NCBI RefSeq assembly: GCF_000284095.1
Contig: NC_017068.1
Span: 992,001 to 1,056,000 of the forward strand
DNA from: Selenomonas ruminantium subsp. lactilytica TAM6421
Lineage (GTDB): Bacteria > Bacillota > Negativicutes > Selenomonadales > Selenomonadaceae
Length of the DNA stretch: 64,000 nt
Direction: 5' to 3'
Positions 1 through 64,000 of the stretch are shown here, piece by piece; positions within the stretch are counted from its first letter, which is position 1, and each line of letters opens with the position of its first letter. The notes under the pieces were generated by a model. It saw nothing but the letters and a program-made list of their open reading frames with translations. It was not told the origin of the DNA and searched no databases. Made by a program: the position numbers and the translations under genes.

Positions 1-1
1 G

Positions 2-412
2 CCGTTGGGGTTGATCGGTTCGGTGCTGTTGCTGCTTTTGACCCATAATACCTTGAATCTTTACTCCATGATCGGCATTCTGGTCATGGATGGTATTGTG
101 GCCAAGAATGGTACGTTGCTGATCGACTATACCCTGACGCTGATGGACAGGGGGCATACGGCACTGGAGGCCATAGTGGAAGCAGGCTGCGTGCGCCTGA
201 AGCCTATATTCATGACCACGATCACCATGATGGTGGGCATGATGCCCATGGCCCTGGCGCTGACCGACGGCGCGGAAACCCGCGTATCCATGGCCTGGGT
301 GATCATCGGCGGTCTGTTGACCTCCACGGTGTTCACGTTATTGGTCATCCCGATCATCTTCCTGTATTTTTATCAGGGCAGGGAAGGGCGTCGGAGTGCT
401 GTGGAAAATTAA
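2..412 (+). CDS. RND efflux pump, C-terminal fragment
   Basis: The C-terminal 136 residues of an inner-membrane RND (hydrophobe/amphiphile efflux, AcrB-like) proton-driven exporter; the start lies left of the window. The motif GIVAKNGTLLIDY and the final pair of long hydrophobic segments ending in IPIIFLYFY are typical of the last transmembrane bundle of this family. Such pumps work with a periplasmic adaptor and an outer-membrane channel, so it supports a diderm cell. The substrate cannot be told from this part. The gene stops only 22 bases before the thrS promoter and no hairpin terminator is visible between them. Confidence 0.9.
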   Translation, partial: PLGLIGSVLLLLLTHNTLNLYSMIGILVMDGIVAKNGTLLIDYTLTLMDRGHTALEAIVEAGCVRLKPIFMTTITMMVGMMPMALALTDGAETRVSMAWVIIGGLLTSTVFTLLVIPIIFLYFYQGREGRRSAVEN

Positions 413-434
413 GAACATATTTGCAGAATTATCC

Positions 435-463
435 TTGACAAGAAGCGATGATAAAACTATAAT
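435..463 (+). promoter_or_regulatory. thrS promoter
   Basis: A perfect vegetative promoter: TTGACA at 435-440, 17 bases, TATAAT at 458-463. Transcription should start near 470, just before the T-box leader of thrS. Confidence 0.85.
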
Positions 464-469
464 GGACAC

Positions 470-725
470 ATCAGTCAAAGGCAATGACAAAGACATGATG
501 ACAAGAAGGCGGTTCCAAGAGAGGGATATGTTTGGTGAGAGTATCCTGAATCAGCGTTTGTTATTACCACTTTGGAGCTGCTGTCCGGAAATTTTAGTAT
601 GGACAGACGGTTACGCTATCGTTACAGGCGCTGAGTGGTCATAGGCGTACCTATGGCAATCAGGGTGGAACCACGATGTTGCAGCTTCGTCCCTATCTTA
701 GGGGCGGAGCTTTTTTGTTAGATTT
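470..725 (+). promoter_or_regulatory. T-box leader of thrS
   Basis: A tRNA-sensing leader. The conserved T-box sequence AGGGTGGAACCACG lies at 662-675 and is followed by a G+C-rich hairpin (about 682-710) running into a T tract, which is the intrinsic terminator. Upstream, GGTGAGAG (about 534-541) fits the stem I signature. ACC at 566-568, followed by A, is the likely threonine specifier codon. Known mechanism of the family: uncharged tRNA-Thr stabilises the antiterminator and lets transcription enter thrS. The specifier assignment is my inference from spacing. Confidence 0.88.
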
Positions 726-739
726 TAGGAGGGAATATC

Positions 740-2659
740 ATGCTGAAGATTACCATGAAAGACGGTTCTGTTCGCGAAGTGGAAGCGGGCACGAGCGTTC
801 TGGATTTTGTAAAACAGGTGAGCAACAGCTTAGCCAAGAAAGTGCTGGCTGCGAAGATTGATGGCGAGACGAAAGACCTCACGACGGTTCTCGATAAGGA
901 TTGTGCTGTAGAATTTTTGACTTTTGAAGAAGCAGATGGTCGCTGGGCACTGCGCCACACGGCTTCCCATATCCTCGCGCAGGCCGTGAAGCGCCTTTAT
1001 AAGGAAGACAATGTGAAGCTGGCTATCGGCCCAGCCATCGACAACGGCTTCTACTACGATATCGATATGGATCGTCAGCTGGGCGAGGCTGACCTCAAGG
1101 ATATCGAAAAGGAAATGAAGAAGATCGTCAAGGAAAACCTCAAGCTGGAACGCAAAGAGGTCAGCCGTGCCGATGCCCTCAAGATGTTCGAGGAAATGGG
1201 CGAAACTTACAAGGTGGAACTCATCAATGACCTGCCGGAAGATGCCCTGATCACGCTTTACAGCCAGGGTGAATTCACGGATCTCTGCGCCGGCCCCCAT
1301 GTGGTATCCACGGGCAAGGTCAAGGCACTGAAGCTCCAGAGTGTAGCCGGTGCTTATTGGCGCGGCAGCGAGAAGAACAAGATGCTGCAGCGTATCTATG
1401 GTACGGCTTTTGAAAAGCAGGCCGATCTGGACGAATACCTGCATATGCTGGAAGAGGCTGCCAAGCGCGATCACCGCAAGCTGGGCAAGGAACTTGACCT
1501 CTTCAGCCTCCACGAAGAAGGCCCAGGCTTCCCGTTCTTCCATCCGAACGGCATGGTTGTACGCAACGAGCTCATCAACTACTGGCGCGAAGTGCACCGC
1601 CGTTACGGCTATCAGGAAATCAAGACGCCGATGATCATGAACCGCAAGCTCTGGGAGACTTCCGGTCACTGGGATCACTACAAAGAAAACATGTACTTCA
1701 CCGAAATCGATGGTGAAGATTATGCGGTAAAACCCATGAACTGCCCGGGCGGCATGCTGGTGTATAAATCCCATCAGCACAGCTATCGTGACCTGCCCCT
1801 GCGCATGGGCGAGCTGGGTCTGGTTCATCGTCATGAGCTCTCCGGTGCCCTCCACGGTCTGTTCCGCGTCCGCAACTTCACCCAGGATGATGCCCATCTC
1901 TTCATCACGCCGGCACAGATTGAAGAGGAAATCCAGCATACGATTGACCTCTTTGATGAAGTGTACAGCACGTTTGGCCTGACTTATACGGCTGAGCTGT
2001 CCACGCGTCCGGAGGACTCCATGGGGTCTGATGAAATCTGGGAAAATGCTACGAATGCCCTGCGCAACGCTCTGGAAAACCGTGGCCTTAAATATGTCAT
2101 CAACGAAGGTGACGGTGCCTTCTACGGCCCGAAGATCGACTTCCATCTGCGCGATTCCATCGGCCGTACCTGGCAGTGCGGCACGATTCAGCTGGATATG
2201 CTGATGCCGGAGAAATTCGACCTGACTTATGTAGGTGAGGACGGCGAAAAGCATCGTCCGGTCATGCTCCATCGCGTGGTTTACGGTTCCATCGAACGCT
2301 TCATCGGCATCCTGATCGAAAACTACGCTGGTGCTTTCCCGACGTGGCTGGCGCCGGTACAGGTTCGCATCCTGCCGATTACGGACAAGCATGCTGACTA
2401 CGCCTATGAGCTCAAGAAGAAGATGTTCGACCTGGGCCTCCGGGTTGAGGTGGATGACCGCAATGAAAAGACGGGTTACAAGATCCGTGAGAGCCAGGTC
2501 AAGAAGACGCCGTACACGCTGGTTGTGGGTGATCAGGAAATGGCTGACGGCACGGCAGCCGTCCGCAAACGTGGCGTGAAGGACAGCGAGACCATGAAGG
2601 TTGACGACTTCATTAAATACGTGCAGGAAAAGATCGCCAGCAAGAGCGAAGAATTCTAA
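740..2659 (+). CDS. thrS: Threonyl-tRNA synthetase
   Basis: A 639-residue class II synthetase that charges tRNA-Thr in the cytoplasm. Domain order: TGS domain (about 1-62), editing domain with HTASH (His73, His77) and DLCAGPH, catalytic core with MNCPGG (zinc-binding Cys about 335) and HRHELSGALHGLFR, then the anticodon-binding domain from about residue 540. The length is normal for the family. The ATG at 740 follows the ribosome site TAGGAGGG. The gene stands alone behind its own T-box, so it is expected to rise when threonyl-tRNA charging falls. Confidence 0.98.
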   Translation: MLKITMKDGSVREVEAGTSVLDFVKQVSNSLAKKVLAAKIDGETKDLTTVLDKDCAVEFLTFEEADGRWALRHTASHILAQAVKRLYKEDNVKLAIGPAIDNGFYYDIDMDRQLGEADLKDIEKEMKKIVKENLKLERKEVSRADALKMFEEMGETYKVELINDLPEDALITLYSQGEFTDLCAGPHVVSTGKVKALKLQSVAGAYWRGSEKNKMLQRIYGTAFEKQADLDEYLHMLEEAAKRDHRKLGKELDLFSLHEEGPGFPFFHPNGMVVRNELINYWREVHRRYGYQEIKTPMIMNRKLWETSGHWDHYKENMYFTEIDGEDYAVKPMNCPGGMLVYKSHQHSYRDLPLRMGELGLVHRHELSGALHGLFRVRNFTQDDAHLFITPAQIEEEIQHTIDLFDEVYSTFGLTYTAELSTRPEDSMGSDEIWENATNALRNALENRGLKYVINEGDGAFYGPKIDFHLRDSIGRTWQCGTIQLDMLMPEKFDLTYVGEDGEKHRPVMLHRVVYGSIERFIGILIENYAGAFPTWLAPVQVRILPITDKHADYAYELKKKMFDLGLRVEVDDRNEKTGYKIRESQVKKTPYTLVVGDQEMADGTAAVRKRGVKDSETMKVDDFIKYVQEKIASKSEEF

Positions 2660-2670
2660 TTAAAAATAAG

Positions 2671-2760
2671 CTGCCCCTTTAGGGGGAAGTGGTGCAAAGT
2701 ACCAAAGGGGGTAACTCTGTTTGAGTCTGGAATGAACCAGCTGGGGAAAGAGTTATCTCC
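2671..2760 (+). promoter_or_regulatory. Structured leader of cbiC, possible variant cobalamin riboswitch
   Basis: The gap between thrS and cbiC holds a compact foldable element. CCCCTTT (2674-2680) can pair with AAAGGGG (2704-2710) around GGTGCAAAGTACC. AACTCT (2713-2718) can pair with AGAGTT (2749-2754) around CTGG-loop-CCAG. GGGAA, GGTGnAAA and AGTCTGGAATGAACCAGC resemble the core and the B12 box of cobalamin riboswitches, and the next gene makes cobalamin. The match is imperfect and shorter than the clear riboswitch at 7400, and the usual GCCACTG is missing. It could instead be a thrS 3' structure. Confidence 0.42.
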
Positions 2761-2810
2761 TTTTGTCATTTGTGCCCATCTAACCATTTATGTAAAATGA
2801 GGTGAACGCT

Positions 2811-3446
2811 ATGGATTTTATCAAGCAGCCAATGGAAATCGAGAACCGCAGTATGGAAATCATCGCTCCGCATCTGGAGGGACTGAACCTCACGCCGGAA
2901 CAGGTGAAGGTCTATTCCCGCCTGATCCATGCGGCCGGGGATGTGGAATATGCGCCCATCACGAGGATGTCGGCAGATGCCATCGATAAGGCTATGGAAG
3001 CTTTGAAAGGTGGCTGTGATATCTACACCGATGTGGAAATGGTGCGCACGGGCATCAACAAGCGCAAATTGGCTTCCTTCGGCGGGCAGGTTCATTGCCT
3101 GATTGCCGATGAGGAAATCGCCAAGACCGCCAAGGAACAGGGCATTACCCGCTCCATGGCCGCCATGCGCAAATTCGGTGCGCAGATGAATGGAGCCATC
3201 ATCGCCATCGGCAATGCGCCTACGGCACTCTTTGAAGTGCTGCGTCAGGTGGAGGAAGAAGGTTTGCGTCCGGCCTGCATCGTGGGCATTCCCGTGGGCT
3301 TTGTCGGTGCTGCTGATTCCAAGGCGGAGCTGGCCAAACAGACGACGGTTCCCTATATCACCGTGGAAGGCACCAAGGGCGGCAGCCCCATTGCGGCAGC
3401 TGCAGTCAACGCCATGATGTATCTGATCAATAACGACCGGGGCTAA
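2811..3446 (+). CDS. cbiC: Precorrin-8X/cobalt-precorrin-8 methylmutase
   Basis: CbiC/CobH moves the C-11 methyl group to C-12 and so forms (cobalto)hydrogenobyrinate, a late step of corrin ring synthesis. The 211 residues are of normal size. His40 in YSRLIHAAGDVEYAP matches the catalytic histidine region of CobH, and PVGFVGAADSKAEL is the conserved C-terminal motif. The ATG at 2811 is preferred over the upstream GTG (2802) because AGGTGA sits at proper distance before it. First gene of a tight cob cluster: cobU starts 3 bases after its stop. The anaerobic (cobalt-early) route is likely in this setting, hence the symbol cbiC rather than cobH. Confidence 0.95.
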   Translation: MDFIKQPMEIENRSMEIIAPHLEGLNLTPEQVKVYSRLIHAAGDVEYAPITRMSADAIDKAMEALKGGCDIYTDVEMVRTGINKRKLASFGGQVHCLIADEEIAKTAKEQGITRSMAAMRKFGAQMNGAIIAIGNAPTALFEVLRQVEEEGLRPACIVGIPVGFVGAADSKAELAKQTTVPYITVEGTKGGSPIAAAAVNAMMYLINNDRG

Positions 3447-3449
3447 GCT

Positions 3450-4040
3450 ATGGCAGGAAAAATCATTCTGGTTACCGGCGGAGCCCGTTCGGGAAAATCC
3501 GCCTTTGCCGAAAGATTGGCGGCAGAGTCTGGCGCAGCTGTAGGCTATATTGCCACGGCCCAGATCTATGATGAGGAGATGCGCTACCGGGTAAAACTCC
3601 ATCAGCAGCGGCGGCCGGAAAACTGGCAGACCTTTGAGGCCCCCTTTGCAGCAGAGCAGGCTATCGTTGAAGCTGCTGTCAGCTGCAAGGTTCTCCTGTT
3701 TGACTGCATCACGCTGTATCTGAGCAATATGCTCTGTGCTATTCCCGCTGAGGAATTGACCGAAGAGGGGGCTTATGGGGAGATGAATGTACGGATTGAC
3801 CGTCTGCTGCAGGCGGCGCAGAAGGCAGCGCTTCATGATGTCACCACGATCTTTGTGACCAACGAGGTGGGCGCAGGCATCGTGCCGGAAAACAGGCTGG
3901 CCAGATTCTACCGTGATGTCAGCGGGCTGGCCAATCAGAAGATCGCAGCGGCAGCGGAAGATGTATACGCCGTGCTGGCGGGGATTCCCGTCAATCTCAA
4001 AAAAATCAATGCCTTGCTGGCGCAGGAAGGGGATCGATAA
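3450..4040 (+). CDS. cobU: Adenosylcobinamide kinase / guanylyltransferase
   Basis: A 196-residue bifunctional enzyme that phosphorylates adenosylcobinamide and then attaches GMP, which activates it for the lower-ligand step. The P-loop GGARSGKS is at residues 10-17, followed by HQQRRPENWQTFEAP, a strong CobU signature (the RRP..W segment near the guanylylation site), and later TNEVGAGIVP. It is also needed for salvage of imported cobinamide, which fits the uptake operon downstream. It lies 3 bases after cbiC and its stop is followed at once by the start of cbiP, so translation is probably coupled. Confidence 0.95.
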   Translation: MAGKIILVTGGARSGKSAFAERLAAESGAAVGYIATAQIYDEEMRYRVKLHQQRRPENWQTFEAPFAAEQAIVEAAVSCKVLLFDCITLYLSNMLCAIPAEELTEEGAYGEMNVRIDRLLQAAQKAALHDVTTIFVTNEVGAGIVPENRLARFYRDVSGLANQKIAAAAEDVYAVLAGIPVNLKKINALLAQEGDR

Positions 4041-4041
4041 T

Positions 4042-5583
4042 ATGGCAAATTCCATTATGCTGATGGGCACCAGCTCCCATGTGGGCAAAAGCATCATCAC
4101 CACAGCTTTGTGCCGGATTTTTCATCAGGAGGGGCGCAAGGTAGTGCCCTTCAAGGCCCAGAATATGGCGCTGAATTCCTATGTGACCAAAGACGGCAAG
4201 GAAATGGGCCGGGCCCAGGTGGCTCAGGCAGAAGCTGCTGGCTTGGAACCTATGGTGGATATGAATCCGGTGCTGCTGAAGCCCACAGGCAACAGCTGTT
4301 CCCAGGTCATCATCAACGGCAAGGCCGTGGGCAATATGAGTGCCCGGGAATATCATAAGGGCTATTCTTTGAAGGCCTTTGGTGCAGTTACCGATGCTTT
4401 GGCACGTTTGCAGCAGGAGTTTGACACCCTCGTTATCGAAGGTGCCGGCAGTCCCGCTGAAGTCAATCTCAAGGCCAATGATATCGTCAATATGCGGGTG
4501 GCCAAGCACCTCAATGCACCGGTTCTATTGATTGCCGATATTGACCGTGGAGGCGCTTTGGCTTCCCTTGTAGGCACTTTGGAACTGTTGGACGAAGATG
4601 AACGGGCTTTGGTCAAGGGGCTGATCATCAACAAGTTCCGTGGCGATGTGACGCTTTTGACACCAGCCGTTGACTTTTTGGAAGAAAAGACTGGCAAGCC
4701 TGTGCTGGGAATCGTGCCGCATATTGAGGATATGGGCATCGATGATGAGGATTCCGTATCCCTTGATGATAAGGCGGTAGAACAGGATGAGCCCCAGGCT
4801 GACCTGCATATTGCCGTGATCCAGACGCCGAAGATCTCCAATTTCACGGATTTTGACAGTCTGGCAGCGGAGCCGGATGTGTCCCTGTACTATGTGAAGC
4901 GGGCGGAAGAGCTGGGACATCCTGATCTGATTCTTCTGCCTGGCTCCAAGAATACCACGGAGGATCTGCTCCATCTGCGGGAATGCGGCTTGGAGGCGGC
5001 TATCCGTGAACAGGTGGCTGATGGCACGCCCCTTTGGGGTATCTGTGGCGGCTATCAGATGCTGGGGCGGAAGATTGCCGATCCCTTGCATACGGAATCG
5101 GCCAATGACGAGGTACAGGGCATGGGCTATCTGCCCATGGAGACCACCTTTGCGGCGGAAAAATTGACCAGTCAGGTACAGGCTGACTGTGTGCAGCTGG
5201 ATTTCCTAGGCCGGGATATCGCAGTCAAAGGGCTTTATGGCTATGAGATCCATACAGGCGAAACGAGATTTGACGGTCAGCCTTCACATCCCTTTACGAT
5301 AATTGACCGGTCAAATGAAAGCGTCAATATCGCCGAAGGTTTGACCTGTCAGATTGACGGTCAGGGGCAGGTGGTTGGCACCTATATCCATGGCATATTT
5401 GATCAGGACGATTTTCGGCGGGAAGTCCTCAATGCCCTGCGGGCACGCAAGGGTCTGGCAGCATTGCCTGTCCAGCGCAGCGTGCGGCAGGAAAAGGAGC
5501 GGGCCTATAACCGGCTGGCCAGCGTAGTGCGCACGAGCCTCGATATGGAGAAATTGGCCGAGATCATGGGTGAGCGCCTATGA
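4042..5583 (+). CDS. cbiP: Cobyric acid synthase (glutamine-hydrolysing)
   Basis: A 513-residue enzyme (CbiP/CobQ) that amidates four side chains of adenosyl-cobyrinate diamide. The N-terminal dethiobiotin-synthase-like ATPase part starts with GTSSHVGKS (P-loop). The C-terminal class I glutaminase part has LLPGSKNTTEDL, the nucleophile Cys335 in LWGICGGYQMLG, and a His near 450 in TYIHGIF. The start at 4042 fits the family N-terminus; a longer reading frame beginning inside cobU was rejected. Its stop overlaps the cbiB start (ATGA). Oddity: between about 5164 and 5364 the gene carries several copies of the short palindrome TTGACCGGTCAA and close variants (see repeats). Confidence 0.96.
   Translation: MANSIMLMGTSSHVGKSIITTALCRIFHQEGRKVVPFKAQNMALNSYVTKDGKEMGRAQVAQAEAAGLEPMVDMNPVLLKPTGNSCSQVIINGKAVGNMSAREYHKGYSLKAFGAVTDALARLQQEFDTLVIEGAGSPAEVNLKANDIVNMRVAKHLNAPVLLIADIDRGGALASLVGTLELLDEDERALVKGLIINKFRGDVTLLTPAVDFLEEKTGKPVLGIVPHIEDMGIDDEDSVSLDDKAVEQDEPQADLHIAVIQTPKISNFTDFDSLAAEPDVSLYYVKRAEELGHPDLILLPGSKNTTEDLLHLRECGLEAAIREQVADGTPLWGICGGYQMLGRKIADPLHTESANDEVQGMGYLPMETTFAAEKLTSQVQADCVQLDFLGRDIAVKGLYGYEIHTGETRFDGQPSHPFTIIDRSNESVNIAEGLTCQIDGQGQVVGTYIHGIFDQDDFRREVLNALRARKGLAALPVQRSVRQEKERAYNRLASVVRTSLDMEKLAEIMGERL
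5164..5364. repeat. Cluster of TTGACCGGTCAA-like palindromes inside cbiP
   Basis: TTGACCAGTCAG (5164-5175), TTGACGGTCAG (5270-5280), TTGACCGGTCAA (5303-5314, exact palindrome), TTGACCTGTCAG (5341-5352) and TTGACGGTCAG (5354-5364). The reading frame stays open through all of them. The same exact 12-mer recurs in trmH and cydC. Confidence 0.6.
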
Positions 5584-6521
5584 TGACAGGAATCCTGGCG
5601 TTTTTGGTGGATTGCATTATCGGCGATCCCAGAAGCGGATGGCATCCGGTGGTGCTGATGGGCAAGCTGATTTCCCTGCTGGAGCGGCTGTTCTATCATC
5701 CAACCGATAAGGATACGCGGAAATTTGCCTGGGGGGCGGTGCTGGTACTCGTGGTGCTTTGGCTGGTTTATGCTGTGGCCGAGGGCATTATGCTGCTGTC
5801 GTATCGGATTCCCTGGAGCTGGGGCAGCACGGCGGTGGGAGCCGTCATGCTTTCCTTTGCCATATCCCCTAAAAGCCTGGCTAAGGCCGGCAAGGAACTT
5901 TACGGTTTGCTGCTGGCTGGCGATATGAAGGAAGCCCGCCGCAAGGTGGGCTGGATTGTGGGGCGGGACACGGACAAGCTGGACGAGCCGGAAATCGCCC
6001 GGGCCACCGTGGAAACCATTGCGGAAAATACCACCGATGGTATCATCGCGCCCTTGTTCTTCTTCGTGCTGGGGGGTGTGCCTTTGGCCATGGCCTATCG
6101 GGCGGCCAATACCATGGACTCCATGATTGGCTATAAGAATGACAAGTATCTTTATTTCGGACGGGCGGCGGCCCGGCTGGATGATGTGCTGAATTATATC
6201 CCCGCCCGCATTACAGGCGTGCTTTTTATCTTTGCGGCCTGGATTCTGGGCTACGACTATAAATTTGCCTACCGCATGATGCTGCGGGATGCGAAGAAAC
6301 ATCCAAGCCCCAATGGCGGCTATGCCGAAGCTACAGTGGCCGGCGCTCTGCATGTCCGTCTGGGCGGCTATAATTCCTACTTTGGGCAGCCGCATTTCCG
6401 TGCCTATATGGGCGAACCGCTGGAAACATTGGGCATCAAGCATATCATGGGCGCCATCCGGCTGATGTATACTGCAACTGTGATGTTTATCATTATCTGC
6501 TACGCCATGTTTGGGTTATGA
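5580..6521 (+). CDS. cbiB: Adenosylcobinamide-phosphate synthase
   Basis: A 313-residue integral membrane protein (CbiB/CobD) that joins an aminopropanol phosphate unit to adenosylcobyrate. It opens with the family motif FLVDCIIGDPRSGWHPV and continues with several hydrophobic segments. Conserved cues are ENTTDGIIAPLFF and HPSPNGGYAEATVAGAL. It overlaps cbiP by four bases (ATGA) and two ATG codons follow each other at 5580 and 5583, so the exact start is uncertain by one residue. Acts in the cytoplasmic membrane together with CobS. Confidence 0.95.
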   Translation: MMTGILAFLVDCIIGDPRSGWHPVVLMGKLISLLERLFYHPTDKDTRKFAWGAVLVLVVLWLVYAVAEGIMLLSYRIPWSWGSTAVGAVMLSFAISPKSLAKAGKELYGLLLAGDMKEARRKVGWIVGRDTDKLDEPEIARATVETIAENTTDGIIAPLFFFVLGGVPLAMAYRAANTMDSMIGYKNDKYLYFGRAAARLDDVLNYIPARITGVLFIFAAWILGYDYKFAYRMMLRDAKKHPSPNGGYAEATVAGALHVRLGGYNSYFGQPHFRAYMGEPLETLGIKHIMGAIRLMYTATVMFIIICYAMFGL

Positions 6522-6565
6522 TATTAGGAAAGCAGTGATAAAAATCACAAGGGAGGATGATGTTC

Positions 6566-7333
6566 ATGAGATCATTTATTACCGCCCTGCAGTTTCTGAC
6601 ACGGATTCATGTGAAGGAGCAGCAGGATTTGACGGTTGAGGACTTTGGCCGCAGTACGAAATTCTTTCCCTTGGTGGGGCTTATCTTAGGCATTATCTAT
6701 ATGCTGGCCTCCTGGTGCCTGATTGCGGTCTTTGGCTGGGCAAATTTTGTTACCACGTTGCTGGTAATCCTGCCCATCCTGTTGACGGGCGGCTTGATGC
6801 TGGACGGTTTTATGGACACTGTGGATGGTGTCTTTTCGGGCCGGGAGCGGGAAAGAGTCTTGGAAATCATGAAGGACAGCCGGGTGGGGTCCTTCGGCGT
6901 GATTGCGTTGGCCTGCCTGCTGCTGGTCAACTGGTCAGCCATGCGGGATGTAAAGCTGGTACTGATTATGACAGCGCTTTTTGTTATGCCCATTATCGGC
7001 CGCATGGCCATGGTCATGGCGATAGCCTTCTTCCCCTATGCCCGTAAGGAGGGCATGGGCAAGGTTTTTGCAGAGATGGCGGATAGGGAAACCGTGGTGC
7101 TGGCGGCAACTGTCACGTTAGTCTTCGTTGTCCCTTGGGGACAGGCGGCCATTGCGGCGTTGGTCATTGGTCTGGCCTTTGCCTGGCTGGTGGCTACATG
7201 GCTCAGTCATAAACTCGGCGGCTTGACCGGTGATACCTACGGTGCCATCGAAACCTTGACGGAAACCGTAGTGCTATTGGTATTCTGGGTGACCTCCTGG
7301 ATTCCCGGCGGCCTGCATATTTTGTGGCGTTGA
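6566..7333 (+). CDS. cobS: Adenosylcobinamide-GDP ribazoletransferase (cobalamin synthase)
   Basis: A 255-residue membrane enzyme that joins adenosylcobinamide-GDP (the CobU product) with alpha-ribazole to give adenosylcobalamin or its phosphate. It starts MRSFITALQFLTRI, a classic CobS N-terminus. The metal-binding motif LDGFMDTVDGVFSGR and KDSRVGSFGV are present, and GGLTGDTYGAIETLTE near the end is diagnostic. The ATG at 6566 is preferred over 6557 because GGGAGG at 6551-6556 then has normal spacing. It ends the biosynthetic cluster; a new promoter follows at once. No CobT or CobC is encoded beside it. Confidence 0.95.
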   Translation: MRSFITALQFLTRIHVKEQQDLTVEDFGRSTKFFPLVGLILGIIYMLASWCLIAVFGWANFVTTLLVILPILLTGGLMLDGFMDTVDGVFSGRERERVLEIMKDSRVGSFGVIALACLLLVNWSAMRDVKLVLIMTALFVMPIIGRMAMVMAIAFFPYARKEGMGKVFAEMADRETVVLAATVTLVFVVPWGQAAIAALVIGLAFAWLVATWLSHKLGGLTGDTYGAIETLTETVVLLVFWVTSWIPGGLHILWR

Positions 7334-7338
7334 TTGTA

Positions 7339-7367
7339 TTGACAATAAATAATCATAATGGTATGAT
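7339..7367 (+). promoter_or_regulatory. Promoter of the corrinoid uptake operon
   Basis: TTGACA at 7339-7344, 17 bases, TATGAT at 7362-7367. It precedes the cobalamin riboswitch. ATCATA and TATGAT form a small inverted repeat across the -10 region. Confidence 0.8.
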
Positions 7368-7399
7368 GAAAAACATATTTTGATAATTGAATTATTGGG

Positions 7400-7551
7400 A
7401 TCAGGTGTCGCAAGACTCAATAGAAAAGCCGGTTGAAGGCCGGCGCGGTCACGCCACTGTAGCGGGGAGCGAATCTGCACAAGGCAAGTCACTGGGGAAA
7501 CCTGGGAAGGCGCAGAGGAGCAATGATCCGGAGCCAGGAGAACTGCCTGAT
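7400..7551 (+). promoter_or_regulatory. Cobalamin riboswitch
   Basis: A clear cobalamin aptamer. The closing stem pairs ATCAGG (7400-7405) with CCTGAT (7546-7551). The core GCCACTGT (7454-7461) is present, and a B12 box GAGCCAGGAGAACTGCC lies just before the 3' closing stem. It is followed by a terminator at 7638-7669, so the expected control is premature termination when cobalamin is plentiful. Downstream genes import corrinoids. Confidence 0.95.
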
Positions 7552-7637
7552 TGACAATCACCGTTATTACCTGCGAGGGATGGGGAGGGGATTTGCCGTT
7601 TTTCTGTGCTGTTGAGTAGTATTAGTGTACAGTTTTC

Positions 7638-7669
7638 AGCTGTCCTCATGTTTGAGGACAGCTTTTTTT
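7638..7669 (+). terminator. Riboswitch-controlled intrinsic terminator
   Basis: An 11-bp perfect stem, AGCTGTCCTCA (7638-7648) with TGAGGACAGCT (7652-7662), followed by a run of T. It sits between the aptamer and the first uptake gene, so it is the likely expression platform. Confidence 0.88.
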
Positions 7670-7691
7670 ATTGGTTGCGGAGGGATAGATA

Positions 7692-8687
7692 TTGCAAAGA
7701 AGAATTAGAGGTTGGCAGTTGGCTATAATCGGTCTGTTGCTGCTCATCTGCTTGACCGGATGTAAGAATGAAGCACAGGATACAAAAGAGCAAACCGCCT
7801 ATACCGTGACCGATGCACAGGGAACCCAGGTTAATATGCCGGTCAAGCCTAAGCGTATCCTGACCATGTCCATGAGCACGGACGAGGTCATGTTGGGACT
7901 GGTGGAACCGGAGCGAATGGCGGCAGTCAATGCCATGCTGGATGATCCGGCCAGTTCCAATGTGGTGGAGCTGGGCAAGAAGGTGGAAACAAAAATCCGC
8001 TATCCGTCCGTGGAGGAGATTGCCGCTTTGCAGCCGGATCTGGTGATCATTCCCGATTGGGGTGACTTGTCCAGGGTGGCAGCTTTGCGGGATCTGGGAA
8101 TCCCCGTAGTTGTGTGCAAGGGACCGCGCAGTTTGCAGGAGGTTAAGGAAACCATCAAATTGCTGGCACAGGCGGCAGGCGAACCGCAGCGGGGCGAGGT
8201 GCTGCTGCAGAAGATGGATGAGAAACTGGCAGAAATCACCGCCAAGGTACAGGAAATCCCGCAAAGCGAGCGGCGCAGCGTGGTGCTGATTTCCCTGATG
8301 AAGGGCTATGGCGGTGCTGGCTGCTGCTTCGATGAAGCCTGTCAGCTGGCCGGTGTGATCAATGGCCGGGCTGCTGCCGGCATCAAGAACGGCGAGGAAA
8401 TGAGCAAGGAAAAGCTTGTGGAGATCAATCCCGATATCTTGTTCCTGCCCACCTATAACAATCATGGAAAATTTGATATTGACCGCTTCCGGAATGAATA
8501 TATGAATGACCAATCATTGCAGAATATGAAGGCCATTCAGCAGGGCAATCTGCTGGAACCGGATGAGGGTTATATATATAACTGTTCGCAGGATTTTGTC
8601 TTTGCGGTACAGGAAATCGCTTATCGCGTTTATGGCGATAAGTTCAAGCTGGAACCGCAGCAGCACCTGACGGCAGTAGAGAATTAA
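7692..8687 (+). CDS. btuF: Corrinoid ABC transporter, substrate-binding lipoprotein
   Basis: A 331-residue periplasmic-binding protein of the BtuF/FhuD type. The signal peptide ends in the lipobox LTGC (Cys near residue 24), so it is a lipoprotein. The body has the expected VNMPVKPKRILTMS start, then EEIAALQPDLVIIPDWG, and a C-terminal half with DILFLPTYN. The start is TTG at 7692 after GCGGAGGG. Cobalamin or cobinamide as ligand is inferred from the riboswitch and neighbours, since haem and siderophore binders look alike. It likely hands corrinoid from the outer-membrane receptor to the permease encoded at 11378. Confidence 0.9.
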   Translation: MQRRIRGWQLAIIGLLLLICLTGCKNEAQDTKEQTAYTVTDAQGTQVNMPVKPKRILTMSMSTDEVMLGLVEPERMAAVNAMLDDPASSNVVELGKKVETKIRYPSVEEIAALQPDLVIIPDWGDLSRVAALRDLGIPVVVCKGPRSLQEVKETIKLLAQAAGEPQRGEVLLQKMDEKLAEITAKVQEIPQSERRSVVLISLMKGYGGAGCCFDEACQLAGVINGRAAAGIKNGEEMSKEKLVEINPDILFLPTYNNHGKFDIDRFRNEYMNDQSLQNMKAIQQGNLLEPDEGYIYNCSQDFVFAVQEIAYRVYGDKFKLEPQQHLTAVEN

Positions 8688-8700
8688 GGGGGAATTTTTT

Positions 8701-10554
8701 ATGCAGAAGGATTTGACAGGACGTGTATTGGCAACGCTGGCTATTGGGACGCTATGCTTCGGTACGGCAGTCTGCCAGGCAGAAACGGTGAACGAGGACT
8801 TAGGGGATATGGTAGTTACGGCGGAACGTATGCCATCCCAGCGTATGAGTACCCCGGCCGATGTAACGGTGATTACGGCAAAGCAGATTGAAGACAATCA
8901 CTATCAGACGGTGGGCGAGGCTTTGGCCAATGTTAATGGCGTGGTTGTCACAAATGGCAATGCGAATGGTGATTCTGAAGTGGTCATCAATGGCGACCAG
9001 CGTGTTGTTGTGCTGGTTGACGGTCAGCGTTTGAACAATGACCAAGGCTCCATGACCAGAGCCAGTGTCAGCTTGGGCATGTTGCCTTCCGTGAAAAATA
9101 TCGAACGCATTGAGGTAGTGAAGGGGGCCGGCTCTGCTCTTTATGGCAGCGATGCCGTCGGCGGCGTGGTCAATATCATCACGCGCAAAGGAACAAAGAG
9201 TGAAACCTCAGTGGATCTGAATACGGGTTCCTTCAAGACGCATAATTACGAACTGACCAATCAGGGCAGTGAACAGGGCTGGAGCTGGTTCGTAGCGGCA
9301 GGATTGCAGAAGCGGGGCTATTTCAATTACAAGGGAGATAATGATTCCCGCACTCGCATGGCCAATAGCGATTATAGCAACAAGAGCGTTTCCTTGCGTT
9401 TGGATAAGCAGCTGTCTGACAATGACTCTTTACGGCTGAATTTCAATCATAAACTGGCAGATATGGGGATCCTGGGTAAGGCGGCAGGTCGCCGGCAAAA
9501 GCATAATTACAATTATGGAGCGCTGACCTGGAACTTCAAGGAACAGCAGCCTGTGAAAGGTTTCCTGCGCTATTTTGCCAACTATAAGTCCACGGATTAT
9601 CAGGGCAAATACGATACTCATGTGCAGGGGGTGGATTATCAGAATGGCTGGAAGCTGGGGCCAAACAACAAGCTGGTGGCCGGGGCTGAATGGCATCAGA
9701 GTGAATCCACTAACAAGCAGAGTGGTTACGAGAACAAGAAGATTACCACTAAGGCTGTGTTCGTGCAGGATACCATGCGCCTGACGGACAAATGGTTCTT
9801 TGTGCCGGGTGTGCGCATGGATCATCACGATGCCTTTGGCACGCATTGGACGCCGAAAGCAGCCATCAATTATCGGGCAGACAAACAGACCAAGATTTAC
9901 GGTTCCTGGGGCCGGGTATTCAAGGCGCCGACAGCTGATGATATGTTCTATACGGATGAAATGTATGGCATGTATGGCAACCCGCATTTAAAACCGGAAT
10001 CCGGTCATGTGGAAACCATCGGCTTCACCCATGAATTCTCCAGGAAGGCAACGCTGGATGCCAGCTATTTCTGGAGCAATATCCATGATGCCATCAAGTG
10101 GGTTTATGACCCCGCCACTTTACTGACGAATGCTGAGAACGTATCCCGGGAAAAGAAGCAGGGCGTGCAGCTCTCCTTTACCGGCAGACCATCTGCGCAT
10201 TGGTCTTATGATATTGGGTATTCCTATATCGATACCAAGACCGATGGTGCCAAGGTACTTTTCTATCAGCCGAATGGCTACCGTTTGGGGCTCCATTATC
10301 ATTATGATCGCTGGACGGCTAATCTGCTGGGCCGTATGGGCAGTGGTTTGGATGATAATACTTATGGCTGCCGTCATTATGCAATCTGGGATTTCAATAC
10401 CACCTATGCGGCGACGAAGAATGTGGATGTGTACTTCAAGATCAACAACCTGACCAACAAGATGTATTATCTGGTGCCGAAATCTGCATACACGGGTTGG
10501 TATTATCCTCTGCAGGGGCGTTCCTTCCAGCTGGGTATAAAGGTATCGTTTTGA
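8701..10554 (+). CDS. btuB: TonB-dependent corrinoid receptor (BtuB-like)
   Basis: A 617-residue outer-membrane receptor. A signal peptide of about 27 residues is followed by the TonB box DMVVTAER, much like that of BtuB. The plug domain (about 45-160) includes VLVDGQRLNND and IERIEVVKGAGSALYGSDAVGGVVNIIT. The rest is a beta-barrel ending in the usual aromatic terminus (GIKVSF). It is under the cobalamin riboswitch and its stop overlaps the ABC ATPase start by one base. Corrinoid specificity is inferred from this context. Confidence 0.93.
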   Translation: MQKDLTGRVLATLAIGTLCFGTAVCQAETVNEDLGDMVVTAERMPSQRMSTPADVTVITAKQIEDNHYQTVGEALANVNGVVVTNGNANGDSEVVINGDQRVVVLVDGQRLNNDQGSMTRASVSLGMLPSVKNIERIEVVKGAGSALYGSDAVGGVVNIITRKGTKSETSVDLNTGSFKTHNYELTNQGSEQGWSWFVAAGLQKRGYFNYKGDNDSRTRMANSDYSNKSVSLRLDKQLSDNDSLRLNFNHKLADMGILGKAAGRRQKHNYNYGALTWNFKEQQPVKGFLRYFANYKSTDYQGKYDTHVQGVDYQNGWKLGPNNKLVAGAEWHQSESTNKQSGYENKKITTKAVFVQDTMRLTDKWFFVPGVRMDHHDAFGTHWTPKAAINYRADKQTKIYGSWGRVFKAPTADDMFYTDEMYGMYGNPHLKPESGHVETIGFTHEFSRKATLDASYFWSNIHDAIKWVYDPATLLTNAENVSREKKQGVQLSFTGRPSAHWSYDIGYSYIDTKTDGAKVLFYQPNGYRLGLHYHYDRWTANLLGRMGSGLDDNTYGCRHYAIWDFNTTYAATKNVDVYFKINNLTNKMYYLVPKSAYTGWYYPLQGRSFQLGIKVSF

Positions 10555-11381
10555 TGGCTGATCTTTTGCTTGATGTGCAGGGCTTGCAAGCTGGCTATGG
10601 CGGGCGGCAGGTGTTGCGGCAGGTTTACTTTCAGGCTGGCGGCGGCGAGCTTATCGGCCTGATTGGCCCCAATGGGGCAGGCAAGAGCACCTTGCTGAAA
10701 GCCCTGCGCGGGCTGCTGCCTGCTGAGGGGCGTATCGGAATCAAAGGCAAAAGCCTTGGGGACTATACCCCGCAGGAAATGGCCAGGGTGGTGGCTTATC
10801 TGCCCCAGCACAGTCATGTGCCCTTTGCCTTCACGGTAAGGGAAGTGGTGCTGATGGGCCGGGCGCCGCATTTGCGTTGGTGGCAGCGGGAGGGGGCGCA
10901 GGATGTCCGCATCGCTGAGGCCTGCATGGAATATATGGCGGTGGCGGATCTGGCGGACACGCCGGTCAATACCCTGTCGGGCGGGCAGCGGCAACGGGTG
11001 CTGCTGGCCAAAGTTCTGGCCCAGCAGACGCCTTTGCTGTTGCTGGATGAACCGGCCAGTGGTCTGGACTTGTTCTATCAGGAGGAACTTTTCCGTTTCT
11101 GCCGGGAACTTTGTCAGGCAGGCCGGACAATCCTGCTGGTGGTGCATGATCTGGCACTGGCGGCCCGCTTCTGTTCCCGGCTGTTGCTGGTGGGGCAGGG
11201 GGGCCTGCTCGCAGATGGCGAGCCCAGGGCGGTCTTGCAGCCGGAACTGTTGAGCCGTGCCTATGGCGTTTCTGTCTATGTGGATTTCCATCCGCAGACC
11301 GGCCATGCGGATATTTACACCAGAGCGATGGCCAGACGGCAGCAATTGCTGCCTTTGCTGATGGGAGGGGATGCGTCATGA
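10554..11381 (+). CDS. btuD: Corrinoid ABC transporter, ATP-binding protein
   Basis: A 275-residue FecE/BtuD-type ATPase that powers uptake through the cytoplasmic membrane. It shows Walker A GPNGAGKST, the signature LSGGQRQRVLLAK, Walker B LLLLDEPASGLD and a switch histidine in VVHDLALA. The start is the ATG at 10554, overlapping the receptor stop (TGATG); the in-frame upstream GTG lies inside the receptor gene and was not used. The end overlaps the permease start (ATGA). Confidence 0.94.
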   Translation: MADLLLDVQGLQAGYGGRQVLRQVYFQAGGGELIGLIGPNGAGKSTLLKALRGLLPAEGRIGIKGKSLGDYTPQEMARVVAYLPQHSHVPFAFTVREVVLMGRAPHLRWWQREGAQDVRIAEACMEYMAVADLADTPVNTLSGGQRQRVLLAKVLAQQTPLLLLDEPASGLDLFYQEELFRFCRELCQAGRTILLVVHDLALAARFCSRLLLVGQGGLLADGEPRAVLQPELLSRAYGVSVYVDFHPQTGHADIYTRAMARRQQLLPLLMGGDAS

Positions 11382-12397
11382 AAAATCATTTCGTCAGCGT
11401 GCTGGCCGTCATGTTTATGCTGCTGCTCTTTATGATGCTGCTTTCCCTGAGCTGGGGACAGATGGATATTCCCTTTGCCCATGTGCTGGATGCCCTGCGC
11501 AAGGCCGCAGGGCTGGCACCAGTGAATGGCCTGACACCCAATGAAGAGGCGGTTATCTGGCATATCCGTCTGCCGCGTACATTGGTGGGCTTGCTCACCG
11601 GTGCGGCCTTAGCGGCGGCGGGCGCAGCTTTGCAAGGACTCTTTGCCAATCCACTGGCTGACCCGACGATTATTGGCGTGTCCAGCGGGGCTTCTGTGGG
11701 AGCAATCGTGGCTATTGCCACGGGACTTTCGGCGGCAACCTTGTTTGCTTTGCCCATCTGTGCCCTGCTGGGGGCCTTGCTGGCGGTTAGCCTGACCATT
11801 GCGCTGGCTTTTCGCCGGGGACGGATTCCGGTGCTGACGCTGTTGCTGGCCGGTGTGGTGGTCGGTATGTTCTTGGCAGCAGTATCGGCAATGCTGTTGA
11901 CGGCTGTCAGCGAGAATAAATTGCAGGAATATCTGTTCTGGACAATCGGCGGCCTGGATTATCGCCGTTGGGAGCATGTGTGGCTGGGGCTTTTCCCCAT
12001 TGCCATCAGCGTGGGCATTATCTGCCTGCTGGCGCGGCAGCTCAATATTTTGTCCTTGGGGGAAACGGAGGCCAAGGCCGTAGGCCTGCCGGTAATCCGC
12101 TTCCGCCTGATCCTGCTGTTCCTCGCGGCGCTCTCTACGGCGACGGGGGTCTGCATCAGCGGCAATATCGGTTTTGTAGGCTTGGTGGTGCCCCATATGC
12201 TGCGGATGCTCATCGGGCCTGACCATCGGAGGCTGTTGCCGGCAAGCGTTTTGGCCGGAGGCATCTTCCTGCTCGCCTGCGATATTGTGGGCCGGGTGCT
12301 TTTAGCCGGCACGGAGATTCGCGTGGGCATCATGACTGCTTTTATCGGCACACCGTATTTTTTGTATCTGCTGCGCAGGCAGCAGCGAATGGAGTAG
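11378..12397 (+). CDS. btuC: Corrinoid ABC transporter, permease
   Basis: A 339-residue FecCD/BtuC-family permease with about ten hydrophobic segments. Family cues include RLPRTLVGLLTGAALAAAGA, NPLADPTIIGVSSGAS and NIGFVGLVVPHMLR, which forms the coupling region for the ATPase. It overlaps the ATPase gene by four bases. Order binder-receptor-ATPase-permease makes one import chain from outer membrane to cytoplasm. Confidence 0.94.
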   Translation: MKNHFVSVLAVMFMLLLFMMLLSLSWGQMDIPFAHVLDALRKAAGLAPVNGLTPNEEAVIWHIRLPRTLVGLLTGAALAAAGAALQGLFANPLADPTIIGVSSGASVGAIVAIATGLSAATLFALPICALLGALLAVSLTIALAFRRGRIPVLTLLLAGVVVGMFLAAVSAMLLTAVSENKLQEYLFWTIGGLDYRRWEHVWLGLFPIAISVGIICLLARQLNILSLGETEAKAVGLPVIRFRLILLFLAALSTATGVCISGNIGFVGLVVPHMLRMLIGPDHRRLLPASVLAGGIFLLACDIVGRVLLAGTEIRVGIMTAFIGTPYFLYLLRRQQRME

Positions 12398-12403
12398 ATG
12401 TGA

Positions 12404-13045
12404 ATGGAAAATATCGTTGCAGGGCTGGAGCTCTTTCAAAAGGGCGGGCTGGTTATGTATGTGCTGCTCTTATGTTCCTTGTTTGTCATGGCCATCGGCG
12501 TGGAGCGTTTCCAGTATTTCCGCCGGATGGATTCCGGCCGGGGCTTTGCCCGGGAGTTCTTTGCCTTGATGGGAAATGAAGATTATGCCGGGGCAATGAA
12601 ACTGGCGCAGGAATCCTCCGGTAATATGGCTGAAATCATCATACAGGCTGTAGAGCGGGCCGCAGATGGCCAGGAGGTCAGCAGCTTTATGGAAATCCAG
12701 TCTGGTGTAGCATTGTCCCATTTCCGGCGTCGGCTGTATTATCTCAATGTCATTGTGACCATGGCACCGCTGTTGGGGCTTTTGGGCACGATCAGTGGCA
12801 TGATTTCGGCCTTCAGTGTCTTCAATGTGCAGTCGGCGCAGGCGACGGCCATCACCGGCGGCGTCGGCGAGGCATTGATTGCCACGGCTTTTGGCCTGTG
12901 CGTGGCCATTATGGCGCTGGCCATTCACGCCTTCTTCGTCCAGTGGTTGGAAAATATCATCACGGATATGGAGCAGGCGTTCTCTTTGGTGGAGGCCAAA
13001 CAGGCGGAACTGACAAAGGCGGGTGCGGCTTATGCGTTTGCGTGA
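12404..13045 (+). CDS. exbB: ExbB/TolQ-type proton channel
   Basis: A 213-residue MotA/TolQ/ExbB-family inner-membrane protein with three transmembrane segments: one N-terminal and two in the conserved C-terminal half, where APLLGLLGTISGMISAF and GGVGEALIATAFGL are the family motifs. With ExbD it uses proton flow to energise TonB. It begins 6 bases after the permease stop and overlaps exbD, so it belongs to the riboswitch operon. Confidence 0.94.
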   Translation: MENIVAGLELFQKGGLVMYVLLLCSLFVMAIGVERFQYFRRMDSGRGFAREFFALMGNEDYAGAMKLAQESSGNMAEIIIQAVERAADGQEVSSFMEIQSGVALSHFRRRLYYLNVIVTMAPLLGLLGTISGMISAFSVFNVQSAQATAITGGVGEALIATAFGLCVAIMALAIHAFFVQWLENIITDMEQAFSLVEAKQAELTKAGAAYAFA

Positions 13046-13445
13046 CCGCCGCCATATGGAAAAGCCGGATATCATCATCATTCCGATGATTGACATCATG
13101 TTTTTCCTGTTGGTGTTCTTTATGCTCAGCACCCTGTATATGGTGAATCTCAAGACTGTGGATATCAATATGCCCCAGGCTGCCCATGCGGAAACGCAGC
13201 TCAAGGTGACCTATGTGGTCACGATGAAAAATGACGGCAGTCTGTGGCTGGAGGATAAGCCCATTGCTGAGCAGGAATTGCTGAAAAGAGTGGCGCAGCA
13301 ACAGGCCAATAATCCGCAGTTTACTGTGGTGGTGCGGGCTGACCAGAAGCTGGACTATGGCATGGTTATAGGCCTGCTGGATAAGATCAAGGGTGCCGGT
13401 GTGACCAAAGTTGGCCTGGCCGCCGACAGTGCCGGAGGGCAGTGA
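13032..13445 (+). CDS. exbD: ExbD/TolR-type protein
   Basis: A 137-residue single-span protein. Its transmembrane segment (about 17-38) follows IIPMIDIMFFLLVFFML, in which the first Asp is the proton-relay residue of the family. The periplasmic part ends with the usual VVRADQKLDYGMVIGLLDKIKGAG. ATG 13032 is chosen over GTG 13023. The gene overlaps the end of exbB by 14 bases and is followed by tonB one base after its stop. Confidence 0.93.
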   Translation: MRLRDRRHMEKPDIIIIPMIDIMFFLLVFFMLSTLYMVNLKTVDINMPQAAHAETQLKVTYVVTMKNDGSLWLEDKPIAEQELLKRVAQQQANNPQFTVVVRADQKLDYGMVIGLLDKIKGAGVTKVGLAADSAGGQ

Positions 13446-13446
13446 G

Positions 13447-14250
13447 ATGCGGCAGGAGCAAAAGGCAGAACTAAAAGCCTGGGCGGTGGCGCTGGGCTTG
13501 CATGGTGTTTTGTTTGTCCTGGTTGCCTTGAGCGGTGTGTTCCTGTTGGTCAAGCCAACGCAGAACGCAGAACCGGTGGAGGTAGCGCTGTGGGAAGACA
13601 GCGGGCCTGCCGGCGGCGGTGAAGCAGGCGGGGGCGGTCCAGCGCCTGCACCTGTCCCTGCTGCTCCGCCCATGGAGGTGGCTATGTCCACCCAGAATCT
13701 GCCGCAGATCCAGGAAAGTTATACCAAAGAGCCGCAGAAACAGCAGGAGTACCGCCAGCAGCATCAGCCGCAGGCAGGTAAAACCACAGCAGCTGCGGCG
13801 GGAGAGACTGCAGGACCAAAACAGGCGGAAGCAAATGGCTCGGGCAGCGGTACAGGAACAGCAATGGGCAGTGGCAGCGCCGTTGGACAAGGGACGGGGA
13901 CAGGCAGCGGAACAGGTTCTGGCGCCGGAAGCGGCAGTGGTAATGGCAATGGCGGGAATAATGGCCATGCCAGTACCGCGCGTGTGGCAGCGCGCTGCAC
14001 ATACCGCCCCAGTCCCGCCTATCCCGAAAGCCTGCGCCAGCAGGGCGTGGAAGGCAGTGTGCGGGTGCTGATTCTGGTGGCTGAGGATGATTCCATCGAG
14101 TCGGTGGAAATCGTGAAATCTTCGGGCTATCCGGCCATGGATGCGGCGGCTGCAAATGCCGCCCGCGGCTGCCGTTTCCAGATGAATGGACATCGGGGAC
14201 GCTATACGACAACATATAGTTTCCAACTCGCCGACGGTGACGATTGGTAA
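13447..14250 (+). CDS. tonB: TonB energy transducer with Gly/Ser-rich linker
   Basis: A 267-residue TonB. The N-terminal anchor lies at about 12-36. A Pro/Ala patch (APAPVPAAPP) and a Gln-rich part follow. Residues about 131-176 are almost only Gly, Ser, Thr and Asn, which replaces the usual Pro-Glu/Pro-Lys rod that spans the periplasm. The C-terminal domain (about 180-267) has YRPSPAYPESLRQQGVEGSV and the closing YSFQLA strand. The start at 13447 is directly behind the exbD stop. It should energise the receptors at 8701 and 14290. Confidence 0.92.
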   Translation: MRQEQKAELKAWAVALGLHGVLFVLVALSGVFLLVKPTQNAEPVEVALWEDSGPAGGGEAGGGGPAPAPVPAAPPMEVAMSTQNLPQIQESYTKEPQKQQEYRQQHQPQAGKTTAAAAGETAGPKQAEANGSGSGTGTAMGSGSAVGQGTGTGSGTGSGAGSGSGNGNGGNNGHASTARVAARCTYRPSPAYPESLRQQGVEGSVRVLILVAEDDSIESVEIVKSSGYPAMDAAAANAARGCRFQMNGHRGRYTTTYSFQLADGDDW

Positions 14251-14289
14251 TAGATTAGAGAAAAGAGAAACAGGAGGATATTAGTACTG

Positions 14290-16263
14290 ATGAACAAGCG
14301 TAACAAACATTTATCCCGGCAGGTTGCCTGGGGATTGGCCGCAATGGTGCTGGCGGGCAGTTATTCCTATGCGGAAGCTGCTGACAAGCAGACGGTGGAA
14401 GAAAATTTAGGCAATGTGGTGGTTACGGCTACCCGCAGCCATAAACGCGAAGTGGATACCCCGGCGGCTACGGAAGTCATCACAGCCAAGGAAATCAAGG
14501 AAACCGGTGCCCAGAATGCTGCCGAAGCGTTGAGCAAGATTGACAGTATCGCCTATGGTGCATTTGGGCAGAACGGGGCAGCTATGGGCACTATGTCCAA
14601 TGAAATCAATATCCGTGGTGTGGATAATGGCACGCTGGTATTGATGAATGGCAATCCAATTTCCTGGCGTGGCAAATATGACCTGTCTGCTATTCCTGCC
14701 GATACCATCGAGCGCATCGAAGTGGTGAAGGGCAGTGGTTCTGTCCTTTACGGCAGTGAGGCTATGGCTGGTGTAGTCAATATCATTACAAAGAAAAAGG
14801 CTGCCAATACGGTTACGGCAGGTATCGGCAACTCTGGTCAGCATCATTATGGTGCCAATATCGGGGATGACCGTCTGGCCATCAACTATGATTTTAGCCA
14901 GTGGAAGCATGGTGTGGATGTCAGTAAGTCAGAAACGGATTTTGGTCAGACGCGTACAAACCTTAATCATGTCAAGAAACAGTCTGTTGATATCAACTAC
15001 AGCCTGACGAAGAACCTGGATTTCCTCTATGGCTATCATGAAACGGAAGCCAAGTATGATCGTTATGTGACGGAGGTAACGAGTGCTGCGGCTGCTGCTA
15101 AGGTGGGAGATTTGTTTAACAGCCGCAAGTACGAAACCAAGCGTCATATCACCCAGCTCAATTATCATGACAAAAATTGGAAGGCCGGTCTCTATTGGAA
15201 TGATGGTACGGTGGAATCCAATGGTCCGACAAACTTTTCTTCCGCTGGCAAGGCCACAAAGGGGAAATCTGCATTCTATAACACCCGGGAAAAGAATATG
15301 ACTTATGGTCTGGATGTGCAGCGCCGTTGGAAGGTATCTTCCCATAGCAGTTGGATTGGCGGTCTGAGTCTGCAGCGGGAAAACTATCAGAAACTTTATG
15401 CCCATTCTACGGCTGAAGCAGCTGATTATGCCCGCAATAACTGGGCAGCCTTTACCCAGCTGGAGCAGAAATTTGATGCGAAGAATACCGGTATTTTTGG
15501 AGTACGTCAGACTTGGACAACAGGTGCATGGCGTGATCAGAACTACCATAACTTCAGTGCTTCAGGACAGTGGCTGCACAAGATGGACAAGGCAAATAAC
15601 CTCTATGTAAGCGTAGCCCAGTCCTTCATTATGCCCACTTTCTCCCAAATGTATGGTGCTACGGGGGCGGGGATTCCCAATCCGGATTTGAAGCCGCAGA
15701 AGGGTGTGAATTATGAAACGGGCTGGAAGCAGAACTATCATAACCACCATTGGAAAGCGGCTGTGTTCCATATGGATATTAAGGATAATATTAATGCCAG
15801 TTGGGATAAGGATCGCAGCCAGTATACCTATAACAATGAAGACTTCCGTAACACTGGTGTAGAACTGGCCTGTGATATCAAGAGCCAGCGGCCGTTATCC
15901 TATCATTGGGGCGCAACCTGGCAGAATCCCGAATCCAAGAATGCCAAGAAGGGCTATTGGGATAGGAAGTTTGGCAAAGTACAGCTGACTGGCGGAATCA
16001 CCTATAAAAAGAGCAAGCTGACCTCGAATCTGTCTGGTTCCTATCTCTGCAACCGGGTGCAGACGCCATCGGCAGAGCATTCCTTCAAAGCAAAACCTTA
16101 TTTCCTTACCACTTGGCATACCAGCTACAAGCCGGATGCCGCACAGGAAATCACCTTGACGGTGCATAATGTGCTGAATCGTCATGACGTGATTTCCCAT
16201 TCGTCTTCCACCTATTACGATGCACCGGCAAGCTATATGCTGAACTACACGTATAAGTTTTAA
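14290..16263 (+). CDS. TonB-dependent receptor
   Basis: A 657-residue second outer-membrane receptor of the operon. Signal peptide of about 30 residues ending AEA, TonB box NVVVTATR, plug with INIRGVDNGTLVLMNG and IERIEVVKGSGSVLYGSEAMAGVVNIIT, then a beta-barrel ending in YTYKF. It starts 39 bases after tonB behind a ribosome site ACAGGAGG and ends before a terminator. It may take a different corrinoid or another ligand such as a siderophore; the sequence alone does not say. Confidence 0.92.
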   Translation: MNKRNKHLSRQVAWGLAAMVLAGSYSYAEAADKQTVEENLGNVVVTATRSHKREVDTPAATEVITAKEIKETGAQNAAEALSKIDSIAYGAFGQNGAAMGTMSNEINIRGVDNGTLVLMNGNPISWRGKYDLSAIPADTIERIEVVKGSGSVLYGSEAMAGVVNIITKKKAANTVTAGIGNSGQHHYGANIGDDRLAINYDFSQWKHGVDVSKSETDFGQTRTNLNHVKKQSVDINYSLTKNLDFLYGYHETEAKYDRYVTEVTSAAAAAKVGDLFNSRKYETKRHITQLNYHDKNWKAGLYWNDGTVESNGPTNFSSAGKATKGKSAFYNTREKNMTYGLDVQRRWKVSSHSSWIGGLSLQRENYQKLYAHSTAEAADYARNNWAAFTQLEQKFDAKNTGIFGVRQTWTTGAWRDQNYHNFSASGQWLHKMDKANNLYVSVAQSFIMPTFSQMYGATGAGIPNPDLKPQKGVNYETGWKQNYHNHHWKAAVFHMDIKDNINASWDKDRSQYTYNNEDFRNTGVELACDIKSQRPLSYHWGATWQNPESKNAKKGYWDRKFGKVQLTGGITYKKSKLTSNLSGSYLCNRVQTPSAEHSFKAKPYFLTTWHTSYKPDAAQEITLTVHNVLNRHDVISHSSSTYYDAPASYMLNYTYKF

Positions 16264-16296
16264 GCTCAAAAAAATACTCGTCTGAGGAAAACAGGA

Positions 16297-16330
16297 AACC
16301 GCACATGGCAGCAGGCTATGTGCGGTTTTT
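16297..16330 (+). terminator. Terminator of the uptake operon
   Basis: AACCGCACAT (16297-16306) pairs with ATGTGCGGTT (16318-16327) and a T run follows. Its 3' arm lies inside a 33-bp sequence that is repeated before cas1. Confidence 0.85.
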
Positions 16331-16342
16331 GTCGAACATAAT
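16310..16342 (+). repeat. 33-bp direct repeat, copy A
   Basis: The 33 bases beginning AGCAGGCTATGTGCGG recur at 17263-17295 with three differences (30 of 33 identical). The two copies bracket the phosphatase gene; copy A lies 64 bases before it. Confidence 0.8.
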
Positions 16343-16406
16343 GTTAGGATGGTGAATATGCCGTACAATGGGCTGGATCTTTCGATAGGATCAGGTGAGA
16401 AATGCT

Positions 16407-17126
16407 ATGGACAAAATAGAAAGACTTTTGGTTTTTGGCGATATTCATGGCAAATTTGACAGATTTATGGAGGCCTATCAAAAGGCCGGCTTCAATTCAG
16501 ATAAGGATCTGCTGGTGTTTTTAGGCGATTACCTTGACCGGGGAGAACAGCCGGTGCCCGTGATGGAATGGGTGATGGAGAACTTCGGAAAAAGGCATAT
16601 GATATTCCTGCGTGGCAACCATGAGCAGATGTTTTATAAGGCCGTGAAGGAAAAGGATGAATCAACGAATCTGCTGTCGTTTCTTTTTGGTTCGCCTAAA
16701 GCACTTTGGCTTAACAATGGTGGCAGGATAACTTATTCGGAGATAGAAAAGACCGGTCGTAAGGATGTTTTGCTTGATAATTGGCTGAAGCTGATCGAAC
16801 AACTGCCCCTGTATACAGAGGTGGAGGCAAATGGCAAATCTTATTGGTTTATGCACGCTGACTGTAATCCGGAAGTGCCATTAGCTGAGCAGGAGGAGAA
16901 AACCTTGCTTTGGGGCAGAAGTCTGGCCATGCATCCCGAGCTCCATCAGGGCGAGCAGGTTATTGCATTGGGCCATACCCCTGTGCAGGCGTTAGGCTAT
17001 GAAGCAAAACCGCAATGGCTGCAGGATGGAAAACTTGTGCTTATGGATACTGGGAGCTTTATGGAAAATGGCCGCGTGTCGTGTGCAGATTTATTAAGCG
17101 GTGAAGTATATCAGTCGTCAATATGA
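16407..17126 (+). CDS. PPP-family serine/threonine phosphatase or metallophosphoesterase
   Basis: A 239-residue calcineurin-like phosphoesterase. All metal-ligand motifs are visible in order: GDIHGKFDRF, GDYLDRGEQ, LRGNHEQM, MHAD and ALGHTPV. This pattern is that of small bacterial PPP enzymes (PrpA/PrpB and relatives), which remove phosphate from Ser/Thr or nucleotides; the substrate is not predictable. The ATG at 16407 follows AGGTGAG; the upstream GTG at 16395 is less well placed. It stands alone between the receptor and cas1, bracketed by 33-bp direct repeats. A link to CRISPR function is not shown. Confidence 0.9.
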   Translation: MDKIERLLVFGDIHGKFDRFMEAYQKAGFNSDKDLLVFLGDYLDRGEQPVPVMEWVMENFGKRHMIFLRGNHEQMFYKAVKEKDESTNLLSFLFGSPKALWLNNGGRITYSEIEKTGRKDVLLDNWLKLIEQLPLYTEVEANGKSYWFMHADCNPEVPLAEQEEKTLLWGRSLAMHPELHQGEQVIALGHTPVQALGYEAKPQWLQDGKLVLMDTGSFMENGRVSCADLLSGEVYQSSI

Positions 17127-17144
17127 GTCTAAAAGCTCGTCAGC

Positions 17145-17172
17145 TTGACTTATCCCCAGAACATGATACAAT
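17145..17172 (+). promoter_or_regulatory. Possible promoter upstream of cas1
   Basis: TTGACT (17145-17150), 16 bases, TACAAT (17167-17172). A strong terminator follows only about 20 bases after the expected start, so the product would be a short RNA of about 58 bases unless polymerase reads through into cas1. Confidence 0.5.
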
Positions 17173-17191
17173 TGGGCATGTATGGCTAAAA

Positions 17192-17236
17192 AATGGTGCT
17201 GCTTGATAAACGGTTTCAAGTAGCACCATTTTTTTT
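17192..17236 (+). terminator. Intrinsic terminator between phosphatase and cas1
   Basis: A 15-bp stem, AATGGTGCTGCTTGA (17192-17206) with TCAAGTAGCACCATT (17216-17230), one G-T pair, then a run of eight T overlapping the stem end. It can end the phosphatase message, and it would also end anything begun at the promoter just upstream. Confidence 0.85.
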
Positions 17237-17262
17237 ACGAAATCATGCTGGGAAACAGTTTT

Positions 17263-17295
17263 AGCAGGCTGTGTGCAGTTTTTGTCGAAAATAAT
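17263..17295 (+). repeat. 33-bp direct repeat, copy B
   Basis: Second copy of the element at 16310-16342, differing at three positions. It ends 20 bases before the cas1 start. In copy B the matching upstream stem arm is lost, so it no longer folds as a terminator. Confidence 0.8.
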
Positions 17296-17315
17296 AAGAA
17301 AAGGGAGGCGGGAAA

Positions 17316-18305
17316 ATGCAGGGGTTGACACCAACTGAGCTGAAGGCCATATTGTTTTCCAAGCGGGCCAATGTGTATTATTTGGAAAAATGTCGGGTGA
17401 TGCAGAAAGATGGGCGTGTGCTCTATCTGATAGAAGGCAAGAAAGCCAATCAATATTGGAATATCCCCATCGCCAATACGACGGTAATTCTTTTGGGAAC
17501 GGGAACTTCCATAACCCAGGCGGCTATGCGGATGCTGGCCAGTGCGGGGGTGCTGGTAGGTTTTTGTGGGGGTGGTGGTACGCCGTTATTGGCCGGTACA
17601 GAAATTGAATGGCTGAATCCGCAAAGTGAATATCGGCCTACGCAGTATGTGCAGGGTTGGATGTCCTTTTGGTTTGCAGAGGATAAACGTTTGCAGGCAG
17701 CAAAGAATTTCCAGCATAAACGATGTGCTTTCTTGGAAAAAGTTTGGGGGAAAGACCGTGATTTGCAAGGGGAAGGTTTCTTTGTGGATGATCGGGAGAT
17801 AGAAGGTGCGCTGAAAGGTTTTCGCCAGCGTATTGATGATGCGGGAAATGTAACGGAATTATTGGCGGCAGAGGCTAATTTTGCCAAGCAGCTATATAAA
17901 TATGCTGTACAGCGGACCGATTATGGGGATTTTACCCGGGACACGGATGCGACGGATATTGCGAATATCTTCCTCAATCACGGCAATTACCTGGCTTATG
18001 GCATGGCGGCTTCTGCCTTGTGGGTGTTGGGGATTCCTCATGGTTTTGCTGTAATGCACGGCAAGACACGGCGGGGAGCTTTGGTCTTTGATGTGGCAGA
18101 TCTGATAAAGGATGCCATTGTATTGCCGGGAGCGTTTGTTTGCACAAGAAATGGTATGGAGAATCAGGAGTTTCGCGAATACTGCCTGCAAAAGTTCACG
18201 GAACATAAGGTCTTGGATTTTATGTATGACACGATAGAAAAGCAGAGCTTGCAGTGGTATAAGGGGGATGGGCGCAATGATGGTGATATTTACCAGTCAG
18301 AGTGA
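17316..18305 (+). CDS. cas1: Type I-F CRISPR integrase Cas1
   Basis: A 329-residue Cas1 of the I-F group. With the Cas2 part of Cas2-3 it inserts new spacers at the leader end of the array. Catalytic metal ligands are visible: Glu about 186 in LLAAEANFAKQLY, His about 248 in FAVMHGKTRRGALVFD and Asp about 262 in VADLIKD. The N-terminal beta part with LLGTGTSITQAAMRMLASAG is typical. ATG 17316 follows GGGAGGCGGG. It is the first gene of the cas set and overlaps cas2-3 by 29 bases. Confidence 0.95.
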   Translation: MQGLTPTELKAILFSKRANVYYLEKCRVMQKDGRVLYLIEGKKANQYWNIPIANTTVILLGTGTSITQAAMRMLASAGVLVGFCGGGGTPLLAGTEIEWLNPQSEYRPTQYVQGWMSFWFAEDKRLQAAKNFQHKRCAFLEKVWGKDRDLQGEGFFVDDREIEGALKGFRQRIDDAGNVTELLAAEANFAKQLYKYAVQRTDYGDFTRDTDATDIANIFLNHGNYLAYGMAASALWVLGIPHGFAVMHGKTRRGALVFDVADLIKDAIVLPGAFVCTRNGMENQEFREYCLQKFTEHKVLDFMYDTIEKQSLQWYKGDGRNDGDIYQSE

Positions 18306-21300
18306 CAAGAATGCCTTGAAAACCACTCGTTGGATATTGGACGCTTTTGCCAATCGTATTGGTACGGATACCTGGCAGACGGTTATCACGGAAGATGGTC
18401 TGCAGATGGTCAAAAGACTGTTGCGCCGCCATGCGACCAAGAGCATGTCCGTATCCTGCCGCTGGATTCGGTCGCGTACCCACAGTCAGCTGCTTTGGAT
18501 TGTAGGAGATAGCAGCCGCTTTGATGAGAATGGCTATGTGCCTGTAAATAGTACCCAGAAGGATATTGCCCATCAAGCATGGGAAAATGACTGGATTTAT
18601 CTGCCGGAGATAAAGTCCTTGGCGGCAATGGCAGGTGTCTTGCATGATTGGGGAAAGTCTGAGACAGCATTCCAGAAGATGTTGAAGAAAGCGAGCAACG
18701 GAAAGCGGGAAAGTGATGAGGTCTATCGTCATGAGTGGCTGAGCTGCAAGCTGCTGGAAGGATTGGTCTGGCAAACAGAGAAGCGGACGGACGAAGAATG
18801 GCTGAACATCCTGCAAAGTGGGAAAATCCCAGAGAAAAAGTTAGAAGAATGGCTGGCCGAGAATGCCAGTGAAAAGCTCAAAGAACTGCCGCCCGTGGCG
18901 AGCATGTTATGCTGGCTTATCTTGTCCCATCATCGTCTGCCTGTATTGGATAAAGAGGATGCAAAAGCTTATGCCAATGATGAAGCCACAGCAATTTCCA
19001 AGCTTTTATCCGGATTGGATGCTGGATGGGGCTATCAAAAGCAGGGAAAAGCTGAGGTCAAACTATCTCGGGGGGTGCTGAAATCAGACAAATGGCAGAA
19101 ACAGGTGAAGAAATGGTCGGGCAGGCTATTGTCACAGATATCTGTCCTGCATAAATTATGGAATCAGGAGGATATACGGTTGCTGATTCTGTATGCCCGC
19201 GTCAGCCTGATGTTGAGTGATTACACAGTGTCTGCTGCTAAAGCGGATTCCTCATGGCCGCAGGACTGCACTTTATTTGCCAACACGGATAAGCATGGTT
19301 TGAAGCAGCGTTTGGACGAACATTTAGTCCGGGTAAGCATGCAGGCTGCGCAGGCGGCACATTGTTTGCCACATTTTATCCGTGGAATGGACAGGATTGA
19401 GGATGTGCCCAATCTGCGTAGGAAGAGTCCGCCGGCCTTTGTCTGGCAGGACAAGTCCGTGGCTAAGATTGGTGATTGGCGCAAGGCCGAGGAAAAAGCA
19501 GGCCGCAGCCATGAAGGCTGGTTCGTTATCAATATGGCAGGAACAGGCTGTGGCAAAACAATGGGCAATGCAAAAATCATGCAGGCCCTGTCTGAGGATG
19601 GAAAATCCTTGCGGTATAGTCTGTTATTGGGCCTGCGCAGCCTGACTTTGCAGACTGGACGTGAATATCAGGAAAGGATCGGACTTGACGCCAGTGAAAT
19701 GGCCGTGCTGGTCGGTTCAGCTGCCGCCAGGGAATTGTATGGTGACAATGCTTGGGAGGAATCTGCTGATACAGATTGCATGAATGGATTGCTTTCCGGA
19801 GACGTTAAGGCTGATTTCGCTGTGGAGGATAAAATGCTGGCAGTCTTATTTGACTCGTCAGCACAGTTGGCACAGAAGCATAAGGAATTGTTGTACGCGC
19901 CGGTATTGGCTGCTACCATCGATCATTTGATGCCTGCTACGGAAACCGTGCGCGGGGGGCGTCATATCCTGCCATTCCTGCGTATGATGTCGGCAGATGT
20001 GGTGATTGATGAGATTGATGATTTTGCCGGCGCAGATCTGGTGGCAATCGCCCGCTTGGTGCATATGGCGGGGATGCTGGGCAGGAATGTCGTTTTGTCA
20101 TCCGCAACGATTCCGCCTGACTTGGCTGAGGGAATGTTTTCGGCTTACTGGAGTGGGCGGAGGCTGTATACCCGCTTCTTTGGATATCCTTTGCGGGTGA
20201 ATTGTGTCTGGTGTGATGAATTCCAGACAAAGATTCAGTTGGCGGATTCTTCAGAAATGGCAGTTGCACTGTCTGCTTATCGGCAGTGGCATAAGCATTT
20301 CGCTCTGCGGCATAAGGAAAAGCTTTCCCTGCAGCCTGTGAAGCGCCGGGGATGGATAGTGGAATGTGCAGATGTGCTGGCTTTGCCATTGGCAGAACGG
20401 CAGAGGGAATACTTCAAGGTTATGCAGCATGCTATGATAAAACTTCATCAGCAGTATGCTTTGACAGATAAAAGGACAGGAAAGAAAGTATCCTTCGGCT
20501 TGGTGCGGCTGGCCAATATACGGCCGTGTGTGGAGACGGCTAAATTTTTATTGGCATCGGAATGGCCGGAGGGATTCGCACCGCGCTTGCTGGTGTATCA
20601 TAGCCGTCAGACAGCAATATTGCGCAGTCAGGAAGAAAAATATCTGGATGTTGTACTGAAGCGCAAGAAGCAGGAGGCGGCAGAGATAGATTTTCAGGAT
20701 ATCGTATTGCGCAGGCATCTTGATTGTGCGAATGAGCAGAATGTTGTCTTTATATTGGTTTCCACACCAGTAGAGGAGTTAGGCCGTGACCATGACTTTG
20801 ACTGGGCAGTGGTGGAGCCTTCCTCATATCGATCCATCATCCAGCTGGCAGGACGTATTCGTCGTCATAGGCCTGCGTTGGAAAACGGAGCGATTGGCAA
20901 TATCGCAATCATGCAGTATAACTTACTGTCAATCACTTCGATCAATAAAGTTGTATTTTGCAGGCCGGGCTTTGAGTCAAGAAAATATGCGTTGGAGACA
21001 CATGATATGAAAGCATTGGTGGATACGGAAGAACTGGCCAAAGGTATCAATGCTGTACCGCGTACGGTCAGACCGGAGAAATTGTATCCGTATAAGAAAC
21101 TGATTCATTTGGAACATCAGGTTCTGACAGATTTCCGTGATTTGTCCTGCTTTGGGCCAAGCGTACTCCATGGCTGGCAGGAAGAATCCTGGTGGCTTAC
21201 AGGGCTGCCACAGCAATTCAATAAGTTCCGTGAAGGTGCGCAGGATATAGAGCTATGTCTTAAAAAACAAGAAAACGGCACATTCTGCTTTTGTGAGCAG

Positions 21301-21555
21301 AATGAAAAAACAGGTGAATGGATAGAGCGGGAGGATTGGTATCATATCCAAAAACAAAAAGATGAGGAAAGTGAGCGCTTTTGGCTGCAGCGTGATTATC
21401 AGCAGGCATTGGCCGATTATCAGGGAGATTCCGTTAACAGTAAGGTCGCGATTCAGGCAGGAATTTTGCATTTGCCTGCGAACAGGGAAAAAACTGTGTG
21501 GGTGTATTCTGATCAGTTTGGCATGTATGATGAAAAGAAGGACTTTGCCACTTAA
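18277..21555 (+). CDS. cas3: Cas2-Cas3 fusion, type I-F nuclease-helicase
   Basis: A 1092-residue protein with the fusion diagnostic of subtype I-F. Residues 1 to about 100 form the Cas2 domain (IFTSQSDKNALKTTRWILD, SVSCRWIRSRTHSQLLWIVG). The HD nuclease follows with VLHDWGK (His123-Asp124). The helicase part has Walker A GTGCGKT (about 422-429), DEID (about 576) and SSATIP (about 608). It takes part in adaptation with Cas1 and degrades targets recruited by Cascade. The ATG at 18277 is preferred to 18268 because AAGGGGG lies directly before the latter. The start is inside cas1, which implies translational coupling. No frameshift is seen. Confidence 0.95.
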   Translation: MMVIFTSQSDKNALKTTRWILDAFANRIGTDTWQTVITEDGLQMVKRLLRRHATKSMSVSCRWIRSRTHSQLLWIVGDSSRFDENGYVPVNSTQKDIAHQAWENDWIYLPEIKSLAAMAGVLHDWGKSETAFQKMLKKASNGKRESDEVYRHEWLSCKLLEGLVWQTEKRTDEEWLNILQSGKIPEKKLEEWLAENASEKLKELPPVASMLCWLILSHHRLPVLDKEDAKAYANDEATAISKLLSGLDAGWGYQKQGKAEVKLSRGVLKSDKWQKQVKKWSGRLLSQISVLHKLWNQEDIRLLILYARVSLMLSDYTVSAAKADSSWPQDCTLFANTDKHGLKQRLDEHLVRVSMQAAQAAHCLPHFIRGMDRIEDVPNLRRKSPPAFVWQDKSVAKIGDWRKAEEKAGRSHEGWFVINMAGTGCGKTMGNAKIMQALSEDGKSLRYSLLLGLRSLTLQTGREYQERIGLDASEMAVLVGSAAARELYGDNAWEESADTDCMNGLLSGDVKADFAVEDKMLAVLFDSSAQLAQKHKELLYAPVLAATIDHLMPATETVRGGRHILPFLRMMSADVVIDEIDDFAGADLVAIARLVHMAGMLGRNVVLSSATIPPDLAEGMFSAYWSGRRLYTRFFGYPLRVNCVWCDEFQTKIQLADSSEMAVALSAYRQWHKHFALRHKEKLSLQPVKRRGWIVECADVLALPLAERQREYFKVMQHAMIKLHQQYALTDKRTGKKVSFGLVRLANIRPCVETAKFLLASEWPEGFAPRLLVYHSRQTAILRSQEEKYLDVVLKRKKQEAAEIDFQDIVLRRHLDCANEQNVVFILVSTPVEELGRDHDFDWAVVEPSSYRSIIQLAGRIRRHRPALENGAIGNIAIMQYNLLSITSINKVVFCRPGFESRKYALETHDMKALVDTEELAKGINAVPRTVRPEKLYPYKKLIHLEHQVLTDFRDLSCFGPSVLHGWQEESWWLTGLPQQFNKFREGAQDIELCLKKQENGTFCFCEQNEKTGEWIEREDWYHIQKQKDEESERFWLQRDYQQALADYQGDSVNSKVAIQAGILHLPANREKTVWVYSDQFGMYDEKKDFAT

Positions 21556-21713
21556 TACAGAATAACATCTATGTAGGCGATTTTACCCAAATTTTGCTGG
21601 CTGTTGCGAATCCTTATAAAATAAGGGACTAACGAGATGTGAAAAAATAGGGTAAAATAACGGAAAATCGTTGTAAGGCTTCTGGCTGTAGGGGAAGACA
21701 GCAAGTTCTGCCA
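21556..21713 (+). promoter_or_regulatory. CRISPR leader and array promoter
   Basis: A 158-base A+T-rich stretch between cas2-3 and the first repeat. TTGCTG (21594-21599), 17 bases, TAAAAT (21617-21622) could drive the array. The palindrome CCTTAT-AAA-ATAAGG (21612-21626) overlaps the -10. The repeat direction puts the leader on this side, so newest spacers should be at the left end. Confidence 0.6.
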
Positions 21714-23844
21714 GTGTTCCGCCGTATAGGCGGCTTAGAAAAAAGAAAAGATTAATCATGTCTCTGCCGTTTCGTGTTCCGCCGTATAGGCGGCTTAGAA
21801 ATGTAGCTTATCAGCCACTTTCTGCTGGCCTTTGTGTTCCGCCGTATAGGCGGCTTAGAAATGAACAACGTTCGCTCGAACTCGAACAGCAACGTGTTCC
21901 GCCGTATAGGCGGCTTAGAAATCTTGCCTTTACGCGGCTACTATCATTGACACGTGTTCCGCCGTATAGGCGGCTTAGAAAAACAGCCCCCACCGTGCCT
22001 GTGACCTTGCCTGGTGTTCCGCCGTATAGGCGGCTTAGAAAAATCCCTACTCCTGCCATAAATATGCCATACCGTGTTCCGCCGTATAGGCGGCTTAGAA
22101 AGTAATAATCAAGCGGTAAAAAGTCAATCCTGCGTGTTCCGCCGTATAGGCGGCTTAGAAATGTTGAACCATCACCCAACCACACACCGAGAAGTGTTCC
22201 GCCGTATAGGCGGCTTAGAAATTGCGAATCTTCGTCCATGAATTGCAATTTATGTGTTCCGCCGTATAGGCGGCTTAGAAAAGCAGAAGAAAAAGCAAAG
22301 TTGGAGTTTGAGTGTGTTCCGCCGTATAGGCGGCTTAGAAATTTCTCGCCTATCGCATGATAAGCCGCCTTAAGTGTTCCGCCGTATAGGCGGCTTAGAA
22401 ATATCGCGATGATTGATGCGAGCGTCAATATTGGTGTTCCGCCGTATAGGCGGCTTAGAAACATCCAAAAGAAAATCGTCAGGACAACGTGGGGGTGTTC
22501 CGCCGTATAGGCGGCTTAGAAACACTATTAATCGCTTGTTGAATAGCCGCCGTATGTGTTCCGCCGTATAGGCGGCTTAGAAAAACACTGACGGGCAGCT
22601 GAAAAGCAAAACTATGTGTTCCGCCGTATAGGCGGCTTAGAAATGTCCAACCATTAAACAGACATTTTTCGACCAGTGTTCCGCCGTATAGGCGGCTTAG
22701 AAAAAAGCCTGCAAAGCATTGCTCCACTCACCAAAGTGTTCCGCCGTATAGGCGGCTTAGAAACTTCAGCGCATTTTTGCTGACACCCGCGAGGGGTGTT
22801 CCGCCGTATAGGCGGCTTAGAAATGCAACTTTCGATGCAGCAGCATCAGCCCATCGTGTTCCGCCGTATAGGCGGCTTAGAAATGCTGCAACCATTTCTT
22901 ATATCTTTTCCGACAGTGTTCCGCCGTATAGGCGGCTTAGAAAGTAATCAGACGGCCTACAATGCGGATGATAATGTGTTCCGCCGTATAGGCGGCTTAG
23001 AAAAAAATCGGAAAAGTTTGCATTAGGTGCAGATAGTGTTCCGCCGTATAGGCGGCTTAGAAAGATTACCTCACGCCAGTCTGCGACGTGATAAGTTGTT
23101 CCGCCGTATAGGCGGCTTAGAAAGCATCCCGTGGTTCGGTCGTCGCTTGGCATCCGTGTTCCGCCGTATAGGCGGCTTAGAAATTGCCGTTCAGGGACAG
23201 AGTTGTTCAATGGGCGTGTTCCGCCGTATAGGCGGCTTAGAAATGGATAAGCGAGTCCAAAATAAAGCGGGAATGGTGTTCCGCCGTATAGGCGGCTTAG
23301 AAATATGCAACGGCGGTGGAAATTCTGGTTGAGTAGTGTTCCGCCGTATAGGCGGCTTAGAAAATTGTTTGCTCGACTTGATAAACAGGCATTATGTGTT
23401 CCGCCGTATAGGCGGCTTAGAAAAGTATGGCTGAAATCATGGGCTTCCAAAAAGCGTGTTCCGCCGTATAGGCGGCTTAGAAAAAGAGCAGATGGAGAGG
23501 GTTCGATCGGAACGCGTGTTCCGCCGTATAGGCGGCTTAGAAATTCGGCTCCGGCCGTACCATTGACCTGCCTGCCGTGTTCCGCCGTATAGGCGGCTTA
23601 GAAATAATGTGCTTTTTTTGTCTGTCATTTTCCCCGGTGTTCCGCCGTATAGGCGGCTTAGAAAACACATCAACTTGAGCACCACATTCGCACCTGGTGT
23701 TCCGCCGTATAGGCGGCTTAGAAATTTACGCTTTGGGCTGTGTCAGAGTCCAACGAGTGTTCCGCCGTATAGGCGGCTTAGAAAAATTGCCACCCGATAA
23801 CGGGATACGTTTAACAGTGTTCCGCCGTATAGGCGGCTTAGAAA
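21714..23844 (+). CRISPR. Type I-F CRISPR array, 36 repeats and 35 spacers
   Basis: A 28-bp repeat starts at 21714 and recurs every 60 bases (61 at three places) until 23817-23844. The repeat holds the stem-loop CCGCC-GTATA-GGCGG and ends in CTTAGAAA. Stem position, the GTATA loop and this 8-base handle are nearly those of the well-studied Pseudomonas I-F repeat cut by Csy4, differing mainly in the stem and the 5' bases. Spacers are 32 bases, except three of 33 (at 22462, 22523 and 23544). All repeats are identical except the one at 23096, whose first base is T rather than G. The last repeat is not degenerate. Confidence 0.98.
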
Positions 23845-23851
23845 AGGGGAT

Positions 23852-23879
23852 TTTACTTGTCGATATTAAAAAATATAAT
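23852..23879 (+). promoter_or_regulatory. Possible promoter of the csy operon
   Basis: TATAAT at 23874-23879 with a weak TTTACT at 23852-23857 (16-base spacing) in the A+T-rich gap between the last repeat and csy1. It would let the interference genes be expressed apart from the array. Confidence 0.45.
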
Positions 23880-23937
23880 AAAAACGAAGATAAATGACAG
23901 ATAATATTGAACAATATAAATAAGTGAGGTGATGTTG

Positions 23938-25092
23938 ATGAGTGTGTTGACAGATTATGTGCAAGCAGAATCTGAAAAGAAAGGTGTACCGCCCGGGCAG
24001 TGGCTGGCTGATACGGCTAAGAATGCCAGTAAGTGTCAGTTTGCTACGCATATAGGCCGTTTTATCAATCCGGATGTGACAGTCAATTGGCAGGCAAAGA
24101 TAAATGGCAAACTGGATGATGTATATGTATCGACAGGTTCGGTGGCTTGTTCACCGGATATTTTTGTGGCGGCTAATTATTTGGCAACTGCCAGCTTGCT
24201 TCAATTGCGTTTGGAGGACGGAAAAACTTTCTACGAGCATTTGCAGGCTGCGGATGATTGTTTGCGGGAAGATTTTCAAATCATGCAGGCGGATTATGAG
24301 CAGGTGCGTGAAGATTTGTTGACTGTAAAGTCGGATGTGTTGCCTGATTCAACAGACAAGCGGTTACGGCAGGTGTTCTTTCCTGTGGGAGAGGATGATT
24401 ACCATTTATTGACAGTTTTGCCTCCCGCCAGCTTGATGCAGGAAGTGCGTGCGCGTATTCGAGCCATGGAAGATGGAGCACGGCAGGCGTGCAGCAAGAA
24501 GTCGGAGACCTATGGCAGTGACCATCGGCGCATCTATAATCTGGTGCAGACCAAATTCGGCGGAACGAAGCCACAAAACATCTCTTATGGAAATAATCGG
24601 CAGGGCGGGCGAAGCTATATGCTGCCAGCTATGCCGCCTGTTCTGGAAAAGCGTACGATAATCTATCCTCGTAAGGATTTTTTCAAGGAAACTTTACGGT
24701 TGCGGGATTTCATAGGTCTTTTCCAGCGTCTGCATAAGCGATATGTTGATAAAAGGAATAATATGGAAATCAGGCAGGTTGTTCGCAGCATAGAGCGACA
24801 GATAATGGAAATGGTTCTGTTGAGAGTATATGTACTGCGGGAGAAATGTGGCTGGACGGACAATCGCAGTCTGAGCAGGGCACAGTCAATCTGGCTGGAT
24901 GATAAGTATGCAGAAGACCGGCAGATTGATGAGGAATGGCAGAAGAAGCTGGCAGGTGAGTTTGCTGACTGGCTGATGGCTGCTTATGAGAAAGTCATGA
25001 AACGGGAAAAGATAGAGTTCGGTGATGGAGAACTGACCGCACTGCGAAAAGAAGTGGCAGAATTTATTCGTAGTGATCTGCAAAAGCAGTAG
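23938..25092 (+). CDS. csy1: Type I-F Cascade large subunit Csy1 (Cas8f)
   Basis: A 384-residue Csy1, the PAM-recognising and 5'-handle-capping part of the I-F surveillance complex. Assignment rests on locus order and on family cues such as GGTKPQNISYGNNRQGGRSY and LPAMPP in the middle, a typical Csy1 segment. It is somewhat shorter than the Pseudomonas protein (about 430). The ATG at 23938 is chosen because GAGGTGA at 23926-23932 gives normal spacing. It begins 93 bases after the last CRISPR repeat and is followed 13 bases later by csy2. Confidence 0.93.
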   Translation: MSVLTDYVQAESEKKGVPPGQWLADTAKNASKCQFATHIGRFINPDVTVNWQAKINGKLDDVYVSTGSVACSPDIFVAANYLATASLLQLRLEDGKTFYEHLQAADDCLREDFQIMQADYEQVREDLLTVKSDVLPDSTDKRLRQVFFPVGEDDYHLLTVLPPASLMQEVRARIRAMEDGARQACSKKSETYGSDHRRIYNLVQTKFGGTKPQNISYGNNRQGGRSYMLPAMPPVLEKRTIIYPRKDFFKETLRLRDFIGLFQRLHKRYVDKRNNMEIRQVVRSIERQIMEMVLLRVYVLREKCGWTDNRSLSRAQSIWLDDKYAEDRQIDEEWQKKLAGEFADWLMAAYEKVMKREKIEFGDGELTALRKEVAEFIRSDLQKQ

Positions 25093-25105
25093 GAGGGATA
25101 GGAGG

Positions 25106-26038
25106 ATGATTAAGCAATATCTGATGATTCCCCACCTGCAGATTCAAAACGCAAATGCGGCTAGCAGCCCTTATACGGTAGGTTTTCCAGCAATGACCGC
25201 CTGGCTGGGGATGACTCATGCGTTGCAGCGGCGGATCCGGCAGAGGGATGAACTGCAAGAAGTCGGCTTGCCGCGTGTGGCGGTCATTTGTCATGCCTTT
25301 GATTTGCAGGTGTTCAATGAAAAGGGTAATTTTTATGGCTCTTTGATCGGAACAGCGAATCCGCTGAAGAAGAGCAGGAAAACTGGTGAGTTTGAACGAC
25401 CGCCCTTTGTTGAAGAGGCCCGTTGCCATTTAGAAATCAGCCTATTGGTGGAACTGACGGGAATGAAAGGCAGCCTCAAAGAGCGTTTTGAGGAAACTGT
25501 TCGGCGAGAATTACCGCGTCTGAAGGCGGCTGGGGGCGATATTGTCCTGCGGCACGGTGAGCAGCAGGATTGGCAGGTTGTGTCCGTTGACGATGATGAC
25601 GAGCGGGATGTAAACAGGGTGAAGGCAAGGTTAATGCCGGGTTATGCAATCATTGAGCGGCAGGATTTGCTTCAGCATGAGAGCGGCAAAGATGCCTTGG
25701 ATAGTTTGCTGAATGCTATGCAGGTGCAGTATACAGCCAATCGTGATGCGGAAGGGGCTTTTCTTGGATGGCAGAGAAGCAAGGTGGCTGCGGATGGCTG
25801 GCTGGTGCCGATAGCAGTTGGTTTCCATGATTTGTCTGGCAATTTGCAAGTGAAGGAACAACGTTCCTATGAATATGAACATCATTTTGTGGAACCTTTG
25901 GTAACGGTGGGAGAATTTGTGATGCCCTATCGTTGTGAGGCTATTCAGGAAATGATGTGGGAATATGAATATAATGAAGCAGAAGGTTTGTATCTGTGTC
26001 GGAATATGGGGAAACAAGATTTGCGTGGGGAGGAATAG
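25106..26038 (+). CDS. csy2: Type I-F Cascade subunit Csy2 (Cas5f)
   Basis: A 310-residue Cas5f that pairs with Csy1 at the 5' end of the crRNA. The N-terminus MIKQYLMIPHLQIQNANAAS and PYTVGFPAMTAWLGMTHALQ is the family pattern (RAMP fold start and Gly-Phe-Pro loop). ATG 25106 follows AGGAGGG (25091-25097). Short gaps of 13 bases before and 2 bases after indicate a single message with csy1 and csy3. Confidence 0.94.
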   Translation: MIKQYLMIPHLQIQNANAASSPYTVGFPAMTAWLGMTHALQRRIRQRDELQEVGLPRVAVICHAFDLQVFNEKGNFYGSLIGTANPLKKSRKTGEFERPPFVEEARCHLEISLLVELTGMKGSLKERFEETVRRELPRLKAAGGDIVLRHGEQQDWQVVSVDDDDERDVNRVKARLMPGYAIIERQDLLQHESGKDALDSLLNAMQVQYTANRDAEGAFLGWQRSKVAADGWLVPIAVGFHDLSGNLQVKEQRSYEYEHHFVEPLVTVGEFVMPYRCEAIQEMMWEYEYNEAEGLYLCRNMGKQDLRGEE

Positions 26039-26040
26039 AA

Positions 26041-27051
26041 ATGGCTAAAAAGGCAGCGGATATCGCATCGGTATTGGCGTTTGAAAAGAAATTAGTCGTC
26101 TCGGATGGCTATATGTATGGCACATGCTGGGATGATGAACATAAGGTAAAGGCTGAACCATTGAAGCTGGTGGAAAAATCAGTACGGGGGACGATTTCCA
26201 ATCGGCTGAAGCCGGCAGTGCAGAATGATCCGGCGAAATTGAATGCAGAGGTAGAAAAACCTAACCTGCAACAAGTGGATTCCTGCGCATTAGGCATGGA
26301 ACAGGATACCCTGAAGCTGGCCTTTACCATCAAGGTATTGAGTGGTGTGGAAAAGCCGTCGGCCTGCAACAATGCAGCTTTTGCGCAAAGTTATGCTGCG
26401 GCAGCCAAAGGCTATATAGAAAAGACAGGCTTCAAGGAATTGTCTTACCGCTATGCCTATAATATTGCCAGCGCCCGTTTCCTATGGAGAAACCGGCTGG
26501 GGGCGGAGAAAATCGATGTCTGTGTCAAGGTTGGCAGCTGGGAGCAGAAATTTGATGCGTATACCTATTCCTTGCGTGACTTTACAGAACATGAGGAAAT
26601 AAAGGCTTTGGCAGGAAAGATTGCAGCAGCATTATCCGGTGAGGAGCCATATCAATTCATTGAAGTAGAGGCTTATACAAAACTGGGTGTTGGGCAAGAA
26701 GTATATCCCAGCGAAGAATTGGTATTCGATAAGGGCAACAGCCGCAAGAGCAAGATCTTATATCATGTGGAGGGGGTAGCCGCAATGCATTCCCAGAAAT
26801 TGGGCAACGCTTTGCGGACAATTGATACCTGGTATCCGGAATTTGAAAGCCCGGAAGGAGCTGGGCCGATTGCTGTCGAGCCGTATGGTGCAGTGACGAA
26901 CTTGGGAAAAGCCTTCCGGAATCCTAAGGAGAAAGTTGATTTTTATACCTTGTTTGATAAGTTCGCTCTGGGAGAACCGTTGGCCAATGCAGAAGAGGAG
27001 CATTATGTCATGGCGGTATTGGTTCGTGGCGGTGTATTTGGCAAGGGGTGA
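26041..27051 (+). CDS. csy3: Type I-F Cascade backbone subunit Csy3 (Cas7f)
   Basis: A 336-residue Cas7f; in known I-F complexes six copies form the helical backbone along the spacer. Recognised by position and by segments such as LSYRYAYNIASARFLWRNR and LRTIDTWYPEFESPEGAGPI, plus YGAVTNLGKAFRNP near the end. ATG 26041 lies 2 bases after the csy2 stop behind GGGGAGG. Its stop overlaps an alternative GTG start of cas6f. Confidence 0.95.
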   Translation: MAKKAADIASVLAFEKKLVVSDGYMYGTCWDDEHKVKAEPLKLVEKSVRGTISNRLKPAVQNDPAKLNAEVEKPNLQQVDSCALGMEQDTLKLAFTIKVLSGVEKPSACNNAAFAQSYAAAAKGYIEKTGFKELSYRYAYNIASARFLWRNRLGAEKIDVCVKVGSWEQKFDAYTYSLRDFTEHEEIKALAGKIAAALSGEEPYQFIEVEAYTKLGVGQEVYPSEELVFDKGNSRKSKILYHVEGVAAMHSQKLGNALRTIDTWYPEFESPEGAGPIAVEPYGAVTNLGKAFRNPKEKVDFYTLFDKFALGEPLANAEEEHYVMAVLVRGGVFGKG

Positions 27052-27056
27052 GCAGC

Positions 27057-27635
27057 GTGAAGTTTTATCAGGAACTCACTTTGTTGCCGGATGCGGAGAT
27101 CAATGAGAACCATATCTGGAGCAAATTGTATCAGCAACTTCACTTGGCTTTGGCAACGCAGATGGAAGACGGCAGTAAGGGGCATATTGGTGTCTCGTTT
27201 CCGCAATATGAAGATGGCAGAAAGGTTCAACTGGGCAGTAAGTTGCGGATATTTGCTGAAACGGAAGCTCAATTGGAAGCATTAGCGATAAAGAAATGGC
27301 TACAGAGGTATGAAGATTACATTCATATGACCAGCATTCGTCCTGTGCCGAAGCGGGTGCATGGCTATGCAATTTATCGCCGTTATCATCAGGAAGCAAG
27401 TTCTATGCAGAAGGCCAGACGCTACGCCAAGCGACATGATGTATCTTATGATGAAGCCTTGAAATTATTTCCGCAAGAATGCAGGGATAAGAAAGTTCCC
27501 TTTGTGCAGATGCATAGTGAAACGAATCAGCAAAAATATCGCCTTTGTATAGAACGCATTGTACAGGAGTCGTATCAGGACGTTGGTTTTGGCAGTTATG
27601 GTCTGGATAACCAGTCAACTGTGCCGGAATTTTGA
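27057..27635 (+). CDS. cas6f: CRISPR RNA endoribonuclease Csy4 (Cas6f)
   Basis: A 192-residue Cas6f that cuts the array transcript at the base of the repeat hairpin and stays bound to the 3' stem. The catalytic His is present in YQQLHLAL (matching KLHQAL of the Pseudomonas enzyme), followed by IGVSFPQYEDG and the arginine-rich helix ARRYAKRHDVSYDEA that reads the stem. The C-terminus YGLDNQSTVPEF also matches the family. GTG 27057 is preferred (AAGGGG at 27043-27048) over GTG 27048. Last gene of the locus, followed by a terminator. Confidence 0.95.
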   Translation: MKFYQELTLLPDAEINENHIWSKLYQQLHLALATQMEDGSKGHIGVSFPQYEDGRKVQLGSKLRIFAETEAQLEALAIKKWLQRYEDYIHMTSIRPVPKRVHGYAIYRRYHQEASSMQKARRYAKRHDVSYDEALKLFPQECRDKKVPFVQMHSETNQQKYRLCIERIVQESYQDVGFGSYGLDNQSTVPEF

Positions 27636-27695
27636 CCAAAATTTCATCATGGTACGGGAACCTGTATAAAATGGTTTCTAAATATACAAAGCACA

Positions 27696-27735
27696 AAGCC
27701 GCTCCGCTGATGGGGTGTCAGCAGGAGCGGCTTTT
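27696..27735. terminator. Bidirectional terminator after the cas genes
   Basis: AAGCCGCTCC (27696-27705) pairs with GGAGCGGCTT (27724-27733), followed by T on the + strand and by A+T-rich sequence on the - strand. It lies between cas6f (+) and the nitroreductase gene (-). Confidence 0.8.
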
Positions 27736-27753
27736 GTGGTGGTAGTCTATTTT

Positions 27754-28326
27754 TCAGTCGAAAACCTTGACGCGGGTTGTAATGTCTTCAGGCTCTTTGG
27801 CATCAGGTTCAGCAGCAATGCCGCCAAATGGCATTTGCGCAACGAGTTTCCATGAATCCGGGAGATTGAATAGTTTTTTTACAGCATCGTCAATGACTGG
27901 ATTGTAGTGCTGGATATTGGCACCAACATTCAGGTCACGCAGAGCTGTCCAGATGGTGAATTGCAGCATGCCATTTGCCTGTTGCGACCAGATGGGGAAA
28001 TTGGGGGCATAAGCAGGGTACTGTTCCTGTAATTTTTTTACGACCTCTTCATCATAGAAGTACAGCACCGTGCCAGCTCCGGCCTTGAAACTGTCGATTT
28101 TCTCGCGAGCGACTTTTCCGCCAAACGCAGTGTAAATCGCATCCCATAGCTCATCATGTTTGCTGTTCATGGCTAAGACAACGCGGGCTGATTTCATGTT
28201 GAAAGCATCAGGAACCAGCTCTGTGGTCTGTTGGACAGTTTCCTTGATCTTGATTGCATCAACCGGCAGCTCCTTTACAAGCTGGTAGTAACTGCGGCGC
28301 TGGTGGATGGACTCAAGCATACTCAT
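27754..28326 (-). CDS. Nitroreductase-family oxidoreductase
   Basis: A 190-residue FMN-dependent nitroreductase-fold protein. It starts SMLESIHQRRSYYQLVKELP, where IHQRRSYY is the phosphate-binding Arg region, and ends with a Gly motif MPFGGIAAEPDAKEPEDI. It most resembles the HBN1-like branch found in fermentative Firmicutes. NAD(P)H-linked reduction of an unknown acceptor is the family expectation. ATG 28326 follows GGAGGG. It is convergent with the cas operon and not obviously part of it. Confidence 0.9.
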   Translation of the reverse strand: MSMLESIHQRRSYYQLVKELPVDAIKIKETVQQTTELVPDAFNMKSARVVLAMNSKHDELWDAIYTAFGGKVAREKIDSFKAGAGTVLYFYDEEVVKKLQEQYPAYAPNFPIWSQQANGMLQFTIWTALRDLNVGANIQHYNPVIDDAVKKLFNLPDSWKLVAQMPFGGIAAEPDAKEPEDITTRVKVFD

Positions 28327-28430
28327 GGTGTTTCCCTCCGTTTTCCTTTAAAAAGATTCATGGTCTTTCATCTATAGGCTCTATTCGTCAGAGGTTGTTT
28401 ATATCCTGCTGATGCTGGCTGCAGAAATAT

Positions 28431-28460
28431 TTGGACAATTAGACTCCTTCATGTTAGAAT
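28431..28460 (+). promoter_or_regulatory. Possible promoter of a short RNA
   Basis: TTGGAC (28431-28436), 18 bases, TAGAAT (28455-28460). A terminator follows at 28490-28530 with no reading frame between, so the product would be about 65 bases. Confidence 0.4.
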
Positions 28461-28465
28461 AAGAT

Positions 28466-28530
28466 TAGGAGAGCGTTATATACGTGACGGAGTCCCCAAG
28501 GTTTTGTGTATTGACTTGGGGACTCTTTTT
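28466..28530 (+). ncRNA. Candidate small RNA 1
   Basis: The predicted transcript begins TTAGGAGAGC (28466-28475) and ends in a strong intrinsic terminator: GAGTCCCCAAG (28490-28500) with CTTGGGGACTC (28515-28525) and five T. Its 5' end is complementary to GCTCTCCTAA at 28606-28615 of the next candidate. No coding potential is seen. It may instead be one arm of a mobile inverted-repeat element. Confidence 0.35.
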
Positions 28531-28557
28531 GCTGTAAAAATAATTTTCAATTATTTA

Positions 28558-28586
28558 TTGATTTTCATTCTCAATGATGCTATATT
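28558..28586 (+). promoter_or_regulatory. Promoter overlapped by a Fur-like box
   Basis: TTGATT (28558-28563), 17 bases, TATATT (28581-28586). TGATTTTCATTCTCA (28559-28573) matches 11 of 14 defined positions of the classical Fur box TGATAATnATTATCA and covers the -35. A Fur-family regulator is encoded at 34344. Confidence 0.45.
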
Positions 28587-28592
28587 ATATAC

Positions 28593-28676
28593 AGGCTTTC
28601 GTTAAAGCTCTCCTAAAATATAATACACAGCAAAGAACCGGACGTACTGCTCATGCGTCCGGTTCTTTGTCTTCGG
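28593..28676 (+). ncRNA. Candidate small RNA 2 with anti-ribosome-site motif
   Basis: From the Fur-boxed promoter a transcript of roughly 80 bases would carry an unpaired GCTCTCCTAA, which is complementary to ribosome-binding sites of the AGGAGAG type and to small RNA 1. It ends in a 13-bp hairpin, AAAGAACCGGACG (28632-28644) with CGTCCGGTTCTTT (28656-28668). The T run after the hairpin is weak, and the stem overlaps the 3' end of the gene on the other strand, so this is tentative. Confidence 0.33.
28632..28668. terminator. Hairpin at the convergent ends of 28651 gene and small RNA 2
   Basis: A perfect 13-bp stem with an 11-base loop. On the - strand its first arm encodes the last residues of the hypothetical protein, so coding end and terminator overlap. 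Confidence 0.6.
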
Positions 28677-29169
28677 CATTATCGTTTACACCACAGTTGT
28701 CAAAATCACTGCCGTCGCAATCATCACTGCTGCCGGTGTCATAGTAGGAGCTGGAATGGCTATGAGAAAAATGGTCGTCGTCATCGCAGAAGGCATGAGC
28801 ACCGAAAATGTTGAAATTGTAAATGGTTCTATTGCTGCTATTAGATTGATGAGTGCGGCCATCTGAATATCGATCACATTCGGCCAGTTCATCTAGCGCA
28901 TCCTGAAGGCTATAGCCGTTGTCCAGCAGGTACTCGATATCATTTACAGCGAAATATTGACCATTGGGAGCTTTATATTGGGAAAGGTATTTGGGGCAGC
29001 GTGAAAGTGCATCCTTGGCATCTTGGAGACTGTAGCCGTTATTTATCAGGTATTCGATATCGTTGCGCTCGAAAAACTGACCGCTGGGGGCACAGTAGGG
29101 GGAAAGTCTATTCAATTCGTCATAGACTTTTTGTGTTTCGGAACTGGTCGTAATATTGTTGGATGACAT
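28651..29169 (-). CDS. Hypothetical protein with two tandem repeats
   Basis: I do not recognise a named family. The 172-residue protein has two copies of a unit of about 39 residues: YCAPSGQFFERNDIEYLINN and YKAPNGQYFAVNDIEYLLDN, each followed by GYSLQDA and a Cys-containing helix. After them come a short Asn/Phe segment, a His-Asp stretch (DDDDHFSHSHSSS) and an acidic C-terminus with several Cys, which might bind metal. No signal peptide or membrane segment is seen. The start at 29169 is set by GGAGGG eight bases upstream; an earlier ATG at 29208 lacks a site. Nearby Fur-like box and metal-friendly tail make a role in metal handling conceivable, but that is speculation. Confidence 0.7.
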   Translation of the reverse strand: MSSNNITTSSETQKVYDELNRLSPYCAPSGQFFERNDIEYLINNGYSLQDAKDALSRCPKYLSQYKAPNGQYFAVNDIEYLLDNGYSLQDALDELAECDRYSDGRTHQSNSSNRTIYNFNIFGAHAFCDDDDHFSHSHSSSYYDTGSSDDCDGSDFDNCGVNDNAEDKEPDA

Positions 29170-29256
29170 AGAAAGTTCCCTCCGTATAAACGATGATATG
29201 TGTGACAAGTTTTTACGGACTTACCTTATCATAAATTTATTAAATTTTTCTTAGTT

Positions 29257-29685
29257 TCAGGGAAGTCTTTTCTCGAAGCGGAACATTCCTTCAGGGAATT
29301 GGTCGTCAGGAGGTTCATCTGTATGATGCGGTTCAGGATGATGACTATTATAGAATTCAACGATGTGGAAGCCGCATCGGTTGACGTAAAAGTGGATGTT
29401 GTGTTTTTCGAAGTAAGGCGTAACGGTCTCCCATACCTTGACAGCAGGATACATCCGTTCTACTTCGCACCAGGCTGCATAGCAAATTCCTTTGCTGTGT
29501 GCCTTGGGCGATACAAATAAGATTTCCAGTTCACCATGGCAGCCTTCCACCTTTACGATGACACCACCAACAGGCAATATAACTATAGCATCATTAAAGC
29601 CGCCTTTTACCCAGGGGCACAGAGGCTTCAAGACTTGGAGCTGGCTGCTTATGGATGCAGTTGTAATAATGGCATTGGTTATCAT
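29257..29685 (-). pseudogene. GNAT acetyltransferase, probably missing its N-terminus
   Basis: The 142-residue frame has the C-terminal part of a GNAT-family N-acetyltransferase. HGELEILFVSPKAHSKGICYAAW matches the acetyl-CoA-binding motif A (in two halves), and VTPYFEKHNIHFYVNRCGFHIVEFY is the typical end. The usual N-terminal strand and helices of about 40 residues are absent; the frame starts with MITNAIITTASISSQLQ, which is not GNAT-like. No continuation was found in the other frames to the right, where a short membrane-protein frame lies on the + strand. A deletion or rearrangement near 29650-29690 is likely. It may still be translated. Confidence 0.6.
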
Positions 29686-29791
29686 GTGTGTGGATCATTA
29701 TGCTCTAAAGCAGTTTGACGTATTCGAATTGACAATCGTATGCGCTGCATATTTTGTTTTGATGATTCCGCTGCAGTTGTGGATGTATTAA
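29651..29791 (+). CDS. Small membrane protein, tentative
   Basis: A 46-residue frame, MDAVVIMALVIMCVDHYALK and on to a second hydrophobic stretch ending in LMIPLQLWMY, predicts two membrane segments. TTGGAG lies about 10 bases before the ATG. It overlaps the start of the shortened GNAT frame on the other strand. It could be a fragment left by the same rearrangement. No family recognised. Confidence 0.35.
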   Translation: MDAVVIMALVIMCVDHYALKQFDVFELTIVCAAYFVLMIPLQLWMY

Positions 29792-29877
29792 AATCGTTCG
29801 CGCGCATGAATGCGGCAGCAAAAGAGGTGCGGGAAGAGGGCAGCGTTGGCGAAAGCTGGAAGCAGGCTGCTGAATAA
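29740..29877 (+). CDS. Possible small ORF or gene remnant
   Basis: A 45-codon frame starting MRCIFCFDDSAAVVDVLKSF and ending GESWKQAAE has a protein-like amphipathic C-terminus but no clear ribosome site. It overlaps the preceding small membrane ORF in another frame. It may be the tail of a gene whose front is lost. Low confidence; listed because the stretch 29792-30025 otherwise holds only a terminator. Confidence 0.2.
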   Translation: MRCIFCFDDSAAVVDVLKSFARMNAAAKEVREEGSVGESWKQAAE

Positions 29878-29906
29878 GAAAAACGGTAGATTTTGAGTTT
29901 TAGATT

Positions 29907-29944
29907 AAAACCACCTGTTCAATTCGATGGGTGGTTTTATTTTG
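29907..29944 (+). terminator. Terminator upstream of recJ
   Basis: AAAACCACC (29907-29915) pairs with GGTGGTTTT (29930-29938), followed by TATTTT. Confidence 0.8.
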
Positions 29945-30025
29945 GGCAAAAATTCTCCCAAGAGTGCTCGTTGGTATTTACGCCGCAACTAAAATGAGAT
30001 AAGATATTACACAGGAGTGTAAAGT

Positions 30026-31996
30026 ATGTTAAAAGAATGGAAATTAAGTGCCGCTGCTCCTGAGGCAGCGGCTTTTGCAAAAGAGTTGGGCGTGACGAAG
30101 AGCCTGGCAAATATCTTATGGAATCGCGGCATTTGTACCAAGGAGGCGGCAGAGGTTTTTCTGCAGCCGGAGAAGCAACCGTTTTATGATCCTCTTTTGA
30201 TGAAGGATATGGACAGGGCTGTAGATCGGATCATCGAGGCTATCGACGGCGAGGAGAAAATCGTGGTCTATGGCGACTATGATGTGGACGGCATGACGGC
30301 CACGACGCTGTTGGTGCATAATCTCAAGGCGCTGGGGGCAAATGTCGGTTTCTATATTCCGCATCGTGAAAAGGAAGGCTATGGCTTCAATCTGCCTGCT
30401 TTGCAAAGCATTGCTGAGGACGGGGCGAAGTTATTGGTATCTGTAGACTGTGGCATCGCTTCTGTGGATGATGTGGCGGCGATGGCAGGCAGACTGGACA
30501 TCATCGTGACGGATCATCATCTGCCGGGGGAGAACTTGCCGCCGGCATTAGCAGTGGTCAATCCCCATCGTGAAGACTGTCCTTATCCGGATAAAGACCT
30601 GGCGGGCGTAGGCGTGGCTTTCAAGCTCTGTCAGGCGTTATGGCAGGAAATGCACGGACAAAGCTACGAACAGGATTTGGAAATCGTGGCTTTGGGCACG
30701 GTGGCGGATATCGTGCCACTTCTGGGGGAGAACCGTAAGATTGTGGCAGCGGGGCTAAAGCGCATGCGCAAGTCCTCCTTTGCGGGGATGCGGGCGCTGG
30801 TAGATGTATCCGATATCCGGGATGAAGAGCTCAATACCGGCCATGTGGGCTTCCGGCTGGCGCCCCGGCTCAATGCCGCTGGGCGCATCGGTTCGGCGCG
30901 CAAGGGTGTGGAGCTGCTGTTGACAAAGGATGAAGCTGAGGCGGAGTCCCTGGCCATGGAGCTGGATATGCTCAACAGCCAGCGGCAGACCATCGAGCAG
31001 GAGATTCTGGCCAAGGCAGAAGCAGAGCTCAAGGGCGAGGATGTGAACAATCTGCCCGCCATCGTGGTGGCCGGGGAGAATTGGAATCCCGGGGTTATCG
31101 GCATCGTGGCCTCCCGCCTCGTGGACAAGTATTACAAGCCCACCATCGTATTCAGCAAACAGGAAGATGGGATTTGCAAGGGTTCCTGCCGCAGCATTGA
31201 CGGCCTGCATATGTATGAGGCTTTGAAGGCCTGCAAGGATCATATTTTGCAGTTCGGCGGCCATTCTCAGGCGGCAGGATTATCCGTGGCGGAAAGCGAA
31301 TTACAAGCCTTTAAGGAAGCTTTTGCGGCGACAGCGGAGGCCACGTTGACAGCTGATGATTATGTGCCCAAGGTCAAGGTGGAGATGGAGCTGGCGCCGG
31401 AGGAGATTACCTTTGAGCTGATTGATGAGCTGGCAAAACTGGAGCCCTTTGGCATGAAGAATCCCAAGCCATTATTCGGCGTGCGGGAGATTCGGGGGAC
31501 GGCACCCCAGGTCATCGGCAAGGAAGGTCAGCATCTGCGCTTTCAGGTGGGCAGTACCAAGGCTCCGGTGACGGCGCTGTTTTGGAACCGCAGCGATTAT
31601 GCGGGCATCATCAACAGTGAAGCCATCGATATGGTCTATAGTCCTGCCGTCAATGAGTGGCAGGGGAACCGCAGCCTGCAGTGCATGGTGGACAGCATTG
31701 CTCCGGCGGATGGGGAGCGTGTTTTCCCGGAGCGGGAGCAGCTGGTGAATATCTATAAATTTCTCTATCAGATCCAGCAGCAGGAGGATTATATTCCGTA
31801 TACAGCCGAGGAACTCACCGTGGATTTCTGCAAGCGGGGGCCGCATATTTCCCTCTATACCATGAGTCTGGGCCTGCGGATTTTCCAGGAGCTCAGCCTT
31901 CTGCGCATGGATATGGATGAAAACTGCTATTATTTGCCCAAGGCCAGCGGGCGGATGGATTTGGAAAGTTCGCCGACTTACAGGCGGCATCGCTAA
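30026..31996 (+). CDS. recJ: Single-stranded-DNA-specific exonuclease RecJ
   Basis: A 656-residue 5'-3' single-strand exonuclease for recombination and mismatch repair. The DHH phosphoesterase core shows VVYGDYDVDGMTA (about 83-90), DHHLPGE (about 163) and the DHHA1 motif GGHSQAAGLS (about 411). An OB-fold and a longer C-terminal extension follow, as in Firmicute RecJ. ATG 30026 follows CAGGAG. It lies 27 bases before rel on the same strand, a common pairing in Firmicutes. Confidence 0.96.
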   Translation: MLKEWKLSAAAPEAAAFAKELGVTKSLANILWNRGICTKEAAEVFLQPEKQPFYDPLLMKDMDRAVDRIIEAIDGEEKIVVYGDYDVDGMTATTLLVHNLKALGANVGFYIPHREKEGYGFNLPALQSIAEDGAKLLVSVDCGIASVDDVAAMAGRLDIIVTDHHLPGENLPPALAVVNPHREDCPYPDKDLAGVGVAFKLCQALWQEMHGQSYEQDLEIVALGTVADIVPLLGENRKIVAAGLKRMRKSSFAGMRALVDVSDIRDEELNTGHVGFRLAPRLNAAGRIGSARKGVELLLTKDEAEAESLAMELDMLNSQRQTIEQEILAKAEAELKGEDVNNLPAIVVAGENWNPGVIGIVASRLVDKYYKPTIVFSKQEDGICKGSCRSIDGLHMYEALKACKDHILQFGGHSQAAGLSVAESELQAFKEAFAATAEATLTADDYVPKVKVEMELAPEEITFELIDELAKLEPFGMKNPKPLFGVREIRGTAPQVIGKEGQHLRFQVGSTKAPVTALFWNRSDYAGIINSEAIDMVYSPAVNEWQGNRSLQCMVDSIAPADGERVFPEREQLVNIYKFLYQIQQQEDYIPYTAEELTVDFCKRGPHISLYTMSLGLRIFQELSLLRMDMDENCYYLPKASGRMDLESSPTYRRHR

Positions 31997-32023
31997 GGTA
32001 ATTAGGGAAGGAGATGGGACATC

Positions 32024-34243
32024 ATGAACGACAAAGACAAAGCACCAGTAACCATAGATTCCATATTGCAGGCAGTGCAGTCCTATGAGCCTAAAGCGGA
32101 TGTTGCCTTGATTCGCAAGGCTTATGATTTGGCTGTGGAAGCCCATAAGGGGCAGGTCCGGGTTTCCGGGGAGGAGTATATCATCCATCCCCTGCATGTG
32201 GCGGAAATCCTTACGGAACTGCATATTGACGATGTGACCATCAGTGCAGCGCTGCTGCATGATGTGGTGGAAGATACCCTCTACACGAAAGAACAGATTG
32301 AGGAAATGTTCGGGGAAGAAGTGGCCATGATCGTGGATGGCGTCACGAAGCTGGGCCGCATCAAGTATAAATCCAAAGAGGAAGTCCAGCTGGAAAACTA
32401 CCGCAAGATGTTCCTGGCCATGGCCAAGGATATCCGGGTAATCATGGTGAAGCTGGCAGACCGCCTGCATAATATGCGCACCCTCAAATACATGCGGGAG
32501 GACAAGCAGAAGCGCATTGCCAAGGAAACCATTGAGATCTATGCGCCGCTGGCCAACCGTCTGGGTATTTCCAATATCAAATGGGAGCTGGAAGACCTCT
32601 GCCTGCGCTATCTGGAGCCGGAAAAATACTATGATTTAGTGGAAAATGTCAAGCAGAAGCGCAAGGAGCGGCAGGCCTTCATCGATACGGCCATCGAGCA
32701 GATTGAGACGAAGATCGGCGAGGCCGGCATCAAAGCGGAAATCAAGGGCCGCGCCAAGCATTTTTACAGCATCTACAAGAAGATGCTGCGGGATAAGAAG
32801 GATATCAGCGAGATCTACGACCTTTCCGCAATCCGCGTATTGGTGGAATCTGTGCGGGACTGCTATGGCGTGCTCGGCGTAATCCATGCTATGTGGAAGC
32901 CGATTCCGGGCCGCTTCAAGGATTATATCGCCATGCCGAAATCCAATGGCTATCAGTCCCTGCATACCACGGTGATGACGCGCGGTTATCCGTTGGAAAT
33001 CCAGATCCGCACCTTCCATATGCATGAGGTATCGGAATTCGGTGTAGCGGCGCACTGGAAGTACAAGGAAAATGGCAAAGGCTCCACGGCGGGCGGTGCC
33101 ATGGATCAGAAGATGAACTGGCTGCGGCAGATGGTAAGCCTGCAGCAGGAACTCAGCGATCCCAAGGAATACTTTGAAGCCCTCAAGGTGGATATTTTCT
33201 CGGATGAGGTGTTCGTGTTTACGCCGAAAGGCGATGTGGTGGATCTGCCCAAGGGCTCCATTCCCATCGACTTTGCCTACCGCATCCATACGGAGGTGGG
33301 GCATCACTGTGTCGGTGCCAAGGTCAATGGCAAGTTGGTGCCGTTGGAGCACAAGCTCAAGAATGGCGATATCGTGTCCATCATCACCAACAAGGCCAAC
33401 AACGGCCCTTCCCGGGACTGGCTCAATATCGTAGCTTCCTCGGAAACCCGCAGCAAGATCCGCTCCTGGTTCAAGAAGGAACGCCGGGAGGAAAATATCG
33501 AGCGGGGCATGGAACTCATTCGCGAGGAGGCCAAGCGGCTGGGCTATGCGCCTAAGGAACTCTTGAAGGATGGCCGGCTGCTGGAGGTGGCCAAGAAGCT
33601 CAATATCCTGAGCGAAGATGATCTGCTGGCGGCTGTGGGCTATGGCGGCATCACGGTGCATGGCATATTGACGCGCTTGGTGGAATTCCATAAGGAAGAA
33701 ATCAAGGAAAAGACGCCGCTGGATGTGAGCCAGATGCTTTCGGCCCTCAAGCGTCCTGCCAATAATCGCAAGAGCAAATCCAGCCATGGCGTGTTGGTGG
33801 AAGGGGAGAGCGGCTTGATGGTGCGTCTTGCCCGCTGCTGCAATCCGATTCCGGGCGATCCCATCACCGGCTATGTGACGAGGGGACGTGGCGTGTCGGT
33901 GCATCGCACGGACTGTCCCAATGTCCTGATGGATACGGATATCTCCCGCATGATTGAAGTCAGCTGGGATGTGGGCCTCGACAAGCAGTACAAGGTGGAA
34001 CTGGAAATCGTCTGCAATGACCGCAGCGGTATTCTGGCCAGTGTGCTGGCTGTGCCCACGGAAATGAAGATCAACATTCACAGCATCAACGCCAATCCCA
34101 ATCGCAGTACCAAGACTTCGACTATCCTGCTGGGGTTGGATGTGAACAGCTCCACCCAGGTCAAGCAGATCATCACCCGTTTGCGAAGAGTGAAAGATGT
34201 CTACAGCGTGGTGAGAAAAATGGGCAGCAATACAAATATGTAG
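32024..34243 (+). CDS. relA: Bifunctional (p)ppGpp synthetase/hydrolase
   Basis: A 739-residue long RelA/SpoT homologue. The HD hydrolase domain is intact (HPLHVAEIL, then ALLHDVVEDT near residue 87). The synthetase domain contains IKGRAKHFYSIYKKM and KSNGYQSLHTTV. A TGS domain (VFTPKGDVVDLPKG), a helical/zinc-finger-like part with RLARCCNPIPGD, and a C-terminal ACT domain follow. Both activities are therefore expected, giving starvation-controlled (p)ppGpp levels. ATG 32024 follows AAGGAGATGGG. Confidence 0.96.
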   Translation: MNDKDKAPVTIDSILQAVQSYEPKADVALIRKAYDLAVEAHKGQVRVSGEEYIIHPLHVAEILTELHIDDVTISAALLHDVVEDTLYTKEQIEEMFGEEVAMIVDGVTKLGRIKYKSKEEVQLENYRKMFLAMAKDIRVIMVKLADRLHNMRTLKYMREDKQKRIAKETIEIYAPLANRLGISNIKWELEDLCLRYLEPEKYYDLVENVKQKRKERQAFIDTAIEQIETKIGEAGIKAEIKGRAKHFYSIYKKMLRDKKDISEIYDLSAIRVLVESVRDCYGVLGVIHAMWKPIPGRFKDYIAMPKSNGYQSLHTTVMTRGYPLEIQIRTFHMHEVSEFGVAAHWKYKENGKGSTAGGAMDQKMNWLRQMVSLQQELSDPKEYFEALKVDIFSDEVFVFTPKGDVVDLPKGSIPIDFAYRIHTEVGHHCVGAKVNGKLVPLEHKLKNGDIVSIITNKANNGPSRDWLNIVASSETRSKIRSWFKKERREENIERGMELIREEAKRLGYAPKELLKDGRLLEVAKKLNILSEDDLLAAVGYGGITVHGILTRLVEFHKEEIKEKTPLDVSQMLSALKRPANNRKSKSSHGVLVEGESGLMVRLARCCNPIPGDPITGYVTRGRGVSVHRTDCPNVLMDTDISRMIEVSWDVGLDKQYKVELEIVCNDRSGILASVLAVPTEMKINIHSINANPNRSTKTSTILLGLDVNSSTQVKQIITRLRRVKDVYSVVRKMGSNTNM

Positions 34244-34244
34244 T

Positions 34245-34273
34245 TTGTCATGGGACTGATTATCTGTTATAAT
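34245..34273 (+). promoter_or_regulatory. Promoter of the fur-family gene
   Basis: TTGTCA (34245-34250), 17 bases, TATAAT (34268-34273), in the 100-base gap after rel. Confidence 0.75.
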
Positions 34274-34343
34274 AGTTTTATTTGATTTAGCATGTGTGTT
34301 ATAAGACGGAGAACACGTTATCGATATAGAAGGGGTTGGTTTT

Positions 34344-34796
34344 ATGGCACAGACATTTACAATGGATGATTTGAAGCAGCGTTTGCAGGCGCGTCAGCAT
34401 AAGATGACGCCGCAGCGGCAGACGGTGCTGCAGGTATTTTTGGACCATCCGGGCGAACATCTTTCGGCAGAGGATGTGCATGGTATCCTGCGGCAGGATA
34501 AATCAGAAATTGGTCTGGCTACAGTTTATCGCAGCTTGGAGCTGCTGTCGGAATTGGAAATTTTGCAGAAGATGGAATTCGGGGATGGTTGCAGCCGTTA
34601 TGAGGTGAACACCACAGATCCATCGGAGCATCATCATCATCATTTGATTTGCACGACCTGTGGCAAAGTCACAGAATTTGAAGACGATCTGCTGGACGAT
34701 CTGGAAGGTGATATCCAGAAGAAGATGGGCTTCCATGTGCTGAACCATCAGGTGAAATTCTTCGGTACATGCAAGGAGTGCCAAAAGGAAAATTGA
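34344..34796 (+). CDS. fur: Fur-family metalloregulator
   Basis: A 150-residue Fur-family repressor. The N-terminal winged helix includes KMTPQRQTVLQVFLDHPGEH and the recognition helix segment IGLATVYRSLELL. The dimerisation part has the metal site HHHHHLICTTCGKVTEFED, and two CxxC pairs (CTTC, CKEC) form the structural zinc site. The His run is natural for this family. Iron, zinc or peroxide sensing cannot be told apart reliably; the extended His motif and GLATVYR suggest true Fur. The hemZ start overlaps its stop. Confidence 0.92.
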   Translation: MAQTFTMDDLKQRLQARQHKMTPQRQTVLQVFLDHPGEHLSAEDVHGILRQDKSEIGLATVYRSLELLSELEILQKMEFGDGCSRYEVNTTDPSEHHHHHLICTTCGKVTEFEDDLLDDLEGDIQKKMGFHVLNHQVKFFGTCKECQKEN

Positions 34797-36310
34797 AGGT
34801 AAGAACCTTTACACTGAATTCAAAAAAAGAAATCATTTCGAAAATCACCCGGGAAGTGCTGACGCTTTTCAAGGTGGAAATCGTGGGCAAAGAAGGCGCA
34901 GCTGACTTTGCCCAGTTATCCGTGGTCAATCGCCGCCTGCCGGTGGAAGGTCAGCCTCATGAAGGGGCCAGGGTGCATATAGAAACCACCTTGATGCTCT
35001 TTTGCGAGGATGGCACATTGACCAGCTATACCCGGCGGGAATGGGGCAAGGAGGATGAGCTGGAGCGGGCGGCAGTCAACCGCACCATCAAGCTTAATCT
35101 CTACCATATCTTCTGTGAGGAATTGGGCTATGGGGCTGCACCCTGGGGCATACTCCATGGCGTGCGGCCTACGAAAATCGTCCATCGCTGGATTGAATAC
35201 GGTATGGACGAGGAAGGGATAGTTGCTCGGCTGATGCGGGACTTTGCCTGCAGTGAGGAGAAGGCGCGCATCATCACGCCCATGGCCTTCCGGCAGCTGC
35301 CCTTCCTCAGGACTTCGGATGAAAAGACCATCAGCATCTATGTGGGCATACCCTTTTGTATAACCCGCTGCCTCTATTGTTCCTTCCCCGCCAATGTTCT
35401 GCCGGGGGGGAAGAAGCTGGCAGAGTTTATGGCGGTACTCCGTAAGGACATCGAAGGGGCCAAGGCAGCAGTGGAGGCCCATGGGCTAAAAGTCCAGAAT
35501 ATCTATGTGGGCGGCGGCACGCCCACGGCTTTGCCAGATGCAGAATTTCGGACCATGCTGGGCTGGGTGTCTGAGGCCTTCTACCATGATGACTTAGTTG
35601 AGTTTACCGTGGAGGCAGGCCGTCCCGACAGCATTACGCCGGGCAAGATTGACGCCTTGCGTGACTATAAGGTCACGCGCGTCAGCGTCAATCCCCAGAC
35701 CATGCAGCAGCGGACTCTGAAGGTCATCGGCCGCCAGCATACGCCGGAGGCCGTGGTGGATATGTACCATGCCCTGCGGAAAGCAGGCATCCCGGAAATC
35801 AATATGGATCTGATTCTGGGCCTGCCTGGCGAGACGGCAGCAGATGTGGATGACACGCTGGCCAAGGTCACGGCGTTGGCGCCTGATGATATCACCCTGC
35901 ATGCGCTGGCCTTGAAGCGTGGTTCAAGGCTCAAGCTGATTATGGAAGAGCGCCATGTGGATCTGCCCGGAGCCGAGGAAACCCGCAAGATGGCAGAGGT
36001 GGCCATGAATTACATGGAGCGCTTCGGCTATAAGCCTTATTATCTCTATCGTCAGGGCTATATGGCGGGGGATTTGGAAAATATCGGCTGCTGCCGCAAA
36101 GGTGCCGAGGGCATGTATAACATCCAGATCATGGAGGAACATCAGACCATTATCGGCATCGGCGGCGCCGCCACCAGCAAGGTGGTTGATTTCAAGAACA
36201 AGCGCATGAAGTCGTCCTTCAATGCCAAGGACTTGGTGACGTATCTGCGCGATATTGATATTTATATCGAAAAACGGCGGGCGCTTCTTGACGAAGCCTG
36301 CCAAGCTTAG
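34793..36310 (+). CDS. hemZ: Oxygen-independent coproporphyrinogen III oxidase-like protein HemZ
   Basis: A 505-residue radical-SAM protein of the HemZ type. After an N-terminal part of about 180 residues comes the cluster motif with Cys189, Cys193 and Cys196 in CITRCLYC, then GGGTPTALP and ITLHALALKRGS. The family converts coproporphyrinogen or, in related enzymes, acts in haem metabolism without oxygen. Start TTG 34793 is proposed: it gives KVRTFTL as N-terminus and has AAAGGA before it; the ATG at 34769 would lie deep inside fur. Overlap with fur implies coupling. Confidence 0.9.
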   Translation: MKVRTFTLNSKKEIISKITREVLTLFKVEIVGKEGAADFAQLSVVNRRLPVEGQPHEGARVHIETTLMLFCEDGTLTSYTRREWGKEDELERAAVNRTIKLNLYHIFCEELGYGAAPWGILHGVRPTKIVHRWIEYGMDEEGIVARLMRDFACSEEKARIITPMAFRQLPFLRTSDEKTISIYVGIPFCITRCLYCSFPANVLPGGKKLAEFMAVLRKDIEGAKAAVEAHGLKVQNIYVGGGTPTALPDAEFRTMLGWVSEAFYHDDLVEFTVEAGRPDSITPGKIDALRDYKVTRVSVNPQTMQQRTLKVIGRQHTPEAVVDMYHALRKAGIPEINMDLILGLPGETAADVDDTLAKVTALAPDDITLHALALKRGSRLKLIMEERHVDLPGAEETRKMAEVAMNYMERFGYKPYYLYRQGYMAGDLENIGCCRKGAEGMYNIQIMEEHQTIIGIGGAATSKVVDFKNKRMKSSFNAKDLVTYLRDIDIYIEKRRALLDEACQA

Positions 36311-36324
36311 GGGGAGTAAGACGA

Positions 36325-37590
36325 ATGTTAACCAATGCCCCAAGAGGGACAAAGGATATATTGCCCGATACCGTCGGACAATGGACCTATGTGGAAGAAA
36401 AAATCCGTGACCTGTGTGCCCGCTACGGCTACAAGGAAATCCGTACGCCCATGTTCGAGCATACGGAACTGTTCCATCGCGGCATCGGCGAAGGCACCGA
36501 CGTGGTGGACAAGGAAATGTACACCTTCACCGACCGTGGCGACCGCAGCATCACGCTGCGTCCGGAAAACACGGCTTCGGCAGTGCGTGCGTACCTGCAG
36601 AACAAGCTCTATGGCGACAACAGCCTGACGAAGCTGTTCTACATCGGCTCCATGTTCCGCTACGACCGGCCCCAGGCCGGCCGCATGCGCGAATTCCATC
36701 AGTTCGGCGTGGAGGCTCTGGGTGAGTCCAATCCGGCGGTGGATGCCGAAATCATCATGCTGGCCATGGATCTCTTAGGCGGGCTCGGTCTTAAAGACCT
36801 GAAACTGTCCCTGAACTCCGTGGGCTGCCCGAAATGCCGTCCTGTTTATCGCAAAGTCTTGCAGGACTACTTCCGGGATAAGCTAGATGACCTCTGTGAG
36901 GACTGTCAGGACCGCTTTGAGCGCAGCCCGCTGCGTATCCTCGACTGCAAGGCCGATGCGGATAAGCCCTATATGGCCGATGCACCGAAGATCACGGACT
37001 GCCTCTGCGAGGAATGCCAGGAGCATTTCCACAAGGTGCAGCATTTCCTGAGGTCAGCCGGCGTGGAATTCGAACTGGATGCTCGTCTGGTGCGCGGCCT
37101 TGACTATTACACCAAGACCGCCTTTGAAATCAAATACCCGCCCCTTGGTGCCCAGAGTGCCGTGGCTGGCGGCGGCCGCTATGATGGCCTCATCGAGGAA
37201 ATCGGCGGCAATCCGACGCCGGCGGTTGGTTTTGCCACGGGGCTGGAGCGTGTCCTTTTGGCTTTGGAGAAACAGAATCTCCTGCCGGAAATGGACACGA
37301 AGACCGATGCCTTTGTGGTGGCTTTGGGCGAAGAAGCCCAGGGCGCTGCCTTCAAGCTCTTGACGCAGCTGCGTCAGGCAGGACTCAAGGCCAGCATGGA
37401 TTATGCCGGTCGGAGCATGAAGGCCCAGATGAAGCAGGCAAATAAGGCTAATGCCCGTTTTGCTTTAATCATCGGTGAAGATGAAGTCAAAGAAGCATGC
37501 GTGCAGCTCAAGGATATGGAAAAGAGCGAGCAGCAGAAGGTTTCTTTTGATAATATTATTGAAAAGCTATGTGCTGAGGTGAAAGGTTAA
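36325..37590 (+). CDS. hisS: Histidyl-tRNA synthetase
   Basis: A 421-residue class II synthetase. Motif 2 RYDRPQAGRMREFHQFG, the histidine-binding segment LVRGLDYYTKTAFE and motif 3 GFATGLERVLLAL are all present, with the anticodon-binding domain at the C-terminus (from about 325). ATG 36325 follows GGGGGAG. Its stop overlaps the aspS start (TAATG), the widespread hisS-aspS pair. No T-box precedes it. Confidence 0.98.
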   Translation: MLTNAPRGTKDILPDTVGQWTYVEEKIRDLCARYGYKEIRTPMFEHTELFHRGIGEGTDVVDKEMYTFTDRGDRSITLRPENTASAVRAYLQNKLYGDNSLTKLFYIGSMFRYDRPQAGRMREFHQFGVEALGESNPAVDAEIIMLAMDLLGGLGLKDLKLSLNSVGCPKCRPVYRKVLQDYFRDKLDDLCEDCQDRFERSPLRILDCKADADKPYMADAPKITDCLCEECQEHFHKVQHFLRSAGVEFELDARLVRGLDYYTKTAFEIKYPPLGAQSAVAGGGRYDGLIEEIGGNPTPAVGFATGLERVLLALEKQNLLPEMDTKTDAFVVALGEEAQGAAFKLLTQLRQAGLKASMDYAGRSMKAQMKQANKANARFALIIGEDEVKEACVQLKDMEKSEQQKVSFDNIIEKLCAEVKG

Positions 37591-39401
37591 TGGAAACATT
37601 ACAAGGTATGAAGCGCGACCATCATTGTGGCGAGCTTCGTAAGGCAGACGAAGGACAGCAGGTTGTCCTCTGCGGCTGGGTAGCCCGCCGCCGTGACCAC
37701 GGTGGTCTGATTTTCGTGGATATGCGTGACCGTTCCGGTTTCGTGCAGGTGGTCTTTGACGAGGCTTCCATGGCGGAAGGTACGTTCCACAAGGCAGAGT
37801 CCCTGCGCAACGAGTTCTGCATCGCGGTACGCGGTGCTGTGCGCGCCCGCAGCGAAGAAACGGTGAACAGCAACATCGAGACCGGCGAAATCGAAGTGGT
37901 CTGCGAAGAGCTGCGCATCCTGAACAAGGCTAACACGCCTCCCTTCTACATTCAGGACGGGGTGGATGTTGACGAGAAGATCCGTCTGAAATACCGTTAT
38001 CTGGACCTGCGCCGTCCGGAAATGCAGAAGAACATCATTCTGCGCCATCGCGTGACGAAAATCATGCGTGATTACTTCGACCGCAATGGCTTCCTGGAAA
38101 TCGAGACGCCGATGCTCTGCAAGAGCACCCCGGAAGGCGCTCGCGACTTCCTGGTGCCCAGCCGCGTGAACCCGGGCGAGTTCTACGCTCTGCCCCAGTC
38201 CCCGCAGATCTTCAAGCAGATCCTGCAGGTAGCCGGCTTCGAGAAATACTTCCAGATCGTACGCTGCTTCCGCGACGAAGACCTGCGTGCTGACCGTCAG
38301 CCGGAATTCACCCAGCTGGATATCGAAATGTCCTTCAAGGATCAGGACGAAATCCTGACCATCATGGAAGAGATGATCAAGGAACTCTTTGAAAAATCCA
38401 TCGGTGCCAAGGTGGAAACGCCGTTCGAGCGCATGGATTGGGATACGGCTATGGACAAGTACGGTTCCGACAAGCCGGATCTGCGTTTCGATATGCCTCT
38501 CATGGACATCTCCGAATACGTCAAGGGTTCTGACTTCAAGGTGTTCAATGCCGTTATCGAAAACGGCGGCATGGTCAAGTGCATCAAGGTGGACGGCTAT
38601 GCTGACATTCCCCGCCGCCGTCTGGATGAACTGGTCAAGTTCGTGCAGATTTACGGTGCTAAGGGCCTGGCTTGGATCCAGTACAGCGAAGAAGGCATCA
38701 AGAGCCCCTTCAAGAAGTTCTACACCGATGAAACCTTCGCCAAGATTGCCGAAGCTACGGGCGCCAAGACCGGCGACCTGCTGCTGGTTGTGGCTGACAA
38801 GCGCCTCGTTGTGGACACGGCTCTGGGCCAGCTCCGCCTCGAGATGGGCAAGGAACGCGGCCTCATCGATCCCGACAAGCTTCGCTTCCTCTGGGTTGTT
38901 GACTTCCCGATGTACGAATGGAGCGACGAAGAGAAGCGCTGGAAAGCCATGCACCATCCGTTCACGGCTCCCCGTGATGAGGATATCGAATTCCTGGGCA
39001 CTGACCCGGGCCGAGTAAAGGCTAACGCTTACGACATGGTTCTGAACGGTGTCGAAATCGGCGGCGGTTCCTTGCGTATCTACAACGCAGAACTGCAGGA
39101 AAAGGTATTCGAATCCTTGGGCCTCACTTATGAAGAAGCCCATGAGAAGTTCGGCTTCATGATGGATGCCTTCCAGTATGGCACGCCTCCTCATGGCGGC
39201 CTGGCCTTCGGTCTTGACCGTCTGGTCATGATCATGGCTAAGCGTTCTTCCATCCGCGACGTCATCGCCTTCCCGAAGAACCAGAGCGCCCGTGACGTGA
39301 TGTCCAACGCTCCGTCTGAGGTTGAGGACAAGCAACTCCGCGAACTGTCCATCCGCACGGCGGTGAAGAAAAAAGAAAATAAGCAGGAAGAAAATGCTTA
39401 A
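37590..39401 (+). CDS. aspS: Aspartyl-tRNA synthetase
   Basis: A 603-residue bacterial-type AspRS. Order: OB-fold anticodon domain (about 1-110), class II core with RYLDLRRPEMQ and FRDEDLRADRQPEFTQ, the bacterial GAD insertion (about 300-420), and motif 3 GGLAFGLDRLVM. It may be discriminating (Asp only) or non-discriminating (Asp/Asn); this cannot be judged here. Overlaps hisS by one base. A long reading frame on the opposite strand is only a shadow. Confidence 0.98.
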   Translation: METLQGMKRDHHCGELRKADEGQQVVLCGWVARRRDHGGLIFVDMRDRSGFVQVVFDEASMAEGTFHKAESLRNEFCIAVRGAVRARSEETVNSNIETGEIEVVCEELRILNKANTPPFYIQDGVDVDEKIRLKYRYLDLRRPEMQKNIILRHRVTKIMRDYFDRNGFLEIETPMLCKSTPEGARDFLVPSRVNPGEFYALPQSPQIFKQILQVAGFEKYFQIVRCFRDEDLRADRQPEFTQLDIEMSFKDQDEILTIMEEMIKELFEKSIGAKVETPFERMDWDTAMDKYGSDKPDLRFDMPLMDISEYVKGSDFKVFNAVIENGGMVKCIKVDGYADIPRRRLDELVKFVQIYGAKGLAWIQYSEEGIKSPFKKFYTDETFAKIAEATGAKTGDLLLVVADKRLVVDTALGQLRLEMGKERGLIDPDKLRFLWVVDFPMYEWSDEEKRWKAMHHPFTAPRDEDIEFLGTDPGRVKANAYDMVLNGVEIGGGSLRIYNAELQEKVFESLGLTYEEAHEKFGFMMDAFQYGTPPHGGLAFGLDRLVMIMAKRSSIRDVIAFPKNQSARDVMSNAPSEVEDKQLRELSIRTAVKKKENKQEENA

Positions 39402-39407
39402 AAATAT

Positions 39408-39436
39408 TTGACATGGTGGCTGATTCGTGTTAAACT
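39408..39436 (+). promoter_or_regulatory. Promoter of infC-rpmI-rplT
   Basis: TTGACA (39408-39413), 17 bases, TAAACT (39431-39436), directly after aspS. Confidence 0.8.
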
Positions 39437-39439
39437 AAT

Positions 39440-39592
39440 CAAGTCGTGAACAAGAAGAAGCCACCGCTTCTCACCTGCTGACGGTTTTGATAGGTCAGTT
39501 GGGTTTATAGCATTGAGTTTATTGAGGTGGCTTTGTGCCGCCTCTTTCTTGTTTTATAAGAGACGTAGACTTTAAGCAGGAGGTGTTTTACT
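39440..39592 (+). promoter_or_regulatory. L20-type autoregulatory leader
   Basis: The leader before infC contains an attenuator: GAGGTGGC (39524-39531) pairs with GCCGCCTC (39537-39544), then a T-rich tract. AAGCCACC (39458-39465) is exactly complementary to GGTGGCTT (39526-39533) and can form a competing antiterminator. This matches the known Firmicute L20 leader, where L20 protein stabilises the terminator form. Confidence 0.8.
39524..39555 (+). terminator. Attenuator hairpin in the infC leader
   Basis: Eight-bp stem 39524-39531 with 39537-39544, loop TTTGT, T-rich tail to 39555. Part of the L20 leader switch. Confidence 0.75.
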
Positions 39593-39595
39593 ATT
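39578..39595 (+). promoter_or_regulatory. infC ribosome site and AUU start codon
   Basis: AGGAGG at 39578-39583, nine bases, then ATT at 39593-39595. The AUU start of infC is the classic case of IF3 limiting its own synthesis. Confidence 0.9.
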
Positions 39596-40144
39596 AGCAG
39601 AGAATCCTTACGCATCAATGAGGAAATTCGCATTCGTGAAGTGCGCGTGACCAGCGCCGAAGGCGAACAGCTCGGTATCATGGCTACCCGCGATGCCCTG
39701 CGCATGGCCGAGGAACAGCATCTTGACCTCGTGGAGATTGCCCCGAAGGCCAAACCGCCGGTTTGTCGCATCATGGATTTCGGTAAGTACCGCTATGAAC
39801 AGCAGAAGCGGGAAAAAGAAGCGAAGAAGAAGCAGAAGGTCATCAACATCAAAGAAGTGAAGCTTCGCCCGAATATCGAACAACACGATTTTGACGTCAA
39901 GTTGAAGAATGCACTTCGTTTCGTAGAGGAAGGGAACAAAGTCAAAGTGACGATCATGTTCCGCGGCCGTGAGCTCTCTCATCCGGAACTGGGCAAAGAA
40001 GTCCTGGGCCGTGTGGCAGAAGCGTTGGGCGACCGTGTTTCCATTGAACGCAATGCCAAACTTGAAGGAAAAAATATGACGATGATCGTTGCGCCCAAAG
40101 CGCAGAAAGCATCGAAGCCCAAACAGCCTGCACAGGAATCCTGA
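39593..40144 (+). CDS. infC: Translation initiation factor IF-3
   Basis: A 183-residue IF-3. The N-terminus SRESLRINEEIRIREVRV requires the AUU codon at 39593; no ATG, GTG or TTG would keep it. Next come the signature KAKPPVCRIMDFGKYRYEQ, the Lys-rich linker and the C-terminal domain with LRPNIEQHDFDVKLK and VKVTIMFRGRE. The protein keeps 30S subunits apart and rejects non-standard start codons, so AUU gives self-control. First gene of infC-rpmI-rplT. Confidence 0.97.
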   Translation: MSRESLRINEEIRIREVRVTSAEGEQLGIMATRDALRMAEEQHLDLVEIAPKAKPPVCRIMDFGKYRYEQQKREKEAKKKQKVINIKEVKLRPNIEQHDFDVKLKNALRFVEEGNKVKVTIMFRGRELSHPELGKEVLGRVAEALGDRVSIERNAKLEGKNMTMIVAPKAQKASKPKQPAQES

Positions 40145-40184
40145 TTCGGGAATTTTGAGAGGCTAATTTAAGGAGGAAAATGTA

Positions 40185-40385
40185 ATGCCAAAGATCAAGA
40201 CTCGCAGAGCAGCAGCTAAACGCTTTACCATGACTGGTAGCGGTGAAAACTTCAAACGTAACAAGGCTTTCAAGAGCCACATCCTGGAGAAGAAGTCTCC
40301 GAAGCGTAAACGTAACCTGCGTAAAGCCGCTATGGTTACTGCCGCTGATTTCGGCCGCGTAAAGAGAATGCTCCCTTACGCATAA
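40185..40385 (+). CDS. rpmI: 50S ribosomal protein L35
   Basis: A 66-residue, very basic protein starting [19 protein letters not shown] with the L35 pattern [16 protein letters not shown]. It follows infC by 40 bases behind TAAGGAGG, in the universal infC-rpmI-rplT order. Confidence 0.98.
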
Positions 40386-40434
40386 TTCAATCGTAATTTT
40401 ATCGTTCATTTTGATTTTTTAGGAGGATGAAACC

Positions 40435-40788
40435 ATGCCAAGAGTAAAAGTAGGCGTGACTGCACATAGACGTCATAAGAAAATCCTGAAGCTCGCTAAG
40501 GGTTACAAAGGTTCCAAGAGCAAACAGTTCAAGAAAGCTAACGAGACCGTAATGAAGGCTCTCTACTACGCTCGTCGTGACCGTCGTGCGAAGAAGGGCA
40601 ACTTCCGTCGTCTCTGGATTGCTCGTATCAACGCTGCTGCACGTGTGAACGGCATTTCCTACAGCCGTCTCGTTTGCGGCCTGACCAAGGCTGGCGTTGA
40701 AGTAAACCGCAAGATGCTGGCTGACCTGGCCATCTCTGATGAAAAGGCTTTCGCTCAGCTCGTTGCTGTTGCTAAAGAAAACCTCTAA
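40435..40788 (+). CDS. rplT: 50S ribosomal protein L20
   Basis: A 117-residue L20. [20 protein letters not shown] and the basic helix before [14 protein letters not shown] are diagnostic. It binds 23S rRNA early in 50S assembly and is the likely ligand of the leader at 39440. AGGAGG precedes the ATG. Confidence 0.98.
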
Positions 40789-40807
40789 TTTCATAGCTGG
40801 TTTATTT

Positions 40808-40835
40808 AAGCCGTCCCTGCGGGGGCGGCTTTTTT
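40808..40835 (+). terminator. Terminator after rplT
   Basis: AAGCCGTCCC (40808-40817) pairs with GGGGGCGGCTT (40821-40831) and a T run follows. It lies just before the ribosome site of the next gene. Confidence 0.85.
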
Positions 40836-40851
40836 GACAGGAGGAAAGAGG

Positions 40852-41655
40852 ATGGAATATATTGACAGCCCCGCCAATAAGAAGGTCAAATTGGCGGCGG
40901 CGTTAAAGCAGCGCAAGCAGCGGGAAAAGACCGGGCTCTTCGTGGCCGAGGGCATAAGGCTCTGCGAAATGGCGGCAGAATCTGACTGGTCAATTTCCTA
41001 TGGTTTGTTGACCGGTCAATTGACCAGTCAGCCGCGGGGCAGGGATTTGACGGAAAAGCTTTCTGCCAGGGGTGTGCCCCTTTACGAAGTGCCGGAACAT
41101 ATCTTTGCCAAGGCCGCAGGCACGGATACGCCGCAAGGTATCCTGCTTGTCATGGAGTCAAAAAATCCCTCTCTGCCTTCACAGAAAGCAGGGAGGGAAA
41201 AGCCACTCTATGTCGTTATGGACGGTGTACAGGATCCGGGAAACGCGGGAACCATCATCCGTACCGCTGATGCCGTGGGGGCTGATGGCGTGATCATGCT
41301 CAAGGGGTCCGTGGATGCCTTCGCCGACAAAGTGGTGCGTTCCACCATGGGCAGCATCTTCCATGTGCCGGTTTATGCAGGCATCAGTGCCGCAGAATTG
41401 CAGGCTTTTGTCCAGGCGCAGGATTTGCAGCTTTTGGCCACGGCATTGGACGAAAATGCCAAACCACATTTCCAGCAGGATTTTACCCGGGGCACGGCAG
41501 TGGTGCTGGGCAATGAGGGCAATGGCGTGTCGGCAGAAGTGCTGGCTATGGCCCAGAAGACCTATATCCCCATGTATGGCCAGGCCGAATCACTGAATGT
41601 GGCCATGTCAGCGGCCATCGTGCTCTACGAGGCCCTGCGCCAGCGGCGGTTCTGA
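40852..41655 (+). CDS. TrmH/SpoU-family RNA 2'-O-methyltransferase
   Basis: A 267-residue SPOUT enzyme. An N-terminal RNA-binding part of about 100 residues precedes the knot domain with GVQDPGNAGTIIRTADAVGA, VLGNEGNGVS and the SAM loop IPMYGQAESLNVAMSAAIVL. It methylates a ribose in rRNA or tRNA; the site is not predictable. It follows rplT, as often in Firmicutes. ATG 40852 has AGGAGG before it. Oddity: residues about 44-60 are encoded by three copies of a TTGACCGGTCAA-like palindrome, in a region likely to be a linker. Confidence 0.93.
   Translation: MEYIDSPANKKVKLAAALKQRKQREKTGLFVAEGIRLCEMAAESDWSISYGLLTGQLTSQPRGRDLTEKLSARGVPLYEVPEHIFAKAAGTDTPQGILLVMESKNPSLPSQKAGREKPLYVVMDGVQDPGNAGTIIRTADAVGADGVIMLKGSVDAFADKVVRSTMGSIFHVPVYAGISAAELQAFVQAQDLQLLATALDENAKPHFQQDFTRGTAVVLGNEGNGVSAEVLAMAQKTYIPMYGQAESLNVAMSAAIVLYEALRQRRF
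40982..41031. repeat. TTGACCGGTCAA-like palindromes inside the trmH-type gene
   Basis: CTGACTGGTCAA (40982-40993), TTGACCGGTCAA (41008-41019, exact) and TTGACCAGTCAG (41020-41031), three in 50 bases. Confidence 0.6.
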
Positions 41656-41663
41656 GTTACGGC

Positions 41664-41903
41664 TCACTCGTAAACCAATATGCCCAGCAGGCTCAGAGTC
41701 AGGATGATGCCGCCAATGATAGCCACATATTTGCCGATGGTCTTGGCTTCAATCCTGGCCCTGGCAAGCGGCATGGAGGTGATGGGGTGTATGGGCGTAA
41801 AGAAGGGCAGTTCCCGCGGGTCTTTCACGGAAACGATGATCAGTGCGGACAGCAGCAGTGATGCCCCAAAGATGGCCATCAGGATAAAGGCAGGTTCTTC
41901 CAT
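41664..41903 (-). CDS. Small membrane protein, unknown function
   Basis: A 79-residue protein with two hydrophobic segments (about 5-25 and 57-77) and a short loop DPRELPFFTPIHPITSMPLA between them. No family recognised. The AAAGGA site lies eight bases before the ATG, and a long palindrome (41950-41975) lies upstream. It is convergent with the methyltransferase gene, with only 8 bases between the stops. Confidence 0.7.
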   Translation of the reverse strand: MEEPAFILMAIFGASLLLSALIIVSVKDPRELPFFTPIHPITSMPLARARIEAKTIGKYVAIIGGIILTLSLLGILVYE

Positions 41904-41949
41904 AAGTTCAAGTCCTTTCTATATTATTTCGATAAAAGATACATTCTGC

Positions 41950-41975
41950 ATTTTGCAGGCATATCCCTGCAAAAT
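41950..41975. promoter_or_regulatory. Perfect 10-bp palindrome, possible operator
   Basis: ATTTTGCAGG (41950-41959) and CCTGCAAAAT (41966-41975) with a 6-base gap. There is no T run, so it is more likely a protein-binding site upstream of the small membrane protein gene than a terminator. Confidence 0.4.
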
Positions 41976-41992
41976 CTGTTACCTTCTTTGTG

Positions 41993-42034
41993 AGGCTGGT
42001 GAGTAAAGCATATGTTACTCACCGGCCTTTATTT
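41993..42034 (+). terminator. Intrinsic terminator upstream of the MBOAT gene
   Basis: AGGCTGGTGAGTAA (41993-42006) pairs with TTACTCACCGGCCT (42015-42028), followed by TTTATTTAT. Confidence 0.75.
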
Positions 42035-42124
42035 ATAAATAAAAAAGAAGGAATTTTATGACATTTATAGAAATTAAAAAGACATAGCTGATTATTCTGA
42101 CATCATAACATGGAGGGGATTGCC

Positions 42125-43519
42125 TTGGTCTTTTCATCCAATCTGTTCTTGTTCATGTTTTTGCCCTTGACGCTGCTGCTTTACTACAACCCCTTCTGTA
42201 CGGGCAGAAAGTTCCGCAATGTGCTGCTGCTTCTGGTCAGTCTTGTTTTCTATGCCTGGGGAGAACCGTTCTTTGTCTGGCTGATGGTGCTTTCAATCCT
42301 CTGCGGTTGGCAGGTGGGGCTCAGGCTTGAAGGGGAGAGGCAGGCAGGGCGGCGCAGGTTGTGGCTGTTCTTGGGGGCAGCATTCCATTTGGGGATGCTG
42401 TTTGTTTTCAAGTATCTGACCTTTGCGGCCCAGCAGCTGGGGATTTTGCTGCAGGAGGATTTTTCTGCCATCCAGTTGGCCTTGCCCATTGGGATTTCCT
42501 TCTTTACCTTCCAGCTGCTTTCTTATCTGCTTGATGTTTATTATGGGAAGGCACCGGCTCAGCGGAATGTCCTGAATTTGGGGCTCTACATTGCCCTGTT
42601 TCCGCAACTCATCGCCGGGCCGATTGTACGCTATGCAGATATTGAGCAGGAAATCCTGCATCGTCAGGAGACGCGGCAGGATTTCACGGATGGCATGATC
42701 CGCTTCAGCTATGGTCTGGCCAAGAAGGTATTGCTGGCCAATTATATGGCGGTCATCGCCATGAACACCCGGCTCATGGCAGCACAGGAACCGCTGTCCG
42801 TGACTGCGGCCTGGCTCGGAGCCATTGCCTATACGCTTCAGATTTATTTCGATTTTTCCGGGTACTCGGATATGGCCATAGGGCTGGGGCAGATGTTCGG
42901 CTTTCACTTTCGGGAGAACTTCAATTATCCCTATATCTCCCGCAGCGTGACGGAATTTTGGCGGCGCTGGCATATCTCCCTGTCATCCTGGTTCCGGGAT
43001 TACGTTTATATTCCCTTGGGGGGGAACCGTTGCAGCCGGGGCCGCCTGGTACTGAATCTCTTCATAGTCTGGTCGTTGACGGGCTTTTGGCATGGCGCGA
43101 ACTGGACGTTCCTGCTTTGGGGGCTGATCTATTTTGTCCTGCTGGTTCTGGAGAAGTTCACCGGCTTTGCAGAGAGGCTGGGGCTTTTCGGCCATGTTTA
43201 CACCCTGCTGGCGGTCATCATGGCCTGGGTGGTGTTCCAGTTCCCCGACTTGGGACAAAGCGTTTCCTATCTGGGCATGATGTGGGGAGTGGCGGGAAAT
43301 CCTCTGTTCGATGGGATGGCTGCGCATTTCCTCATGAGCGGCTGGCTGGTCTGGCTTATGGGACTGGTGTTTTCTTTGCCGCTATATCCCTGGGTGGCAA
43401 AGAATTGGCGCCTTTGGCAGCCCGTGGCTGAGCCTTGTATAGCGGCGGCCCTGTTCCTGCTTTCCGTTATCGCCACCGTGGCGGGAAATTACAATCCGTT
43501 CATTTACTTCAATTTCTGA
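42125..43519 (+). CDS. MBOAT-family membrane O-acyltransferase (AlgI/DltB-like)
   Basis: A 464-residue polytopic membrane protein that is expected to pass an acyl group, usually acetyl, across the membrane to a surface polymer. The start VFSSNLFLFMFLPLTLLLYY is the common N-terminus of AlgI-like MBOATs. The conserved core includes FSGYSDMAIGLGQMFGF, FWRRWHISLSSWFRDYVYIP and the active-site His in TGFWHGANWTF. TTG 42125 is used: GGAGGGG stands seven bases before it, and the ATG at 42110 would put the site inside the gene. Followed nine bases later by its partner. Confidence 0.93.
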   Translation: MVFSSNLFLFMFLPLTLLLYYNPFCTGRKFRNVLLLLVSLVFYAWGEPFFVWLMVLSILCGWQVGLRLEGERQAGRRRLWLFLGAAFHLGMLFVFKYLTFAAQQLGILLQEDFSAIQLALPIGISFFTFQLLSYLLDVYYGKAPAQRNVLNLGLYIALFPQLIAGPIVRYADIEQEILHRQETRQDFTDGMIRFSYGLAKKVLLANYMAVIAMNTRLMAAQEPLSVTAAWLGAIAYTLQIYFDFSGYSDMAIGLGQMFGFHFRENFNYPYISRSVTEFWRRWHISLSSWFRDYVYIPLGGNRCSRGRLVLNLFIVWSLTGFWHGANWTFLLWGLIYFVLLVLEKFTGFAERLGLFGHVYTLLAVIMAWVVFQFPDLGQSVSYLGMMWGVAGNPLFDGMAAHFLMSGWLVWLMGLVFSLPLYPWVAKNWRLWQPVAEPCIAAALFLLSVIATVAGNYNPFIYFNF

Positions 43520-43528
43520 GGTACAGTT

Positions 43529-44866
43529 ATGAGCATGCGTGATTATATGATGCGTTTTTGCGCAGGTATTCTGGTGTTGGCGTTTGTTATGATTCTTGTC
43601 CGCTGGTTCACCGTGGTGGTGCTGATTGAGGGCTGCCAATGGGATAATGGGCTGACGCGGTTGGTCATTTGGGATAACTGGCGCCTGACGGAGCAGATTC
43701 ATCCGCGGGAAAAGGAGATGGATTGGGCTGCCCGCTATCCCTTTGCAGCACCAGAACCGGAGAAGAATCTGCTGGAACAGGTGCGCTGGCAGGAAAATGA
43801 ATTGCGGGAGGAACAGGCCAGATTCTCCCGGTGGAGCGAAAGTCACTTTCCCGGTTATACGAGACTGGTGGAGCTGGGCAGGCGTTATGACCGGCTCATT
43901 GGCTGGGACATAACGCCGCTGACACCTGGCAGTGTGCATGTGTTGGCCGATGGCTGGCTGTTCTATCCTACACTGAATTTCGATATTCAGGAATATATCG
44001 AGGAAACGGCCTCCTTCGCTGATTTCTGTGAGGAACAGGGCGCAAAGTTCCTGTTCGTGCCGAATCCACCAGCCGTGGACGAAAAAAAGGATGGTGAAAT
44101 CATCGGGCGGCTGGATTTTGGCTTGCAAAAAAAAGAGGCAATGCTCCGGGGCCTGCAAGGGCGGGGTATTGCGACGCTTGATTTATATCCGCTCATGCAG
44201 CGGAATTTTCCGGGGACACCGTACCATCAACTGTTCTTCCGGACGGATCATCATTGGCTGCCCACAACAGGCTTATGGGCGTCCCGGCAGATTGCGCAGT
44301 GGCTGGAAACAGAAGGCGGCCTTTCCCTGCAGGATAGTCTTCTGCTTCAGGCGAATTATCGGCAGGAGATTTATCCGGCATATTTCCTGGGAAGCCAGGG
44401 GAAGCGGAGAACCATGGTTCTGGCGCAGCCGGATGATTTCTGTCTTCTTTATCCGCAGTTTCCCACCAGCTTGCATTATGAGATACCGGGACTGGGCATC
44501 GACACGCATGGGGATTTTTCCGTTACCTATGACCTGCACGAGGTGGAGCGGCAGGATTTTTATGGCTCCAATCCCTATGCGGCTTACAATCATGCGGATT
44601 GCTCCCTTATCCGCATCGAGAATTTTGCCCCGGAGGTTCCTGATGTGAAAATCCTCGTGGTAAAGGACTCCTTCGCCAACAGTGTGGCGCCGTTTCTCGC
44701 CCTGACGGTTAAATATATGGATATCATCGATCCCCGCTGGTTCAAGGGCAGTATCCGCAGCTATGTGGAGAAGACCAAGCCTGATTTCGTGTTGCTCATC
44801 CACACCATTGAACTGGACTATCCGCTAGAACGCGATTCCCATCAGGATGACTATGATTTGCGGTGA
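43529..44866 (+). CDS. DHHW/AlgJ-like SGNH-fold acetyl-transfer partner
   Basis: A 445-residue protein with one N-terminal membrane anchor (about 10-32) and an exported body. RTDHHWLPTTGLWASRQIA carries the DHHW motif, and LVVKDSFANSVAPFLAL carries the catalytic Ser region typical of AlgJ/AlgX-like and DHHW proteins. With the MBOAT gene just upstream it probably finishes O-acetylation of an extracellular polysaccharide or similar polymer. The polymer is not encoded nearby. Its last 16 bases overlap the convergent thiN gene. Confidence 0.88.
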   Translation: MSMRDYMMRFCAGILVLAFVMILVRWFTVVVLIEGCQWDNGLTRLVIWDNWRLTEQIHPREKEMDWAARYPFAAPEPEKNLLEQVRWQENELREEQARFSRWSESHFPGYTRLVELGRRYDRLIGWDITPLTPGSVHVLADGWLFYPTLNFDIQEYIEETASFADFCEEQGAKFLFVPNPPAVDEKKDGEIIGRLDFGLQKKEAMLRGLQGRGIATLDLYPLMQRNFPGTPYHQLFFRTDHHWLPTTGLWASRQIAQWLETEGGLSLQDSLLLQANYRQEIYPAYFLGSQGKRRTMVLAQPDDFCLLYPQFPTSLHYEIPGLGIDTHGDFSVTYDLHEVERQDFYGSNPYAAYNHADCSLIRIENFAPEVPDVKILVVKDSFANSVAPFLALTVKYMDIIDPRWFKGSIRSYVEKTKPDFVLLIHTIELDYPLERDSHQDDYDLR

Positions 44867-45585
44867 TAGGGAAGGGGTGCCGGCCAGTGGCAGTAGATGC
44901 CCAAAATGCCCTGCCGCACTTTACAGGTCAAGGTTGACTGGTCAGCTGATAGTTCATTGCTGATGGCATTGGGCATTGACTGGTCAAGGTTGGCATTATT
45001 CAGCGGCCAGCGGACGTTATCAAGGCATACTCCATGGCATGTTGCGGTGACAGGCAGCAGGGAAATGGCCAAGGGGCGCTGGGTAAAGGACAGGGTAATG
45101 GATTCGTTGTCTTTTACAAAACACAGGAATTCCTGTTCGTCCACTAATACGCAGGGCGTAGGCTGATGCGCACAGGAATACATCAGGCTGTACAGATGGT
45201 CAAGGCGGCCCCCGAAGGCACCGGTTATGAGAATGATCGGTGCCTTTGCCATTTTCTGCAGGGCCAGCTGGGTGTCGGTGTAATCCTTGGCCGCGGGAAA
45301 TTCCTCCATGGGCACGCCCAGGGATTTACCCCATTGCCAGGTGGCAGGAGCAGCGCTGTCACCGTCGCCCAGGATATAGTCAGGCCGCAGCTGGTTCTTT
45401 TTGCAGGTGTCCAGTCCGTGATCTGCGGCGTAGATCTTTGCCATGGGCGGCAGGCTGGAGAACCAGCTGTCCGCAGGCGGACGTCCGCCGGTAAGCAGCA
45501 GCCAGGGATGGCCTTGATATGCAGTGCCCTGCAGGGTAAGCTGGGGCAGAGTCAGTTTGTCATTTGCAGATAGAGTCATAAACAT
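44851..45585 (-). CDS. thiN: Thiamine pyrophosphokinase
   Basis: A 244-residue enzyme that makes thiamine diphosphate from thiamine and ATP. Diagnostic segments are IYAADHGLD, RPDYILGDGDSA, PAAKDYTDTQLAL and LITGAFGGRLDH. The C-terminal beta-domain is more diverged. Two to three TTGACTGGTCAG-like palindromes lie in the region for residues about 200-222. ATG 45585 is taken; a second ATG two codons later is possible. Transcribed away from the UPF0173 gene. Confidence 0.88.
   Translation of the reverse strand: MFMTLSANDKLTLPQLTLQGTAYQGHPWLLLTGGRPPADSWFSSLPPMAKIYAADHGLDTCKKNQLRPDYILGDGDSAAPATWQWGKSLGVPMEEFPAAKDYTDTQLALQKMAKAPIILITGAFGGRLDHLYSLMYSCAHQPTPCVLVDEQEFLCFVKDNESITLSFTQRPLAISLLPVTATCHGVCLDNVRWPLNNANLDQSMPNAISNELSADQSTLTCKVRQGILGIYCHWPAPLPYHRKS
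44920..44987. repeat. TTGACYGGTCAR-type repeats inside thiN
   Basis: TTTACAGGTCAA (44920-44931), TTGACTGGTCAG (44934-44945) and TTGACTGGTCAA (44976-44987). Confidence 0.5.
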
Positions 45586-45598
45586 TACCCCTGATTTA

Positions 45599-45607
45599 TG
45601 TTATAAT
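45599..45607 (+). promoter_or_regulatory. Extended -10 promoter of the UPF0173 gene
   Basis: TGTTATAAT, an extended -10 (TGnTATAAT), in the divergent region; no good -35 is seen. Confidence 0.5.
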
Positions 45608-45671
45608 GATATCCATAGCATAACATGAAGTTTGTTGACAGGCAAATTGTGTACAGGAAGGAGTAGCTGCG

Positions 45672-46346
45672 ATGGTTAAGTTTACGTATTATGGTCATGC
45701 TTGTTTTTTGTTGGATGATGGCAAGTACAAGGTGCTTTGCGATCCATTTTTGACAGGAAATCCCAAGGCCACGGTCAAGGCTGAGGAAGTGGACGCGGAT
45801 TTTATCCTGATTACCCATGCCCATGGTGATCATCTGGGGGATGCACCGGAGATTGCTGCCCGCACAGGAGCTGGTCTGGTGGGGATACCAGAGGTCCTGG
45901 GCGTATGTGAGGAGCGCGTGCCGGGGCTCAAGCAGCATCCTATGAATCTGGGTGGCTCATTGAATCTGCCCTTTGGTAAGGTGCGCATGACATTGGCACA
46001 GCACAGCAGCGGTGTGCCCGGCGGCATTGCCTGCGGCTATGTCATCTATATGGGCGGTTTGAAGATTTACTTTGCCGGCGATACGGCATTGTTCTCGGAC
46101 ATGCAGCTGATCGGCAAGAAGGATGATCTGGATTACGCCATTTTGCCTGTGGGGGATAATTACACCATGGGCCTTGAGGACGCGGCTATGGCGGCCCAGC
46201 TCTTGAATGCCCGCCATGTGATTCCCGTCCATTACAATACCTGGCCCATCATCAATCAGGATGTGCGCCATTACAAGGAGATTACAGAAGCCATGACCCG
46301 GGCAGAGGTTCATATCGTAGAACCCGGGGCTGCGCTGGAAATGTGA
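45672..46346 (+). CDS. UPF0173 metal-dependent hydrolase
   Basis: A 224-residue metallo-beta-lactamase-fold protein. The metal motif THAHGDHLGD is clear, with further ligands in HSSGVPGG, FAGDTALF and VIPVHYNTWP. The family is widespread and its substrate is unknown. ATG 45672 follows AGGAAGGAG. Its stop lies just before the miaA start. Confidence 0.93.
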   Translation: MVKFTYYGHACFLLDDGKYKVLCDPFLTGNPKATVKAEEVDADFILITHAHGDHLGDAPEIAARTGAGLVGIPEVLGVCEERVPGLKQHPMNLGGSLNLPFGKVRMTLAQHSSGVPGGIACGYVIYMGGLKIYFAGDTALFSDMQLIGKKDDLDYAILPVGDNYTMGLEDAAMAAQLLNARHVIPVHYNTWPIINQDVRHYKEITEAMTRAEVHIVEPGAALEM

Positions 46347-46348
46347 AG

Positions 46349-47296
46349 ATGCAGGAAAAAGAAAGATTAATCGTTATTTTAGGGCCCACGGCGGTGGGCA
46401 AGACGGACTTGTCCATCGAGCTGGCCAAAGAACTGGATACGGAGATCATTTCCGGGGATTCCATGCTCTTCTACAAGGGCTTTGATATTGGCTCTGCCAA
46501 GCCCACGGTGGCAGAACGGCAGGGCATTGTCCATCATCTTGTGGATAACCTGGAACCCTGGGAGAATTTCAATGTGACGGATTTTGTGCGGGAAGCGCAA
46601 AGTCTGATCACAAAGCTGAACCAGCAGGGGGAAATTCCCATTATTGCCGGCGGCACGGGGCTTTATATCAAAGCTTTATTGGAAGGCTATGAGTTTAATG
46701 AGACGGCTGACCACAGCGACTTCCGGCAGGAAATGACAGCTCTGGCGGAAGAAAAAGGCAAGGAGTATGTCCATGACCTGCTGACAGCAGCGGATCCTCA
46801 GGCAGCGGCCGAAATCCATGCCAATAACTTGCGGCGGGTGATTCGTGCGCTGGAGGTGGCCCGTTTTGGCGGTGAGCAGATTTCCCGACAGAAGGAATAT
46901 GGCGAAGGTGAGCTTTGCTATGATGTCTATGTGGCTGGGCTGAACCGCGAGCGGCAGGGGCTTTACGCGCGCATCAATCAGCGGGTGGAGCTGATGTTTG
47001 CGGCTGGTCTGGAAACAGAAGTACGTCAGCTTTTGGCTGGCGGCGTTACCCGGGATATGCAGGCCATGCAGGGCATTGGCTACAAGGAAACCGCTGCCTG
47101 GCTGAACGGGGAAATGACGAAGGAAGAGGCGGTGGACCTGATCCAGAAAAGCACCCGTCACTTTGCCAAACGTCAGCTGACTTGGTACCGGAAGATGCCC
47201 TATATCCATTGGTATATGGCCGATGAAATGTCAGCTGAAAAGCTTTTGGACAGTGTTACGGCAGATGTCCGGCATTACTTTGCACCAGAAAAATGA
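46349..47296 (+). CDS. miaA: tRNA dimethylallyltransferase
   Basis: A 315-residue enzyme that adds dimethylallyl to A37 of tRNAs reading U-starting codons. P-loop GPTAVGKTDL, then ISGDSMLFYKGFDIGSAKP (a Leu-Phe variant of the usual DSMQVYRGMDIGTAKP), GGTGLYIKALLEG and the C-terminal TRHFAKRQLTWYRK. ATG 46349 is preferred over the GTG at 46343. It almost abuts the UPF0173 gene, so both probably share a message. Confidence 0.96.
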   Translation: MQEKERLIVILGPTAVGKTDLSIELAKELDTEIISGDSMLFYKGFDIGSAKPTVAERQGIVHHLVDNLEPWENFNVTDFVREAQSLITKLNQQGEIPIIAGGTGLYIKALLEGYEFNETADHSDFRQEMTALAEEKGKEYVHDLLTAADPQAAAEIHANNLRRVIRALEVARFGGEQISRQKEYGEGELCYDVYVAGLNRERQGLYARINQRVELMFAAGLETEVRQLLAGGVTRDMQAMQGIGYKETAAWLNGEMTKEEAVDLIQKSTRHFAKRQLTWYRKMPYIHWYMADEMSAEKLLDSVTADVRHYFAPEK

Positions 47297-47318
47297 CAAT
47301 TTCTCTGGCTTTGTGTAC

Positions 47319-47347
47319 TTGTCAAATACAGGCGTTTTAGGTAAAAT
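47319..47347 (+). promoter_or_regulatory. Promoter of the YhcH-family gene
   Basis: TTGTCA (47319-47324), 17 bases, TAAAAT (47342-47347). Confidence 0.65.
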
Positions 47348-47397
47348 GGTTATGGAAGATTTGTGAATCACTATGTGAGCAGGGAGTGGGTTAGGAA

Positions 47398-47871
47398 ATG
47401 ATTATCGGCAGCATGGATACGCTGGATGAAAATCATGTGGATTATCCGGCGATTATTCAAAAGGCGCTGGCGTTTTTGCGTGAGCATGATTTCACCAAGA
47501 TGGAGGATGGCAAGTATCCCATTGAGGGCGACAAGTGCTTTGCCAATCTGCAGCGTTACAATACCCGTCCGGAAGCTGATTGCAAGCCGGAGACTCACAG
47601 GAAATTCGTGGATATCCAGTTTATGGTTGACGGTGAAGAGTTTATGGGCTGGTGCCCGTTGAGCCCGGATCTGGAGGAAGACGCTCCCTATGATGAGGAG
47701 CGGGATGTGACATTCTATAAGGCATTGATTCCCGATAGCAGCATTGTGCTCTCGCCGGGGTGTTTTGCCGTGCTCTATCCCGAGGATGTGCATCGTCCGC
47801 AGGCTTCTGTAGGCGAGGAATCCTGCCGGGTAACCAAAGTGGTCGTGAAAGTGGCCATTGACAGTTTGTGA
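47398..47871 (+). CDS. YhcH/YjgK/YiaL-family protein
   Basis: A 157-residue cupin-like protein of the YhcH/DUF386 family, some members of which act in sialic acid or other sugar handling. Family cues are ETHRKFVDIQFMVDGEE and a C-terminal CFAVLYPEDVHRPQ followed by a Lys-rich KVVVKV. No sugar genes lie nearby, so the substrate is open. Own promoter and terminator make it a single-gene unit. Confidence 0.9.
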   Translation: MIIGSMDTLDENHVDYPAIIQKALAFLREHDFTKMEDGKYPIEGDKCFANLQRYNTRPEADCKPETHRKFVDIQFMVDGEEFMGWCPLSPDLEEDAPYDEERDVTFYKALIPDSSIVLSPGCFAVLYPEDVHRPQASVGEESCRVTKVVVKVAIDSL

Positions 47872-47874
47872 TAT

Positions 47875-47920
47875 ACAGGCATAGGGACACTGTTTTTAGG
47901 TGTCTCTATGCCTGTTTGTC
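47875..47920 (+). terminator. Terminator after the YhcH-family gene
   Basis: A 16-bp stem, ACAGGCATAGGGACAC (47875-47890) with GTGTCTCTATGCCTGT (47900-47915), one G-T pair, then a short T-rich tail. Confidence 0.75.
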
Positions 47921-47974
47921 TATATAAAGCTTTATGTACTTATTCTATTTATTGTCTGGAGGAAAAGAAAGTTC

Positions 47975-50900
47975 ATGACTGTTAGAAGAATTTTCGTAGA
48001 AAAACGACAGGGATATTTTGATATTCCCGCCCAGCAGCTGTGCGATGACCTCAGGGAAACCTTCCGCCTCGACGAGCTGAAGGCCGTGCGCATCATCAAG
48101 CGTTACGACATTGAGGGCCTCAGCGATGAGGAATATGCTGCCGTGAAAAATGTTGTTTTCTCCGAACCGCCGGTGGATGTTGTCTATGAGGAAAAGCTGC
48201 CTAAGTTCACCAATTCCCGAGTATTTGCTGTGGAATTTTTGCCGGGGCAGTATGATCAGACAGCGGATTCGGCCGCGCAGTGCGTGCAGCTGATTACCCA
48301 GAAAGAACGCCCGGAAATCCGGGTGGCCAAGGTTATCGTCATCGTAGGTGATATCGATCTGGAAACCTTTGCCAAAATCAAGGAGTATTGCATCAATAAG
48401 GTGGAGAGCCGGGAAGCAAGCCTTGCCAAACCGGAAACGCTGGTAAGTGAATACGAAGAACCTGCTGATGTTGAAGTGCTGGAAACCTTCAACGATCTGG
48501 ATGCCGAAGGTTTGCAGGACTTTTGGCGTCAGCATGGTTTTGCCATGAGCCTTGCCGATATGGCTTTCTGTCAGATCTACTTCCGGGATACGGAAAAGCG
48601 TCCGCCGACGATCACCGAACTTCGCGTCATTGATACTTACTGGTCCGACCATTGCCGCCATACCACCTTCACTACGGCGGTGGATGATGTGCAGATCGAT
48701 GAAGGTTACTATAGCCCGAGCCTGTCCAAGGCTTATGCAAAATACATGAACTATCGCGACATGCTCTACATCGGTGAAGAGCGCGATGTGACGCTGATGG
48801 ATATTGCCGTTATCGGCATGAAGGCACTGCGCCGTCAGGGCAAGCTGGAGGATCTCGACAAGTCCGAGGAGATCAACGCCTGCAGCATCGTGGTAGAAGC
48901 CGATATTGACGGCAAGCCCGAGGAATGGCTCGTGATGTTCAAGAATGAAACCCACAACCATCCCACGGAAATCGAACCCTTCGGTGGTGCAGCAACCTGC
49001 CTGGGCGGTGCCATCCGCGATCCTCTGTCCGGCCGTTCCTATGTCTATCAGGCCATGCGCGTAACCGGTGCTGCTGATCCCCGCCGCCTGCTCAAAGACA
49101 CCCTGCCGGGCAAGCTGCCCCAGAAGAAGATCACCCTGGGCGCTGCAGCCGGCTACTCTGCTTACGGCAACCAGATCGGTCTGGCTACCGGACAGGTACG
49201 GGAAGTCTACCATGAAGGCTATATGGCCAAGCGCATGGAAATCGGTGCGGTTATCGCGGCTGCCCCCAAGGAAAACGTCGTGCGTGAACGTCCGCTGGCT
49301 GGCGATATCGTCGTGCTGGTAGGCGGCCGTACCGGCCGTGATGGCTGCGGCGGTGCTACGGGTTCCTCCAAGGAGCATACGGAAGAATCCCTGACCTCCT
49401 GCGGTGCAGAGGTACAGAAGGGCAACCCGCCCACGGAACGCAAGATTCAGCGTCTGTTCCGCAACCCGGAAGTCAGCCGCATGATCAAGCGCTGCAATGA
49501 CTTCGGTGCCGGCGGTGTGGCTGTAGCTATCGGCGAATTGGCACCGGGGCTGACCATCAACCTCGATGCGGTCAAGAAAAAGTATAAGGGCCTTGATGGC
49601 ACGGAACTGGCCATCTCCGAATCCCAGGAACGCATGGCCGTGGTCATCCGTCCGGAGCATCTGGAACGCTTTGCCAAGCTGGCTGATGCTGAGAATCTGG
49701 AAGCAACCAAGGTGGCTGAAATCACTCAGGAGCCGCGTCTGATCATGAAATGGCGGGGTAAGGCCATCGTGCAGATGGACCGCAAGTTCCTCGACACCAA
49801 CGGTGTGCGCCAGCATGTGAAGGCCAGAATCACCTGCCCGGATGAAAAGCAGCGTTACCTGCGGGAGATTCCCCAGGCACTGCAGGACGATAAAGCTGAT
49901 CTGGAACAGCTCTGGCTCAAGAATCTGCAGGACCTCAATGTCTGCAGTCAGAAGGGCCTGGCCGAGCGCTTTGACTCCACCATCGGCGGCAATACGGTAC
50001 TGATGCCCTTCGGCGGCAAGCGTCAGCTGACGCCGGCAGAGGGCATGGTGGCCAAACTGCCCGTAGAGGGCGCAGAAACCAATACGGCTACGGCTATGAC
50101 CTTTGGTCTCAACCCCGCTTTGACGGAATGGAGTCCCTTCCATGGCGCTCTCTATGCTGTCGTTGAAGCGGCGGCCAAGATGGTTGCCTTGGGCGGCCGG
50201 GCTGACAAGATTCGCCTGACCTTCCAGGAATACTTCGAGAGCCTGGGCAAGGACGAAGTCAAATGGGGCAAGCCCTTTGCGGCTCTCTTAGGTGCTCTCT
50301 GGGCGCAGCATGAACTGGAGATCCCGGCCATCGGCGGCAAGGACTCCATGTCCGGCACCTTCGAAGACATCCATGTGCCGCCAACGCTGGCTGCTTTTGC
50401 CGTGGATGTGCTCAAGGCTGACGATGCCGTATCGCCGGAATTCAAATATCCCGGCAACAAGGTATTTCTGGTCCCCGCACCGAAAGATGCACAGGATCTG
50501 CCGAACTTCCCCAAGATGCGTGCCAATTGGTCCATGGTTACGGACCTTATGGAAAAACATCGCGTCTTTGCCGCTCAGAGCATCGGCGTAGGCGGTATCG
50601 CGGCGGCTGTGTCCAAGATGGTGTTGGGCAATGGTGTAGGCTTCAAGTTCACCAAGTCCATGAGCAAGAGCAAACTCTTCACGCCGGATTACGGCGCATT
50701 GCTGCTGGAAGTACCGGCTTCGGAAAAACTGGCAGAAGTCCTGCAGCAGGCCGGCTGTCAGGAAATCGGTGAAACCACTGATGGCCCCAGCGTGGTCTGC
50801 GATGATACGGTTGTCATGCTGGCCGACATCGAAACGGCTTATACCAAACCGCTGGAGAAGATCTTCCCGACGCAGGTTAAGCAGTACAGCAAGGAAAAAG

Positions 50901-51754
50901 CCGGTGATATGACCTATACCAAGGGCAATGTCATCAAGAATCAGATCAAGATTGCCAAGCCGAAGGTATTCATTCCTGTATTCCCTGGCACGAACTGCGA
51001 ATACGATTCCGCCCGGGCCTGGGAAAGAGCCGGTGCCGAAGCGGAGACGCTGGTGGTGCGCAATCTCACGCCGCACGCGGTTGAGGAATCTGTAGAAGCC
51101 ATCGTCAAAGGGATCAAGGATGCCAATATCATCATGCTGCCCGGCGGCTTCAGCGGCGGTGACGAACCGGATGGTTCCGGCAAGTTCATTGCGGCCATGT
51201 TCCGCAACCCCCGCATCAAGGAAGAAGTCCACAAACTGCTGTTCAAACGCGATGGATTGATGCTCGGTATCTGTAATGGTTTCCAGGCATTGATCAAACT
51301 GGGACTTGTTCCATACGGAGAAATTCGTGATTTGGTAGACAGTTCGCCAACTTTGACGTATAATAATATAGGTCGGCATGTTTCCTGCATGGTCAAGACC
51401 AAAGTGGTATCCAACCTCTCCCCATGGTTCAACAATGTCAATGTGGGAGATATCCATACCATTGCGGTTTCCCATGGTGAAGGACGCTTTGTTGCCGATA
51501 AGGAAGTCCTGGCAAACATGCGGGTGCGCGGTCAGATTGCCACCCAGTATGTGGACGAGCAGGGGAATCCGTCGCTGTTCATTCCCTATAATCCCAATGG
51601 TTCCGTCAGTGCCGTAGAGGGTATCACGAGCCCCGATGGCCGTGTCCTGGGCAAGATGGGGCATTCCGAGCGTATCGGACAGGACATTGCCCGCAATGTG
51701 CCGGGTGAGAAAGACCAGCAGCTCTTTGAGGCTGGCGTAGCTTATTACAGCTAA
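47975..51754 (+). CDS. purL: Phosphoribosylformylglycinamidine synthase, large single-chain form
   Basis: A 1259-residue FGAM synthase for the fourth step of purine synthesis. It combines PurS-like, PurL and PurQ parts in one chain. The N-terminal part is PurS-like; two AIR-synthase-like ATPase halves follow, with TYWSDHCRHTTF and NETHNHPTEIEPFGGAAT; the C-terminal class I glutaminase has FPGTNCEYDSARAWE and the nucleophile Cys1100 in GICNGFQ. ATG 47975 follows CTGGAGG; an earlier in-frame start lies in the preceding terminator and was rejected. No other pur gene adjoins it. Confidence 0.97.
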   Translation: MTVRRIFVEKRQGYFDIPAQQLCDDLRETFRLDELKAVRIIKRYDIEGLSDEEYAAVKNVVFSEPPVDVVYEEKLPKFTNSRVFAVEFLPGQYDQTADSAAQCVQLITQKERPEIRVAKVIVIVGDIDLETFAKIKEYCINKVESREASLAKPETLVSEYEEPADVEVLETFNDLDAEGLQDFWRQHGFAMSLADMAFCQIYFRDTEKRPPTITELRVIDTYWSDHCRHTTFTTAVDDVQIDEGYYSPSLSKAYAKYMNYRDMLYIGEERDVTLMDIAVIGMKALRRQGKLEDLDKSEEINACSIVVEADIDGKPEEWLVMFKNETHNHPTEIEPFGGAATCLGGAIRDPLSGRSYVYQAMRVTGAADPRRLLKDTLPGKLPQKKITLGAAAGYSAYGNQIGLATGQVREVYHEGYMAKRMEIGAVIAAAPKENVVRERPLAGDIVVLVGGRTGRDGCGGATGSSKEHTEESLTSCGAEVQKGNPPTERKIQRLFRNPEVSRMIKRCNDFGAGGVAVAIGELAPGLTINLDAVKKKYKGLDGTELAISESQERMAVVIRPEHLERFAKLADAENLEATKVAEITQEPRLIMKWRGKAIVQMDRKFLDTNGVRQHVKARITCPDEKQRYLREIPQALQDDKADLEQLWLKNLQDLNVCSQKGLAERFDSTIGGNTVLMPFGGKRQLTPAEGMVAKLPVEGAETNTATAMTFGLNPALTEWSPFHGALYAVVEAAAKMVALGGRADKIRLTFQEYFESLGKDEVKWGKPFAALLGALWAQHELEIPAIGGKDSMSGTFEDIHVPPTLAAFAVDVLKADDAVSPEFKYPGNKVFLVPAPKDAQDLPNFPKMRANWSMVTDLMEKHRVFAAQSIGVGGIAAAVSKMVLGNGVGFKFTKSMSKSKLFTPDYGALLLEVPASEKLAEVLQQAGCQEIGETTDGPSVVCDDTVVMLADIETAYTKPLEKIFPTQVKQYSKEKAGDMTYTKGNVIKNQIKIAKPKVFIPVFPGTNCEYDSARAWERAGAEAETLVVRNLTPHAVEESVEAIVKGIKDANIIMLPGGFSGGDEPDGSGKFIAAMFRNPRIKEEVHKLLFKRDGLMLGICNGFQALIKLGLVPYGEIRDLVDSSPTLTYNNIGRHVSCMVKTKVVSNLSPWFNNVNVGDIHTIAVSHGEGRFVADKEVLANMRVRGQIATQYVDEQGNPSLFIPYNPNGSVSAVEGITSPDGRVLGKMGHSERIGQDIARNVPGEKDQQLFEAGVAYYS

Positions 51755-51785
51755 GATCCAAGATTCAATAATAATATAACAGGTG

Positions 51786-51817
51786 TGCGGTCGGTCTATT
51801 TATAGCTGACCGCATTT
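51786..51817 (+). terminator. Probable terminator after purL
   Basis: TGCGGTC (51786-51792) pairs with GACCGCA (51808-51814), followed by a short TTT. Weak tail. Confidence 0.55.
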
Positions 51818-51841
51818 ACCTATTGATAGGAGGTATTCATT

Positions 51842-52225
51842 TTGGTAGGGATTGTTGTCGTATCCCATAATGTAAAGATTGCCGAAGGTATCAAAGAAAT
51901 GGCCGAGATGATGGCCCATAATGTGCAGATTGCCGTGGCAGGAGGCCTCGAAGACGGCATCATGGGTACAAGTTATGAGAAAATAAGCGATGCGGTGGAA
52001 ATGGTCTGCGGCCGTGATGGTGCGGTGGTGATCATGGACATGGGCAGCGCCATCATGACCACGGAGCTCGTGCTGGAAAACCTCAAGGACGATGCTGTAC
52101 GCATGGCAGATTGTCCGCTTTTGGAAGGTACCATGCGGGCGGCTGTGGTGGCTGCCAATGGCGGTTCCCTTGAGGACGTGGTGGCTGCAGCTGAAGAAAC
52201 CTGCGGTCAGAAGAAACTTGCGTGA
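51842..52225 (+). CDS. dhaM: DhaM-like PTS EIIA-fold phosphocarrier
   Basis: A 127-residue protein of the dihydroxyacetone-kinase phosphotransfer family. It starts VGIVVVSHNVKIAEGIKEMA with the phospho-accepting His9, and has DGAVVIMDMGSAIMTTELVLE, a typical DhaM segment. In known systems it passes phosphate from HPr to DhaL-ADP. No dhaK or dhaL is present here, so it is an orphan in this window and its partner is unknown. The start is TTG 51842 behind AGGAGG. Confidence 0.85.
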   Translation: MVGIVVVSHNVKIAEGIKEMAEMMAHNVQIAVAGGLEDGIMGTSYEKISDAVEMVCGRDGAVVIMDMGSAIMTTELVLENLKDDAVRMADCPLLEGTMRAAVVAANGGSLEDVVAAAEETCGQKKLA

Positions 52226-52244
52226 CCGAGATCACGGCCAAGTG

Positions 52245-52256
52245 TTGACAGGTCAG
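52245..52256. repeat. Single TTGACAGGTCAG element, intergenic
   Basis: One copy of the TTGACnGGTCAR pattern in the 77-base gap before the DUF2156 gene. Its TTGACA resembles a -35 but TATAAT follows after only seven bases, so it is not a normal promoter. Confidence 0.4.
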
Positions 52257-52287
52257 CTATAATTGATGATAGAGAGCTTTTTTCATT

Positions 52288-52305
52288 AGGAGGCTGAATA
52301 TCATT
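52288..52305 (+). promoter_or_regulatory. Ribosome site and apparent AUU start of the DUF2156 gene
   Basis: AGGAGG (52288-52293), nine bases, ATT (52303-52305). This is the same geometry as infC at 39578-39595. No in-frame ATG, GTG or TTG lies near the site. Confidence 0.65.
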
Positions 52306-53205
52306 AATTTTAAAGAACTAACGAAACAAGACAAAGATCTTCTCGATAAATATTATAGTAGTGGTTATTACGAGAATTCTCATTTTAATTTCACCAATCT
52401 CTTTATGTGGCGCAAGCCCTATCATGTAAAACATGCAGAACAAGGGGGCATCCTCTACTTGACCTGTGAATGGGAAGGGGTGCTCTATGCCCTGCAGCCG
52501 GTTTGCAGCCTGTCCCGCTGGGAGGAAGCAGTGGAAGCCCTGCGCGCTTATTTTGCTGAGCAGGGAGCGGTGCTGTATTTCACGGGAATTGAGAAAGCCT
52601 TTGCCGATTTCTTGGCGGAAAAATACGTCGGGAAGTTTGACATCCAGGCTGACCGGGATAATTTTGACTATGTCTATCTGGCGGATAAGCTCATTTCCCT
52701 GTCCGGGCGCAAGCTGCATTCCAAGAAGAATCACCTGAATGCGTTCCGGAAGCTCTATCCTGAGGCTGAATATCTGGAGATCACGCCGGAAATCCTGCCC
52801 GCCTGCAAGGTGGAGTTGGAAAAATGGTATGCGGCCCATATCGAGGCAATGCCGGAGTCGAAATTCATTCCCTGGGAACGGGATGCCATCCTGGAACTCT
52901 TCGCCGACTGGGATTACTTCAACCTGAAGGGCGGGGCGATTTGCCTCCATGGCAAGATCATTGCCTTTACCTTCGGGGAGCAGCTCAATTCTGATTCCGT
53001 GGTGGTGCATGTAGAAAAGGCCGACCCCAATATCCGCGGGGCATATCCTGCCATCAATCAGGGCTTTGTGGAACATGAATGGAGCGGCATGACCTATATC
53101 AACCGGGAGGAGGATATGGGGCAGGAAGGCCTGCGCAAGGCCAAGGAATCCTACAAGCCGGAAAAGATGATTGAAAAGTACAATGCGAAAGCAATCGCAG
53201 ATTAA
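52303..53205 (+). CDS. DUF2156 (phosphatidylglycerol lysyltransferase C-terminal-like) protein
   Basis: A protein of about 300 residues with a double GNAT-like fold of the DUF2156 family, related to the soluble domain of MprF and other aminoacyl-tRNA-dependent transferases. The first standard start codon (52405) would remove 34 residues, yet the sequence before it, NFKELTKQDKDLLDKYYSSG and YYENSHFNFTNLFMW, is the typical family N-terminus. I therefore place the start at ATT 52303. Other cues are KLHSKKNHLNAFRKLYP, AFTFGEQLNSDSVVVHVEKA and YINREEDMGQEGLRKAKESY. The substrate is unknown. phoH follows in 21 bases. Confidence 0.82.
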   Translation: MNFKELTKQDKDLLDKYYSSGYYENSHFNFTNLFMWRKPYHVKHAEQGGILYLTCEWEGVLYALQPVCSLSRWEEAVEALRAYFAEQGAVLYFTGIEKAFADFLAEKYVGKFDIQADRDNFDYVYLADKLISLSGRKLHSKKNHLNAFRKLYPEAEYLEITPEILPACKVELEKWYAAHIEAMPESKFIPWERDAILELFADWDYFNLKGGAICLHGKIIAFTFGEQLNSDSVVVHVEKADPNIRGAYPAINQGFVEHEWSGMTYINREEDMGQEGLRKAKESYKPEKMIEKYNAKAIAD

Positions 53206-53226
53206 CACTAGAGGTGAACAGATTTT

Positions 53227-54231
53227 TTGCAGCAGGCATTAGAACGGAAAATTATTTTTCAGGACAATCATGAAGCCTTCGCTCTTTTGGGTGAAGGCGA
53301 TGAATTTTTACAGGTGTTTCGCAGCGAGTTTGACTGCCAATTCATCAGCCGGGGCACGCAGATCGAGATTCTCGGAGAGGGTGCTCAGGTGGAGATGGCA
53401 GCCAAGGTGCTGGAGGAACTCCTGTATCTCTATCGTCAGGGAACCACCATCACCATGCATGAGGTGCGTTATGGCATCGGTCTGGTCAAGGGCGGCAAGG
53501 GGGAAGCCCTGCATACCCTGTTCGGCGATACCATCCTGGTCACGGCCAGGGGCCGTCATGTGCGTCCTAAGACTTTGGGGCAGCGGCGGTATCTCGATAC
53601 CATCCGCCATAATTCCATCACCTTCGGCATCGGCCCGGCCGGTACCGGCAAGACCTATCTGGCCGTGGTGATGGCAGTAGCAGCCCTGCGCAACCGCGAG
53701 GTGCGCAAGATCATCCTGACCCGTCCGGCTGTGGAAGCCGGGGAACGTCTGGGCTTTCTGCCCGGTGATCTGCAGGACAAGGTCGATCCGTATCTGCGTC
53801 CCCTTTATGATGCCCTGCAGGATATCTTAGGTCAGGATACCTATACAAAATTCATGGCCAAGGGCTTTATCGAGATTGCGCCGCTGGCCTATATGCGCGG
53901 CCGTACGCTGGAAGATGCCTTTATCATCTTGGACGAGGCCCAGAATACCACGGACAAGCAGATGAAGATGTTCCTGACGCGTCTGGGCTTTGGCTCCCGT
54001 ATGGTAGTCACAGGTGACCTGGGACAGGTCGATCTTCCCAGAGGTGTCACTTCGGGCCTCAGAGAAGCGGCCAAGGTGCTGGAAAACGTCAAGGGTGTGG
54101 GCATCGTGCGGCTGGCACCGCTGGATGTGATCCGTCATGAAGTTGTCACCCGCATTGTAGAGGCCTATGGCGCTTATGAAGAGAAGCGCAAGGCCGAAAA
54201 AGAGAAAGAAAAGGCGAAACAGGAAAAGTAA
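53227..54231 (+). CDS. phoH: PhoH-like ATPase
   Basis: A 334-residue PhoH family ATPase, often linked to RNA metabolism and found next to ybeY. An N-terminal KH-like part (about 1-110) is followed by the P-loop GPAGTGKTYLA, the segment LTRPAVEAGERLGFLPGDL, and Walker B IILDEAQNTT with TGDLGQVDLP. The C-terminus is a charged Lys/Glu tail. TTG 53227 is the start, with GAGGTGA at 53212-53218. Confidence 0.94.
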   Translation: MQQALERKIIFQDNHEAFALLGEGDEFLQVFRSEFDCQFISRGTQIEILGEGAQVEMAAKVLEELLYLYRQGTTITMHEVRYGIGLVKGGKGEALHTLFGDTILVTARGRHVRPKTLGQRRYLDTIRHNSITFGIGPAGTGKTYLAVVMAVAALRNREVRKIILTRPAVEAGERLGFLPGDLQDKVDPYLRPLYDALQDILGQDTYTKFMAKGFIEIAPLAYMRGRTLEDAFIILDEAQNTTDKQMKMFLTRLGFGSRMVVTGDLGQVDLPRGVTSGLREAAKVLENVKGVGIVRLAPLDVIRHEVVTRIVEAYGAYEEKRKAEKEKEKAKQEK

Positions 54232-54232
54232 C

Positions 54233-54697
54233 ATGGAAATCATCATCAGCAACGAACCGGAAGATTTACAGGTTCCGGAAGAATATATCGCAAATATCCG
54301 CAGGGCCATCGAAACGGTAGGCGAGCTTTATGGTGTGGAGAACAGCGAAGTCAGCGTGACACTCACCGACAACGAGCATATTCATGTGATCAATCGGGAA
54401 TACCGCGGCGTTGACCGTCCTACGGATGTGATCTCCTTCGCCTTCAATGAGAGCGAGGAGCCGGAAGTAGTGGGCGGCAGCGAAGTGAACGTTTTGGGCG
54501 ATCTGATCATATCGCTGGAACGGGCCGAAGAGCAGGCTGCCGATTACGGTCATAGTGTGCGTCGGGAAGTAGCCTTCCTGACCGTTCATGGCATGCTGCA
54601 TCTTCTGGGCTATGACCATATGGAAGATGAGGAACGGGAAGAGATGGAAGCGGAACAGCGCTTCGTTATGGATAAATTGGGCATCAGCAGAGATTGA
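54233..54697 (+). CDS. ybeY: Endoribonuclease YbeY
   Basis: A 154-residue zinc endoribonuclease for 16S rRNA maturation and ribosome quality control. The zinc motif HGMLHLLGYDH (three His) and the family segment RGVDRPTDVISFAF are both present. It starts one base after the phoH stop and overlaps the upstream end of the era region; phoH-ybeY-era is a widespread order. Confidence 0.96.
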   Translation: MEIIISNEPEDLQVPEEYIANIRRAIETVGELYGVENSEVSVTLTDNEHIHVINREYRGVDRPTDVISFAFNESEEPEVVGGSEVNVLGDLIISLERAEEQAADYGHSVRREVAFLTVHGMLHLLGYDHMEDEEREEMEAEQRFVMDKLGISRD

Positions 54698-54726
54698 AAG
54701 ATAAGAGATTTAGGAAAGAGGCATAT

Positions 54727-55626
54727 ATGGAGCAGAAGATGAAATCCGGCTTTATCGCCGTTATTGGCCGACCGAATGTGGGGAAGTCCACTTTGATCAA
54801 TACCCTGATTGGGCAGAAAATCGCCATTATGAGCGATAAGCCCCAGACCACGCGCAACCGCATCCTGTGTATCCTGACACAGCCCGATGCGCAGATTGTC
54901 TTCCTCGACACCCCAGGCATCCATAAACCGAAACATAAGCTGGGCGAGTATATGGTCAAGGCTGCCGAAGGCACCCTGCGGGAAGTGGATGCGATTTTCT
55001 TCGTGGTGGATGCCACGGAAAAGATGGGCCCCGGCGAGCATTATATCCTGGAGCGCCTGCAGGCAACGAAACGTCCGGTCATCCTCGTGGTCAATAAACT
55101 GGATCTGATCGAACGGGAGCAGGCCCTGCCCATCATTTCCAACTACACCTCCAAATATGAGTTTGCCGGTGTGGTGCCCATTTCCGCCAAGGAGGAAATG
55201 AACCTCGACAGCCTGCTGACGGAGGCTAAGAAGTATCTGCCGGAGGGCCCGCAGTATTATCCGGAGGATATGGTCACTGACCAGCCGGAGCGTCTGATCG
55301 TGGCCGAACTCATCCGTGAGAAAGCACTGCAGCTCACACGGGACGAGATTCCCCACGCCATTGCTGTGGATGTGGACGAAATGACCACCCGCCCCAATGA
55401 CGATGTCTATATCCGTGCCACCATCTATGTGGAGCGGGATTCCCAGAAGGGGATCGTGATTGGTGCCAAGGGTGCCATGCTCAAGGAAATCGGCGCTCTG
55501 GCCCGCACGGATATCCAGAATCTCCTGGGCTCCAAGGTATTCCTGGACCTCTGGGTAAAGGTCAAGAAGGATTGGCGTGACCGTGACGGTATCCTGCGCA
55601 ATTTCGGCTTTGGTGACGAGCGATGA
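54727..55626 (+). CDS. era: GTPase Era
   Basis: A 299-residue ribosome-assembly GTPase. G motifs are GRPNVGKSTL, DTPGIHKPKHKLGEYM, NKLD and SAKEEM, and the C-terminal KH domain contains GIVIGAKGAMLKEIG, which binds the 3' end of 16S rRNA. ATG 54727 (GGAAAGAGG before it) gives the usual N-terminus; a TTG at 54694 overlaps ybeY and is less likely. Overlaps the next gene by four bases. Confidence 0.97.
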   Translation: MEQKMKSGFIAVIGRPNVGKSTLINTLIGQKIAIMSDKPQTTRNRILCILTQPDAQIVFLDTPGIHKPKHKLGEYMVKAAEGTLREVDAIFFVVDATEKMGPGEHYILERLQATKRPVILVVNKLDLIEREQALPIISNYTSKYEFAGVVPISAKEEMNLDSLLTEAKKYLPEGPQYYPEDMVTDQPERLIVAELIREKALQLTRDEIPHAIAVDVDEMTTRPNDDVYIRATIYVERDSQKGIVIGAKGAMLKEIGALARTDIQNLLGSKVFLDLWVKVKKDWRDRDGILRNFGFGDER

Positions 55627-56231
55627 AGGAAAGCTGTTCGAAGCGGATTTCCCGCCGTTTTATCAATGGCCTGATCATTCTCGTGCCGCTGGCCATCACC
55701 ATCTTCGTGGTGCTGGAAACGCTGAACTTTACGGAAGGGGTGCTGGGCAAGCACCTCCCGTTTTATTTTCCGGGCATGGGAATTGTCACCCTGCTGCTGG
55801 TCATCTATCTGACGGGGTGGGCTTCAACCTATTGGGCGGCTCGCCGACTGATTCATATTGGGGAGACATTGCTGGGCAAGATTCCTGTCATCAAGTTTAT
55901 CTATAACAGCGTCAAGCATCTGTCCACGGCAGTATTCGAGTCCAATAATATGTTTGATCATGTGGTGCTGGTGCCCTTTCACCAGTCCCAGGCGTTGGGC
56001 TTTATCATGGCCGATGTGCCTCAGACCTTGAAGGACAAGCTCGGGGATGACTATGTCTGCGTTTTTGTGCCCTGGAGCCTTAACATGACCTCCGGGACCA
56101 ATCTCTTTGTCAAAAAGAGTGATGTGACCTATTTGGATATCAGCAGCGAGTCGGCCCTGCAGTATATGCTGACAGCCGGTGCAGTCATGCCCAAACGCAT
56201 CAGCGATGTGAAGCCAGAGGAGAATAAATAA
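55623..56231 (+). CDS. DUF502-family membrane protein
   Basis: A 202-residue protein with two N-terminal membrane segments (about 12-35 and 52-75) and a C-terminal soluble part with HVVLVPFHQSQALGFIMADV. Members are widespread in diderms and Firmicutes with no settled function. Start ATG overlaps the era stop (ATGA), and its own stop overlaps recO (TAATG). Confidence 0.9.
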   Translation: MKESCSKRISRRFINGLIILVPLAITIFVVLETLNFTEGVLGKHLPFYFPGMGIVTLLLVIYLTGWASTYWAARRLIHIGETLLGKIPVIKFIYNSVKHLSTAVFESNNMFDHVVLVPFHQSQALGFIMADVPQTLKDKLGDDYVCVFVPWSLNMTSGTNLFVKKSDVTYLDISSESALQYMLTAGAVMPKRISDVKPEENK

Positions 56232-56962
56232 TGGGAAGCTACCAAACTGCCGCAGTAGTCTTAGGGTCCAGAAATTGGGGCGAAGCGGATAAGATGGTGA
56301 CGCTCTTTACAGCAGACCGCGGCCTTGTAGAGGCCGCGGCTTTTGGCTGCCGCCGTCCGAGAAGTTCCCTGGCCGCCGGCATGCAGATGTTTTCCAGCAT
56401 CGAGGTGCAGCTCTCCGAGGGCCGGCGGCTGGACACGGTGCGACAATGTACCCTGAAGCGTCACTATAAGAAGCTCACCGAGGATCTGGAGGTCATGGCC
56501 TATGGCAGTTTTGTGGCCGAATTCCTGCGGGAATTTTTACCGCCGGGGCAGGCCGAGCCCCATATGTTTGCCCGTCTTTTATACATCCTCGATTCTTTTG
56601 AGATGCGCAATCCCAGAGTGACGGCGTTGATGGCTGTGATCCAGCTGCTCGAATTCACCGGCATGCAGCTGCATTTTGAACACTGCGTCCATTGCGGGGC
56701 TGCAGTGAGCGATGACGCCCTGTTCAGCATGACTGCGGGCGGCGTTCTCTGCGAAGACTGCCGGGAGCCGGGGGCGCAGCCCTTGGCCGATGAATTGCGT
56801 CGCTTTATCCTGGCGCTCAGGGATTACAATTGGGAAAATCCGCAGGAACTCAAAGTGACCGGCAGCCTGCTGATGCAAGCGGAGCAATTGTTCCTGACCT
56901 ATCTGCAGAATCTGCTGGGCAGGCCGCTGAAGTCATTGGCCTTTATCCAGCAATTGTCATGA
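56231..56962 (+). CDS. recO: DNA repair protein RecO
   Basis: A 243-residue RecO that loads RecA on gapped DNA together with RecR. The OB-fold N-terminus (YQTAAVVLGSRNWGEADKMV) is followed by a helical part and a zinc site with two CxxC pairs (CVHC and CEDC). Last gene of the phoH-ybeY-era-DUF502-recO run, followed by a terminator. Confidence 0.95.
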   Translation: MGSYQTAAVVLGSRNWGEADKMVTLFTADRGLVEAAAFGCRRPRSSLAAGMQMFSSIEVQLSEGRRLDTVRQCTLKRHYKKLTEDLEVMAYGSFVAEFLREFLPPGQAEPHMFARLLYILDSFEMRNPRVTALMAVIQLLEFTGMQLHFEHCVHCGAAVSDDALFSMTAGGVLCEDCREPGAQPLADELRRFILALRDYNWENPQELKVTGSLLMQAEQLFLTYLQNLLGRPLKSLAFIQQLS

Positions 56963-56981
56963 AAAATTTGCTATGGTAACG

Positions 56982-57033
56982 CGGGCTATGCGTAAGTGAG
57001 CAATCATTTAGGCATAGCCCGTTTAAATTTTTT
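56982..57033 (+). terminator. Terminator after recO
   Basis: CGGGCTATGC (56982-56991) pairs with GCATAGCCCG (57012-57021), followed by TTTAAATTTTTTT. Confidence 0.85.
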
Positions 57034-57035
57034 CT

Positions 57036-57064
57036 TTGACATTTTTTAGTACCTGGTATAAAAT
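57036..57064 (+). promoter_or_regulatory. Promoter of the acyl-CoA synthetase gene
   Basis: TTGACA (57036-57041), 17 bases, TAAAAT (57059-57064). FapR-like sites cover the spacer, the -10 and the start point. Confidence 0.75.
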
Positions 57065-57080
57065 TAGTAACAGGTACTAA
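57046..57080. promoter_or_regulatory. Two adjacent FapR-like operators
   Basis: TTAGTACCTGGTATAAA (57046-57062) and TTAGTAACAGGTACTAA (57064-57080), one base apart. The second, read on the other strand, is a near-perfect copy of the FapR consensus (TTAGTACCTG-TACTAA type). The outer TTAGTACCTG and CAGGTACTAA also form a perfect inverted repeat. FapR is the malonyl-CoA-sensing repressor of lipid genes in Bacillus and relatives; no fapR gene lies in the window. Confidence 0.65.
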
Positions 57081-57109
57081 TTTTTGTTTAGAGAGAAAAG
57101 AGTGATAAA

Positions 57110-58594
57110 ATGCTTATCCATGATTTGATTTATCGGGGCGCACCGGATGATTTGGCAATTGTGGATCATGAACGTCGTTTTACGTATAGAGAGCTGCAGC
57201 TGGCGGTAAAAGCCTGCCGTGACCGTCTGGCGGCCAGCGGGGTCCATCAGGGTGACCGTGTCGGTATCTTCACGCGCAACAGTGCGGAGTTCATCTTTGC
57301 CTATATGGGTATCACTTCCCTGGGGGCAATCGCTGTTCCCCTGAATTTCCAGCTCAGCAATCGCGAGATTGCCTATATCATCAAAGATGCCGGCATCCGG
57401 CTGCTGCTGACCTATCAGCCGTTGAATCTGGTGGATTCTCTGGCGCAGCTGCGCTGTCAGCTCAGAGTGGTGCAGTATGATATCCGCACCATTGGCAAGG
57501 CCAAACCAGGTATCGAAGAGGCACCGGAACTGTCCGAGTTCTTCAGCGCGGATAATCCCTGCCAGATCATCTACACGTCAGGCACCACAGGCAACCCCAA
57601 GGGTGCAGTGATTTCCCATCACAATCTGCTGTTCAATGTAGGGCAGATTGCCTATATGGGCTGCAAGCCCGGGCATAAGGCGCTTTGCGTCCTGCCGATG
57701 TACCACTGCTATGGACTGACCTGTGCGGTATTTTATACGCTTAGTGTCGGCGCGGCCATCGTCATCCTCGATTCCTTCACGCCGCGGACGACGATCAGCA
57801 CTATTCGCGAGGAAGGTGTCACCGACCTCTATCTGGTGCCGTCCATCTGCAGCCTGTTGACAAAACTCGGCACGCCGGAGGATATGAAAACGGTGCGCTT
57901 GGTGGTCAGCGCCGGCACGACCTTGCCGTTGAAGATCCAACAGGACTTTACGGAGAAGTTCGGCTTGGATATCAGCGAGGCCTATGGCCTTTCGGAAACA
58001 TCGCCAATCGTCACCATGACACCGCTGGGGAAGACAAAGGTAGGTTCCTGCGGGCCGGTGGTGCCGGATCTGCAATGGAAACTTGTCAATGATCAAGGAG
58101 ATGAGGTTCCACAGGGAGAATTGGGAGAGCTCGTCGTCAAAGGCGAGAATGTGATGCTGGGCTATTGGAATCTTCCTGATGTGACCTATGATGCCATGCG
58201 GGGCGGCTGGTTCCATACGGGTGATGTGGCCCGAGCCGATGAAGATGGCTATATCTACATCGTCGATCGCATCAAGGATATGATCATCAGCATGGGCGAG
58301 AATGTCTACCCGCGCGAAGTCGAAGAAGTAATCTATCAGTTCCCGGGTGTTCATGAGGCCGCTGTCATCGGCATCGAGGACAAACTCCGCGGCCAGGCAG
58401 GTGCCTGTTTCTACAGCGTCCACCCGGGAGCATCCGTCAATATTCGGGAACTCAAGCACTACCTGCAAAACAATCTGGCCCTCTACAAAATTCCCCGGGA
58501 GTTCCACATTATGGAAAAACTGCCCCGTACCTCTACGGGCAAGATTGCCAAGAAGGAGATTCTGGCGGAATTCCAGGCTGGGAAGATCGAATGA
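57110..58594 (+). CDS. Acyl-CoA synthetase (AMP-forming), fatty acid CoA ligase type
   Basis: A 494-residue class I adenylate-forming enzyme. The AMP-binding motif YTSGTTGNPKGAVISH, the motif YGLSETSP, the hinge-region GWFHTGDVARADEDGYIYIVD and the C-terminal catalytic Lys in PRTSTGKIAKKEI are all present. It should activate a carboxylic acid, probably a medium or long chain fatty acid, to its CoA thioester. The FapR-like operators before it support a lipid role. Only 21 bases separate it from the convergent cydC; no terminator is seen there. Confidence 0.92.
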   Translation: MLIHDLIYRGAPDDLAIVDHERRFTYRELQLAVKACRDRLAASGVHQGDRVGIFTRNSAEFIFAYMGITSLGAIAVPLNFQLSNREIAYIIKDAGIRLLLTYQPLNLVDSLAQLRCQLRVVQYDIRTIGKAKPGIEEAPELSEFFSADNPCQIIYTSGTTGNPKGAVISHHNLLFNVGQIAYMGCKPGHKALCVLPMYHCYGLTCAVFYTLSVGAAIVILDSFTPRTTISTIREEGVTDLYLVPSICSLLTKLGTPEDMKTVRLVVSAGTTLPLKIQQDFTEKFGLDISEAYGLSETSPIVTMTPLGKTKVGSCGPVVPDLQWKLVNDQGDEVPQGELGELVVKGENVMLGYWNLPDVTYDAMRGGWFHTGDVARADEDGYIYIVDRIKDMIISMGENVYPREVEEVIYQFPGVHEAAVIGIEDKLRGQAGACFYSVHPGASVNIRELKHYLQNNLALYKIPREFHIMEKLPRTSTGKIAKKEILAEFQAGKIE

Positions 58595-58615
58595 TTTCTT
58601 AGGGGTCAATAGGCG

Positions 58616-60169
58616 TTAAGGCATTTTCATGATTTGTGAGAATCTATGCAGCTGTGGCAGGTCATGGGTAATCACGATTACGGTTTGACCGGTCAGATTT
58701 GACCGGTCAATTATATTGTCCAGAACCTTTTCGGCAGTTGACAGTTCAAGGCCGGCGGTGGGCTCGTCAAAGAGCAGGATGGGGGCAGAACTGACCAGAA
58801 TCAGGGCCGTGATCAGGCGGTTGCGTTCGCCGCCGGAGAGAAAGCAGGCATTATCCCCTAAGGGTGTATCGATTCCCTGGGGGAGTTTTTTTATAAGGTT
58901 AGTCAGTTGGGCGGCTTGCAGAGCCGTTGACATGTCATTTTCACTGATGTCAGGGTGCAGGCGCAGGAAATTTTCACGGATGGACTGGCTGAAGAGATAA
59001 CTGCCCTGCGGGATGGCGCAGATGGGGGCAGAATTGGCCTGACAATAACTGACGGAGCCGGCAGTGGGTTGCCAGAGACCGGCCAGCAGGTAAGCCAAGG
59101 TGGTCTTGCCGCTGCCGCTGTCGCCGATAATGGCCAGATGCTGGCCAGGGGCAAGGGCGAAATTCAGCTGCTGGAAGATATCTGTATCGTGGGGATAGTG
59201 GAAAGAAAGATTTTTGACGGTCAGCAAAGGGGCATCGTTGTCGGCCATGGTTTCTTTTCCTGTTGGTGATGACTGCAATGCCTGGGCGGCAAGGCGGGCT
59301 TCCTGGAAATGGCGAATGGCATGGGGGAGCTGGGGAAGTTCGTTGAAGAAGGCCAACAGGACCAAAAGCCATAGGGATAAGCCGATGCCATCGAGCATAT
59401 CCTGCCGGACGTCATCAATCAGCAGGGCAAAGAGGCTGACAAAGATCAGCAGGCGCACAATGCCCAAACATAAATCAATCTGATCCTGCTGCTTTTGGCT
59501 ATGCAAGAGTTCCCGTTGCCAGTTCAGCGCTGAACGATCAAGTTCGTTGCAGGCCAGGGGCAGGCTGCTGGTCATAAGGAGTTCATGGGAACTCTGGGCA
59601 AAATCCAGCAATTGATTGCGGTAGGCCTGGCTTTGGCGGCTTTTTTTAGACATAGGGAACCATAGCGGCAGCAGGTGGAGAACATAGAGCAAGGGGAGCA
59701 GCAGCACATAAAATTTCAGCAGCGGATAAAGACAGAACATCAGCAGTGCCAGCCCTAGAAGCAGGACGGCTGGTGGGAGCAGTCCGCGCAGCAGGAAATC
59801 CTGTACGATTTCACCATTGGTGAGTAAGGCATTTAGCATGGTGCCCTGCTTTGTCCTGTTTTGGGGCATGTTTGCCAGCTGGCTGGCGGTATCGTAGAGG
59901 CGCAGGCGCAGGTTTTCCACCAGCGCAAAGGCTTTTGCATGGGTGAAATAGCGTTCGCCATAGCGCAGGATTGCCCGGCCAATGCCCAAGGCCCGCACAG
60001 CGGTTATGCCAAAGGACAGGGCATAGAGAGGCGGCATCAGGGCTGCAGAGCTGATCAGCCAGGCGGCGGCGCCTAGCAGCCCCAGATTGGTGAGCAGGGC
60101 GCCAAGGCTGAGTGTCAGCAGCAGGCAGATTTCAAAGGGGCGCAGTATGGTGAAGATTTCTCTTAACAT
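58616..60169 (-). CDS. cydC: Cysteine/glutathione ABC exporter subunit CydC
   Basis: A 517-residue half-transporter with six predicted membrane segments and a C-terminal ATPase: Walker A GDSGSGKTTLAYLLAGLW, signature FLSGGERNRL, Walker B PILLFDEPTAGLEL. CydDC exports reduced thiols to the periplasm, which is needed for assembly of cytochrome bd. Its start overlaps the cydD stop by one base. The last part of the gene carries two TTGACCGGTCAA-type repeats. CydC and CydD were assigned by order and signature and could be swapped. Confidence 0.9.
   Translation of the reverse strand: MLREIFTILRPFEICLLLTLSLGALLTNLGLLGAAAWLISSAALMPPLYALSFGITAVRALGIGRAILRYGERYFTHAKAFALVENLRLRLYDTASQLANMPQNRTKQGTMLNALLTNGEIVQDFLLRGLLPPAVLLLGLALLMFCLYPLLKFYVLLLPLLYVLHLLPLWFPMSKKSRQSQAYRNQLLDFAQSSHELLMTSSLPLACNELDRSALNWQRELLHSQKQQDQIDLCLGIVRLLIFVSLFALLIDDVRQDMLDGIGLSLWLLVLLAFFNELPQLPHAIRHFQEARLAAQALQSSPTGKETMADNDAPLLTVKNLSFHYPHDTDIFQQLNFALAPGQHLAIIGDSGSGKTTLAYLLAGLWQPTAGSVSYCQANSAPICAIPQGSYLFSQSIRENFLRLHPDISENDMSTALQAAQLTNLIKKLPQGIDTPLGDNACFLSGGERNRLITALILVSSAPILLFDEPTAGLELSTAEKVLDNIIDRSNLTGQTVIVITHDLPQLHRFSQIMKMP
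58685..58710. repeat. TTGACCGGTCAA pair inside cydC
   Basis: TTGACCGGTCAG (58685-58696) and TTGACCGGTCAA (58699-58710). On the coding (-) strand, 18 bases (ATAATTGACCGGTCAAAT) are identical to 5300-5317 in cbiP, reading IDRSN in both proteins. Confidence 0.6.
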
Positions 60170-61812
60170 CAGTCGGCCTCCTTGGGCAAATAATCGTTAA
60201 GGTTGATGATCTTGTCGGCAATTTCCTGCAAAGCGGGATGATGGCTGCTGATGATCACGGTGCGCCGTTTGCCCAGCACAGAAATGGTTCGGATGATGCG
60301 TTTTTCTGTTTCTTCATCCAGACCGGTGGTGGGCTCGTCCAACAGCAGGATGGGATTGTTTTGCAGGATAAGCCGGGCCAGCCCCAGACGCTTCAGCTGG
60401 CCTTGGGAAAGTTTTTGCCCGCCGTCTCCCATCAGCGTGTTTAGTCCAGCGGGAAGGCTCATATAAAAATTTTCCAATTGGGCCAGCCGCAGGGCCTGCA
60501 GGCAGCGTTCATCCGGGGCATTTTGGAAGAGCAGCAGGTTTTGTGCCAGTGTTCCCTGATAGAGATGTGGCTCCTGGGGAAGCCAGCCAATCAGTTTGGC
60601 CCTGCTGTCCGGATGCATGGTAGGTAGGGGCTGGTCCTCCAGAAGAATCTGCCCGCTGTCAGGGGCATAGATTCCTGTCAATAAGGTCAGCAGGGTGCTT
60701 TTGCCGCAGCCGCTGTTGCCCGTGAGCAGGGTGATGCAGCCCGCCGGAAACTGCAGGGAAAGATGATTTAGAGCGGGGGTATGCCGCTGGGGATAGGTGA
60801 ACTGGATATTCTTTATTGTTATAGCGGGCGGGATGAGCAGGCTTTCGTGATGGCCCTGGGGGGATGCTTCTGGAAAAGCTCCTAAAGCCTGCTCGATTTG
60901 GGCGGCCGCCGTGTTGTTGTTCATGGTCGCGTGAAAGGCCGTGCCGGTTTGGCGCAGGGGCTGGTAGAATTCCGGCAGCAGAAGCAGGATGAAGAAGCCG
61001 GTCTGGAAGGCGAGATCCCCCTGCAGCAGCCGCAGACCGATGGTTACGGCAATCAGGGCAATGGCCAGGGTGGTGATGAGTTCCAGCACAAAGCTGGCTA
61101 AAAAAGCAAGTTCCAGAACCTTGAGGGTGGCCGTGGAAAAATCGTGGAGCAATTTTTGGGCCGTCAGGCGCTGGGCTTTGTCCTGCCGAAATATCTTCAA
61201 TAAAGGCAGGGTGCGAAGCAGTTCATGGAATCCTTGGGTGAGCCGGGTTAAGTTTTCCCAGGCGTGGGCACTGCGGTCTTTGGTCAGGCTGCTGAGCAGA
61301 TAGAGCAGGAAGGGGGCAATGGGGATGGTCAGCAGGCAGATGGCGGCGCTGATGATATCGCTGCAGGCAAAGACAAGCAGCAGGAAAGGGATGGTGGTCA
61401 GCAGGGAAATCACAGCGGGAATGATGATCTGCCAATCGTCGTCCAATGCTTCCGCATTTTCGCAGGCCAAAGTCAGCAGGCGGGCGCTATGAGCAGATGT
61501 TTGAGGCTCCGAGAGGAGCTGGCGATGAATCCTTTGCCGCAGCTTATGGCGGACGCGTAATGATGCTCTATGTTGCAGCTGCTTTTGCAGGTAGCGGGTG
61601 ATTTCCCAGAAAATGAGCAAGAAAAGCAGCACCAGTAAAACCGGTGCTGCCTGCATTAAATTTTTTTGTTCCAGAAAGACAGAATCCACGCACCAGGCCA
61701 GCGCGTTCATGGCGGCGGTGTAGAGCATGACGGCTGCCAGCTGCCAGCCGCCAAGGCCCAGTAAAGTTTTTTTGTGGTGATGGAGATAGAGTTTGAAGCG
61801 TGGTGGGATCAT
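60169..61812 (-). CDS. cydD: Cysteine/glutathione ABC exporter subunit CydD
   Basis: A 547-residue half-transporter partner of CydC. Membrane domain to about residue 320, then Walker A LTGNSGCGKSTLLTLLTG, a non-standard signature LSQGQLKRLGLA (Gln for Gly at the second position) and Walker B PILLLDEPTTGLDEE. It lies 27 bases after cydB and overlaps cydC. Confidence 0.9.
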   Translation of the reverse strand: MIPPRFKLYLHHHKKTLLGLGGWQLAAVMLYTAAMNALAWCVDSVFLEQKNLMQAAPVLLVLLFLLIFWEITRYLQKQLQHRASLRVRHKLRQRIHRQLLSEPQTSAHSARLLTLACENAEALDDDWQIIIPAVISLLTTIPFLLLVFACSDIISAAICLLTIPIAPFLLYLLSSLTKDRSAHAWENLTRLTQGFHELLRTLPLLKIFRQDKAQRLTAQKLLHDFSTATLKVLELAFLASFVLELITTLAIALIAVTIGLRLLQGDLAFQTGFFILLLLPEFYQPLRQTGTAFHATMNNNTAAAQIEQALGAFPEASPQGHHESLLIPPAITIKNIQFTYPQRHTPALNHLSLQFPAGCITLLTGNSGCGKSTLLTLLTGIYAPDSGQILLEDQPLPTMHPDSRAKLIGWLPQEPHLYQGTLAQNLLLFQNAPDERCLQALRLAQLENFYMSLPAGLNTLMGDGGQKLSQGQLKRLGLARLILQNNPILLLDEPTTGLDEETEKRIIRTISVLGKRRTVIISSHHPALQEIADKIINLNDYLPKEAD

Positions 61813-61839
61813 GGCTGCCTTTCTATGTCTTGAACGTAA

Positions 61840-62850
61840 TCAATAATGGGCGGGATCATCCGCTGTTAAGCGTTTGCGGAAAATGTAGTAAGTCCAGATC
61901 TGGTAACAGAGGACGATGGGTACCAGGATGAAGGCGGCCACCGTCATGATGGACAGGGTGTACTCAGTAGAAGAAGCGTTGGTGATGGTCAGGCTCCAGT
62001 CCGGGTTGAGGCTCGATACCATGAGCCGGGGGAACATGCCGGCAAAGAAGCCGAAAGTCACGCTGGCAATGGCCAGCGCTCCCAGGATAAAGCTGTTTTT
62101 GCCGGGCTTTTTGGCAAAGAGACAGAGGCTCAGCAGGAAGAATACAGCTGTGGCCAGGAATAGAGCCAGCGAGCAGGGACGGGCCAGCAGGTCCGTATTT
62201 TCCATGGTGAGCAGCAGATAGAGCACATAGGCGATGACTGCTGAACCGCCGGCGCATTTGCCCAACCCCTGAATCCTGGAGAGCAGGCCTTTATCCACCA
62301 GCCGCAGCTGCAGGAAGGAGGCACCGTGATAGGCGAAGACCAGCACAAAGACAATGCCGCCGAGAATGGAATAGAGACTCAAAAGATTCAGGAAGTTGCC
62401 CTGATAGATCATATTGTGGGCAATCGGCAGGCCTGCGGCCAGATCCGTCACAGCCACGCCCCAGAGGAAAGCAGGAACGATACTGCCGATAAAGATGGCA
62501 GCATCCCACGTTTTCTGCCAGCAGGGGCATTTCTCCTTGGTGCGCAGCTCAAAGGCCACGCCTCGCAGGATCAGGGCCACCAGCATCAGGAACAGGGCCA
62601 GGTAGAAGGTGCTGAACATGGTGGCGTAGACATGGGGGAAGGCGGCAAAGAGAGCGCCGCCGGCGGTGATCATCCAGACTTCATTGCCGTCCCAGACGGG
62701 GCCGATGGTGCGCAGGATCAGACTGCGGTCTTCCGGGCGTTTGCTGACGAAAGGAAAGAGCATACCTACGCCATAGTCGAAGCCTTCCAGGAAGAAGAAC
62801 CCCGTGAAGAGCACGGCAATCAGTATAAACCAAATAACCTGGTAATCCAT
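61840..62850 (-). CDS. cydB: Cytochrome bd quinol oxidase subunit II
   Basis: A 336-residue integral membrane subunit. It starts YQVIWFILIAVLFTGFFFLE and contains GFDYGVGMLFPFV and RTIGPVWDGNEVWMITAGGA, all typical of CydB, with about eight membrane segments. With CydA it forms a high-affinity terminal oxidase, which in an anaerobe would help remove traces of oxygen. The start overlaps the cydA stop (TAATG). Confidence 0.96.
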   Translation of the reverse strand: MDYQVIWFILIAVLFTGFFFLEGFDYGVGMLFPFVSKRPEDRSLILRTIGPVWDGNEVWMITAGGALFAAFPHVYATMFSTFYLALFLMLVALILRGVAFELRTKEKCPCWQKTWDAAIFIGSIVPAFLWGVAVTDLAAGLPIAHNMIYQGNFLNLLSLYSILGGIVFVLVFAYHGASFLQLRLVDKGLLSRIQGLGKCAGGSAVIAYVLYLLLTMENTDLLARPCSLALFLATAVFFLLSLCLFAKKPGKNSFILGALAIASVTFGFFAGMFPRLMVSSLNPDWSLTITNASSTEYTLSIMTVAAFILVPIVLCYQIWTYYIFRKRLTADDPAHY

Positions 62851-64000
62851 TATGCGTCCCTCCCTTCAGAGGTGTCCACGGGAATGGAAGTTTTCCGGAT
62901 AAAGCGTACCGCCACATAGAGGGCGGCGATAATCAGGACTAAGTAGAGCAGAGTGAAGCCAACCATGGTCAGGAAGACCTCCAGAACGGTCAGATTCGGT
63001 GAAACAGCATCGGCGGTCTTTTGCAAACCTACCACGATCCAGGGCTGGCGGCCGCCTTCGGCGATGAACCAGCCGGCGGTATTGGCCAGGAAGGGCAGGG
63101 GAAGGGCCAGAGGAACATATTTCAAGACCACGGACAGCAATTCCCGCATGTTCATTTTGATAAGAGTGAACACAAGGGCTGCCAGTGCCAACATGGCACC
63201 GCCGCAGCCAACCATCAGGCGGAAGCTCCAGAAGAGTCCGCAGACATCGGGGCGGTAATCTCCGTTGCCGTATTTGGCCACCATTTCTGCATTTACGGTG
63301 TTGATGCCTTTGACTTCGCCCTCGGGGCTGTTGTAGAGCATCAGGGAGAAGAGTGCCGGAATCTTGATCTCACAGGCATTTTTATGATTGTCCTGATCGA
63401 TGACTGCCATGACGGCAAAGGGCGCCGGATTCTCATTTTCCCAAAGGGCTTCCATGGAAGCCAGCTTCATGGGATTGGCGGTGGCTAAGTATTGGGTGTG
63501 CATATGGCCGCTGCCCATAACGCCCAGCACGCCGATGCCCATATAGATGGCACCGGCCAGCAGAACCTGACGGAAAACTTCCTGCGAGGCCTTGTCATGG
63601 ATATATTTCCAGGCAGATACGGCCAGAATCAGCATGCCGGCGGTGGAAATGCCGGAGAACAGGGCATGGGAGTACTCACCTACCACATAGGGATTGGTGA
63701 CGAGGGCGAAAAAGTCATTCATCTCGGCCCGGCCATTCTGTACCACATAGCCCACGGGATGCTGCATGAAGGAGTTGGCCACGAGGATCCAGAAGGCGGA
63801 CAGATTGCTGCCGATGGCAATAAGCCAGGCACAGAGGCAATGGGCTTTGGGGGACAGTTTATCCCAGCCAAACATCCAGATGCCCAGGAAGGTGGATTCC
63901 AGGAAGAAGGCTGTGAGTGCCTCAAGGGCCAGAGGTGCGCCGAAGATATCCCCCATAAAGCGTGAATACTCAGACCAGTTCATGCCGAAGTGGAATTCCT
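62850..64000 (-). CDS. cydA: Cytochrome bd quinol oxidase subunit I, 5' end beyond window
   Basis: The visible 383 residues lack only the N-terminal part; the frame is open to the right edge (EFHFGMNWSEYS is read across it). GIWMFGWDKLSPKAHCLCAW, NSFMQHPVGYVV, the haem-ligand His in SHALFSGISTAG, and the conserved GRQPWIVVGLQKTADAVSP are present. The quinol-binding loop is of the short kind found in Firmicutes. First gene of cydABDC; its promoter lies outside. Confidence 0.96.
   Translation of the reverse strand, partial: EFHFGMNWSEYSRFMGDIFGAPLALEALTAFFLESTFLGIWMFGWDKLSPKAHCLCAWLIAIGSNLSAFWILVANSFMQHPVGYVVQNGRAEMNDFFALVTNPYVVGEYSHALFSGISTAGMLILAVSAWKYIHDKASQEVFRQVLLAGAIYMGIGVLGVMGSGHMHTQYLATANPMKLASMEALWENENPAPFAVMAVIDQDNHKNACEIKIPALFSLMLYNSPEGEVKGINTVNAEMVAKYGNGDYRPDVCGLFWSFRLMVGCGGAMLALAALVFTLIKMNMRELLSVVLKYVPLALPLPFLANTAGWFIAEGGRQPWIVVGLQKTADAVSPNLTVLEVFLTMVGFTLLYLVLIIAALYVAVRFIRKTSIPVDTSEGRDA

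What the first reader, a model, noticed from the sequence alone, without database searches (positions are those of the whole stretch)
28431..28676. Two possible small RNAs that can pair with each other, one behind a Fur-like box
A 324-base gap holds two promoter-plus-hairpin units on the + strand without reading frames. The second promoter overlaps a Fur-like box. Its RNA would expose GCTCTCCTAA, which can pair with ribosome sites and with TTAGGAGAGC at the start of the first RNA. A Fur-repressed regulator with an adjacent sponge is one reading. A 150-bp mobile element with inverted ends is another.
Basis: partly seen in the sequence, partly recalled or inferred. Interest (0 to 1): 0.6.

Follow-up and report, generated by a model that had tools for sequence, protein, structure and literature searches.

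The report
Iron-controlled small RNA with paired sponge
A short gap between genes in a rumen-type bacterium appears to encode a small RNA made when iron is scarce, which would switch off iron-sulphur enzymes, next to a second small RNA shaped to soak it up.

Summary
The gap (28327-28650) carries two promoter-hairpin units. RNA2 is a widespread sRNA family: 7 copies in this genome, found in 99 of 151 genomes of its family. Its promoter box fits Fur, its core CTCTCCTAAAATATAATACACA is nearly constant, and its terminator stem covaries. No Rfam family reaches its cut-off. Genes with the complementary ribosome site are enriched for Fe-S enzymes (7 of 17 groups against 1 of 19). The ilvD leader has the site in 19 of 30 RNA2-positive and 2 of 23 RNA2-negative genomes. 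RNA2 therefore looks like a RyhB/FsrA/IsrR-type iron-sparing RNA.

RNA1 carries two elements complementary to RNA2. RNA2-complementary elements persist in three otherwise unlike RNA1 forms: Selenomonas upstream, Mitsuokella upstream with a loop-loop match, and one downstream of RNA2. That supports a dedicated sponge, though only 20 of 108 RNA2 copies have one beside them. The MITE reading is not supported. Expression, Fur binding and target control are inferred; no experiment was available. Verdict: a new family of a known kind, in an unusual variant with a linked cognate sponge.

The parts
28431..28460 (+). RNA1 promoter: -35 TTGGAC (28431-28436), 18-base spacer, -10 TAGAAT (28455-28460); no Fur-like box seen
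   Evidence: read, rechecked; similar promoters before other RNA1 copies
28466..28530 (+). RNA1, proposed sponge: 5' AGGAGAGC, small hairpin GCGT..ACGT, terminator hairpin with loop TTTTGTGTATTGA
   Evidence: model R2 finds 4 copies in own genome
28467..28474 (+). RNA1 site A, AGGAGAGC, complementary to RNA2 GCTCTCCT (10 matching bases if TT is transcribed)
28505..28512 (+). RNA1 site B in terminator loop, TGTGTATT, complementary to RNA2 AATACACA
28558..28574 (+). Fur-type box TTGATTTTCATTCTCAA overlapping the RNA2 -35 region
28558..28586 (+). RNA2 promoter: -35 TTGATT, 17-base spacer, -10 TATATT
   Evidence: alike in most copies seen
28594..28671 (+). RNA2, proposed Fur-repressed iron-sparing sRNA
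28595..28608 (+). RNA2 5' hairpin GCTTT-cgtt-AAAGC; enlarged by a variable insert in several relatives
28607..28629 (+). RNA2 unpaired core GCTCTCCTAAAATATAATACACA: anti-Shine-Dalgarno seed plus AATACACA
   Evidence: the copies were picked by AAAGCTCTCCTA, so only the constancy of the part after it is unselected
28630..28671 (+). RNA2 terminator hairpin, covarying stem, conserved loop CTGCTCA (28647-28653); overlaps end of ORF 28651-29208
   Evidence: 6 of 9 pairs with kept changes on both sides
34344..34796 (+). Fur-family regulator gene (PF01475), candidate repressor, not shown to bind
   Evidence: E 1.3e-38

Best explanation
RNA2 is an iron-sparing small RNA. With iron, Fur sits on the box over its -35 region and keeps it off. 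Without iron, RNA2 (about 78 nt) is made from several loci (7 copies in this genome, 5 of them with the box) and its unpaired core GCUCUCCUAAAAUAUAAUACACA pairs with the UUAGGAGAG ribosome sites of mRNAs for Fe-S enzymes (ilvD, a ferredoxin-reductase-like subunit, an aconitase-family enzyme, endonuclease III, IorA and others), blocking translation. RNA1 is a target mimic: a separately transcribed, short, terminator-ended RNA that offers AGGAGAGC and UGUGUAUU to the same core, lowers free RNA2 while its promoter is active, and so sets a threshold or speeds recovery when iron returns. Shown by sequence: the units, the box, conservation, covariation, complementarity, target-site conservation. Inferred: transcription, Fur binding, translational block, sponge effect.
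For: RNA2 family: 7 own copies at E 5.1e-10 or better, next hit E 3.2; 99 of 151 family genomes, 17 of 30 genera; tandem relatives with long palindromic boxes in two other families of the class. Terminator covariation. Fur box: 84 of 96 promoter regions reach 11 of 14, against 3.1 in shuffles; Fur fits better than PerR or Zur consensus, all three recalled. Targets: Fe-S genes 7 of 17 ortholog groups behind TTAGGAGAG against 1 of 19 behind AAAGGAGAA, Fisher 0.013. ilvD leaders with 8 or more complementary bases: 19 of 30 RNA2+ against 2 of 23 RNA2- genomes; by genus 11 of 16 against 0 of 12, genera with both kinds counted as positive. RNA1: in the 8 adjacent pairs tested, tail-plus-loop complementarity is reached by 0 to 6 of 5000 shuffles. 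In Mitsuokella, RNA1 holds TGCTAACGA or AACGAAAG fitting that genus's RNA2 5' stem, and loop TGAGCAG fitting the RNA2 terminator loop CTGCTCA; its tail pairs better with its own RNA2 than with the Selenomonas one. In 2 of 108 RNA2 copies an otherwise unrelated RNA1 lies downstream and keeps AGGAGAG and GTGTATTGG.
Against: No transcript or binding data. Two own RNA2 copies (L006, L007) lack the Fur box. An RNA1 accompanies only 18 of 108 (upstream) plus 2 (downstream) distinct RNA2 copies (some copies lie near stretch ends, so this is a lower bound). By duplex energy, eight Selenomonas RNA1 tails beat only 71 to 94.5% of 400 shuffles and their loops were matched by 15 to 99 of 400; in two pairs (L030, L033) my script cut the RNA wrongly and the test says nothing. 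Selenomonas RNA1 tails pair as well with Mitsuokella RNA2 as with their own, so specificity is one-sided. The L002 tail alone is not significant (p 0.06), and the pairs tested are related to each other. In the own genome TAGGAGAGN{3,11}ATG (11 places) is no commoner than the backward control (13), so the target argument rests on gene identity and conservation. RNA1-like stretches at L187/L188 lack a T-run and may be mRNA leaders. The ilvD test is not corrected for phylogeny beyond genus.
Confidence: 0.72

Rival explanations
1. RNA2 is the iron-sparing sRNA as above, but RNA1 is not a sponge: it is a further sRNA, or a relic of a target mRNA leader, that resembles a ribosome site and pairs with RNA2 without consequence.
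For: AGGAGAG is an ordinary ribosome-site sequence; solo RNA1 units and RNA1-like leaders exist (4 of 19 RNA1 model hits at E 1e-7 or better have no RNA2 hit beside them); RNA1 is absent beside most RNA2 copies.
Against: Two to three separate complementary elements per RNA1, joint shuffle count 6 of 5000 or fewer in 8 pairs; Mitsuokella-specific complementarity; the nine genomes with RNA1 at E 1e-7 or better all have RNA2; 15 of those 19 RNA1 hits lie 62-72 bases from an RNA2 hit (coordinates).
Confidence: 0.2
2. RNA1 is a tiny mRNA (GTG start soon after AGGAGAG) whose translation RNA2 represses; RNA1 encodes a small peptide.
For: A GTG follows AGGAGAG at about the same place in the 10 copies examined.
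Against: The frame is not kept: copies read VTESPRFCVL.., VKKSPQGFVY*, VKEPPRFVYC..; the GTGA is replaced by GCTAA or GCTTT in several relatives; the terminator follows at once.
Confidence: 0.05
3. A 150-bp MITE or other mobile repeat with inverted ends, with no RNA function.
For: Several dispersed copies in one genome with unlike neighbours; two copies 97% alike.
Against: Homology is not bounded by the inverted ends; units occur separately; stems covary; the box sits at one position in 72 of 96 promoter regions; found in 17 genera with 1 to 7 hits a genome.
Confidence: 0.02
4. RNA2 is regulated by another FUR-family protein (PerR or Zur) or by redox rather than iron.
For: The own-genome box TGATTTTCATTCTCA is imperfect; FUR-family paralogues were not surveyed; 29 of 94 promoter regions also reach 11 of 14 against the PerR consensus.
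Against: Across 94 promoter regions the box fits Fur (mean 11.7 of 14; 77 reach 11) better than PerR (9.7; 29) or Zur (8.0; 0), consensus sequences recalled; predicted targets are iron enzymes.
Confidence: 0.1

Closest known systems
FsrA (Bacillus subtilis)
   Same: Iron-sparing sRNA binding Shine-Dalgarno sequences through a C-rich motif (passages of PMC9410917); its Fur control is recalled
   Different: RNA2 matched no Rfam family at its cut-off; a direct comparison with FsrA sequence was not made. RNA2 has CUCUCCUAA rather than a C-run and several copies; FsrA needs three helper proteins (PMC9410917)
IsrR (Staphylococcus aureus)
   Same: Fur boxes at the promoter, single-stranded C-rich regions modelled on Shine-Dalgarno sites, Fe-S enzyme targets (passages of PMC9410917)
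   Different: 174 nt, three stem-loops and three C-rich regions; no linked sponge in the passages read
RyhB / PrrF1-PrrF2
   Same: Iron-repressed and sparing iron; PrrF in two copies, tandem in P. aeruginosa (passages of PMC4211561)
   Different: Proteobacterial; no RyhB or PrrF match at Rfam cut-off; here up to seven dispersed copies
RosA sponge (B. subtilis)
   Same: Stand-alone sponge that binds RoxS and FsrA through G-rich stretches (passages of PMC8216469)
   Different: RosA is CcpA-repressed and not described in the passages read as lying beside its partner; RNA1 ends about 63 bases before RNA2 in the window, and the two recur together

Membership tests
Iron-sparing sRNA (functional class of RyhB, PrrF, FsrA, IsrR) | Promoter under Fur | tested here: inconclusive
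   Sequence supports it: 84 of 96 promoter regions reach 11 of 14, best match at one position in 72; binding and repression not tested
Iron-sparing sRNA (functional class of RyhB, PrrF, FsrA, IsrR) | Targets are mRNAs of iron proteins | tested here: inconclusive
   Prediction supports it: 7 of 17 groups Fe-S against 1 of 19; ilvD site goes with RNA2; no target control measured
Iron-sparing sRNA (functional class of RyhB, PrrF, FsrA, IsrR) | Induced by iron starvation and lowers target expression | not testable with these tools
   needs RNA and protein measurement
Known Rfam sRNA families | Match to the family model at its cut-off | tested here: not met
   Only a T-box and a cobalamin riboswitch in the whole window; in the gap NrrF 12.3 bits against cut-off 60, RsaA 21.1 against 50. 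Whether FsrA or IsrR have Rfam models was not checked
RNA sponge | Complementary to the target-binding part of an sRNA, more than chance and kept in evolution | tested here: met
   weaker by duplex energy
RNA sponge | Lowers the level or activity of that sRNA | not testable with these tools
   needs deletion and reporter assays
MITE | Terminal inverted repeats at the edges of the repeated unit | tested here: not met
   Edges of homology lie outside the inverted repeats
MITE | Target site duplications | not tested
   not looked for

The most novel reading that the evidence does not exclude
A multi-copy cassette pairs a Fur-repressed iron-sparing sRNA with its own dedicated target-mimic sponge. 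The sponge exists in at least three forms that share little beyond complementarity to RNA2 (Selenomonas upstream form, Mitsuokella upstream form with a loop-loop match, downstream form in two S. ruminantium genomes), so it may have arisen more than once, and cognate sRNA-sponge linkage would be a recurring design that sets an iron threshold in Selenomonadaceae.
Probability: 0.5. Interest if true: 0.75.

Novelty: new variant of a known kind. Interest (0 to 1): 0.66.

Why it matters
In the listings seen from six paper searches (for only 15 of 38, 15 of 36 and 12 of 19 papers were listed) no title or abstract start describes an iron-sparing sRNA in Selenomonadaceae, a family common in the rumen and mouth (recalled). 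If the reading is right, it gives this family its RyhB equivalent with a first target list. It also offers a natural series of RNA1/RNA2 pairs in which sRNA-sponge co-evolution can be followed across many genomes.

Tried and rejected
MITE reading: rejected (see rivals). Rfam identity: no family reached its cut-off in the gap; the permissive scan gave RsaA 21.1 bits (cut-off 50), STnc240, NrrF and others, all far below cut-off, taken as chance. Plasmid collection search with the C10 copy: no match. Peptide in RNA1: frame not conserved. RNA2-like hits in G226 and G240 (E about 1e-4) show neither the seed nor a Fur box by eye and were rejected. The RNA1 model's hits in G113 and G035 (E 1.1e-4 and 8e-4) did not show the RNA1 elements in the stretch my script picked and were not counted. 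The energy-based duplex test was weak for Selenomonas tails and mis-cut L030 and L033; an exact-match test on unpaired parts was used after it, on 8 of the 14 adjacent pairs then in hand. The first attempt at ilvD leaders found starts in only part of the loci and was replaced by coordinates.

Rows dropped and limits. Of 33 TTAGGAGAG places, 5 with ORFs under 60 aa; the other 28 form 17 groups. The control pattern has 166 places, of which 30 loci were taken; 6 had ORFs under 60 aa and 2 (L248, L260) were not parsed, leaving 19 groups. The AprA-like flavoproteins (L211, L223) and the control's SdhA/FrdA-like flavoproteins (L253 group) were not counted as Fe-S. Of 57 ilvD places, 4 were left out (two partial genes, one contig-edge gene, one second paralogue), leaving 53. 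RNA2 status of genomes is; of the 23 negatives 17 are named there and 6 are inferred from absence in its positive list. The background set (4 of 151 genes in RNA2+ genomes, 0 of 39 in RNA2-) includes 30 loci chosen for another SD sequence, which biases it low, and several ilvD leaders slipped its filter (L297, one of the 4 hits, and some in the negative set). A4 copies were picked by the motif AAAGCTCTCCTA. L265 and L274 gene names are by eye.

Full report
What is there. The gap 28327-28650 lies between a nitroreductase gene (PF00881) and an ORF with only a sub-threshold Pfam match. Two + strand units were read directly. RNA1 has a sigma-70-type promoter (TTGGAC, 18, TAGAAT), then AGGAGAGCGTTATATACGTGA, then a terminator hairpin with loop TTTTGTGTATTGA. 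RNA2 has a promoter TTGATT, 17, TATATT overlapped by TTGATTTTCATTCTCAA, a short 5' hairpin, an unpaired stretch CTCTCCTAAAATATAATACACA and a terminator hairpin with loop CTGCTCA. The window is in contig 1 of a genome of 10 contigs. From its sizes I recall Selenomonas ruminantium TAM6421, which no call confirmed.

RNA2 is a family. A DNA search found copies in the own genome. A covariance model from 21 copies (A4) found 7 at E 5.1e-10 or better, the next at 3.2. The flanking ORFs of the six other copies look unlike one another. Of 80 genomes, the own one included, 38 matched by DNA, among them all 22 of the own genus. With the model 99 of 151 family genomes and 17 of 30 genera matched, and 35 of 200 over the class. 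Outside the family only G049 and G052 are convincing: both hold two RNA2-like units in tandem, GAGGCTCTCCAAAATATAAAATACAC, each behind a long palindrome (TTGATATTGATAATCAATATCAA in G049; TTGATATTGATTCTCAATATCAA in G052). A pattern scan of named genomes gave 92 stretches; their titles name Selenomonas, Mitsuokella, Centipeda, Quinella and unclassified Selenomonadaceae, Selenomonadales or Veillonellaceae. In A4 the terminator stem varies with 6 of 9 pairs showing kept double changes, while the core before it hardly varies. A4 copies were picked by AAAGCTCTCCTA, so only the constancy of ATATAATACACA is free of that choice. In genus g3 the core reads CTCTCCTAAATACAATACACA.

The Fur box. In the window alone it is unremarkable. 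Over 96 distinct RNA2 promoter regions the best match to TGATAATNATTATCA averages 11.75 of 14 against 8.6 in shuffles; 84 of 96 reach 11 against 3.1 expected, and 72 have it at one position. In a second pass with 94 regions and a narrower position range, 77 reach 11 against Fur, 29 against PerR, 0 against Zur consensus, all three recalled. Two own copies, L006 and L007, lack the box. A Fur-family gene lies at 34344-34796.

Targets. Genes preceded by TTAGGAGAG 3-11 bases before ATG were listed in six genomes: 33 places against 17 for the backward pattern. Of 17 ortholog groups with ORFs of 60 aa or more, 7 are Fe-S enzymes: a DHODB-type Fe-S reductase subunit, IlvD, endonuclease III, SDH_alpha, a NIR_SIR protein, a radical SAM protein and IorA; for IlvD, SDH_alpha and IorA the Fe-S label is recalled family knowledge. 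Ten groups are not, among them HisZ-like, GH88, NagA-like, ribonucleotide reductase, DUF2292 and DegT proteins. Among 19 control groups behind AAAGGAGAA one is Fe-S; Fisher 0.013. In the own genome TAGGAGAG gives 11 places; 6 of 10 real genes are Fe-S, adding an aconitase-family enzyme (Fisher 0.0026 against the same control), though the backward pattern gives 13 places. The IlvD site recurs in five of the six genomes and both genera. Three of four leaders of the reductase-subunit gene also hold TGTGTA just before the site, part of the other half of the RNA2 complement.

ilvD test. In 53 leaders, 8 or more bases complementary to RNA2 within 28 bases of the start occur in 19 of 30 RNA2-positive and 2 of 23 RNA2-negative genomes. 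Of those two, G041 has a divergent RNA2 by DNA match and G025 shares a genus with RNA2-positive G084. By genus it is 11 of 16 against 0 of 12, Fisher 2e-4, the three mixed genera counted as positive. Background genes reach 8 in 4 of 151 and 0 of 39, with the biases stated under rows dropped.

RNA1. Fourteen copies align; 6 of 15 predicted pairs show double changes. A model finds RNA1 in 12 of 101 family genomes, with all 4 own copies beside RNA2; the two weakest genomes (G113, G035) were not borne out. Of 19 hits at E 1e-7 or better, 15 lie 62-72 bases from an RNA2 hit and 4 do not. RNA1 carries AGGAGAGC and, in the terminator loop, TGTGTATT, both complementary to the RNA2 core. In g3 the RNA1 loop GTGTATTG fits the altered RNA2 by 8 or 9 bases. 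It keeps AGGAGAG and adds TGCTAACGA (L041, L073) or AACGAAAG (L079), which fit the Mitsuokella RNA2 5' stem; its loop TGAGCAG fits the RNA2 terminator loop. In L083 (strain GACV-9) and L084 (metagenome genome SIG241) an unrelated RNA lies downstream of RNA2 but has AGGAGAG and a GTGTATTGG loop. Eight pairs tested against 5000 shuffles gave joint counts of 0 to 6. By duplex energy the Mitsuokella tails stand out (0, 0 and 2 of 400 shuffles) and the Selenomonas tails do not clearly (22 to 116 of 400, two mis-cut pairs aside). Over 108 distinct RNA2 copies, 18 have such a bipartite RNA upstream and 2 downstream.

Mechanism. The simplest account is an iron-sparing sRNA plus a target-mimic sponge. 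Shown: anatomy, conservation, complementarity, site conservation. Inferred: transcription, Fur repression, translational block, titration. No Fur-like box was seen before RNA1, so it may be made in iron-rich cells and mop up leaking RNA2; this last step is a guess.

Known relatives. FsrA, IsrR, RyhB and PrrF work alike; RosA is a stand-alone sponge for RoxS and FsrA (passages seen of PMC9410917, PMC4211561, PMC8216469). RNA2 reaches no Rfam cut-off. Two surveys of structured RNAs (PMC8632094, PMC6429828; passages) show no such RNA in the passages seen, and say that their method tends to miss sRNAs. PMC8632094 reports an ilvD-leader motif in Veillonella, not compared here. The listings of searches showed no paper on it by title or abstract start.

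Noticed in passing
L203 1-1710; L281, L282, L283, L284: In two relatives (G019, G020) an IS110-family transposase element (PF01548, PF02371 in L203) sits inside RNA2 genes, after CTCTCCTAAAAT; the right flanks carry four different RNA2 terminators, so several RNA2 copies were hit at the same spot, and the element's left end carries its own RNA2 3' half with terminator. It may be targeted to this sRNA gene.
   Followed up: partly
L279/L358 (G049) and L355 (G052): Tandem RNA2-like pairs with long palindromic Fur-type boxes in two other families of the class.
   Followed up: partly
L041, L046, L049, L051-L053, L141: The RNA2 5' hairpin is enlarged by inserts of very different length and sequence between GGCTTTCG and AAAGCTCTCC or AAGCTCTCC.
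   Followed up: no
28423-28438: The stretch AGAAATATTTGGACAA around the RNA1 -35 recurs with little change before many RNA1 copies; it may bind a regulator.
   Followed up: no
L185, L186, L187, L188: RNA1-like units without RNA2 before a ruvA-like and a FliB-like gene (names by eye); in L187/L188 the hairpin lacks a T-run and may be a regulated mRNA leader.
   Followed up: partly
21758-27635: Repeat-bearing ORFs look like a CRISPR array (by eye), followed by a Csy4 gene (PF09618, 27048-27635).
   Followed up: no
475-697 and 7386-7564: T-box leader and cobalamin riboswitch by Rfam.
   Followed up: no
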